A DNA stretch of 42,889 bases from the NCBI GenBank assembly GCA_013042315.1, contig JABDQM010000074.1, positions 1 to 42,889 on the forward strand. Direction: 5' to 3'. Under the pieces are notes generated by a model. That model made no database searches. It worked only from the letters and a program-made list of their open reading frames with translations, and was not told the origin of the DNA. Below, piece after piece: positions 1 to 42,889 of the stretch. The first letter of the stretch is position 1, and every line of letters starts with the position of its first letter. Made by a program: the position numbers and the translations under genes. The DNA comes from Flavobacteriaceae bacterium. Lineage in GTDB: Bacteria; Bacteroidota; Bacteroidia; Flavobacteriales; Flavobacteriaceae.

Positions 1-127
1 ATTAAGCGGCAAGAGCGTAATTAGATTCGCCATTTAAAAAGTGTGAAATATGAGATTAACGAGCTGTATCCCAGCGCTCGACATGCTTACAATGCCATTG
101 GTCTCGCTGTCAAAACCAGTCGGCCCC
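1..127 (-). ncRNA. ssrA: tmRNA (ssrA), 5' portion including the complete tag reading frame; 3' portion lies outside the window
   Basis: Reverse complement from 127 reads GGGGCCGACTGGTTTTGACAGCGAGACCAATGGCATTGTAAGCATGTCGAGC..., a typical tmRNA 5' end. Downstream, GGC GAA TCT AAT TAC GCT CTT GCC GCT TAA (31 to 2) encodes GESNYALAA*, matching the Bacteroidota GExxYALAA tag pattern. Confidence 0.92.
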
Positions 128-309
128 TTTAATGAGTTAGCTGCGCTAATGCGCTACCTGATTGAAATAAATCCCGCTATAGCGAGAAATCATTTCCTCA
201 TCTTTTTATCAATGAACGTTTTTATTTAAAAAAGGATTGCGAAGATACCAAAAAGTTTGTGCCCCGCCTTAAATCCGTGTAATTTTGAGCAAAATCTATA
301 CCAAACCCT

Positions 310-1518
310 ATGACACATTTCGGAATCATCAGAGAGCGCAAGAATCCACCTGATATGCGGGTAGTATTGTCTCCACAAGCCTGCCAAAAGGTCCTGAATT
401 CGTTTCCTGAGGCACAAATAACCGTAGAGCCCTCGGCTGTTCGTGTTTTTAGGGATGAAGAATACGAATCGGCAGGAATTACAGTGGATGAGACCATGGA
501 AGATTGTGAAGTGCTTATTGGCGTAAAAGAGGTTCCAATCGAGGCCCTGATACCTGATAAAAAGTACTTCTTTTTCTCGCACACAATCAAAAAACAGCCC
601 TATAATCGGGATTTACTTCGGGCGATTTTATCGAAGAACATAGAATTGTACGACCATGAAGTAATCACAAATGCCAAGGGAATTCGTTTGGTAGCTTTTG
701 GTCGTTACGCGGGCATCGTAGGTGCATACAATGGTATTCGCACCTATGGGTTGAAATCTAATAAATTTAGCATAGCAAAGGCTGAAGTGCTAAAAGACAA
801 AAAAGACCTGATTCGGGAATTGCGCACAGTCACATTGCCTCCAATCAAAATATTACTGACAGGGAAGGGCAGGGTAGGTAATGGTGCTAAAGAAATCCTG
901 GATGGAATGAATCTCAGGGAAGTAAGTGTTGAGGATTACCTGCAAAAGACCTTTGAAGTTCCCGTCTATTGCCAAATTGATGTTCTCGATTACAACAAAC
1001 GAAAAGATGGACAACATCTGCCGATGCAAGATTTTTTTGACCATCCTGAAGCATATGAATCAAACTTTATGCGTTTTGCAACAGTGAGCGATCTGTATAT
1101 AGCCGGTCATTTCTATGGCGATGGTGCTCCATATCTATATACGAGGGAAGATGTTAAGGACTCTAATTTTAAGATTAAGGTGGTGGCAGATGTGAGCTGC
1201 GATATTGATGGGCCTGTGGCCACGACTTTGCGTGCCTCCACTATTTCTGATCCAGTCTATGGGTATGATCCGCTTACTGAGGAAGAAGTTCCATTCATGA
1301 ATGAAGATGCCATAGCGGTAATGGCAGTAGATAATTTACCGGCAGAATTACCCAGAGATGCGAGCGAAGGATTTGGTGATACCTTTGTGGATCACGTGAT
1401 CCCGGCCTTTTTTAATGATGATAAGGAGGGCATATTAGATCGGGCTAGAATGACCGCTAATGGCAAATTAACAGCCCGATACGCTTATCTGCAGGACTAC
1501 GTAGACGGAAAGGAGTAG
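310..1518 (+). CDS. NAD(P)-dependent oxidoreductase, saccharopine dehydrogenase / alanine dehydrogenase N-terminal-like
   Basis: 402-aa ORF. N-terminal 'FGIIRERKNPPDMRVVLSP' typical of AlaDH/PNT-N-like enzymes, nucleotide-binding 'ILLTGKGRVGNGAKEIL', and 'VVADVSCDIDGPVATTLRASTISDPVYGYDP' typical of saccharopine dehydrogenases. Confidence 0.85.
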   Translation: MTHFGIIRERKNPPDMRVVLSPQACQKVLNSFPEAQITVEPSAVRVFRDEEYESAGITVDETMEDCEVLIGVKEVPIEALIPDKKYFFFSHTIKKQPYNRDLLRAILSKNIELYDHEVITNAKGIRLVAFGRYAGIVGAYNGIRTYGLKSNKFSIAKAEVLKDKKDLIRELRTVTLPPIKILLTGKGRVGNGAKEILDGMNLREVSVEDYLQKTFEVPVYCQIDVLDYNKRKDGQHLPMQDFFDHPEAYESNFMRFATVSDLYIAGHFYGDGAPYLYTREDVKDSNFKIKVVADVSCDIDGPVATTLRASTISDPVYGYDPLTEEEVPFMNEDAIAVMAVDNLPAELPRDASEGFGDTFVDHVIPAFFNDDKEGILDRARMTANGKLTARYAYLQDYVDGKE

Positions 1519-1522
1519 TTTG

Positions 1523-2641
1523 TTATTCAACCTCAATGTCCCAATTCACCACCGGATGGGTTTTGGGAGCGGTGTAGGCACCCAGGGCTTTCAATTTTAA
1601 AACGAAAGAAGATACCTTTTCTAAGGTCTTAATTTTTAGGGTAAATACCTCCTTTGCCGGTATTTCAAAAACAGGTGAGCTACTGTAAAAATTATACTCC
1701 ATCTGATTTTCAAAAAACAAGTCGCTACTCGAAATATTTTCCAATTCAACCTCTAGAATATTTGTATTCGGCATATAAGCCACTTTATTTACCTTTAAAC
1801 TAGCCCTGATTAAAGGAGTTACAAATTGTGGTTTCCCAACCATCAAGCTATTGTACACTGCCATGGTGTTACCCATAAAAAGGGCTTCCTTTACACTTTC
1901 CAGGCTTCTGTTTTTAGCAAAAACCAATGTAATGGGCCTGTGGAACCCCTTTTCCAGATATTGCCAATCTATCAAACCATGAATATCGCTGGTACCCATT
2001 ATAGTGAGGTTGTGCTCCAATGCAATTGCAAATGATTCTTCGGCGTAGTCATATTCATTGATAACTTCTATGCCGTGTAATTCACCGTCTTTAATCCGAT
2101 CTAACTGGAAGTCGCTCAAAATGGGATTCCCTGTTGGACTCTGTCTGTACCAGGCCGGGTGATTCCAGAAGACAAAGGCATTCTGTTTTTTAGCTTCGGT
2201 AAAAGGTGCCAAAGAATCTTGAGCCAGTAGTAAATTAGCATCAGAGGTAAAGAGGGCATTACTATGACCAATAGGCGCATTTCGTGTGATCTCCGAGCCC
2301 GGTATAATCAGTAAGTCGTGATCCTCTGCTTCTTCAAGGGCCAATTGATAGGACCGGTTGCGATCGGGATGGGGGATATCTGCCTTATGTGGTTGGTATT
2401 CCAAGTGTTCTGTGAGGGAGATAACATCCAGGTTTTCGCGCAAGGCCTCCATTACTCGGATGGAAGGCCAGACCTCTCCGTCTGAAAAGACCGTGTGTTG
2501 GTGGAGGTCAGTTTTTAAAGTAATAAAGCCCGGGATATCCGGATAGGACAGGGCATGACCGGAAATATGCTGATGTTCCTGACCAAAGGCCAGAAAAATA
2601 GAATTCAGAATAAACAGCTGGACTAACACAAATTTTCTCAA
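1523..2641 (-). CDS. Secreted PHP-domain phosphodiesterase (Sb-PDE-like)
   Basis: 372-aa ORF with signal peptide. PHP metal motifs 'TDLHQHTVFSDGEVWP', 'LTEHLEY', 'IPGSEIT', 'FWNHPAW', 'GTSDIHG'. Confidence 0.85.
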   Translation of the reverse strand: MRKFVLVQLFILNSIFLAFGQEHQHISGHALSYPDIPGFITLKTDLHQHTVFSDGEVWPSIRVMEALRENLDVISLTEHLEYQPHKADIPHPDRNRSYQLALEEAEDHDLLIIPGSEITRNAPIGHSNALFTSDANLLLAQDSLAPFTEAKKQNAFVFWNHPAWYRQSPTGNPILSDFQLDRIKDGELHGIEVINEYDYAEESFAIALEHNLTIMGTSDIHGLIDWQYLEKGFHRPITLVFAKNRSLESVKEALFMGNTMAVYNSLMVGKPQFVTPLIRASLKVNKVAYMPNTNILEVELENISSSDLFFENQMEYNFYSSSPVFEIPAKEVFTLKIKTLEKVSSFVLKLKALGAYTAPKTHPVVNWDIEVE

Positions 2642-2845
2642 AGCTTTTCAATTTAAATCATCGTTTCAATTTAGCAATTTATAATCTAAGCTTGGGGTAA
2701 CTTAAGGTTTTAGTTTCCGACATGCGGTATGCCAACTTAGAAAGGCTGAGTAATGGGAAAAAACACCTGAAGAACTAAAAGTTAAAGTTGAAAGCTTTTT
2801 TAAAATTATACTTATATTGAAAGGCTAATGTAACCAACAGGCCTA

Positions 2846-3112
2846 GTGAAGTTTAATTGGATAATTGCTGACGATATGGATGACGAATTCAGAAAATTCT
2901 GTGTCGAGCTAGAGTATAAACTCAGGCCTCGTATTACTAAGTTTTTGATGTCGCGTTTTGATGAAGAATGTTGTGAAGACTTTTCTTGTTTTCATTTTGA
3001 CCTAGATCTCATTAATATGACTATCCGTATTTCGGAGAAAACCCCGCAGCACTATGTTCAAAGAATGTATTCTGATTTTGAACAGGAAATTAGCCAAAGC
3101 TGTTGTTCCTAA
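2846..3112 (+). CDS. Hypothetical acidic, Cys-rich small protein
   Basis: 88-aa ORF with GTG start, between annotated genes. Contains 'DEECCEDFSCFHF' and C-terminal 'SCCS'. No family recognised. Confidence 0.5.
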   Translation: MKFNWIIADDMDDEFRKFCVELEYKLRPRITKFLMSRFDEECCEDFSCFHFDLDLINMTIRISEKTPQHYVQRMYSDFEQEISQSCCS

Positions 3113-3126
3113 CTTTATTTTGAGAT

Positions 3127-3486
3127 TTGGACCCTGCCTCTGCGTACATTCTGGATCAGCCTGAACCCTACAGATCCATCTTATTGCACCTTCAATTTAT
3201 AATAGTCCAAACAATTCCTGAGGTCACCCTAAAATTTAAATTCAAGATCCCTTTCTACTATCTGGAGGGAAGACCTTTTTGTTACCTTAACCAATCCAAG
3301 AACTACGTAGATGTGGGCTTTTGGATGTCAGCGCATCTTTCGGTGCATCTGGAGCATATGACAACAACGGGCCGGAAAATGATGCGATCTCTGCGTTATA
3401 CATCGCTAAGCGACATTGATGAAAGCATTCTCAGGGATGTTCTTGAAAATGCCCGTCATGTAAAAAATCAAAAATTTTACAAATAG
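3127..3486 (+). CDS. DUF1801-type small protein
   Basis: 119-aa ORF (TTG start). 'YRSILLHLQFIIVQTIPEVTLKFKFKIPFYYLEGRPFCYLNQSKNYVDVGF' resembles DUF1801/YdhG-like proteins. Confidence 0.7.
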   Translation: MDPASAYILDQPEPYRSILLHLQFIIVQTIPEVTLKFKFKIPFYYLEGRPFCYLNQSKNYVDVGFWMSAHLSVHLEHMTTTGRKMMRSLRYTSLSDIDESILRDVLENARHVKNQKFYK

Positions 3487-3492
3487 GACTTA

Positions 3493-4317
3493 CTATAGAT
3501 TCATTTGATTTATCGTAGCCCTTAAAGTGGTTAACTGTTTCAAGAGCCCTTCTAACTTGTCTAAGGGCAGCATATTGGCCCCATCACTCTTGGCGATGGA
3601 AGGATCAAAATGAGTTTCCATAAACAGGCCGTCTACCCCTGCAGCAATTCCTGCCCTTGCCATAGTACCAATAAGTGCAGGTCTGCCCCCTGTTACACCA
3701 GAAGACTGATTGGGTTGCTGTAGGGAATGAGTCACATCTAAAACAACCGGGGCGTACTGTTTCATCGTGGGAACCCCCCTGAAATCAACGATCATATCCT
3801 GGTAGCCGAACATGGTTCCCCTGTCTGTAATGATCACCTGATCATTTCCCGAATCCGTCACTTTGGCAACAGCGTGTTTCATACTCTCCGGACTCATAAA
3901 TTGACCTTTTTTAAGGTTGACGGTCTTGCCCGTCTCGGCAGCGGCTATGACTAGATCCGTCTGGCGGACTAAAAAAGCAGGAATTTGTAATACATCGACA
4001 TATTCAGCGGCCATCTGTGCATCGGAAATTTCATGGATATCCGTAATGGTTGGTACGTGGAATGTTTCTGAGACTTTCCTCAGGATCTTTAAGGCCTTTT
4101 CATCTCCGATCCCCGTAAATGAATCGACCCTGCTCCTGTTGGCTTTTTTAAAACTACCCTTAAAGACATAAGGGATCTTTAATTTGTCAGTTACCTTCAC
4201 GATGTGTTCTGCAATACGCAGGGCCATTTCTTCCCCTTCTATAGCGCAAGGTCCGGAAAGCAGAAAGAAGTTATTACCATCGGTATATTTGATCTGAGGT
4301 ATAGCACTTAAATTCAT
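3493..4317 (-). CDS. kdsA: 3-deoxy-8-phosphooctulonate synthase
   Basis: 274 aa. 'LLSGPCAIEGEEMALRIAEHIV', 'FKGSFKKANRSRVDSFTGIG', 'VLDVTHSLQQPNQSSGVTGG', 'GLFMETHFDPSIAKSDGANMLPLDKLEGLL' are diagnostic of KdsA. Confidence 0.97.
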   Translation of the reverse strand: MNLSAIPQIKYTDGNNFFLLSGPCAIEGEEMALRIAEHIVKVTDKLKIPYVFKGSFKKANRSRVDSFTGIGDEKALKILRKVSETFHVPTITDIHEISDAQMAAEYVDVLQIPAFLVRQTDLVIAAAETGKTVNLKKGQFMSPESMKHAVAKVTDSGNDQVIITDRGTMFGYQDMIVDFRGVPTMKQYAPVVLDVTHSLQQPNQSSGVTGGRPALIGTMARAGIAAGVDGLFMETHFDPSIAKSDGANMLPLDKLEGLLKQLTTLRATINQMNL

Positions 4318-4332
4318 TTCTTAAATTTTACA

Positions 4333-4340
4333 CAAAGATA
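4333..4340 (-). promoter_or_regulatory. Bacteroidota -7-like element (TATCTTTG) upstream of kdsA
   Basis: Reverse complement of 4333-4340 (caaagata) is TATCTTTG, matching TAnnTTTG, 16 nt before the kdsA start. No clear -33 TTG seen. Confidence 0.4.
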
Positions 4341-4387
4341 GTATTAAACAGTTTTATCCTTTTTAGTTTTAATTAAGCGAACGGAAT

Positions 4388-4969
4388 ATGAGAATAAAAA
4401 ATAGACTTTTAATACTAGTATTCACTGCCACTTTTTTATCTGTACAATCACAACGAATTTCTGAACGAGGTAGTGGCCCTATTGTATTAGAAAAGCATCA
4501 GTTACGGTTCGATCTTTTAAGTCCGGGAATAAGTTATGAAATAGGTCTGTTCCGGAATCAGACGGTCTCTACGAGCTTAGGGTTGGCCACCGCCACTTAC
4601 GAGGAAGGATATGCCTTCGGCTTGGCGATGAATAACCGGTATCGGTACTACCATAATTTTAAACGACGTGAAGAGCTGGGAAAACGAATTTCCGGTAATT
4701 CCGGCAATTATATTGCTGCTGCCCAGGCCATTTTTTTCTCTCAATTACGCCTGGCAACAGATATTGAACCAGACGACTATAATTTGGGATTCTACGGTGT
4801 GGTATACGGAATTCAACGCACCTATGATAATGGTTTTAATATAAATGTGGAGCTCGGTGGGGGTTATTATCGGGGGGACGGAGCACCGTCCGGATACGGC
4901 CCTTTATTTAGCATCAATTTCGGTTGGGTGGCCACTAAGCGAAAATCGAGAAAACCCTCCTTTGATTAA
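4388..4969 (+). CDS. Hypothetical secreted / outer-membrane protein
   Basis: 193-aa ORF, N-terminal signal 'RLLILVFTATFLSVQSQ', alternating aromatic/glycine beta-strand-like C-terminus. Confidence 0.65.
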   Translation: MRIKNRLLILVFTATFLSVQSQRISERGSGPIVLEKHQLRFDLLSPGISYEIGLFRNQTVSTSLGLATATYEEGYAFGLAMNNRYRYYHNFKRREELGKRISGNSGNYIAAAQAIFFSQLRLATDIEPDDYNLGFYGVVYGIQRTYDNGFNINVELGGGYYRGDGAPSGYGPLFSINFGWVATKRKSRKPSFD

Positions 4970-4993
4970 CTTCGGTCCTGTCTTTAAGAAAAC

Positions 4994-5716
4994 TTAGAGC
5001 ATCAATTTCTTTATGGTTTCCATATAGCCCCGGCTCACTCTTACCACATCCCCATTGAGCATGGTTACATCGTAACTCTTCCCATATTTGTGTAGCTCTT
5101 TTACCATATTGAGGTTGATAATTGAAGAACGGTGGACTCTCACAAAGGTCTGCGGATTCAATTTTTCTTCTAATTCTGTAATTCCGTAATTACTGACGTA
5201 CTTTGTTTCCTGTGTATGTAGTTTAGAATAGTCGCCATAAGCTTCAACCCTGATTATATCCGTAACAGCAATAGTCACTAATTTTTTTTGGGACTTCACC
5301 AATACACGTTCCGGGTAGTCACCTTTTTCCATGATCAAACTTTCGGCAAGTGATCCCAGCTTAGGTTCACCTGATTTTAAGCGGTCAATAGCCATGCTAA
5401 ACCGTTCTTGGGTATAGGGCTTTAAAAGATAGTCGGCAGCATGCACCTCAAAGGCTTTTATCGCATATTGATCATAAGCGGTGGAGAAAATGATCTGTGG
5501 GATTTCTTCAAGAAAAGGCAATACCTCAAATCCTGTTTTCCCCGGCATTTGAACATCCAAAAAAACAAGATCAGGTTTAAACCGGTTAATCGCGGTAATG
5601 GCATCTACACCATTATTGACTTCGGCAATTAAAACCAGCTCCGGAAAGTTTTCTAAATACTCCCTAATCAGCTTACGTCCCGCTTCTTCATCGTCAGCAA
5701 TGATGACCTTTTTCAT
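4994..5716 (-). CDS. LytTR-family response regulator
   Basis: 240 aa. Receiver 'KKVIIADDEEAGRKLI', 'PDLVFLDVQMPGKTGFEVL', 'FSTAYDQYAIKAFEVHAADYLLKPY'; C-terminal LytTR 'FVRVHRSSIINLNMVKEL'. ATGA overlap with the upstream kinase gene. Confidence 0.95.
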   Translation of the reverse strand: MKKVIIADDEEAGRKLIREYLENFPELVLIAEVNNGVDAITAINRFKPDLVFLDVQMPGKTGFEVLPFLEEIPQIIFSTAYDQYAIKAFEVHAADYLLKPYTQERFSMAIDRLKSGEPKLGSLAESLIMEKGDYPERVLVKSQKKLVTIAVTDIIRVEAYGDYSKLHTQETKYVSNYGITELEEKLNPQTFVRVHRSSIINLNMVKELHKYGKSYDVTMLNGDVVRVSRGYMETIKKLML

Positions 5717-6777
5717 ATTGAGAATTTAACTTTTAATCCTCGTGGGGAATTGTCTAAGAGTTCTAACTGACTCTCATATAGTTTTTGCAAGCGAAGTTTT
5801 GTGTTGTTTAATCCGACGCCTTTTTCGAAAATAAATCGCTTGTCTTTAATCCCTACTCCGGTATCAGAAATTTCAAACTTAAGTTTTTCTCCTTCTTTAA
5901 AAATCGATATACTTATAATACCTCCTTCTATTAAACTCGATAGTCCGTGTTTTACAGAGTTTTCCACCAAAGGTTGCAATAACATCGGGGGTATGGGCTC
6001 TTCCATAAGATCCTCGGCGACATCTATATTGATCTCAAGACGATCTTCAAATCTTGCTTTCTCTAATTCCAGGTATTTTTTAACAAAGCTCAATTCTTCT
6101 TTCAAGGGTACTAATTCTTGTTGTGAGGCTTGCAATTGATAGCGGAACAAGTCTGAAAGGCGTGCGATCATCTCTCTTGTATTTTCATTTTCCGCAGGAA
6201 GTGAGGCGTTGATTGTATTGAAGATATTGTATAAAAAATGAGGGTTTAATTGGGCCTTAATCGCCGCTAATTCACTTTTTAAAGCTGCTTGCCTCAATTC
6301 GCCTTCTAAAATTAGTTTTCTTTTATTTTCCCTGTAGTGTTCGTAAGCGAACAGGATACCAAATTGGATAAAGAAAAACAGGCCCGGAATATAGAGATCC
6401 CAAATCATTCCTGTTCCCCGTAGTCTACCCCATTCCATGAGGTCACTTATGCTGTAGTGAATGGTTCTGATCAGATAGATTACAAAAGGAAGAAGTACTA
6501 AGAGTACAAGTATTCTTAAGAACAGTTCTTTCTTCTTTAAGATCCTGAAGATTAAAACCCAGAGTACAAAGGAACCCACCATAAACAAAGCGTATTGCAT
6601 CCCCGCCGAACGCCAGTAATCGGCAAGGTCGAAAATACCCAACCACCCCCTGTCCAAAAATGCTCCCTGATTAATGTAAAGGGCTAAATGATACAGAGCT
6701 GAAAAGGCAAAGTAAAAAAGAAAGGCGGCCAGAATTTCTACAGCCTTAATATTCCAGAAAAGATATTTATTCAACAT
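5713..6777 (-). CDS. LytS-type sensor histidine kinase
   Basis: 354 aa. Multiple N-terminal TM segments, 'LKAQLNPHFLYNIFNTINA'-type His_kinase motif, HATPase 'PPMLLQPLVENSVKHGL', 'FEISDTGVGI'. Confidence 0.93.
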   Translation of the reverse strand: MLNKYLFWNIKAVEILAAFLFYFAFSALYHLALYINQGAFLDRGWLGIFDLADYWRSAGMQYALFMVGSFVLWVLIFRILKKKELFLRILVLLVLLPFVIYLIRTIHYSISDLMEWGRLRGTGMIWDLYIPGLFFFIQFGILFAYEHYRENKRKLILEGELRQAALKSELAAIKAQLNPHFLYNIFNTINASLPAENENTREMIARLSDLFRYQLQASQQELVPLKEELSFVKKYLELEKARFEDRLEINIDVAEDLMEEPIPPMLLQPLVENSVKHGLSSLIEGGIISISIFKEGEKLKFEISDTGVGIKDKRFIFEKGVGLNNTKLRLQKLYESQLELLDNSPRGLKVKFSI

Positions 6778-6962
6778 ACTATAATATTGTTAATTCCAAG
6801 GTAAGCAGATCACAGGGTTAAAAAAAATCGATTTCGTTGAACTGTCCTATACAGAGTTAGATGGTCCTTTCCATTAAACTGCCTATAGGGCGGTTCGTCA
6901 GGTTGTACTTTCTACATGGACAGAGATACAGGATATTTGATCATCTTTTAAAATCGCTTATT

Positions 6963-9362
6963 ATGAGATTATTCTTTTTTATTCTACTATTCCTGACTTC
7001 CTTGGTTCAGTATGGCCAGACGATTAGCGGCCGAGTACAATCTCAAGACAAAGAAGTCCTTCCTTTTGCGGCAGTTACCTTAAATCGCGTACAGGATTCG
7101 AGCCTTGTAAAAGCAGTCATCACAAATGAAGATGGAACTTTTGTCATCAGAAACATTCCCGGAAGTGAGTATTTACTGAACATCTCAAATATTGGTTATC
7201 TAGACTATCAGCAGACCATCTTGTTTGATGGTAGCTCTTTGGATTTGGGAACCCTGGTCCTGGAGTTTAGTGCTGAAAATCTCGATGAGGTTACGGTTGT
7301 AGCCGAAAAGCCAATGGTTCAGGTTTTGGCAGACAAAACGGTCTTTAACGTTCAAAATACCATCAATGCCACGGGGACAAGTGCTTTTGAACTCTTGCGA
7401 AAAGCCCCTGGGGTTATTGTCGATAATAACGGCGGAATTATTGTAGAAGGTAAGGCCGGAGTGCAAATCTTTATCGATAACAAGATATCTCTTCTTCAAG
7501 GCGAAGATCTCATTAATTATCTCGAGAGTTTGCAGGCTACGGATATTGAAGCCATAGAAATCATTACTCAGCCTTCATCTAAATACGATGCAGCCGGGAA
7601 TGCGGGGATCATTAACATTAAACTGGTCAAAGACAAAAGCCTGGGGACCAACGGAACCGTAACCGGTGGTATGACAGTCGGGGATTTTGGCCGGTATAAT
7701 TCAAGTATGAATTTTAATTCGAGGGGAAAGAAAGGAAATTTTTACGGTACTTACAGCAATCGATTTGGGAAGAGCACCAACTTCCTTAATTTGTTGAGAG
7801 AACAATCGGGAACCAGCTTCGGAGCACGAACAAACAGCATATACGATCAGAATAGCAATAATGTAAAGCTGGGTTACGACTTCTATGCCACTAAAAAGAG
7901 TACGTTCGGCGCTATTTTTGATGGCAATTTCAACAACAGCTATGGGATCAATAATTCAAGAACACCCATCCGGGCTGTTGGGGCCATACAAAATGATAGC
8001 GTTTTAATCGCCAATAACCGAACTTCCAATTTGTCTTACAATGTCAACGGAAACCTCAATTACCGCTACGCCGATACGCTTGGAGTAAGCCTAAATGTAG
8101 ATCTCGACTATGGAAAATACAACAGCGACAGAAATGCCTTTCAACCCAATGTCTATTTCAACGGAAATGAAACACAGGTCATCCGGGAATTGATCACGAG
8201 ACAGGAGACTCCCATAGATATTGACATTGTGACCTTTAAAACAGACTATGAGCAAAACCTGCTAAACGGTGTCCTGGCTCTGGGCTTTAAATTATCCTAT
8301 ATCAAAACCAATAACACCTTTAACTTTTTCAATATCGTGAATGGACAAGATATATTTGATACTACGCAGAGTAATCAATTTGACTATGAAGAAAGGATCA
8401 ATGCAGCGTATTTTAATTACAATAAAAAATGGAACAAATGGAATCTGCAACTGGGCCTGAGAATGGAGAATACCATCTCTGATGGGAATCTTGAAAGTGC
8501 GCAGGTGAATCAGGATTCACGGGTGAAAAGAAATTATACCAACTTTTTTCCCTCGGGTGGTGTAACTTATCAGGCTTCGCCGAAAAATCAGTTTGCTCTT
8601 ACGTATAGCAAGCGAATCCAACGACCTAATTACGCCTCTTTAAACCCTTTTGAGTTTAAAATTGACGAACTGAGCAGCAGATTGGGAAATCCCTTTCTAC
8701 AGCCGCAGTACACGGATAATTTAAAACTATCGCATACGTATAATTACAGGTTAACCACCTCAATAAGTTATAGTTATATTTCTGATTTTTTTGCTCAGGT
8801 AACGGTTGCCGACGGGCCGAGCCGTAATTTTCTAACCACTTTAAACGTGGCCGATCAGGAGATTGTCAACTTTGGGGTATCGTACCCTAAGAATATCAAA
8901 GACTGGTGGAATGTCTATTTTAGTCTCAACGCCTACGTCAGCAATTACAAAGCTAACAGTCCGGAATTTTTACCGGTAAAACAGGAAACACTTAGTTTTT
9001 ACATACAGAATACCTTTTCCCTCCCAAAAGGACTGCGTATGGAGGTTTCCGGCTGGTACAGCTCCCCTTCTGTATGGGGAGGAACTTATCAAACTGCCTC
9101 TCTGGGTTCATTAAATCTGGCCTTTCAAAAGAAATTCTTTCAGGAGAGGCTCACCGGAAGACTTTCTTTTAATGATATCCTCTATACCATTCCGTGGAGA
9201 GGTACTACTCAATTTGGAGATCTTTTTATCGACGGAAGCGGAGGAAGCGACAGTCGGCAAGTAGCATTTAGCCTTACCTATGATTTTGGCAGAAAGGAAA
9301 TTAAGAAGGCTCGCTCCAGGAAGACCGGCCTTGAAGATGAGAAGGGACGTATCCAGGATTAA
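6963..9362 (+). CDS. Outer-membrane beta-barrel / TonB-dependent receptor-like protein (carboxypeptidase-regulatory-like + OMP_b-brl type)
   Basis: ORF track starts at 6861, but an ATG at 6963 gives a signal peptide 'MRLFFFILLFLTSLVQYGQ'. Contains 'ISGRVQSQDKEVLPFAAVTLNR', 'DEVTVVAEKPMVQ', plug-like 'AFELLRKAPGVIVDNNGGIIVEGKAGVQIFIDNK', C-terminal beta-barrel. Confidence 0.88.
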   Translation: MRLFFFILLFLTSLVQYGQTISGRVQSQDKEVLPFAAVTLNRVQDSSLVKAVITNEDGTFVIRNIPGSEYLLNISNIGYLDYQQTILFDGSSLDLGTLVLEFSAENLDEVTVVAEKPMVQVLADKTVFNVQNTINATGTSAFELLRKAPGVIVDNNGGIIVEGKAGVQIFIDNKISLLQGEDLINYLESLQATDIEAIEIITQPSSKYDAAGNAGIINIKLVKDKSLGTNGTVTGGMTVGDFGRYNSSMNFNSRGKKGNFYGTYSNRFGKSTNFLNLLREQSGTSFGARTNSIYDQNSNNVKLGYDFYATKKSTFGAIFDGNFNNSYGINNSRTPIRAVGAIQNDSVLIANNRTSNLSYNVNGNLNYRYADTLGVSLNVDLDYGKYNSDRNAFQPNVYFNGNETQVIRELITRQETPIDIDIVTFKTDYEQNLLNGVLALGFKLSYIKTNNTFNFFNIVNGQDIFDTTQSNQFDYEERINAAYFNYNKKWNKWNLQLGLRMENTISDGNLESAQVNQDSRVKRNYTNFFPSGGVTYQASPKNQFALTYSKRIQRPNYASLNPFEFKIDELSSRLGNPFLQPQYTDNLKLSHTYNYRLTTSISYSYISDFFAQVTVADGPSRNFLTTLNVADQEIVNFGVSYPKNIKDWWNVYFSLNAYVSNYKANSPEFLPVKQETLSFYIQNTFSLPKGLRMEVSGWYSSPSVWGGTYQTASLGSLNLAFQKKFFQERLTGRLSFNDILYTIPWRGTTQFGDLFIDGSGGSDSRQVAFSLTYDFGRKEIKKARSRKTGLEDEKGRIQD

Positions 9363-9450
9363 ATTTAGCCGCTTTCTTCTTGATGGAAAGTGCTCTAAAC
9401 CAGTAAACTAAAAAAAAGACAACTTTGTATACAGCTGCCAAAAATAGCAG

Positions 9451-9458
9451 TATCTTTG
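9451..9458 (+). promoter_or_regulatory. Bacteroidota -7-like element (TATCTTTG) upstream of typA
   Basis: TATCTTTG matches TAnnTTTG 18 nt before the typA ATG at 9477. A TTTG at 9424-9427 is a possible but over-spaced -33. Confidence 0.4.
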
Positions 9459-9476
9459 CCGGCTCAAAACATAAAG

Positions 9477-11276
9477 ATGTCTACTACTAAGAACATTGCG
9501 ATTATTGCCCACGTTGACCACGGTAAAACTACCTTGGTTGATAAGATTCTCCATTATTGCCAGCTCTTTCGTGAAAATGAAAAAACAGGCGACCTTATCC
9601 TTGACAATAACGACCTGGAAAGGGAAAGAGGAATCACCATCGTTTCAAAAAATGTGTCCGTCACTTATAAGGATACGAAGATCAATATTATCGACACCCC
9701 TGGTCACGCCGATTTTGGCGGCGAAGTAGAAAGGGTGCTGAACATGGCAGACGGCGTTTTGTTACTGGTAGATGCCTTTGAAGGTCCTATGCCACAAACC
9801 CGCTTTGTCTTGCAAAAGGCCTTAAACTTAGGGTTAAAACCCTGTGTGGTGATCAATAAGGTGGATAAGGAAAACTGTACTCCTGAAGAAGTTCATGAAA
9901 AGGTTTTCGACCTGATGTACGAATTGGGCGCTGAAGAATGGCAGCTCGATTTTCCGGTAGTTTATGGTTCTGCCAAGCACAATTGGATGAGTGAGGATTG
10001 GAAAAAACCAACAGAAACCATCGAGCCTTTGTTAGAAATGGTTCTGGAGCATATCCCCAGCTTTAAACCGGAACAGGGTAATACCCAAATGTTGATTACT
10101 TCCTTAGATTACTCTTCTTTTACAGGACGAATCGCCATCGGGAGATTACAAAGAGGCAGTTTAAAAGAAGGACAGTCTATTATTTTGGTAAAAAGGGATG
10201 GTAGCAAGGTTAAATCCAAGATCAAGGAGCTGTATACCTTTGAAGGCCTCGGCAAGATTAAGGTAAAAGAAGTGGCTACGGGTGATATTTGTGCCTTGGT
10301 CGGACTCGAAGGCTTTGACATTGGAGATACTGTAGCTGATGCTGAAGATCCGCAGGGATTGAAGACCATAGCGATTGATGAGCCCACCATGAGCATGTTA
10401 TTTACCATCAATGACAGTCCGTTTTTTGGGCAGGATGGGAAATTTGTTACGTCCAGACACATTAAGGAACGCCTGGAAAAGGAGTTAGAGAAAAACCTGG
10501 CTCTAAGAGTGGAAGAAACCGATAGTGCTGATAAATTTATGGTTTTTGGACGAGGGGTTCTTCACCTTTCTGTTTTGATTGAAACCATGAGGAGAGAGGG
10601 CTATGAAGTACAGATAGGGCAGCCGCAGGTAATAATCAGAGAGTTTGACGGAGTTAAATGTGAACCCGTTGAGCAACTGACCATCGACCTTCCTGAAAGT
10701 GTTTCAGGAAAAGCTGTGGAAATGGTCTCTATCCGGAAGGGAGAGATGATAGGAATGGAAGCCAAAGGAGAGCGAATGGTTTGTGAATTCTTAATTCCAT
10801 CAAGAGGAATCATTGGTTTGAGGAATCAATTATTAACGGCAACTGCAGGAGAAGCTATTATGACGCATCGCTTTATGGAGTATCAGCCTATGAAAGGCGA
10901 TATTCCTCAAAGGCAGAACGGTTCTTTAGTATCCATGGAAAACGGAAAGGCGATTCCTTACTCTATAGATAAATTACAAGAGAGAGGACGATTCTTTATT
11001 GACCCGGGGGAAGATATTTACGAAGGCCAGGTGATTGGTGAGAACTCCAGGGGCGATGATATGACCATCAATGTGACAAAAACCAAGAAGTTGTCCAATG
11101 TTCGTTCTGCGGGAGCAGATGACAAGGCCAAGATCGTGCCTGCGATCAAATTTTCGCTTGAAGAGGCCCTTGAGTATATCCAGAAGGATGAATACGTAGA
11201 GGTGACGCCAAAACACATTCGTTTGCGGAAGATCTATTTAAAAGAGGTGGATAGGAAAAGAAATAAAATAAATTAA
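9477..11276 (+). CDS. typA: Translational GTPase TypA/BipA
   Basis: '[21 protein letters not shown]', '[15 protein letters not shown]', '[19 protein letters not shown]', 'VINKVDK', '[17 protein letters not shown]'. The ATG at 9477 is preferred over the 9456 TTG because the -7-like element overlaps 9456. Confidence 0.97.
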
Positions 11277-11281
11277 AAAAG

Positions 11282-11304
11282 AAGCGCCGAAAGGCGCTTT
11301 TTTT
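11282..11304 (+). terminator. Rho-independent terminator after typA
   Basis: AAGCGCC-GAAA-GGCGCTT hairpin (11282-11299) followed by a T-run; A-rich upstream flank, so it may also serve the convergent gene. Confidence 0.85.
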
Positions 11305-11308
11305 ATTC

Positions 11309-12061
11309 TTAATCCAAAGTAATGGGATGGTGCATAGCCGCAGCGGCCGCGCCAATGATCCCAGCGTGGTTTTGGAGTCCGGCCGGAATAACCGGAGTTT
11401 CTATGGTTATACAATCCTTGTATTCATCGAAATCTTTTGATGTTCCCCCGCCTAAAATGATCAGATCGGGAGATACAATTACTTCCACATACTCGAGGAA
11501 AATATTAAATCGTTTCCCCCATTCCTCATAGGATAGGCCCTCTTTTTCTTTGGCGGATGCGGCAGCCCATTTTTCAATTTTATCGAATTCCTTGTAAGGA
11601 ATCTGTCCTAATTCGAAATTGGGGATGAGTTCGCCATCCCAGAAGACACCACTTCCCAGGCCGGTACCGATAGTGATCATGACAACAAATCCTTTACGCC
11701 CTTGACCAACTCCGTAATTCATAGTGGCATATCCAGCGGCATCGGCATCGTTGATTACGGTCACCGGTAGTCCTGTAGCCTCGCTGAATAGTTCTTTCAC
11801 ATTAACATTTACCCATTTTTTATGGAGGTTTCCTCTAGATTTGCATACGCCATGTCTCAAGGTGGTAGGGAAACCACAACCAATAGGTCCCGAATAATCG
11901 AAATGATCAACTATTTCCTTAAAAACTTTAGCCATTGGCTTGGGTTTGCGTGATTCCGGTGTGGGAATACGGAATCTTTCTGTCAATTTTTCACCTGTGA
12001 TAGTATCAACCAGGGCTCCTTTCATTCCCGATCCTCCTATGTCAATTCCCAGTACAGTCAT
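11309..12061 (-). CDS. ppgK: ROK-family polyphosphate glucokinase-like kinase
   Basis: 250 aa. 'MTVLGIDIGGSGMKGALVDTITGE', 'GPIGCGFPTTLRHGV', 'NVNVKELFSEATGLPVTVINDADAAGYATMNYG', 'MITIGTGLGSGVF', 'IILGGGTSKDFDEY', as in PpgK-type ROK kinases. Confidence 0.88.
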   Translation of the reverse strand: MTVLGIDIGGSGMKGALVDTITGEKLTERFRIPTPESRKPKPMAKVFKEIVDHFDYSGPIGCGFPTTLRHGVCKSRGNLHKKWVNVNVKELFSEATGLPVTVINDADAAGYATMNYGVGQGRKGFVVMITIGTGLGSGVFWDGELIPNFELGQIPYKEFDKIEKWAAASAKEKEGLSYEEWGKRFNIFLEYVEVIVSPDLIILGGGTSKDFDEYKDCITIETPVIPAGLQNHAGIIGAAAAAMHHPITLD

Positions 12062-12149
12062 TTGATTTTTATAGTAAAGGCGAAGTCCGCCTGGTTAGTC
12101 GGCCGTAAAAGTAACAAAAAACTAAGAGATGTAATGTGGGCAAAATCGA

Positions 12150-12962
12150 TCACAGTCTGCCTTGATTTTTTAGATAATCAAAAACCAATTGTGCGACTTT
12201 CGAAACTTTTTCTCTTTCGTTATAATCTAGCCATTGCATTTCAGCAATCTCCGAATCGGGTTGCAGTGTTCCCGTGTAGGACGATTCGTAACAGCGCATG
12301 CGAACTAATATCCCCGCCGGCATACTGTCTGCTTGTGCCTCGAAGTTTTCTAAAAAGGTAAAACTGCCCGTGTCTAGTTTTACCTGCAATTCTTCCCGGA
12401 TTTCCCTGCTGAGGGCCATCACGTCTGATTCTCCTTTTTCTCTTTTCCCCCCGGGAATATAGAACAATTCCTTCCCTTGACTCCTGACACATAAAATGCG
12501 TTTATTTTCTACCCGTACCCAGGCTAACTTATCAATGATCCTGGGAGAGGGTTCAACATAGTAGTCAATAGAATTAAGGGAGTGATTGGGGTCGATGGCA
12601 TCCAGAAAACTATCTATACCTCGGCCGAAACCTGTGAGCATACCCAGTTTCTTGTTTCTTCCCAGAGCACTTGAAATGGTCTCATCCCTATTTCCAAAAG
12701 GATAGCCTCCTTTTCTGATCCACAATAGATTCAGTAAATGCTGCATCAGCACATTTCCCAATTGGTCAATTGAAATAGCAATTTTCAGCAAATATTCGCC
12801 CAATCCGGTAATACCACCTTTAAACAAACTGTGAAGTATTCCATAGAGGAAGCCAATTGGACCTGTAATGACTAATAAAATCAAAGAAATAATAAAGAGT
12901 AATACGCCGATGAGGGGATTCGACTTTTTATCGGGAGCTGAGGTTTTTACTTTCCGTATCAA
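12150..12962 (-). CDS. Fusion of an N-terminal membrane module ('FGNRDETISSALGRN...DAIDPNHSLNSI') with a C-terminal NUDIX hydrolase domain
   Basis: One continuous 270-aa ORF. Hydrophobic N-terminus 'LIGVLLFIISLILLVITGPIGFLYGIL', conserved-looking middle motif, then NUDIX box 'GGKREKGESDVMALSREIREELQV' (GX5EX7REUXEE). Confidence 0.85.
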   Translation of the reverse strand: MIRKVKTSAPDKKSNPLIGVLLFIISLILLVITGPIGFLYGILHSLFKGGITGLGEYLLKIAISIDQLGNVLMQHLLNLLWIRKGGYPFGNRDETISSALGRNKKLGMLTGFGRGIDSFLDAIDPNHSLNSIDYYVEPSPRIIDKLAWVRVENKRILCVRSQGKELFYIPGGKREKGESDVMALSREIREELQVKLDTGSFTFLENFEAQADSMPAGILVRMRCYESSYTGTLQPDSEIAEMQWLDYNEREKVSKVAQLVFDYLKNQGRL

Positions 12963-12991
12963 GAGGCGTACTGGTAAATATTAGGTCTTAT

Positions 12992-14152
12992 TCACACAAT
13001 TTGTCGAGGCTGAACCCAATACCAGATCATAAAGAGCAGGGTAAGACCGAACAAGACGATTCCGAGACCATAGAATAATTGCGCCAGGGAAAAGTAGTCC
13101 AAAAATGGTAGAAGAACAAGCGGGGAAAGAAACTGTCCAAAAAACCAAAATGTGGTCAGTCGACCAATTTCCTGTCCCCGGATTTCCTGCGGAGCCAATT
13201 GCATCACCCAAACATTGGCATTTGGGATCATAAGTCCCATACCCAAACCAGCCAGAAGCATTCCCAAAAGTACCATTGCAAAGGAATTTCCGAAAGCGAT
13301 GGCAATAAACGCCAATGCCATCAGGAAGTATCCCAATCCAAAGATTTGCCGGAAACCCAGCAAGTCCTTAATCCTGCTATAGGAAAAAGAGGAAACTGCA
13401 GAAAACAAAGTGCTGGAGGCGATGGCCAGCCCGATCATTGTGTTTTTTTCTACCCCGATTGATTTCAGATAGAAGGGAATTTGAACAGGGATGATAAAAA
13501 AGATGATCCACATTAGCATGACATTGCCAAAAATCAGCCAGATGATCCCCGGAGATTTAATCTTGCTTTTTTCTTTGGGTCGACTAATCCTTTGGGGTTC
13601 CTTTAGAAAAAGAAATGCCGGAGGGAGTATCAGCAGGGAAAATAGGTACAACAAAAAAGGTACGCGCCAGTCGATGTCGGCAAGAATACCTCCAAGCGTA
13701 ATAAAGAGAATACCACCAAGGGACATCACAGCGATTTGCAGACCGGCAAATTTTTGTCGGGCCTTGCCTTGATAATAATCCGCTACGAGTGTAGTAACTA
13801 TGGTCATGGAAATTCCCACCGAAATACCGAGCAGAGCTCTGCCGGCGAGTATAGCGTAGAGATTGTTAAGCCAATACCCCGAAGTGCCGCCAATGGCATA
13901 AAGGACCAAAGCAATCCCCAATAGTTTTAATCTGCCGGTCTTATCAATGATGATACCGGCTGCAATGGCACTGAGGGCAATAAAAAGCCCGGGAAATGAC
14001 AGAGATAATTTTACCAGTGCTACGTGGTTGGGGACATCGGTAAAAGTCGTAGTCATGTCTGGAAGGGAGGCCGAAATGGTGATCATCGACATAATGGTAA
14101 GACTACTTACCAATAACAAAGTAGCTTTTACCTGCCAGGTTTCTGAATTCAT
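12992..14152 (-). CDS. MFS transporter
   Basis: 386 aa, about 12 hydrophobic segments. 'GIIIDKTGRLKLLGIALVLYAIGG', 'LAGRALLGISVGISMTIVTTLVADYYQGKARQKFAG'. Confidence 0.92.
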   Translation of the reverse strand: MNSETWQVKATLLLVSSLTIMSMITISASLPDMTTTFTDVPNHVALVKLSLSFPGLFIALSAIAAGIIIDKTGRLKLLGIALVLYAIGGTSGYWLNNLYAILAGRALLGISVGISMTIVTTLVADYYQGKARQKFAGLQIAVMSLGGILFITLGGILADIDWRVPFLLYLFSLLILPPAFLFLKEPQRISRPKEKSKIKSPGIIWLIFGNVMLMWIIFFIIPVQIPFYLKSIGVEKNTMIGLAIASSTLFSAVSSFSYSRIKDLLGFRQIFGLGYFLMALAFIAIAFGNSFAMVLLGMLLAGLGMGLMIPNANVWVMQLAPQEIRGQEIGRLTTFWFFGQFLSPLVLLPFLDYFSLAQLFYGLGIVLFGLTLLFMIWYWVQPRQIV

Positions 14153-14224
14153 ATAGGGAATTTCAAAATGGATACCTCAAAGTACCGGCTATTGATTTTA
14201 AAATAAAATTGCTGCTTTCATCCA

Positions 14225-14905
14225 TCAGGCCATTTCACCCTTCATCAACTTTGGAAGCATTTCTTTAAAGTTTTCCTTCTTGTTTAAATGAGGTAGTGTG
14301 TCGGCAGGTTCTTCAACTCCCAGGAATTTGCACAAGGGTGCCCAGCCATCTCGTACATCGTAGACCAGTAATTTTTCCTCAGGGACGAATCTTTTAACCT
14401 CTGCCAAATGCTCCTCCCATACCTTTTTAGCCTGCGCTTTATCTTCAAAATTGCCACTCAATTCTCCTGCAAAAAAGGTCTTTTTAAAGAATTTGATACA
14501 TTTTACAACATTCCTCGCTCTGGCACTAAAGAGCAGTTTCCCCATCATTTTAATTTTCTCTCCCGGAGTTTGAGGGCCTGCGCGGTAAACCGTGCTGTCT
14601 ACACTTTTATACCAGGCCTCAAAATCCCTCACGGTAAGGATCACCTTAGCATCCGGATAGCGTTTCATATGTTCTTTGTACCAGGGATAACCCGGAAAAT
14701 CCACCGTGGCATCATAACCTTTGTAAAGACCTTCCCAATCGGTGTCTCCTGTTTCAGAAAGTGTTTTCCAATAGTGAAGGTTATGAGGGTTTACAAGCAG
14801 TTCTTTCATGTGATACACACGATTAAAACCTAGCATTTCTAATGATCTCTTGAGTGTTGTGGTTCCCGTTCTAGGAAATCCGGCTCCTATAATTTTAATT
14901 GACAT
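14225..14905 (-). CDS. PAPS-type sulfotransferase (Sulfotransfer_4-like)
   Basis: 226 aa. 5'-PSB-like loop 'GAGFPRTGTTTLKRSLEMLGF', 'DATVDFPGYPWYKEHMKRYPDAKVILTVRDFEAWYKSV', C-terminal 'GWAPLCKFLGVEEP'. Confidence 0.88.
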   Translation of the reverse strand: MSIKIIGAGFPRTGTTTLKRSLEMLGFNRVYHMKELLVNPHNLHYWKTLSETGDTDWEGLYKGYDATVDFPGYPWYKEHMKRYPDAKVILTVRDFEAWYKSVDSTVYRAGPQTPGEKIKMMGKLLFSARARNVVKCIKFFKKTFFAGELSGNFEDKAQAKKVWEEHLAEVKRFVPEEKLLVYDVRDGWAPLCKFLGVEEPADTLPHLNKKENFKEMLPKLMKGEMA

Positions 14906-14929
14906 TTTTTATGGTTTTAGGTTGATTTA

Positions 14930-16591
14930 TTACTGAGTGGTTTCTCCGGGAGGCGGAGGCATTTTAAAGATAAACGGATCTGGTTGAGGGCTTATGGGCT
15001 CTAATTTTTTACCTTTAAAGGCCTCGTAATCCTCAGGGTATAAAGTACCTCTAAAAATCCCATATATAAAAGGTCCGGTGGGTTGTGCTTGAGATCCATC
15101 AGGTAATCTGTAGTCGTACACATAGGGATTCCAATATTCCCAGACGAGTTTGCCAATCTCATCAACTTCTATAAATCTACCCTGCTTGCCCTGTGTGATA
15201 AATGTATGTCCGTTTTTTAGCCGATGGGCCCCTGAAATAAAGGAGGAATACAGAGAATATTTATCCGGGGCAGTGTATGTCCAGTCGGGTGTTTTTGGTC
15301 CGAATACTCCATTCTCATTCGGCTCGTAAGTTGCGTTCTCTGAGAGGGGTATGGCCCATTCATGAACCGCTGAATAATTACCTACATCTCCGACGGAAAC
15401 ATTTAATTCGGGCGAGGGATTTCCTGCCAGTGCTGCCCACATGTTGGGAAGCTTGTTATCCGGATGAGGAATGTCGTTGTTGTAGACCATTAGATTCCCT
15501 TCTCCAGGGTATCCTTTGGGAATCCATTTACTGTCGTGTTGTCCATGAAGCATCTGATCTTCTTTGGTTCCCTTGCCGTAATTGGCAGGATTCCCCCAGC
15601 GATAGAGGAGTTCTCCTCCTAATCCGGAATTACCCCCTGAAGCAGTTCGGGCTTCTTCGGTGCTGGTACTGTGATCAATCACAAAGATTTCCCCATAGCC
15701 CGGTATACTGATGACAATCTGATCGAGTTCCGCATTATACGAGACGGCATTTGTATGAGTGATATCCGAACCCTGGTTGTCTACGGTCGCATTGGAGGTT
15801 ATAAACCCCATTTTTTTCATCTGATCAAGCCTTTCCTGTGTCATTGTGGGACCGGCCTCTTCGCTGGCTATATTGATGTTTATTTTTCTGGGATGTTCTG
15901 CGACAACACCGTAATTTTCTTTTTCAGGATCGAATTCCTGAACGAGGTGATCTTGCATTCTCCATTCCCAGACGATATTACCTCCCTTGGGCTTTACAGG
16001 TTCAATCTCAATAATCTTATCGAGCCATATTCCTGCTTTGGGAATATGTTGAGGATCCATGCCTGCGGCCTCAGCTTCTTCGGCACTTAAAGCATCATAG
16101 GAAATCGCGAGGATATTGCCGTTGGGCATTATTTCAATATCGTGATGAGTGAGGTACGTTTCACTGTAGTACTCAAAATCCCATAGAAGATTCCCCTCCC
16201 AGTCGTACTCCATTATTCTCCCCGATTGGCCCCCGGCAGCAAAAGTTGGGAAATTTTCATCGCGCTCCATCCGGATGAGATTTCCATTGGGCTGAAGATA
16301 AGAGTTCATGGAATTGAGGTCGGAATTCCAGCTGTGTACTACCTCTCCGTTTTTGTTGATCAAAAAGGTTTTTGTGCCGCTCGATGGTTCAAAAAGTACA
16401 TACCCTTCTGTATCCGCTTCCGAATTGTAAATCAGGCCCCTTTTAGCCATGACTCCCGTCATACTTCGGGTGTCATCGGGTTGCCATACTTTCACTTCCT
16501 CAACGGCTATCTCAGCCTTTTGAGGTGTGTCGGTTTTACATGAAATTAAGAGTAACAGGAATAAGGGAAAGGCAAAGGCTTTCAGTTTCAT
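14930..16591 (-). CDS. Arylsulfotransferase (ASST)-like lipoprotein
   Basis: 553 aa. Lipobox-like 'FLLLLISCKTD'; 'GYVLFEPSSGTKTFLINKNGEVVHSWNSDL', 'GNLLWDFEYYSETYLTHHDIEIMPNGNILAIS', 'MLHGQHDSKWIP', 'HRLKNGHTFITQGKQGRFIEVDEIGKLVWEY'. Confidence 0.85.
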   Translation of the reverse strand: MKLKAFAFPLFLLLLISCKTDTPQKAEIAVEEVKVWQPDDTRSMTGVMAKRGLIYNSEADTEGYVLFEPSSGTKTFLINKNGEVVHSWNSDLNSMNSYLQPNGNLIRMERDENFPTFAAGGQSGRIMEYDWEGNLLWDFEYYSETYLTHHDIEIMPNGNILAISYDALSAEEAEAAGMDPQHIPKAGIWLDKIIEIEPVKPKGGNIVWEWRMQDHLVQEFDPEKENYGVVAEHPRKININIASEEAGPTMTQERLDQMKKMGFITSNATVDNQGSDITHTNAVSYNAELDQIVISIPGYGEIFVIDHSTSTEEARTASGGNSGLGGELLYRWGNPANYGKGTKEDQMLHGQHDSKWIPKGYPGEGNLMVYNNDIPHPDNKLPNMWAALAGNPSPELNVSVGDVGNYSAVHEWAIPLSENATYEPNENGVFGPKTPDWTYTAPDKYSLYSSFISGAHRLKNGHTFITQGKQGRFIEVDEIGKLVWEYWNPYVYDYRLPDGSQAQPTGPFIYGIFRGTLYPEDYEAFKGKKLEPISPQPDPFIFKMPPPPGETTQ

Positions 16592-16662
16592 AATGAGTTA
16601 GGTTGGTTGTAATCTGAAAGATACACTTTTTTCCTTTCGGAAATAGAATTAAATCAAACCTT

Positions 16663-17346
16663 CTAAACGGCTTTCTGAACCACTTCAAAAACCTTATTTC
16701 CGTCACATTTAAGTGTCTTGAAAGGATATTTCAGGATCAGGGCGTAATCATGGGTAGCCATAAGGATGGTACGGCCTGTTTTATTGATTTCCTGCAATAC
16801 TTTCATTACCTCCACACTGGTCTGAGGATCGAGATTCCCTGTGGGTTCATCTGCGAGAATAAGTTCGGGATCATTGAGTAGGGCTCTGGCAATAGCTATC
16901 CGTTGCTGTTCGCCCCCGGAAAGTTCATGAGGAAACTTAAATCCCTTTGTCTTCATACCCACTTTTTCGAGTACTTCCTCAATTTTGGCATTCATTTTGG
17001 CCGTGTCTTTCCATCCGGTAGCCCTGAGAACAAAAAGGAGGTTTTTGTGTATGTTTCTGTCCGGTAAAAGCTTAAAATCCTGGAATACCACGCCTAGTTT
17101 TCTCCTCAGGAAGGGAATGTTCTTTTCTTCAAGGGTTTTAAGATTGAATCCCACCACCCTGCCGTGCCCCTGCTTCAAAGGGAGATCGGCGTAGAGGGTC
17201 TTCATAAAGCTGCTCTTTCCACTTCCCGTTTTACCGATGAGGTAGACAAATTCGCCTTTCTTTACCTCGAGATTGATATCATTTAAGACCAAATTCTCTT
17301 TTTGGTAAACAGCAACTTCTTTTAAGCTCAATATGGGCTCTTCCAT
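16663..17346 (-). CDS. FtsE-like ABC transporter ATP-binding protein
   Basis: Walker A 'GKTGSGKSS', signature '[33 protein letters not shown]', '[19 protein letters not shown]' as in FtsE. The start is placed at the internal ATG 17346 ([11 protein letters not shown]); the ORF-track 5' extension is unlike the family. Confidence 0.88.
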
Positions 17347-17495
17347 TGATTTTTTGTTGATATAAAAGTAATAAGTTCTGCAGGATAAAAAGTACGAGCC
17401 TCGCAAAAATCTTTTTCTTTGACCGGTTTATACTGCAAATCAATATTTCCCGTTACTAAGACAAATACGGTAATTCTCACGAGTTCTAGAACACT

Positions 17496-20400
17496 ATGTT
17501 AAAGAAAAAGACCGCTTTTACCCTCATGGCCCTTGGCCTGTTCTCAATGGCAATTGCTCAAGAATCTGTTATCTATACCCACGAAGACAGTGAGTACAAT
17601 CAAGCTCTGCAACTTTATAATAACAGTCAGTACCAGGCAGCCCAAACGCTTTTTGAGAAGGTAAAAGCAAGTACAGAAAACGAGGAAACTAAGGCAAACA
17701 GTGCCTATTACGCTGCTAATGCTGCCGTACGCCTCAACCAGATTGGTGCAGACCGATTAATGGAAGATTTTGTGGAAAATCATCCTACATCCACAAAAAG
17801 GGATGCTGCATTTTTAGACGTGGCCGATTATTATTTTGAAAATGGAAAATATCCCTACGCTCTCAAATGGTATAAAAAAGTAGAGCCGTATACTGTCCCA
17901 AAAAAAGACCGGGAACGATTTAACTTCAATTTGGGGTATTCTCTCTATTCCGCAAAAAAGCCTGAGGAGGCCAAGACCTATTTCAACAGCGTGTCTAATT
18001 CTATGGAATACGGTTCACAAGCCAAGTATTATCTCGGTTTTATTGCCTACCAGCAAGACGATTACGAAGGGGCAAGCGAAAGGTTTGATCAGATTACAGA
18101 CCAGGAATTGCTCGATGAAAACCTCTCCTATTTTCAGGCAGACCTGAACTTTAAGCTCGGTAATTTTGAAGAAGCTATTGCTTTGGGAAAAAAGCAGCTA
18201 CCAAATTCGGACAGGCAGGAAATTTCCGAACTCAACAAAATCATAGGCGAAAGTTATTTTAACCTGAAGCAATACAATGAGGCCATTCCCTATCTCGAAG
18301 CTTATCGCGGAAAGCGTGGAAAATGGAACAATACAGATTATTATCAGTTAGGGTATTGCTATTACCAACAACAAGACTACGCCAATGCCATCCTTCAATT
18401 TAACAACATCATTGGAGGTCAGAACAGTGTGGCCCAGAATGCGTATTACCATCTGGCTGAATGCTATCTGAAACTAGACAAGAAGCAGGAAGCACTCAAT
18501 GCCTTTAGGAATGCGTCACAAATGGATTTCTCTGCCGAAATAGAAAAAGACGCCCTTCTCAATTACGCCCGTCTGAGCTATGAGATTGGCAATGCCTATG
18601 AGCCGGTTACTCAGGTGCTTTCCACGTACCTCGATCGATATCCCAAAGACACTTATGTTCCTGAAATTCAGGAATTGCTTGTGGATTCCTATCTGACCTC
18701 GAGAAATTTTAAGGGGGCATTGGAATTGCTGGAAAAGAACAGGAATTACGCAAATAAAACGACCTACCAGAAAGTAGCTTTTTTCAGGGGGATGGAGTTA
18801 TTCCTCGAAGGAGATTATGCCGAAACAGTCGATGTCTTAGACAGGGCCATAAAAAGCGATGCTGACGCATTATTTACAGCCAGGGCCAGATATTGGAAAG
18901 CTGAAGCTAGCTTTTTACTCAATCGTTTTGATGAAGCTCTTGTAGAATACATCCGTTTTCAGCAAAGTCAGCTAGCCTCAAGTACCGCAGAATACAAGGA
19001 CCTGGACTACAATTTGGGATATACCTATTTCAAGCTAAAGGATTACAATTCGGCCATCCCGTATTTTGGAAGATATAAGTCGGGCACAGCAGCAAAGGAA
19101 AAGGTTGATGATGCTCTGGTACGGCTTGGCGACTGCTATTTTGCGACCAGTAAATACGACAGGGCTATTGATGCATATGCCGACTATATTGTCGGCAACG
19201 GAAGGGAAAAAGACTATGCAGCCTTCCAAAAAGCAGTCAGTTATGGGTTTACAGGTAGAAATTCGACCAAATTAGCAGAGCTCAATTCGTTTATTACAAC
19301 CTATCCCGCTTCCACCTTAAAAGACGACGTTCTTTTTGAACTTGGAAACTCCTATATACGTGAAAATAGGGAGCAGGAAGGCCTGAGGGCTTATGCAGAT
19401 TTGGTGAGCTCATACAGCGGCAGCAAATTGGTACCCCAGGCACTTCTCAGACAGGGATTAGTACATTACAACGCTAACCGCAACCAGGAGGCCTTAACTA
19501 AATTCAGTTCTGTTGTAGATAAATACCCAAATTCACAGGAGGCAATTCAGGCGGTAAATACAGCGAAGCTTGTATACATGGATATGGGCCGTGTAAATGA
19601 ATACGCAGCCTGGGTAAGAAATCTCGATTTTGTTGAAGTTTCAGACGCAGAATTGGATAACGCCACCTTTGAATCTGCGGAAAAACAAGACATTGAAGGA
19701 AGGACAGCCGCTGCAATTCGCGGTTATGAGACTTACATTTCAGATTTTCCTTCCGGCCTGCATATTGTCGATGCCCATTTTAAGCTGGCACAACTGTACT
19801 TTTCTGAGGGAAACCAGGAGAAAGCATTGACTTCCTTTACCTATGTGGCAGACCGGGGAGGAAGCGAGTATTACGAACAGGCATTAACTCGGGTTTGTGA
19901 ACTCTTATTGGCCAAAGAAGACGTGGCTGCAGCTATGGAATATTTGAGTAGGTTGGAGGAATCCGCTGATATAACGCAGAACAGAACATATGCCAGGCAG
20001 AATCTGATGAAGGGATATTACGAGCAAAAGAATTACGGAAAAACACTGGAGTACGCAGAAAAGGTATTGAATTCAGAAGGAATTGACGACCGTATCAAGA
20101 GCGATGCAAACATTATGATTGCCAGATCGGCCATGAGTACATCTGATGAAATTACTGCGGAAGAGGCCTACGGAAAAGTCCTGAAGATCGCCTCCGGATC
20201 ATTGGCTGCCGAAGCCCTGTATTTCGACGCCTATTTTAAACAGAAAAAGGGAGCCTTAGAAAAGAGCAATATTTCAGTTCAGAAATTGGCCAGAGAATAT
20301 GCCATTTACAAAGAATGGGGAGGGAAGGGGTTAATTGTAATGGCCCAGAATTTCTACGCTTTAGGGGATGCTTTTCAGGCAACATATATTTTGGAGAGCG

Positions 20401-20516
20401 TAATCTCGAATTTCAGTCAGTTCCCTGAGATAGAATCAAAGGCCAGGCAGGAACTGGCGCTTATTAAGTCTAAAGAGGCCGAAAAAAATGCATCAGTTGA
20501 TACAGGGGAGAATTAA
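17496..20516 (+). CDS. Large TPR-repeat periplasmic/outer-membrane-associated protein
   Basis: 1006 aa. Signal peptide 'TLMALGLFSMAIAQ'; many TPR units such as 'YNLGYTYFKLKDYNSAIPYFGRY', 'YHLAECYLKLDKKQEALNAF', 'FKLAQLYFSEGNQEKALTSF'. Confidence 0.93.
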   Translation: MLKKKTAFTLMALGLFSMAIAQESVIYTHEDSEYNQALQLYNNSQYQAAQTLFEKVKASTENEETKANSAYYAANAAVRLNQIGADRLMEDFVENHPTSTKRDAAFLDVADYYFENGKYPYALKWYKKVEPYTVPKKDRERFNFNLGYSLYSAKKPEEAKTYFNSVSNSMEYGSQAKYYLGFIAYQQDDYEGASERFDQITDQELLDENLSYFQADLNFKLGNFEEAIALGKKQLPNSDRQEISELNKIIGESYFNLKQYNEAIPYLEAYRGKRGKWNNTDYYQLGYCYYQQQDYANAILQFNNIIGGQNSVAQNAYYHLAECYLKLDKKQEALNAFRNASQMDFSAEIEKDALLNYARLSYEIGNAYEPVTQVLSTYLDRYPKDTYVPEIQELLVDSYLTSRNFKGALELLEKNRNYANKTTYQKVAFFRGMELFLEGDYAETVDVLDRAIKSDADALFTARARYWKAEASFLLNRFDEALVEYIRFQQSQLASSTAEYKDLDYNLGYTYFKLKDYNSAIPYFGRYKSGTAAKEKVDDALVRLGDCYFATSKYDRAIDAYADYIVGNGREKDYAAFQKAVSYGFTGRNSTKLAELNSFITTYPASTLKDDVLFELGNSYIRENREQEGLRAYADLVSSYSGSKLVPQALLRQGLVHYNANRNQEALTKFSSVVDKYPNSQEAIQAVNTAKLVYMDMGRVNEYAAWVRNLDFVEVSDAELDNATFESAEKQDIEGRTAAAIRGYETYISDFPSGLHIVDAHFKLAQLYFSEGNQEKALTSFTYVADRGGSEYYEQALTRVCELLLAKEDVAAAMEYLSRLEESADITQNRTYARQNLMKGYYEQKNYGKTLEYAEKVLNSEGIDDRIKSDANIMIARSAMSTSDEITAEEAYGKVLKIASGSLAAEALYFDAYFKQKKGALEKSNISVQKLAREYAIYKEWGGKGLIVMAQNFYALGDAFQATYILESVISNFSQFPEIESKARQELALIKSKEAEKNASVDTGEN

Positions 20517-20532
20517 ACAAAGTACAGGTCGT

Positions 20533-22281
20533 ATGTCAAGGAATTTAATCATTGTATTGTGTTTTCTTTTATGCTTTGGCCTGAGTATTTCAGCTCAGGA
20601 AAAGGATCTGGGAACGGAGACGGTTACGGTAGTAAAACCCTATTCTCCAACGGTTTCTGACGCCTTTAAGATCAAATCGGTGCCTCTTCTCAACGATTCT
20701 GTAATCCAATCCAAAAAGCAAATCAAATACAGTATTTTTTCGGTCCCTGTGGCTTCCACCTTCGTTCCCGCCAAGGGAAAAGCTGCCACTGTACAAAAGG
20801 CTGCTCCTGAAAAATTATTCAATTCTTCGGTTTCCATGGGCTTGGGAAATTTTAATAATGCCCTTTTGGATGTTTACACCAGCAGGGATATCGACAGGGG
20901 GAATCAGCGGATCGATGTAGGCGTCAACCATTTCTCTTCTAGAGGAGATCTCGATTTTACTCCTCTTGATACCGATTTCTACAATACGGACATAGATGCT
21001 GCATACTCCAATAGGAGTCGCGATGGTGATTGGGGTATTTCCCTTGGGGCGCAACACAAACTTTACAACTGGTACGGCCTTCCTGAAGGGGTATTCGATG
21101 AGGCAGTGATCGCGGGGATTGATGAGCAACAACAGTATTTCGGGGCGGAATTAGGAGCACAGTTCCAACAGGAAAATGCAGTTTTAAGTCAGGGAGGGAT
21201 TAGCTTTAAAAGATTCTGGGATGAGGTCGAATCCGGTGAGAATAGAGCTATTCTTACAACAGTACTCGATTTTCCCTTGAGTCAGGAATCCTTTGCACTA
21301 GGCCTCAAAGCAGACTACGTGAGTGGGGAGTTTGCCAATGCCGATGTGAACAATACTGCAAATACACAAGGTATTTCGTATTCTCAATTTCAGGTCGGAC
21401 TCAACCCCAGTATTCTAATTGAGAAGGATGAACTGAGTATCAGGCTGGGGGCAAACCTCGTTTATGGGATGGATATGGAGAACAGTGAAGGGAATTTCTA
21501 CATCTACCCTCAGGTGACGGCTTCGTATAAGCTACTGGATGAGATTGTGATTGTATACGGTGGGGTGAGCGGACAATTAGATCAGAATTCCTATGCTGAT
21601 TTTGTCAACGAGAACCCATTTGTATCTCCTACTTTGCTTATTCAGCCTACAGACCAACAATACAATGCTGAACTAGGATTTAAGGGGCAGCTATTTCCTA
21701 ATCTCAGTTATAACGTCAGGGGATCATACAAAGCTGAAAATCGCAAGCCGCTTTTTAAGTTAAATCCACAAAATGATTTTAGGGATGATGAAAAGGGCTA
21801 TACCTACGGCAACTCTTTTGAATTGTTTTATGACGATGTAAAAACTCTTGGGATTTTTGGGGAACTCAATCTCGATATCAGTCGGAATTTCAGCCTGGGG
21901 ATCAATGCCTCGGTTTCTGAGTACGATACAGAAACAGACAATCCGGCATGGAATTTACCTAATTTGAAAGGATCACTGTTTATGGACTATCAGATAGATG
22001 AACACTGGTTTATGGGGGCAAATCTTTTTTATGTGGGTGAAAGGGAAGATCTCAGTTCTGTGGTTATTCCCAATGCACAGCCTTCTGAATACCCGGCAAG
22101 TGTCCTTACGCTGAATGCCTATTTTGATGCCAATGCGCATCTGGGTTACCGACTCAGTAATCAGCTTTCCATTTATGCAAAAGCGAGTAATCTTGCTAAT
22201 AATGACTATCAGCGATGGGCTAATTTCAGGGTTCAGAGCTTGCAAATCCTGGCAGGAGTCACCTATAAATTTGATTTCTAG
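20533..22281 (+). CDS. TonB-dependent-receptor-like outer-membrane beta-barrel lacking a recognisable plug domain
   Basis: ATG at 20533 gives signal peptide 'NLIIVLCFLLCFGLSISAQ', then 'DLGTETVTVVKPYSPTVSDAFKI' and barrel strands ending '...YAKASNLANNDYQRWANFRVQSLQILAGVTYKFDF'. 16 nt downstream of the TPR stop. Confidence 0.85.
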   Translation: MSRNLIIVLCFLLCFGLSISAQEKDLGTETVTVVKPYSPTVSDAFKIKSVPLLNDSVIQSKKQIKYSIFSVPVASTFVPAKGKAATVQKAAPEKLFNSSVSMGLGNFNNALLDVYTSRDIDRGNQRIDVGVNHFSSRGDLDFTPLDTDFYNTDIDAAYSNRSRDGDWGISLGAQHKLYNWYGLPEGVFDEAVIAGIDEQQQYFGAELGAQFQQENAVLSQGGISFKRFWDEVESGENRAILTTVLDFPLSQESFALGLKADYVSGEFANADVNNTANTQGISYSQFQVGLNPSILIEKDELSIRLGANLVYGMDMENSEGNFYIYPQVTASYKLLDEIVIVYGGVSGQLDQNSYADFVNENPFVSPTLLIQPTDQQYNAELGFKGQLFPNLSYNVRGSYKAENRKPLFKLNPQNDFRDDEKGYTYGNSFELFYDDVKTLGIFGELNLDISRNFSLGINASVSEYDTETDNPAWNLPNLKGSLFMDYQIDEHWFMGANLFYVGEREDLSSVVIPNAQPSEYPASVLTLNAYFDANAHLGYRLSNQLSIYAKASNLANNDYQRWANFRVQSLQILAGVTYKFDF

Positions 22282-22434
22282 ATCTTTAAGAAACAAGAAT
22301 TCAGGTGAATTGTTCGTTCTTAAATTCGTGATATAGCCCTAATTCTAATCCTTTTAACGAAGGGTGCAGGTCTGTGGCTGTTTAAAATGCCGGCTTTTCC
22401 TAAATTTATAGATAGGTAACCGGAATGATTTCGA

Positions 22435-23544
22435 ATGCGGAAGTACAGATACTTATCGAGTTTATATATAATCTTTCTCAGTCTCTGCATGTGCAGCGCT
22501 CAGAACCTCGTAGTTAATCCCAGTTTTGAAGAACACACTTCCTGCCCCAAAAAGCTAGGGAATTTTAATTCAGATGTGGTGGGGTGGAACACCCCCTCCC
22601 TGGGCTCCACAGATTATTTTCACGCTTGCAGTGAAGCGATGGGAACACCAAAAAATTTCAATGGCACTCAGATTGCTGATTTTGGTGAGGGTTATGCCGG
22701 ATTTTATCTGTACGCTCCTAATGACTACAGGGAGTATATGCAGGCAAAACTGACAGCATCCTTAATGAAGGACGAAGTGTACGAACTGAGTTTCTTTGTG
22801 AGTTTGGCAGAGCGGTCCGACTTTGCTGTAAATCAATTTGGGGTGGTCTTTTCAGAGAAGCCATTGAGCTTCGAGATTAAAAAGGAAATGTCCAAAAGGC
22901 ATCTGTACTCCGATGTTGATAATGAATTTACATACCAGGAAATAGGATATTCCCATTTTGCGAATGACAAAAAAAAGTGGATGTTGGTCTCCACTACTTA
23001 CACGGCAAAAGGAAATGAAGAGTACATGACGCTTGGGAATTTTAAAAACAATGCGCGAACTCGAAAATTCCTAATCAAAAAAGGAGCCAAACAAGGGGCG
23101 TATTACTATGTGGATATGGTTTCCCTGATCTCGAAGAATTCTCAGTTGGCGGGAGCTGTTACTCCTGATATTGCAAAAGATGGACCCCCAAGTCTCAATA
23201 CACCACATCTCTTTCAGCACGTTTTATTCGACTTTGATAAATATCTACTTTTGGATTCGGCGAAAGCCTACTTAAAAGAAACCTATGCGTTTCTTGTTGA
23301 GGATCCCAGTCTAAACATCATTATTCATGGTCATACCGATGATATTGGCCTCGCTTCCTACAATATGAAGTTATCAGGAAATCGGTGTAAAGCTGTAGTG
23401 GACTATTTTACAGAACTTGGGCTTTCTCATGAGCGTATCTCCTGGAAAGGGCACGGCGGAAACCTGCCTGTTGCCGACAATGCCACCGCTGAAGGGAGAC
23501 AGCAAAACAGACGAGTGGAATTCATCCTTACCAAGATGGAGTGA
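22435..23544 (+). CDS. OmpA-family protein
   Basis: 369 aa. Signal peptide; 'NLVVNPSFEEHTSCP' N-terminal domain; C-terminal OmpA 'VLFDFDKYLLLDSAKAYL', 'IIIHGHTDDIGLASYNMKLSGNRCKAVVDYF', 'GRQQNRRVEFIL'. Confidence 0.92.
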   Translation: MRKYRYLSSLYIIFLSLCMCSAQNLVVNPSFEEHTSCPKKLGNFNSDVVGWNTPSLGSTDYFHACSEAMGTPKNFNGTQIADFGEGYAGFYLYAPNDYREYMQAKLTASLMKDEVYELSFFVSLAERSDFAVNQFGVVFSEKPLSFEIKKEMSKRHLYSDVDNEFTYQEIGYSHFANDKKKWMLVSTTYTAKGNEEYMTLGNFKNNARTRKFLIKKGAKQGAYYYVDMVSLISKNSQLAGAVTPDIAKDGPPSLNTPHLFQHVLFDFDKYLLLDSAKAYLKETYAFLVEDPSLNIIIHGHTDDIGLASYNMKLSGNRCKAVVDYFTELGLSHERISWKGHGGNLPVADNATAEGRQQNRRVEFILTKME

Positions 23545-23666
23545 GGGTAGGCATGTTTGTCTATCTGAAGATGGCATATTTTGACTTTACGCATGCTAGT
23601 TGTGCGGGCAGATGTTATTTTACTTATTAATTACCACAGAATGCCGACCTTTACAAAAAACAATAT

Positions 23667-24428
23667 ATGGATCTCAATTTAGCCGTATTAATAGACGGGG
23701 ATAACATTCCCTCAGCCTATGTAAAGGAAATGATGGAGGAGATTGCGAAATACGGCAATCCTACTATTAAGAGGATTTACGGCGACTGGACCAACCCGCG
23801 TCTGGGTAAATGGAAGAATGTTTTGCTGGAGAATGCCATAACACCCATTCAGCAGTACGGGTATACAGCAGGAAAAAATGCCACAGATTCGGCAATGATC
23901 ATCGATGCTATGGATATTTTGTATTCCGGGAAGGTCAATGGTTTTTGTTTGGTGAGCAGCGATAGCGATTTTACCCGTTTGGCCACCCGACTAAGAGAGG
24001 CGGGAATGTTGGTTTTTGGGATAGGAGAGAAAAAAACACCCAATCCGTTTATAGTGGCCTGTGATAAATTTATCTACATAGAGATCCTGAAAAAACAATC
24101 AGAGGAGAACACGGTCGACACCGAAGGGAGCAAGCCCGGAAGAAAGAGTGGTGTAGACAAAATCACTCGCAAAGACATTCAGCTTATCATGGATACGGTT
24201 GACGATGTGGCCGACGATGACGGTTGGGCTTTTCTTGGGGATGTTGGGAGTCTGCTGCAGAAAAAACAACCCAATTTTGATTCGAGGAATTACGGTTATC
24301 AGAAACTCACTCCGCTGATCAGTGCCTTGGGTGAATTCGAAATAGAGCGACGTGAAGATGCCAAAGGGAGAAAGAAACTGATCTATGTGAAGATCAAAGA
24401 GAACAAAGGCAAAAGCTCCAGAAAATAG
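23667..24428 (+). CDS. NYN-domain (LabA/PIN-like) protein with C-terminal OST-HTH/LOTUS domain
   Basis: 253 aa. 'NLAVLIDGDNIPSAYVKEMMEEI', 'KNATDSAMIIDAMDILYSGKVNGFCLVSSDSDFTRLATRLREAG', then 'DGWAFLGDVGSLLQKKQPNFDSRNYGYQKLTPLISALGEFEIE'. Confidence 0.92.
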   Translation: MDLNLAVLIDGDNIPSAYVKEMMEEIAKYGNPTIKRIYGDWTNPRLGKWKNVLLENAITPIQQYGYTAGKNATDSAMIIDAMDILYSGKVNGFCLVSSDSDFTRLATRLREAGMLVFGIGEKKTPNPFIVACDKFIYIEILKKQSEENTVDTEGSKPGRKSGVDKITRKDIQLIMDTVDDVADDDGWAFLGDVGSLLQKKQPNFDSRNYGYQKLTPLISALGEFEIERREDAKGRKKLIYVKIKENKGKSSRK

Positions 24429-24526
24429 CCCGGGAATAAAACTTCACTTTCCGATTTGCTGGATTTCACTATTTTTGGTCAGCTTTCAAAAAATGTGGGC
24501 CCGGCCCCACTTCAAAAAATCCTAAA

Positions 24527-26146
24527 ATGAAAAAAATACTTTTCTTCACCTGCATTGCATTTTTATTTGCTTGTGAAACTACCGAACAGGCAGACTTACT
24601 ACTCATAAATGCTCAAGTATATACCGTAAATGACTCATTTGATACAGCTGAGGCCCTCGCAGTAAGCGGAGGTAAAATCATAGCCGTTGGAACTACTGAT
24701 GAAATTCAGAAAAAGTACAAAGCCGATGAGGTCATCGATGCCGAAGGTAAAACAGTTGTTCCCGGACTGATAGATGCCCATTGCCATTTCTATGGTCTTG
24801 GTCTCAATCAATTGAAGGTAGATCTGGTAGGCACTGGCAGTTTTGAAGAAGTCTTAGAGCGAGTAAAGAATTTTCAGGAGCAGAACCCGTCCAATTTTAT
24901 TCAGGGCAGGGGATGGGATCAAAACGACTGGGAAGTAAAGGAATTTCCTACTAAAGAAGAACTGGATGCCTTATTCCCGGATACTCCTGTGGCTCTCGAG
25001 AGGGTAGATGGGCACGCGTATTTGGTTAATCAAAAGGCACTCGATCTCGCGGGAATAAGTGAAACAACCGAAGTTGAGGGTGGCGAGATTATTAAGCGTA
25101 ATGGGGAGATAACCGGGGTGCTGGTAGACAATCCAATGGCAATGATAGATAAAATTGCTCCTCCGCCTACCCTAGAAATGAATATTAAGGCCTTGAAAGA
25201 TGCAGAAGATATTTGCTTGGATTATGGCCTTACCACGGTAAACGATGCCGGTCTGAACCGAGAAACCATAGAACTCATAGACAGCCTGCAACAAAATGGA
25301 GATCTTTCCATAAGGGTATATGCAATGGTTAGTAATTCTCCGGATGATGTGAATTATTTCCTGGACAAAGGAATTGTGAAAACAGATCGCCTCAATGTGA
25401 GATCTGTAAAGGTATATGGCGATGGGGCCCTGGGGTCAAGGGGTGCTGCATTGCGACAGCCCTATTCAGATCAGCCGGGTCATTTTGGAGCCATGGTTAC
25501 ACCGATAGCGGATATTGAAGCCCTGGCCGTGCAGATAGCTGCATCAGATTATCAAATGAATACACATGCTATTGGAGATTCTGCAAATATCGCGGTCTTG
25601 CGTGCCTACAAAAAGGCATTGGAAGGCAAGGAAGACCGACGATGGAAAATTGAACACGCCCAGGTAATATCTACAGAAGATTTCGATTATTTTGAGGAAG
25701 GTATCATCCCTTCAATTCAGCCTACCCACGCTACAAGTGATATGTACTGGGCCGAAGACAGATTAGGACCAAACAGGGTAAAGGGAGCCTACGCTTTTAA
25801 AACACTCTTAGACAAGGCAGGTACGGTGGCCCTGGGGACCGATTTCCCAGTGGAACAGGTGAGTCCGTTCCTCACATTTTACGCGGCAGTAGCCAGAAAA
25901 GATACAGCCGGATACCCCGAAGGAGGCTTTCAAATGAAAGATGCCTTATCCAGAGAGGAGACACTAAAAGGAATGACCCTGTGGGCGGCGTATTCAAATT
26001 TTGAGGAAGACGAAAAAGGTAGTTTGGAAGTGGGTAAGGTTGCAGATTTTGTGATCTTAAGTGATGACATTATGAGTGTACCGTCGGAGGCTATTCCAAA
26101 TTTGGAAGCGGAACAAGTTTTTGTCAATGGAGTAAAAAAGAAATAA
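24527..26146 (+). CDS. Amidohydrolase (YtcJ-like) lipoprotein
   Basis: 539 aa. Lipobox 'FLFACE'; 'DLLLINAQVYTVND', 'VVPGLIDAHCHFYGLG', 'GRGWDQNDW', 'NTHAIGDSANIAVLRAY', 'LGTDFPVEQVSP'. Confidence 0.92.
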   Translation: MKKILFFTCIAFLFACETTEQADLLLINAQVYTVNDSFDTAEALAVSGGKIIAVGTTDEIQKKYKADEVIDAEGKTVVPGLIDAHCHFYGLGLNQLKVDLVGTGSFEEVLERVKNFQEQNPSNFIQGRGWDQNDWEVKEFPTKEELDALFPDTPVALERVDGHAYLVNQKALDLAGISETTEVEGGEIIKRNGEITGVLVDNPMAMIDKIAPPPTLEMNIKALKDAEDICLDYGLTTVNDAGLNRETIELIDSLQQNGDLSIRVYAMVSNSPDDVNYFLDKGIVKTDRLNVRSVKVYGDGALGSRGAALRQPYSDQPGHFGAMVTPIADIEALAVQIAASDYQMNTHAIGDSANIAVLRAYKKALEGKEDRRWKIEHAQVISTEDFDYFEEGIIPSIQPTHATSDMYWAEDRLGPNRVKGAYAFKTLLDKAGTVALGTDFPVEQVSPFLTFYAAVARKDTAGYPEGGFQMKDALSREETLKGMTLWAAYSNFEEDEKGSLEVGKVADFVILSDDIMSVPSEAIPNLEAEQVFVNGVKKK

Positions 26147-26157
26147 AGGAGCATAAA

Positions 26158-26185
26158 AAAAGCCGAAGTGTTAGCTTCGGCTTTT
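26158..26185. terminator. Bidirectional intrinsic terminator between convergent genes
   Basis: AAAAGCCGAAG-TGTTAG-CTTCGGCTTTT, with A-run upstream and T-run downstream. Confidence 0.85.
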
Positions 26186-26203
26186 GCAATTCTTTATTTT
26201 AAC

Positions 26204-26749
26204 TTACATCACGAAAGAAATCGGGACCGCAACTCGGGTGGTTCCCCAACCCATAATTAGGTGCACTCCGTTATCAACTTCCTTAAAGGTCATTGAAAAT
26301 GCTTCCAATGAATCCGATCCTGAAGAAACCATTCCTTTTACTCTGGCAACATCTCCGGATTCATCGTAGAAATACGATCCCCACTGATTTAAATTTTTAT
26401 TGAGTATCACAGTCCACCCGTCTTCACCAGGAATAGTAAAAAGGGAATAAGTACCTGCATCAACTTTTTCTCCGCCTATAGTAGCGCCTTTATAAAAAGT
26501 AATTTCGGCTGCTTCATTAGCGCCTGTTCTCCAAACTTTTCCGGCAGGAGCGAGATCACTGATAGATCGGTCTTTAAGTTGGGGTCTGCTGTAGATCACC
26601 CTGACTGCTTTATTAGAATTTTTGTAATCGGAAGGATAGGAAGCCATATCCATTGGACTTTTGTCCATTCCACTGAAATCTTGTGCTACGGCTTCACCCG
26701 AAAAAACAAGGGCGCAAACCAGTAAAGTAAGTGTAAGTACATTTTTCAT
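26204..26749 (-). CDS. DUF2911-family secreted protein
   Basis: 181 aa. 'VRVIYSRPQLKDRSI', 'APAGKVWRTGANEAAEITFYKGATIGGEKVDAGTYSLFTIPGEDGWTVILNKNLNQWG' is the DUF2911 signature. Confidence 0.92.
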   Translation of the reverse strand: MKNVLTLTLLVCALVFSGEAVAQDFSGMDKSPMDMASYPSDYKNSNKAVRVIYSRPQLKDRSISDLAPAGKVWRTGANEAAEITFYKGATIGGEKVDAGTYSLFTIPGEDGWTVILNKNLNQWGSYFYDESGDVARVKGMVSSGSDSLEAFSMTFKEVDNGVHLIMGWGTTRVAVPISFVM

Positions 26750-26990
26750 AAGTATCGATTTTTAGTTCCCTCAAAGCTAATGGCTTCAAGCGTCTAATTT
26801 TTATAAAGAGTCGTTAAAATTTGTGCTACTTACATTTTCAGGCCAAAGTAATCGATTAGGAAAAATATGGTATAATAATTACTAAAAATAGATCATTATA
26901 CTTATAGTATGTAATCAATTATGCTTTTTATGTTTTCTAATTAAAAGTATTGGATCATCTTTGTCTGATCTTATACTAAAGAAGAGTTGT

Positions 26991-28661
26991 ATGTGCGGAA
27001 TAGTTTGTGCCTTTGATATTAAAGAGAGTAGTGAGGTTTTACGGCCTCAATTATTGGAAATGTCCAAAAAAGTGAGGCACCGTGGCCCGGACTGGAGTGG
27101 TATTTATTCTGATGACAAAGCCATTCTGGCCCATGAGCGTCTTGCCATTGTTGACCCGGCCTCAGGGAAGCAGCCTTTGCTCAGTCCTGATGGCACCATG
27201 GTCCTGGCGGCAAATGGCGAAATCTATAACCATCGTGAGCTGCGGAAACAGTTTGAAGGAAATTACGCGTTCAGGACGGAATCGGATTGTGAGGTAATCC
27301 TGGCCTTGTATCAGAAAAAGGGCCCTGCCTTTCTCGATGAGATGAACGGGATTTTTGGATTTGCTATTTACGATGCTGTAAAGGACAGCTATTTTGTAGC
27401 CAGAGATCATATGGGAATAATTCCATTGTATATGGGATGGGACAAGAATGGTACATTCTACGTGGCTTCAGAGTTAAAAGCCTTGGAAGGAACGTGTACA
27501 AAAATTGAACTCTTCCCCCCGGGGCACTACCTGCACTCTGATGACGGGGAATTAAAGCAGTGGTATTCCCGCGATTGGATGGAATACGATGCCGTAAAAG
27601 ATAATGAAACCAGTATTGAAGAGATACGCGATGCCTTGGAAGCGGCTGTACACCGCCAGCTGATGTCTGACGTTCCTTACGGGGTGCTTTTATCGGGCGG
27701 ACTCGATTCTTCGGTCACTTCGGCAATAGCCAAGAAATTTGCACAAAAAAGGATCGAATCTGACGATACTACAGAAGCCTGGTGGCCACAGTTACACTCT
27801 TTTTCGGTTGGCCTTGAAGGCTCGCCCGACCTGGCAGCAGCCAGAAAGGTAGCGGACCAGATCGGTACTGTTCACCACGAGATCAAGTTTACCATCCAGG
27901 AAGGCTTAGATGCCATAAAAGATGTGATTTACAACCTGGAAACTTATGATATTACCACCATAAGGGCGTCAACTCCTATGTACCTTATGGCCAGAGTGAT
28001 CAAATCTATGGGGATTAAAATGGTCTTGTCAGGGGAGGGAGCTGATGAATTGTTTGGGGGCTATCTCTACTTTCACAAGGCCCCGAATGAAAAGGAATTT
28101 CACGAAGAAACGGTAAGAAAGCTTCAAAAACTCCACATGTATGATTGTCTAAGGGCCAATAAATCTCTCGCTGCCTGGGGAATAGAGGGAAGAGTCCCTT
28201 TCCTCGACAAAGAATTTATGGATGTGGCCATGCGGATCAATCCAAAGGATAAAATGATCAACGGAGAACGTATGGAAAAATGGGTGGTGCGAAAGGCCTT
28301 CGAGTCCTACCTGCCCGAAAGTGTTGCCTGGAGACAGAAAGAACAATTCTCTGATGGTGTGGGTTATAGTTGGATAGACACGTTGAAGGAGGTAGTTGCA
28401 AAGGAGGTTAGTGATGAACAATTGGCGAATGCCAAATTCCGATTCCCCATCCAGACTCCTTCCTCAAAAGAAGAATTCTACTACCGCGCAATTTTTGAGT
28501 CGCACTTCCCCTCTGATGCCGCTGCACTTTGCGTACCTCAGGAGGCCTCTGTTGCCTGTAGTACAAAAACCGCTCTTGAATGGGATGAGGCGTTTAAGAA
28601 TATGAACGATCCATCGGGCAGAGCCGTGGCTATGGTCCATGAAGATGCCTATGTAAAATAA
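26991..28661 (+). CDS. asnB: Asparagine synthase B (glutamine-hydrolysing)
   Basis: Starts MCGIVCAF so that Cys2 is the class II amidotransferase nucleophile; 'LSGGLDSSVTSAIA', 'GMKMVLSGEGADELFGGY'-type motifs. The ORF-track start at 26961 would bury the nucleophile. Confidence 0.96.
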   Translation: MCGIVCAFDIKESSEVLRPQLLEMSKKVRHRGPDWSGIYSDDKAILAHERLAIVDPASGKQPLLSPDGTMVLAANGEIYNHRELRKQFEGNYAFRTESDCEVILALYQKKGPAFLDEMNGIFGFAIYDAVKDSYFVARDHMGIIPLYMGWDKNGTFYVASELKALEGTCTKIELFPPGHYLHSDDGELKQWYSRDWMEYDAVKDNETSIEEIRDALEAAVHRQLMSDVPYGVLLSGGLDSSVTSAIAKKFAQKRIESDDTTEAWWPQLHSFSVGLEGSPDLAAARKVADQIGTVHHEIKFTIQEGLDAIKDVIYNLETYDITTIRASTPMYLMARVIKSMGIKMVLSGEGADELFGGYLYFHKAPNEKEFHEETVRKLQKLHMYDCLRANKSLAAWGIEGRVPFLDKEFMDVAMRINPKDKMINGERMEKWVVRKAFESYLPESVAWRQKEQFSDGVGYSWIDTLKEVVAKEVSDEQLANAKFRFPIQTPSSKEEFYYRAIFESHFPSDAAALCVPQEASVACSTKTALEWDEAFKNMNDPSGRAVAMVHEDAYVK

Positions 28662-28702
28662 ACTAATCTCAAATGGATTAGGTTTTGAATTGAATTTGCA
28701 GG

Positions 28703-28727
28703 AAGCACCCCGATGGGTGCTTTTTTG
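28703..28727 (+). terminator. Intrinsic terminator after asnB
   Basis: AAGCACCC-CGAT-GGGTGCTT hairpin followed by a T-run. Confidence 0.8.
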
Positions 28728-28748
28728 ATTTCTACCTTTTTATCGTTA

Positions 28749-30194
28749 TTATAAAAAAACGAAGGTGAGTATCACCACGGCTGAAATAATCAGCGGGCCT
28801 AAAATTCCCAGGATCAGACCTCCAAACCTGAAGTCCTTCTGCTCTAGCCTTCCCGTACTATACGCAATGGCATTAGGAGGTGTAGATATTGGAAGGAATA
28901 GGGCTGTAGAGGCACTAAGGCCTATCACCAATGGCAAAACAATAGGATTCTGATAGGTGAGAATGATCCCGAGGGGGATCAGCACCGTAGCCGCAGCCGT
29001 ATTGCTCATTACATTCGAAAGAAAGACGGTTAAAAAGGCGAAAAGCAACACGAGGATAAAAAAGTTGAGGTCAAATCTCGCGATCTTTTCCACGTAAAAA
29101 TCAGCTAAACCGGTTTCTTTGATGGCCAGTCCCAAGGCTAACCCCCCTGCGACAAGCATAAGAGTGTCCCAGGGCAGCTTTCGGACGTCATCCGCGGTTA
29201 CGATCCCTGTCATTGTCAAAAGGATAATGGGCAGCAAGGAGACCACAGAAGCCGGAATGCCGTGTAGCTTCTCCGTAAGCCATAATAAAAGGGTCAGGGA
29301 CAAAACTCCGATCACAATTCGTTTTTTTATCCTCTCAAAACGAAAGGATTCACTATCCGGCATTGTGGTATCTGCCTCAATAGCTATCTCAATTTTATCG
29401 CGTTTGGGAATATATTTCTTTGAGAGCAGGTACCAAAATAGGACGGTTAGGATCAATGCCAGGGGAAACCCAATCATCATCCACTCCAGAAAGCCAATAT
29501 CAATTCCGTGATTATTCAATGCTTCAATAGCAATGGCATTTGGAGGAGAGCCGATGAGGGTGCCCATTCCACCGATGGTTGCTGCCCCTGCAATCCCGAT
29601 CAGTATGGCTTTAGACATTGGGGCTGACTTTTCTATGGTATTCAGGAAGGGAAGTACAGAAGCAACCATCATAGCTGTAGTGGCCGTATTAGACATGATC
29701 ATTGAGAATAGCGCAGTGGTGAGCATTAATCCCAGGAGCACCCTTTTAGGCGAAGTTCCCATTCTGGAAACACTCATCCTAAATACCACCTTGTCTAGCT
29801 GGGTTTTACTCATGGCTTCTGCGATAAAAAAACCACCGAGCATAAGCCAAATTACACTACTCGACCATGAATTGATGTAGCCGATATAGTGTTCTCTTAC
29901 ATTGTCCGGATCTACATTGGAATAATGACTGTTCATGGCAAAGATGAGGAACCCAAATACCAATAGACCAACTGCAAAAGGGGGAATGGCTTCGGTCACC
30001 CATAGTCCGATCGCCAAAAAGAGGAGGAAAAGCACATAGATCTGTGCCTGATCCAGACTCGGTTCATACATAGCATAGGTAAGGCTAAAGGAAAAAATAA
30101 TACAAAGCAGGAAATAAATGACCCTGCTTTGTACATCGACGACCTTTTGAATGTGTGACATTAGTTTCAGAGAAACACCTCTGGAATCGCTCAT
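28749..30194 (-). CDS. SLC13/DASS-family anion or dicarboxylate transporter
   Basis: 481 aa, multi-TM. 'WVTEAIPPFAVGLLVFG', 'MIMSNTATTAMMVASVLPFL', 'GMGTLIGSPPNAIAIEAL', 'FLSNVMSNTAAATVLIPL', 'STPPNAIAYSTG'. Confidence 0.92.
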   Translation of the reverse strand: MSDSRGVSLKLMSHIQKVVDVQSRVIYFLLCIIFSFSLTYAMYEPSLDQAQIYVLFLLFLAIGLWVTEAIPPFAVGLLVFGFLIFAMNSHYSNVDPDNVREHYIGYINSWSSSVIWLMLGGFFIAEAMSKTQLDKVVFRMSVSRMGTSPKRVLLGLMLTTALFSMIMSNTATTAMMVASVLPFLNTIEKSAPMSKAILIGIAGAATIGGMGTLIGSPPNAIAIEALNNHGIDIGFLEWMMIGFPLALILTVLFWYLLSKKYIPKRDKIEIAIEADTTMPDSESFRFERIKKRIVIGVLSLTLLLWLTEKLHGIPASVVSLLPIILLTMTGIVTADDVRKLPWDTLMLVAGGLALGLAIKETGLADFYVEKIARFDLNFFILVLLFAFLTVFLSNVMSNTAAATVLIPLGIILTYQNPIVLPLVIGLSASTALFLPISTPPNAIAYSTGRLEQKDFRFGGLILGILGPLIISAVVILTFVFL

Positions 30195-30372
30195 GATCAG
30201 TAGTATTAATTAGGGAGTAAAATTAGTGTGATATGCAGGAAAAAAACCTAATAATTATCATATAAAATTAAATTTGTGGTTCAGGTCTAAAATCAGCGTA
30301 AATTGTTGTTAAAATGTTAATAACTTCATTGCTTCTACAGCTCGCAATCCCTATATTTTATGGGCATTTCTT

Positions 30373-30380
30373 TATATTTG
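30373..30380 (+). promoter_or_regulatory. Bacteroidota -7-like element (TATATTTG) in the gyrB upstream region
   Basis: TATATTTG matches TAnnTTTG about 143 nt before the gyrB ATG. No clear -33 TTG at canonical spacing. Confidence 0.3.
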
Positions 30381-30427
30381 TGAGATTGTAAAATTTTAGA
30401 CAGTCCCGGGGGTTTTAAAAAGGATAA

Positions 30428-32461
<2,034 letters not shown>

Positions 32462-32480
32462 AAAATAGCATTACACAACA

Positions 32481-32509
32481 AAAACTCGTGCCCGTGGTAC
32501 GAGTTTTTT
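32481..32509 (+). terminator. Intrinsic terminator after gyrB
   Basis: AAAACTCGTGCC-CGT-GGTACGAGTTTT hairpin (one G-T pair) followed by T-run, 20 nt after the stop. Confidence 0.8.
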
Positions 32510-32533
32510 AGTTTTAGGCAAAATTTAATCGAT

Positions 32534-33547
32534 ATGAAAAAACTATTGTTTGCAATGATGGGGTTTTGTGTTCTGGCAGTACAGGCACAATCCGATGCCA
32601 ACGACCTTTTTGCGGCCGGGGTAGAGGATGCAGAGACCTTTATGAATGACTATCTCGCCCCCGTATCTGAAGGGGCTATTTACAGTATTGCCGGCTCCTG
32701 GTTCAATACAGGAGACGCTAAACCTCTTGGAGGATTTGAAGTTTCCATAATCGGGAATATTACCGGATTCAAGAACAAAGAAGACAAAAAGACTTTTATA
32801 CTCAATACCGCAGACTATCAGAATTTGCAGTTTGTAGATGGAAGTACCACTAAAACTGTTTCTTCGGCCCTCGGTGATATTGAAGGTGTAAGGGTATTTG
32901 TAGAAGCTGAGGTTGCACCCGGCGTAACATCCAGGGAGGAATTCGATCTGCCTTCCGGTTTAGCGGCTGAAGATATTAATTTCATTCCCTCCGGATTTAT
33001 CCAGGGAAGTGTTGGCCTGATCAAGGGCACTGAAATCAAAGCGCGATTCCTGCCTAAGATCGACACGGATGATGTCGCTATTAGTCTTATCGGTGTTGGG
33101 ATTCAGCACGAATTCACCAAGCACTTGCCCGCAGATAAAATATTACCCGTGGCCATATCCGGAGTAATTGGATATACCAATATCAAGGGAACATATGACT
33201 TTACAGATACGAGTATCATTGCCGGATCTGACCAAAGAATTGACGCCAAGATCAATACCTGGGTTTTTCAGGCCGTAGTTTCTACCAAACTTCCAGTAAT
33301 CAATTTTTACGGGAGTTTAGGGTATCTGTCAGGGAAGTCTGAAACAGCCATCCTGGGTACTTATGATGTGCAGTCGGGCCCTTTCCAGGAATCGTATACC
33401 GATCCCTTTACATTAAACAAGGACGCTAGCGGAGTTACGGCGAATGTCGGAACTAAAATCAAGCTCGGCTTTTTCCGATTACACGCCGATTACACTTTAG
33501 CTGAATTTAATAATTTTTCTTTCGGACTTAGCTTTGGCTTCAGGTAG
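32534..33547 (+). CDS. DUF6588-like outer-membrane protein
   Basis: 337 aa. Signal peptide 'MKKLLFAMMGFCVLAVQAQ', 'YLAPVSEGAIYSIAGSWFNTGDAKPLGGFEVS', C-terminal beta-strands 'HADYTLAEFNNFSFGLSFGFR'. Family name from memory. Confidence 0.75.
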   Translation: MKKLLFAMMGFCVLAVQAQSDANDLFAAGVEDAETFMNDYLAPVSEGAIYSIAGSWFNTGDAKPLGGFEVSIIGNITGFKNKEDKKTFILNTADYQNLQFVDGSTTKTVSSALGDIEGVRVFVEAEVAPGVTSREEFDLPSGLAAEDINFIPSGFIQGSVGLIKGTEIKARFLPKIDTDDVAISLIGVGIQHEFTKHLPADKILPVAISGVIGYTNIKGTYDFTDTSIIAGSDQRIDAKINTWVFQAVVSTKLPVINFYGSLGYLSGKSETAILGTYDVQSGPFQESYTDPFTLNKDASGVTANVGTKIKLGFFRLHADYTLAEFNNFSFGLSFGFR

Positions 33548-33570
33548 GACAAGACGGATTTAAACATAAA

Positions 33571-33600
33571 AAAACAGCCTTCCAAGTGGAAGGCTGTTTT
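33571..33600. terminator. Bidirectional intrinsic terminator
   Basis: Near-perfect inverted repeat AAAACAGCCTTCCA-AG-TGGAAGGCTGTTTT between convergent genes. Confidence 0.88.
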
Positions 33601-33631
33601 CAATTTAAGGGGATAAAAGCAGGGTAATTTT

Positions 33632-34003
33632 TTATTCTCTCTGGGCAACCACGTTGCCTAAAATATCTTCCAGAACAGTTCCTTCATCAGAATTCTTTAG
33701 ACTTACCTGATGTGCAGGCATATCCGTACCGGGATAGGAAATGGTGTAGATGCCCTGATCCAGTGACCAGCTAAAGTCGGTTTTAACCGATAATTGATTC
33801 CCATCATATGAGTGGTATCGCCCTAGGTAAACATCGTTAAAAATCCATTCTTGCCGATTTGATTGCCTCCCGGTCTCAGAGTTTTCGGCAAATTCAATTT
33901 TCGACCATATTCCGATGATGGGATCGTTGTTCTCTGGGATTCGGGTACAATTACTCACCGAGATAATGGTGACAATGGCCATGAGGGAAAATAGCTTTTT
34001 CAA
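33632..34003 (-). CDS. Small lipoprotein, lipocalin-like/hypothetical
   Basis: 123 aa. Lipobox-like 'TIISVSNC'; 'DPIIGIWSKIEF...' resembles small lipocalin-like domains. Confidence 0.65.
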   Translation of the reverse strand: MKKLFSLMAIVTIISVSNCTRIPENNDPIIGIWSKIEFAENSETGRQSNRQEWIFNDVYLGRYHSYDGNQLSVKTDFSWSLDQGIYTISYPGTDMPAHQVSLKNSDEGTVLEDILGNVVAQRE

Positions 34004-34314
34004 AATGTAGGTTTTTAGATTTGGGATCTGTTGCAGGATGTTAACGGCTCAAAGTCAGCCTGTATTGCCATTTTTCGATGAACAGCACCTTCAATAGCCA
34101 TAATTTCGATAAACGTCATGATAATTCAATAATTAAGAGCATTGTTGGTTTCTGAAAATAATTCCGGAACAACCTAAATATTACTCGTTTGCAGGCGGTC
34201 TAGTACATCAGAATTTCCTATTTTTGCTACTCTTTTGGTCGACAAATAAGTCAGGTAAAACAGGCTGTTCCCGGCTAATGAGGATTGAAGATAACAAGCT
34301 AAAAAAATACAAAC

Positions 34315-35241
34315 ATGAAAATTACAGTTGTGGGCGCCGGTGCGGTAGGAGCAAGTTGCGCAGAGTACATTGCCATTAAAGATTTTGCTTCAGAAGTAGT
34401 ACTTCTCGATATCAAAGAGGGATACGCAGAAGGAAAGGCCATGGACCTGATGCAAACTGCTTCCCTCAATGGTTTTGATAGTAAAATTACCGGAACAACA
34501 AGCGATTACTCAAAAACTGCGGGCAGTGATATTGCCGTGATTACCTCAGGAATTCCCAGAAAGCCCGGAATGACCAGGGAAGAATTGATAGGAATTAACG
34601 CGGGGATTGTAAAAACCGTGGCTACAAGCCTTATCGAACACTCCCCTGATGTAATTTTAATCGTAGTAAGTAACCCCATGGATACCATGACGTACCTGGT
34701 ACATAAAGTTACGGGATTACCCAAGGAACGCATCATAGGAATGGGTGGAGCCCTGGATAGTGCCAGATTTAAATACAGACTGGCTGAAGCCCTTGAGGCT
34801 CCTATTTCGGATGTAGATGGAATGGTTATCGGGGGTCATAGTGACACCGGAATGGTGCCTTTGGCAAGACATGCCAGCCGGAACAGTGTAAAAGTTTCCG
34901 AGTTCCTTTCCGAAGACCGACTGGCTCAAGTGGTGGAAGATACAAAGGTTGGGGGTGCCACCCTCACCAAATTACTTGGAACCAGCGCATGGTATGCTCC
35001 TGGTGCAGCCGTTTCCGGATTAGTACAAGCTATCGCCTGTGATTTGAAAAAGCTTTTTCCTTGCTCAACCATGCTCAACGGGGAATACGATCTGGACGAC
35101 ATTTGCATTGGCGTACCGGTGATTCTCGGAAAGAACGGGATTGAGAAGATCGTAAAGATCGATCTTAACCAGGCAGAGAAAGATAAAATGCAGGCAAGTG
35201 CAGAGGGTGTAAGAAAAACAAATGGTCTTCTACAATTTTAA
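34315..35241 (+). CDS. mdh: Malate dehydrogenase (LDH-like type)
   Basis: 308 aa. 'MKITVVGAGAVGASCAEYIA', 'AVITSGIPRKPGMTREELIGINAGIV', 'VSNPMDTMTYLV', 'GMGGALDSARFKYRLAEAL', 'IGGHSDTGMVPL'. Confidence 0.96.
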   Translation: MKITVVGAGAVGASCAEYIAIKDFASEVVLLDIKEGYAEGKAMDLMQTASLNGFDSKITGTTSDYSKTAGSDIAVITSGIPRKPGMTREELIGINAGIVKTVATSLIEHSPDVILIVVSNPMDTMTYLVHKVTGLPKERIIGMGGALDSARFKYRLAEALEAPISDVDGMVIGGHSDTGMVPLARHASRNSVKVSEFLSEDRLAQVVEDTKVGGATLTKLLGTSAWYAPGAAVSGLVQAIACDLKKLFPCSTMLNGEYDLDDICIGVPVILGKNGIEKIVKIDLNQAEKDKMQASAEGVRKTNGLLQF

Positions 35242-35263
35242 GATGAAGTAATTGATTTATAAG

Positions 35264-35292
35264 AAAGCGTTCCTATTGGAGCGCTTTTTTTA
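35264..35292 (+). terminator. Intrinsic terminator after mdh
   Basis: AAAGCGTTCC-TATT-GGAGCGCTTT hairpin followed by T-run. Confidence 0.8.
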
Positions 35293-35360
35293 TGGTATTT
35301 TCCAAGGGAATTTACCCGATATCCCTAGCTCGTATTTAGCCTATAAATCACTCAAATATA

Positions 35361-35391
35361 TTGTCAGTTCCTCTTGGAAATGATATATTTG
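35361..35391 (+). promoter_or_regulatory. Bacteroidota-type promoter upstream of secDF
   Basis: TTG (35361-35363) - 20 nt - TATATTTG (35384-35391), consistent with the TTG-N(about 19)-TAnnTTTG consensus, 40 nt before the ATG. Confidence 0.6.
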
Positions 35392-35431
35392 CACGCTATT
35401 TACGGATACCATCAATTAATTCACAACTCAG

Positions 35432-38380
35432 ATGCAGAATAAAGGACTGATTAAGCTTTTTGCTTTTTTGTTCGGGATTGTAAGTATATACCAACTTTCT
35501 TACACTTTCATTACAAGTAAATTAGAAGATGAGGCAGAAGCTTTTGCCGCCACAAAAATCCCATCAACTTTAGATGACTATGTCGCAGAGCGTGAAGCTT
35601 TGGAAGCCAGATACCTCGATTCTATTGGGGATAATCCGGTATTGGGATTCACCAGTTACAAGGATGCGAAAAAGAAGGAACTCAATAAGGGTCTCGACTT
35701 AAAAGGGGGGATCAATGTAACCCTTCAGATCTCGGTCAAGGACATTCTTAAAGGATTAGCAGACAATACTAAAAATCCTGTTTTTAACAAGGCCCTGGCC
35801 GATGCTGACCTCGCATCAAAAAATAGCGACGATACCTACCTCAACCTATTCTTTGAAGCTTTTGATGTTATCAAAGGCGATACAAAACTGGCATCTCCTG
35901 ATATTTTTGCAAATAAGGCACTTAGTGACGAGATCAATTTCCAGATGTCTGATGATCAGGTAAAGCCGATTATCAGGAGAAAAATTGACGAGTCGATTGT
36001 CTCTGCTTTTGAAGTACTTCGGGAACGTATAGACGGTTTTGGTGTAACACAACCGAATATTCAGCGGGAAGGAACTTCCGGAAGGATTCTTGTAGAACTG
36101 CCCGGAGCTAGGGATATTGCAAGGGCTCAGGATTTGCTTTCGAGTACGGCTCAGCTGGAATTCTGGGAGACTTACGAGCCCGGAAATCAAAATTTAATCA
36201 ACTTCTTTATTCAGACAAATGAGAAGTTAAAAACACTGGTAGAGGATACTTCGGACGAACAGGTGAAGGAAGCCTCAGAGATAGATACGCTGCTCTCGGA
36301 TGTAGCTCAGGACTCTCTGGACCTTACTGCAGAACGAAATCCGCTATTTGAAAAATTACAATTAAACGGCCCCGGCTTTGCTATAGGGGTGGCTGCAGTA
36401 AAGGATACGGCGGAGATAGGTTCTTGGTTGCGCATGCCTGAGATCAGGAGGTTGCTGCCATCAGAAGTGCAATTCACCAAATTTTTATGGGAACGTCCAT
36501 CTCAGGATTCTGAAGTTGCTTCTTTATTTGCCTTAAAATCGAACAGAGACGCACTGCCGAGGATAAGCGGGGATGTTGTAAGTGATGCCCGTGACCAGTT
36601 CGACCAGTTTAACCGACCTGCAGTGGGGATGGACATGAACGTTCGCGGTGCCAAAGAATGGGAAAAACTCACAAACGAGGCTAATCTGAATAATACCGGG
36701 ATAGCTATCGTACTAGACAATAAAGTGTATACGGCTCCAGGAGTATCTCAGGTAGGTGGAATTTCCGGAGGAAGTTCTGAAATTACCGGAACTTTTACCG
36801 TCAATGAAACTAAAGATATTGCAAACGTCCTCAGGGCAGGTAAACTACCGGCTTCAGCGGAGATTATCGATTCGTTTGTCGTTGGCCCATCCCTTGGACA
36901 GGAAGCCATAGACAGCGGATTTACATCCTTCCTTATCGCGATGATTTTTGTTTTGGTCTGGATGTTGTTCTATTACGGTAAAGCCGGGATTTTTGCAGAC
37001 ATCGCCCTGGTATTTAACATTGTACTTATTTTTGGCGTACTCGCCAGTCTGGGAGCGGTACTCACGCTACCCGGAATAGCCGGTATTGTTTTGACCATCG
37101 GTATGTCGGTGGATGCAAACGTGCTGATCTTTGAGAGGATCAAGGAAGAATTACAGAAAGGAAAAGGAAAAGGACAGGCGATCAACGATGGATTCAATAA
37201 TGCCCTTTCGTCCATCCTGGATGCAAATATTACAACAGGCTTAACCGCATTGATTTTATTGGTATTTGGGTCTGGACCTATTAAAGGTTTCGCTACAACA
37301 CTGATCATCGGTATCCTTACCTCTTTGTTTACGGCTATTTTCATCACCAGATTACTGGTGGATTGGTACATCTCAGGAAAGGGAAGATCACTTACTTTCT
37401 CAACCGTCATCACAAAGAATTTGTTCACTAATATGAACATCAATTTCTTGAGCAAAAGGAAGTTTGCCTACATCATCTCCGGGATCATTGTGATCTCAGG
37501 AATCGTTTCTTTGAGCTCACGTGGCTTAGACCAAGGGGTCGATTTTGTGGGAGGTCGGAATTACCAGATCCGATTTGTAGACCCTGTAAGCCCGTCTGAA
37601 ATTACAACCGACCTATCAGCTGCTCTGGGAAGTGCAAGTGCCAAGACCTTTGGAGATGCTAACCAGATCATGGTTACCACCAAGTATAAGGTGGATGTGC
37701 AAGGAACGGAAGTAGACGACGAGATCTTAGGCATTTTGTTTACCTCCTTACAAAAGTATCTCCCGGATGGAGCCTCCTATGAGGATTTTATCCCCGGCGG
37801 AACGAATGAGGAAATTGGGGTGATGAAGTACAGAAAAGTGGGTCCCACCATAGCAGATGATATTAAAAAGAATGCGGTTTGGGCAGTTTTCGGTTCCCTT
37901 GCCGTGGTGTTTCTCTATATCCTCTTGCGATTCCGAAAATGGCAATTCTCACTGGGTGCTGTTGCGGCAGTGTTCCACGATGTACTTATTGTACTGGGAG
38001 TCTTTTCATTCTTCAGCCCGTACATGCCATTTAGTATGGAGATCGACCAGGCATTTATCGCTGCCATTCTAACGGTGATTGGGTATTCCCTCAACGATAC
38101 GGTTGTTGTATTTGACCGGATTAGGGAGATTGTAAATGAAAAAGGATTTAACGCAGGAATTAATATCAATGAAGCACTCAACAGTACCTTGAGCAGGACA
38201 TTGAATACCTCATTAACCACATTGGTGGTACTATTGTCTATCTTTATTTTTGGTGGAGAGACTCTGAGAGGCTTTATGTTCGCTATGATCATCGGTATTA
38301 TTGTAGGAACGTATTCCTCTTTATTTATCGCTACCCCGGTGATGTTCGACACCTTGAAAAATAAGATTACAAAAAAGTAG
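35432..38380 (+). CDS. secDF: Fused protein translocase subunit SecDF
   Basis: 982 aa. SecD motifs 'LDLKGGINVTLQI', 'LRERIDGFGVTQPNIQREGTSGRILVELPGARD'; SecF motifs 'QGVDFVGGRNYQIRF', 'VIGYSLNDTVVVFDRIRE'. Confidence 0.97.
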   Translation: MQNKGLIKLFAFLFGIVSIYQLSYTFITSKLEDEAEAFAATKIPSTLDDYVAEREALEARYLDSIGDNPVLGFTSYKDAKKKELNKGLDLKGGINVTLQISVKDILKGLADNTKNPVFNKALADADLASKNSDDTYLNLFFEAFDVIKGDTKLASPDIFANKALSDEINFQMSDDQVKPIIRRKIDESIVSAFEVLRERIDGFGVTQPNIQREGTSGRILVELPGARDIARAQDLLSSTAQLEFWETYEPGNQNLINFFIQTNEKLKTLVEDTSDEQVKEASEIDTLLSDVAQDSLDLTAERNPLFEKLQLNGPGFAIGVAAVKDTAEIGSWLRMPEIRRLLPSEVQFTKFLWERPSQDSEVASLFALKSNRDALPRISGDVVSDARDQFDQFNRPAVGMDMNVRGAKEWEKLTNEANLNNTGIAIVLDNKVYTAPGVSQVGGISGGSSEITGTFTVNETKDIANVLRAGKLPASAEIIDSFVVGPSLGQEAIDSGFTSFLIAMIFVLVWMLFYYGKAGIFADIALVFNIVLIFGVLASLGAVLTLPGIAGIVLTIGMSVDANVLIFERIKEELQKGKGKGQAINDGFNNALSSILDANITTGLTALILLVFGSGPIKGFATTLIIGILTSLFTAIFITRLLVDWYISGKGRSLTFSTVITKNLFTNMNINFLSKRKFAYIISGIIVISGIVSLSSRGLDQGVDFVGGRNYQIRFVDPVSPSEITTDLSAALGSASAKTFGDANQIMVTTKYKVDVQGTEVDDEILGILFTSLQKYLPDGASYEDFIPGGTNEEIGVMKYRKVGPTIADDIKKNAVWAVFGSLAVVFLYILLRFRKWQFSLGAVAAVFHDVLIVLGVFSFFSPYMPFSMEIDQAFIAAILTVIGYSLNDTVVVFDRIREIVNEKGFNAGININEALNSTLSRTLNTSLTTLVVLLSIFIFGGETLRGFMFAMIIGIIVGTYSSLFIATPVMFDTLKNKITKK

Positions 38381-38400
38381 TAATGAAAATAACAAGTAAA

Positions 38401-38429
38401 AAAAGCCGCTTTATAAGCGGTTTTTTTTT
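38401..38429. terminator. Intrinsic terminator between secDF and the convergent minus-strand cluster
   Basis: A-run, CCGCTT-TAT-AAGCGG hairpin (38406-38420), then TTTTTTTTT; symmetrical enough to act on both strands. Confidence 0.8.
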
Positions 38430-38433
38430 GCTT

Positions 38434-38811
38434 TTAAGCCAGGAGCCATTTTTTGGCCGTTCGCTTTTTATCAAATAATTTCATTTCGTAACCGTACTGT
38501 ATCATGGCAGATTCGATAAACATAAATCGAAGGTATCTATCTTCGTCTTCCACAACCAGGGCTAGTTTATAGCTGCGATCCCATCCCAATTTACCGGCAT
38601 TTTCAACGAGATTAAAAGAAGTATCTATTTGGTAAACTCCTTCAAAGTGGGAAATTGCCAAGACTTTTTTGCGTTTCTCTTTCCTGCAAAGGTCGAGGAT
38701 TTTGGACCATCGTTGCAGGGATTCTGCCTTTTCCACTGAAGGCAGGATAGTTCCGTACATGGTGATCTCAATGTATTCCGGATGGACGGTATGTTCTATT
38801 CTATTGGGCAT
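38434..38811 (-). CDS. SpoIIAA/STAS-like hypothetical protein, paralog A
   Basis: ORF track gives 130 aa from 38826. The internal ATG at 38811 (MPNRIEHTVHPEYIEITMYGTI...) overlaps the upstream stop as TGATG. C-terminal 'FIESAMIQYGYEMKLFDKKRTAKKWLL' is SpoIIAA-like. Confidence 0.8.
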   Translation of the reverse strand: MPNRIEHTVHPEYIEITMYGTILPSVEKAESLQRWSKILDLCRKEKRKKVLAISHFEGVYQIDTSFNLVENAGKLGWDRSYKLALVVEDEDRYLRFMFIESAMIQYGYEMKLFDKKRTAKKWLLA

Positions 38812-39188
38812 CAGTCGAACAACCATTTTTTAGCCTCTCTCTTGCTCAGGAAGAGCTTCATTTCATACCCCAGATTGTTCATCACGGTTTCGGTGAAAGA
38901 GAGGTGCTGGTATTGTGCTTCAGTTTTAACCACAACGGACAATTTATAATCGGGTTGCCATCCAAAGTTGGAGGCTGTATCTACCAAATTGAATTTTGAA
39001 CTGGTGGAATGCTTTCCTTCCAGATCGATAAAACCTAAAATAAGATTTCGATTTGTAGTCCTGCATAGTTCAGCTACTCTAGACCAGCGTTCCATAGCTT
39101 CCTTTAATTCTTCCCCGGGAACTATGCTTCCTTTGATGTGAACTTCAAGGTATTTAGGCAGAACCCGGTGGTCTAGGGTATAGGGCAT
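38811..39188 (-). CDS. SpoIIAA/STAS-like hypothetical protein, paralog B
   Basis: 125 aa. 'MPYTLDHRVLPKYLEVHIKGSIVPGEEL...RWSRVAELCR...FNLVDTASNFGW..DYKLSVVV...GYEMKLFLSKREAKKWLF' aligns by eye along its whole length with paralog A. Confidence 0.82.
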   Translation of the reverse strand: MPYTLDHRVLPKYLEVHIKGSIVPGEELKEAMERWSRVAELCRTTNRNLILGFIDLEGKHSTSSKFNLVDTASNFGWQPDYKLSVVVKTEAQYQHLSFTETVMNNLGYEMKLFLSKREAKKWLFD

Positions 39189-39226
39189 ATTTGAACGAAA
39201 TTTCTTTAAAATAGGAAAATAAGAGA

Positions 39227-40471
39227 TTACGTCAAAATATTCCCAATTGAACCCTTTTTTGTAGGAACCAATTCCAGGATGGATGTGGGTTTTAAATCGG
39301 GCTCTATTCTATGTGAAACAAAAACTATAGCCGTATTGCTTTCGCTTCCAAGTTTGTTGACGAGATGTACCACCAATTTTGCAGCCCTGTCGTCCAGGTC
39401 GGCTGTTGGTTCGTCAAGAATGAGCAATAGCGGTTGTTTAATCATCGCCCTGGCACACATTACCAGCCTTTGACGACCTTTGCTTAATTCATGAAAATAT
39501 AAATCCTTATGTTTCTCTAAACCGAGCAGGCTAAGCCAGGCTTTTGCCAGGCTTTTCTGCTGTTCCGTGGGGCGGGTGTAAAGTCCGATAGAATCTACCA
39601 GCCCTGAGATCAGCATATGTTCCAGGGTATGGTATCCCCTGAAACTGTCCGTAAGGGCCGGGGTGATGTATCCTATGTGTTTCTTGATATCCCAAACACT
39701 TTCGCCGCTGCCTTTTTTCTGGCCGAAGAGCAAAATGTCTTGTCCATAGGCCTTTGGGCTGTCTCCGGTGATTAAAGATAAAAGTGTGGTCTTTCCACTG
39801 CCATTGGCTCCCCTTAATTCCCAAAAATCTCCCACGCCTATCTTCCATGAGATGTTTTGTAGTACAGGCTTGTCTCCAAAAGCGACAGAAACATTTTTTA
39901 GTTCCACAAGAGCATGATGAAAAGATGTATGTTTTTGTGGTGACTCAGGAAAGTTGCCCCGAAAATATGTTTTCTCCTCATTGTGATTTTCACTGTTCTC
40001 TGGAATTTCTGAAATTATCTCAAGATTCTGGCCCTCCCATAATGCATACTTTTCTATAAAGGGTAGCAAGTCGGATTTACGACTTAGGATTTGTATAATA
40101 ATGGTTGATTCTTGTAGCTCCTTGATTTTTTTAAGCAATTCATTTCGCGCCGACGGATCGAGATTATCAAAAGGATTGTTGAGAATGATAAAGTCGGGTT
40201 CTTCAGATAAGATATAAGAAAACAGTGCTTTTTTACGCTCTCCGCTAGACATGGATTGAAGGCTCTGAGCGTGATTCCGGGTAAGGATCTTCCGATCGTG
40301 TCTGCGCTCTTCCTCCATCCACTTTTGAATTTCAGAAGTTGAGAAGAGGGCTCCTTTTTTCCGCCGAAGAAATTTAAAATTCTCAGGTAGGGGCCCGTTA
40401 AGCAGCTGATCTATCAGGCCACTTAGCGGGATAGAATTTTCCGTAAATATTGCCCAATTTTGCGGTTTCAT
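39227..40471 (-). CDS. Two-domain soluble ABC ATPase (ModF/PhrA-like); N-terminal half degenerate, C-terminal half intact
   Basis: 414 aa. C-half: Walker A 'GANGSGKTT', 'LSKGRQRLVMCARAMIKQPLLLILDEPTADLD', 'FVSHR'. N-half: 'MSSGERKKALFSYILSEEPDFIILNNPFDNLD' but no GxxxxGKS/T. Confidence 0.9.
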   Translation of the reverse strand: MKPQNWAIFTENSIPLSGLIDQLLNGPLPENFKFLRRKKGALFSTSEIQKWMEEERRHDRKILTRNHAQSLQSMSSGERKKALFSYILSEEPDFIILNNPFDNLDPSARNELLKKIKELQESTIIIQILSRKSDLLPFIEKYALWEGQNLEIISEIPENSENHNEEKTYFRGNFPESPQKHTSFHHALVELKNVSVAFGDKPVLQNISWKIGVGDFWELRGANGSGKTTLLSLITGDSPKAYGQDILLFGQKKGSGESVWDIKKHIGYITPALTDSFRGYHTLEHMLISGLVDSIGLYTRPTEQQKSLAKAWLSLLGLEKHKDLYFHELSKGRQRLVMCARAMIKQPLLLILDEPTADLDDRAAKLVVHLVNKLGSESNTAIVFVSHRIEPDLKPTSILELVPTKKGSIGNILT

Positions 40472-40503
40472 AGGATGAAGATGAGATAATTGATCCCTGA
40501 TTG

Positions 40504-40511
40504 CAAATATA
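40504..40511 (-). promoter_or_regulatory. Bacteroidota -7-like element (TATATTTG) upstream of the ABC ATPase cluster
   Basis: Reverse complement of 40504-40511 (caaatata) is TATATTTG, 32 nt before the ABC gene start. No clear -33 seen. Confidence 0.4.
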
Positions 40512-40575
40512 GACCTTCACAAAAAAGGATTGTAATCTAACAGCAGGTGGATTTAGGCACCTTTAAAATACAGTT

Positions 40576-42889
40576 CTAAAAATCAACTCTGATAACGACG
40601 TTAGGAGTAAGGCCCAATGAGTTTTGGGAAAAGGCGTTGACCTCGCCCATTGAGTCAGGCCTGAAAAATTGGCTAACGCTATTTTCCCGATTTAAAATGT
40701 TCCAGATTGAGAACCCGATCTGCGCCTTGGTGTTGGGCCCATTACATAGTGCATAAAGGGTAGACAGATCAACGCGCATATAATCGGTAAATCGAGTGGA
40801 GTTGCTGGCTTGAAAATTTACGGTATTGTTGATGACCGGTTCTTGGCTATCCGGCAAAGTAGTGGGCTTACCTGTTCTCCAGTTCCATCCGGTTGCCAGA
40901 CGGAGACGGCTGGTTTCGTATGTCAAACCCAGGGTTAGAGCGTGAGTAATATCATAATTGCTCGGGAACTCCTGTTCTGGGAGAGTTTGAAAGTAATAGT
41001 CAGCATTCAAGTGAGAATAACCTAGCCAGGCGGTCAGATGGTTTAGCTGTTTTCGTACTAAAAGATCCAGGCCTTTCGCGGTGTACCTGCCAATGGCGTT
41101 GGTGAATTCGTATTGGTTTTGGAATCCTTGACTCTGAGTGGTGATCCCTTCAACTTCTTTATAGAAACCCACTGCCTTGATCAACCAGCCCGACCTATTA
41201 AAACTTAGGCCCACTGATCCCTGTTTGCTGGTGATCACGGGAATGTCTTCATCGTCAGACAATTGCCAGCGACGTTTTTCGATACCCAAAAAATCGTTTT
41301 GGAAATTGACTACCTGAGAAGTGTTCTGGTGTTTGAATTCTCCCAGAAGTTCTACATTGAACCCGTTTCCTATCCTTTGATTGAAGCTCAGGCGTGGTTC
41401 AAGCAAATGACGCCGAAACTTATCCAGGTAATTATAACGCAGTCCGATTCTTGCAACGGATGCCCGGTTCTCTGAGGAATATGCCAGAGCTGTGAATCCG
41501 CTGTGAACTCTCAGGACATTTCCTTCTAGGCGTCTGAAAACCGGATCATCCACGTCATCAAGATTGGTAACCTTTGTTTCCGTGAACATGTAACCTAAAG
41601 ACCACTGTAGCCTGTTATTAAAACGAAGGTTGGTATTTAGCCGTGCTGCGGTCTCAGACACTTTATTTTCCTGTAAAAAACGTTGGTCGTTAAAGATGTT
41701 AGCGTTGATCGCTTGTAGCTTGTAATCGGTATTGTAGACTTGTAATTCACTATCTATCTTGTCATTCCACTGGCGCTTGTAATTGAGTCCGGCTGCCAAA
41801 GTACCTTGTTCAAGGCTACTTTCTCTGGTTTCCGTGTCATTGCTGATCACCGCATTTTCGTTAAAAATGAGCTCGTTATTGGCGTAGATAAAGTTAAGGC
41901 GGAGATGATCGGAATCTGAAATCTTCCAAAGCCACCTTATAGAGGTATCATAAAAGTCGAAACTCTTATCCGAATTTACTACGTCCGCCTCATTGTTCTC
42001 CACCTCTGTGTCTTGAGATATTCGCGAAAAGTATTCGGTATAGGTGGGACTCTCAACAAAGTCGTTGATCGCTTTTCTGGCGGCGATCTGAAGGGAGGAG
42101 CGCTCTCCCAGGGGAGTATCGACAAACCCACTTACATCGATAAAGTTAGCACTTAAAGAACCCGAAAAATCTTGGTTAAGTCGATCTTCTGTTTCCATGG
42201 AAATCGTACCTGAAACCCCATCTGTAAGATAGGTGGGAGAACCGTTAGTCCGGAGCGATACATTCTGGGTAATCATGGGATTGAACATGGAGATCAGACC
42301 AAAAAAATGACCTGATTGATACATTTTAATGTCATCCCAAAGGATAAGGTTCTGATCATTACTACCTCCCCGAATATTGATATCCGAAACGGTTTCATTC
42401 ACGCTTTGTATGCCCGGAAAGGCTTGCACGGCCTGCAGTACATCCGTATCTATGAGTCCGGGCAAAATACTGAACCGGTTGAAATCGATACTGTAGGAAC
42501 CGTCGTCAAGTTGGTCAATACCCCGGATCAGGTAGTCATATACGACGATTTCCGGGAGTTTGAGTTGCTGGGGCCGCAGGGCGATATCAATACATGCTCC
42601 GGGCTTAAAATTCCCTGGCTGTCCTACAAAACTGCTGTACCCTATAAAGCGAACAGAGATTTGTTCCTTAACTCCTTTGATTTCCAATTCAAAATAGCCC
42701 TTTTCATCGGTGATGACTGCTTGCGTTTTGGATTGTACAGTGGCAAAAGGAAGAGGATTCTTAGTAGTCTCATCGATGATGGTTCCGCAAAGGATTCGAT
42801 TCAAGGGACGTATTGCAATGAAATTGTTGGGTAATTCGGAGAATTGCAGGCCCGTCTCCCTGGATACATAATTGAGAATCTCTTTTATT
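40576..42889 (-). CDS. TonB-dependent receptor with carboxypeptidase-regulatory-like domain and probable STN domain; 5' end outside window
   Basis: 'RILCGTIIDETTKNPLPFATVQSKTQAVITDEKGYFEL', plug 'VLQAVQAFPGIQSVNETVSDINIRGGSNDQNLILWDDIKMYQSGHFFGLISMFNP', barrel to 'NVVIRVDF'. The reading frame stays open upstream of 42804 to the window end (IKEILNYVSRETGLQFSELPNNFIAIRPLNRILCG...). Confidence 0.92.
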   Translation of the reverse strand, partial: IKEILNYVSRETGLQFSELPNNFIAIRPLNRILCGTIIDETTKNPLPFATVQSKTQAVITDEKGYFELEIKGVKEQISVRFIGYSSFVGQPGNFKPGACIDIALRPQQLKLPEIVVYDYLIRGIDQLDDGSYSIDFNRFSILPGLIDTDVLQAVQAFPGIQSVNETVSDINIRGGSNDQNLILWDDIKMYQSGHFFGLISMFNPMITQNVSLRTNGSPTYLTDGVSGTISMETEDRLNQDFSGSLSANFIDVSGFVDTPLGERSSLQIAARKAINDFVESPTYTEYFSRISQDTEVENNEADVVNSDKSFDFYDTSIRWLWKISDSDHLRLNFIYANNELIFNENAVISNDTETRESSLEQGTLAAGLNYKRQWNDKIDSELQVYNTDYKLQAINANIFNDQRFLQENKVSETAARLNTNLRFNNRLQWSLGYMFTETKVTNLDDVDDPVFRRLEGNVLRVHSGFTALAYSSENRASVARIGLRYNYLDKFRRHLLEPRLSFNQRIGNGFNVELLGEFKHQNTSQVVNFQNDFLGIEKRRWQLSDDEDIPVITSKQGSVGLSFNRSGWLIKAVGFYKEVEGITTQSQGFQNQYEFTNAIGRYTAKGLDLLVRKQLNHLTAWLGYSHLNADYYFQTLPEQEFPSNYDITHALTLGLTYETSRLRLATGWNWRTGKPTTLPDSQEPVINNTVNFQASNSTRFTDYMRVDLSTLYALCNGPNTKAQIGFSIWNILNRENSVSQFFRPDSMGEVNAFSQNSLGLTPNVVIRVDF

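Follow-up and report, generated by a model that had tools for sequence, protein, structure and literature searches.

The window, by which we mean the whole stretch of 42,889 nucleotides analysed, comes from the genome of a Muriicola-like member of the Flavobacteriaceae. Three genes lie close together on its minus strand, with a likely promoter element upstream and a terminator downstream:

40504..40511, minus strand: TATATTTG, likely Bacteroidota -7 promoter element, its position conserved in 6 other loci of the genus
39227..40471, minus strand: ABC gene, 414 aa, soluble asymmetric ABC ATPase of a ModF-like subfamily
39959..40471, minus strand: degenerate N-terminal half of the ABC protein (~residues 1-171), no Walker A
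39230..39913, minus strand: complete C-terminal nucleotide-binding domain of the ABC protein (~residues 187-414)
38811..39188, minus strand: protein B gene, 125 aa, STAS/SpoIIAA fold
38434..38811, minus strand: protein A gene, 125 aa, paralogue of B with a presumed STAS/SpoIIAA fold
38398..38428, both strands: bidirectional intrinsic terminator (terminator-like hairpin) between gene A and the convergent secDF

The original prediction was correct for the three open reading frames and their positions, for the TGATG junction, and for the terminator and the TATATTTG element; no permease lies beside the genes in the window. The ABC and B genes are separated by 38 nt, while the stop codon of B and the start codon of A overlap by one base (TGATG, 38813-38809), an arrangement also found in the Muriicola locus L088. 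A search of the ABC/B and B/A junctions for terminator-like sites found none. The TATATTTG 8-mer by itself is common (6 occurrences in the window against 2.4 expected). However, its position upstream of the ABC gene is kept in six other loci of the genus as TAT[AC]TTTG, despite otherwise dissimilar intergenic DNA, which makes it a credible promoter and likely a Bacteroidota -7 element. Compared with the nearest relative, dN/dS was ~0.11 for the ABC gene, ~0.21 for B and ~0.05 for A, indicating that all three genes are under purifying selection. In Muriicola (L085, L086, L087, L088 and L089, about 490-4640) the operon follows a co-oriented cassette of an ECF sigma factor, FecR and a TonB-dependent receptor; of this cassette the window retains just the receptor (40576-42804), after which the contig ends. 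Elsewhere in the family the genes upstream of the ABC gene are lgt, DUF192 and GNAT.

The ABC protein matches PF00005 (E = 7.9e-27), and its AlphaFold model has a pLDDT of 80.2. Its C-terminal half carries the motifs of a complete nucleotide-binding domain: Walker A (GANGSGKT), signature (ELSKGRQ), Walker B with the catalytic Glu (LLLILDEP) and the H-loop His (VSHR). All of these were present in the C-terminal half of 41/41 homologues surveyed, with the Walker A, Walker B, Glu and His invariant. The N-terminal half retains a signature, SMSSGERKK (residues 73-81), whose S-x-G-E core is near-invariant among the 41 homologues. In its Walker B (IILNNPF) both the Asp and the catalytic Glu are replaced by Asn; Asn occupies the Glu position in 39 of the homologues, and none of the 41 has an N-terminal Walker A. 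The original prediction of a twin-ABC ATPase was therefore half right: the C-terminal half is a complete ATPase, but the N-terminal half is degenerate and not a working one. Given the geometry of ABC dimers, an intact C-terminal half and an N-terminal half keeping only its signature, we predict that a single composite ATP site remains, formed by the C-terminal Walker A, Walker B, Glu and His together with the N-terminal signature.

All 41 homologues checked share this short form of about 410 aa. It occurred in about 29% of the sampled Flavobacteriaceae genera (44 of 151 genomes matched, one of them with a 524-aa form), and outside this family in one genome of another. In other families of the class, relatives mostly measure 470-540 aa and the majority have an N-terminal Walker A; full-length ModF-like proteins outside the Flavobacteriaceae run to about 490-510 aa. 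Among the full-length ModF-like relatives from other families of the Bacteroidia (L096-L113), some also carry LDNPF or MDNPF, with Asn already at the position of the N-terminal catalytic Glu. From these motifs, the Glu was probably lost before the Walker A. In one draft genome of 320 contigs (G037) the ABC gene (L040, 160-1408) is split into two overlapping frames, by a frameshift or an assembly error.

The best family match of the ABC protein was ModF (NF008186; E = 3.5e-85), the two-domain soluble protein of enterobacteria, with which it is colinear from profile position 132 and shares a permease-less two-domain architecture. The match covers profile positions 132-464 only, not the full length, and scores 286 bits, well below the curated cut-off of 459 bits. 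In contrast to ModF, which requires two domains bearing a Walker A, the protein lacks about 80-100 residues that would hold the first one. The gene is also not part of a mod operon: no mod genes adjoin it, and modB is missing both from the draft genome of the window and from several other ABC carriers. A role in molybdate transport was rejected on these grounds, modB being patchy and no mod genes lying nearby. To our knowledge, no function has been established for soluble ModF-like ABC proteins, which are widespread.

Proteins A and B are 43% identical to each other. B had no Pfam match, and A matched only the SpoIIAA-like family PF11964 (DUF3478) with E = 0.05, below the cut-off; of 21 members of the small-protein family, 8 matched PF11964, with a best E of 8e-4 that is still below the gathering cut-off. 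Profile-profile comparison of the family with two SpoIIAA-like members of PF11964 was not significant, and neither was any sequence homology to solved STAS structures. An AlphaFold model of B built from 12 sequences (pLDDT 88.7, pTM 0.81) has the strand and helix order of a STAS/SpoIIAA domain, and its top Foldseek matches were SpoIIAA, RsfB and 2q3l (DUF3478), at modest TM-scores of about 0.56-0.64. On the strength of this model we accept the STAS/SpoIIAA fold for B, which agrees with the original prediction; the identity between the two proteins suggests the same fold for A.

Residues invariant across the 21 members include F113, A119, W122 and L123, which correspond to the conserved cluster Phe114, Ala120, Trp123 and Leu124 of Shewanella SpoIIAA-like proteins (PMC2954212). 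The family thus resembles the SpoIIAA-like proteins (2q3l, 2ook) in fold, in its length of about 125 aa and in this C-terminal cluster, but differs from them in its sub-threshold Pfam scores and in forming tandem arrays beside an ABC gene. Because the model and the cluster support the fold while the Pfam scores fall below the cut-off, we call it a divergent STAS family outside the Pfam definition. It is nearly confined to the Flavobacteriaceae; only weak, unlinked relatives were found elsewhere in the phylum. A phosphorylation switch like that at SpoIIAA Ser58 was also considered. By eye the equivalent position is 64, which holds Ser or Thr in most of the Muriicola copies; elsewhere the residue is Ala, Gly, Asp, Asn, Val, Leu, Met or Tyr, and such a switch was rejected as a family-wide property. 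Plasmid and phage records contained no match to the STAS gene, and its origin from a mobile element or phage was likewise rejected.

Linkage of the ABC and STAS genes in relatives, on which the predicted gene group depended, was borne out in 16 genomes of six lineages, where one to three STAS copies lie directly downstream of the ABC gene on the same strand. The carriers are eight genomes of the window genus, G032, G260, G037, G107, G307 (three copies), G127 and two Robiginitalea; the linked Robiginitalea copy, a divergent one, came to light only when the ABC loci were read with a wider profile. Within the genus the ABC-STAS spacing is mostly 37-45 nt, and B is present in all eight genomes where the locus was found. 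Protein A is missing from G402, G357, G184 and G403, four Muriicola species with B only. In a 400-genome sample of the family, the STAS family (E up to 1e-8) occurred in 10 genomes of 6 genera, and all ten carry the ABC gene. The same holds for each STAS-carrying genome that was checked, among them Robiginitalea and G193 with their unlinked copies. No ABC-STAS gene fusion was seen.

The association is looser in other respects. Within the same clade, 16 ABC loci have no STAS gene between the ABC gene and its downstream neighbour; many closely related loci thus have an empty gap, so the ATPase works without STAS. G193 has its ABC gene at the syntenic locus and its only STAS copy elsewhere. In Robiginitalea and G193 (L090 and L091, about 5450-7240; L052) a B-like STAS gene sits away from the ABC gene, between genes that by eye we would name DUF4442-like and AIM24-like. 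G107 and G307 (L045, L062) have an additional divergent, unlinked STAS paralogue. Between its ABC gene and its intact STAS gene, G032 has a decayed STAS pseudogene interrupted by several stops (L012, about 2850-3250; G032:C1:657790-657939), a loss in progress.

On the ABC tree, STAS carriers are interspersed among non-carriers with modest support, a pattern compatible with an ancestral gain followed by repeated losses or with more than one gain. In the STAS tree the tandem duplications are lineage-specific and arose in separate lineages. The order ABC-(STAS)-secDF is syntenic in most carriers, and since the ABC gene and secDF adjoin with or without STAS, the linkage is partly inherited synteny. 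The ABC sequences of STAS carriers and non-carriers showed no differences by region, a weak argument against a complex that is tight and obligate; an apparent N-terminal clustering of carrier-specific residues vanished when each lineage was reduced to one or two rows and was discarded.

A STAS-fold protein encoded together with an ABC ATPase recalls MlaB and MlaF, and MlaF chains were among the structural matches of the ABC model. The C-terminal extension of MlaF clamps MlaB (PMC7367683), whereas the ABC proteins checked here have no such extension, with 28-37 residues between the SHR motif of the H-loop and the C-terminus. The STAS model of B has five strands and a C-terminal helix, a longer topology of the SpoIIAA type, in contrast to the four strands of MlaB. 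No MlaE/MlaD-type permease or MCE gene was found in the neighbourhood, either in the window or in the named relatives, and STAS is optional here, unlike in MlaF-MlaB. The missing extension and the longer STAS topology leave an MlaFB-like interface unsupported. MlaB-MlaF is still the functional precedent, although three of its defining features (MlaE/MlaD, C-terminal extension and STAS topology) fail in this system.

Our best reading, held with middling confidence, is that the operon encodes an ABC switch that is soluble, has one ATP site and lacks a permease, together with a STAS-type protein serving it as an accessory regulator or adaptor. The ATPase would be a cytosolic ModF-like protein whose decayed N-terminal half contributes nothing but its signature motif to one composite ATP site. 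As the conserved motifs suggest, ATP binding would clamp the two halves together and hydrolysis would release them. Gene order points to the co-transcribed STAS/SpoIIAA-fold proteins most likely docking on the ATPase, where they may act as MlaB does on MlaF without belonging to an Mla system. Support for a partnership comes from the adjacency of the ABC and STAS genes on one strand, their short spacing, the overlap of A and B, and the presence of the ABC gene alongside STAS in every case checked; the separation of the two in G193 counts against it. With 16 ABC loci having no STAS gene in the gap and four Muriicola species having B only, the partnership is plausible but optional.

The main rival, which we consider possible but rather doubtful, holds that the ATPase is not what the STAS proteins act on. 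Instead they would function with small ligands or at lipid surfaces, in the manner of the Shewanella SpoIIAA-like proteins that resemble CRAL-TRIO, and would lie next to the ABC gene only through an inherited ancestral insertion between it and secDF. This would suit the match to 2q3l among the closest folds, the F113/A119/W122/L123 cluster shared with the Shewanella proteins (PMC2954212), the persistence of the ABC-secDF neighbourhood with or without STAS, and the by-eye DUF4442-like and AIM24-like neighbours of the unlinked copies in Robiginitalea and G193. It accounts less well for Muriicola, where the linkage persists although the upstream neighbours were replaced, for the short, terminator-free spacing of ABC and STAS on the same strand, and for the constant presence of the ABC gene where STAS is found. 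The original prediction had gone further than a partnership and suggested that A and B might each bind one half of the ATPase. Two paralogues and two halves do coincide in the window, but B stands alone in four sister species, other lineages have one to three copies or none, and the N-terminal half is an incomplete ABC domain; we regard this pairing as highly improbable. An unlikely alternative is that the ABC protein acts on ribosomes or nucleic acids in the manner of soluble ABC-F proteins, with the STAS proteins providing a link to stress signalling. The lack of a permease, a match to the ABC-F family NF000355 (E = 2.4e-33) and the presence of ABC-F proteins among the structural matches of the ABC model would agree with such a function, but the interdomain linker ABC_tran_Xtn was not among the Pfam matches and ModF matches far better.

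Returning to a single-site switch with an accessory STAS protein, the gene group is real and conserved, and as an ABC-STAS pair it is apparently undescribed. A literature search on ModF and on STAS-ABC operons found nothing relevant. The 2020 study of the MlaFB structure reported that its authors had found no further pair of STAS and ABC proteins in the PDB (PMC7367683). More tentatively, this single-site ABC protein, one half of which lacks Walker A, could together with the expandable STAS array that would tune it form a second STAS-ABC regulatory partnership, one that evolved outside transport. If true, this permease-free pair would show that ABC ATPases are under STAS control more generally. 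As a natural half-dead ABC pair with one ATP site, the ABC protein is itself useful for asking what the second site is for, and its STAS-bearing and STAS-free relatives provide natural controls.
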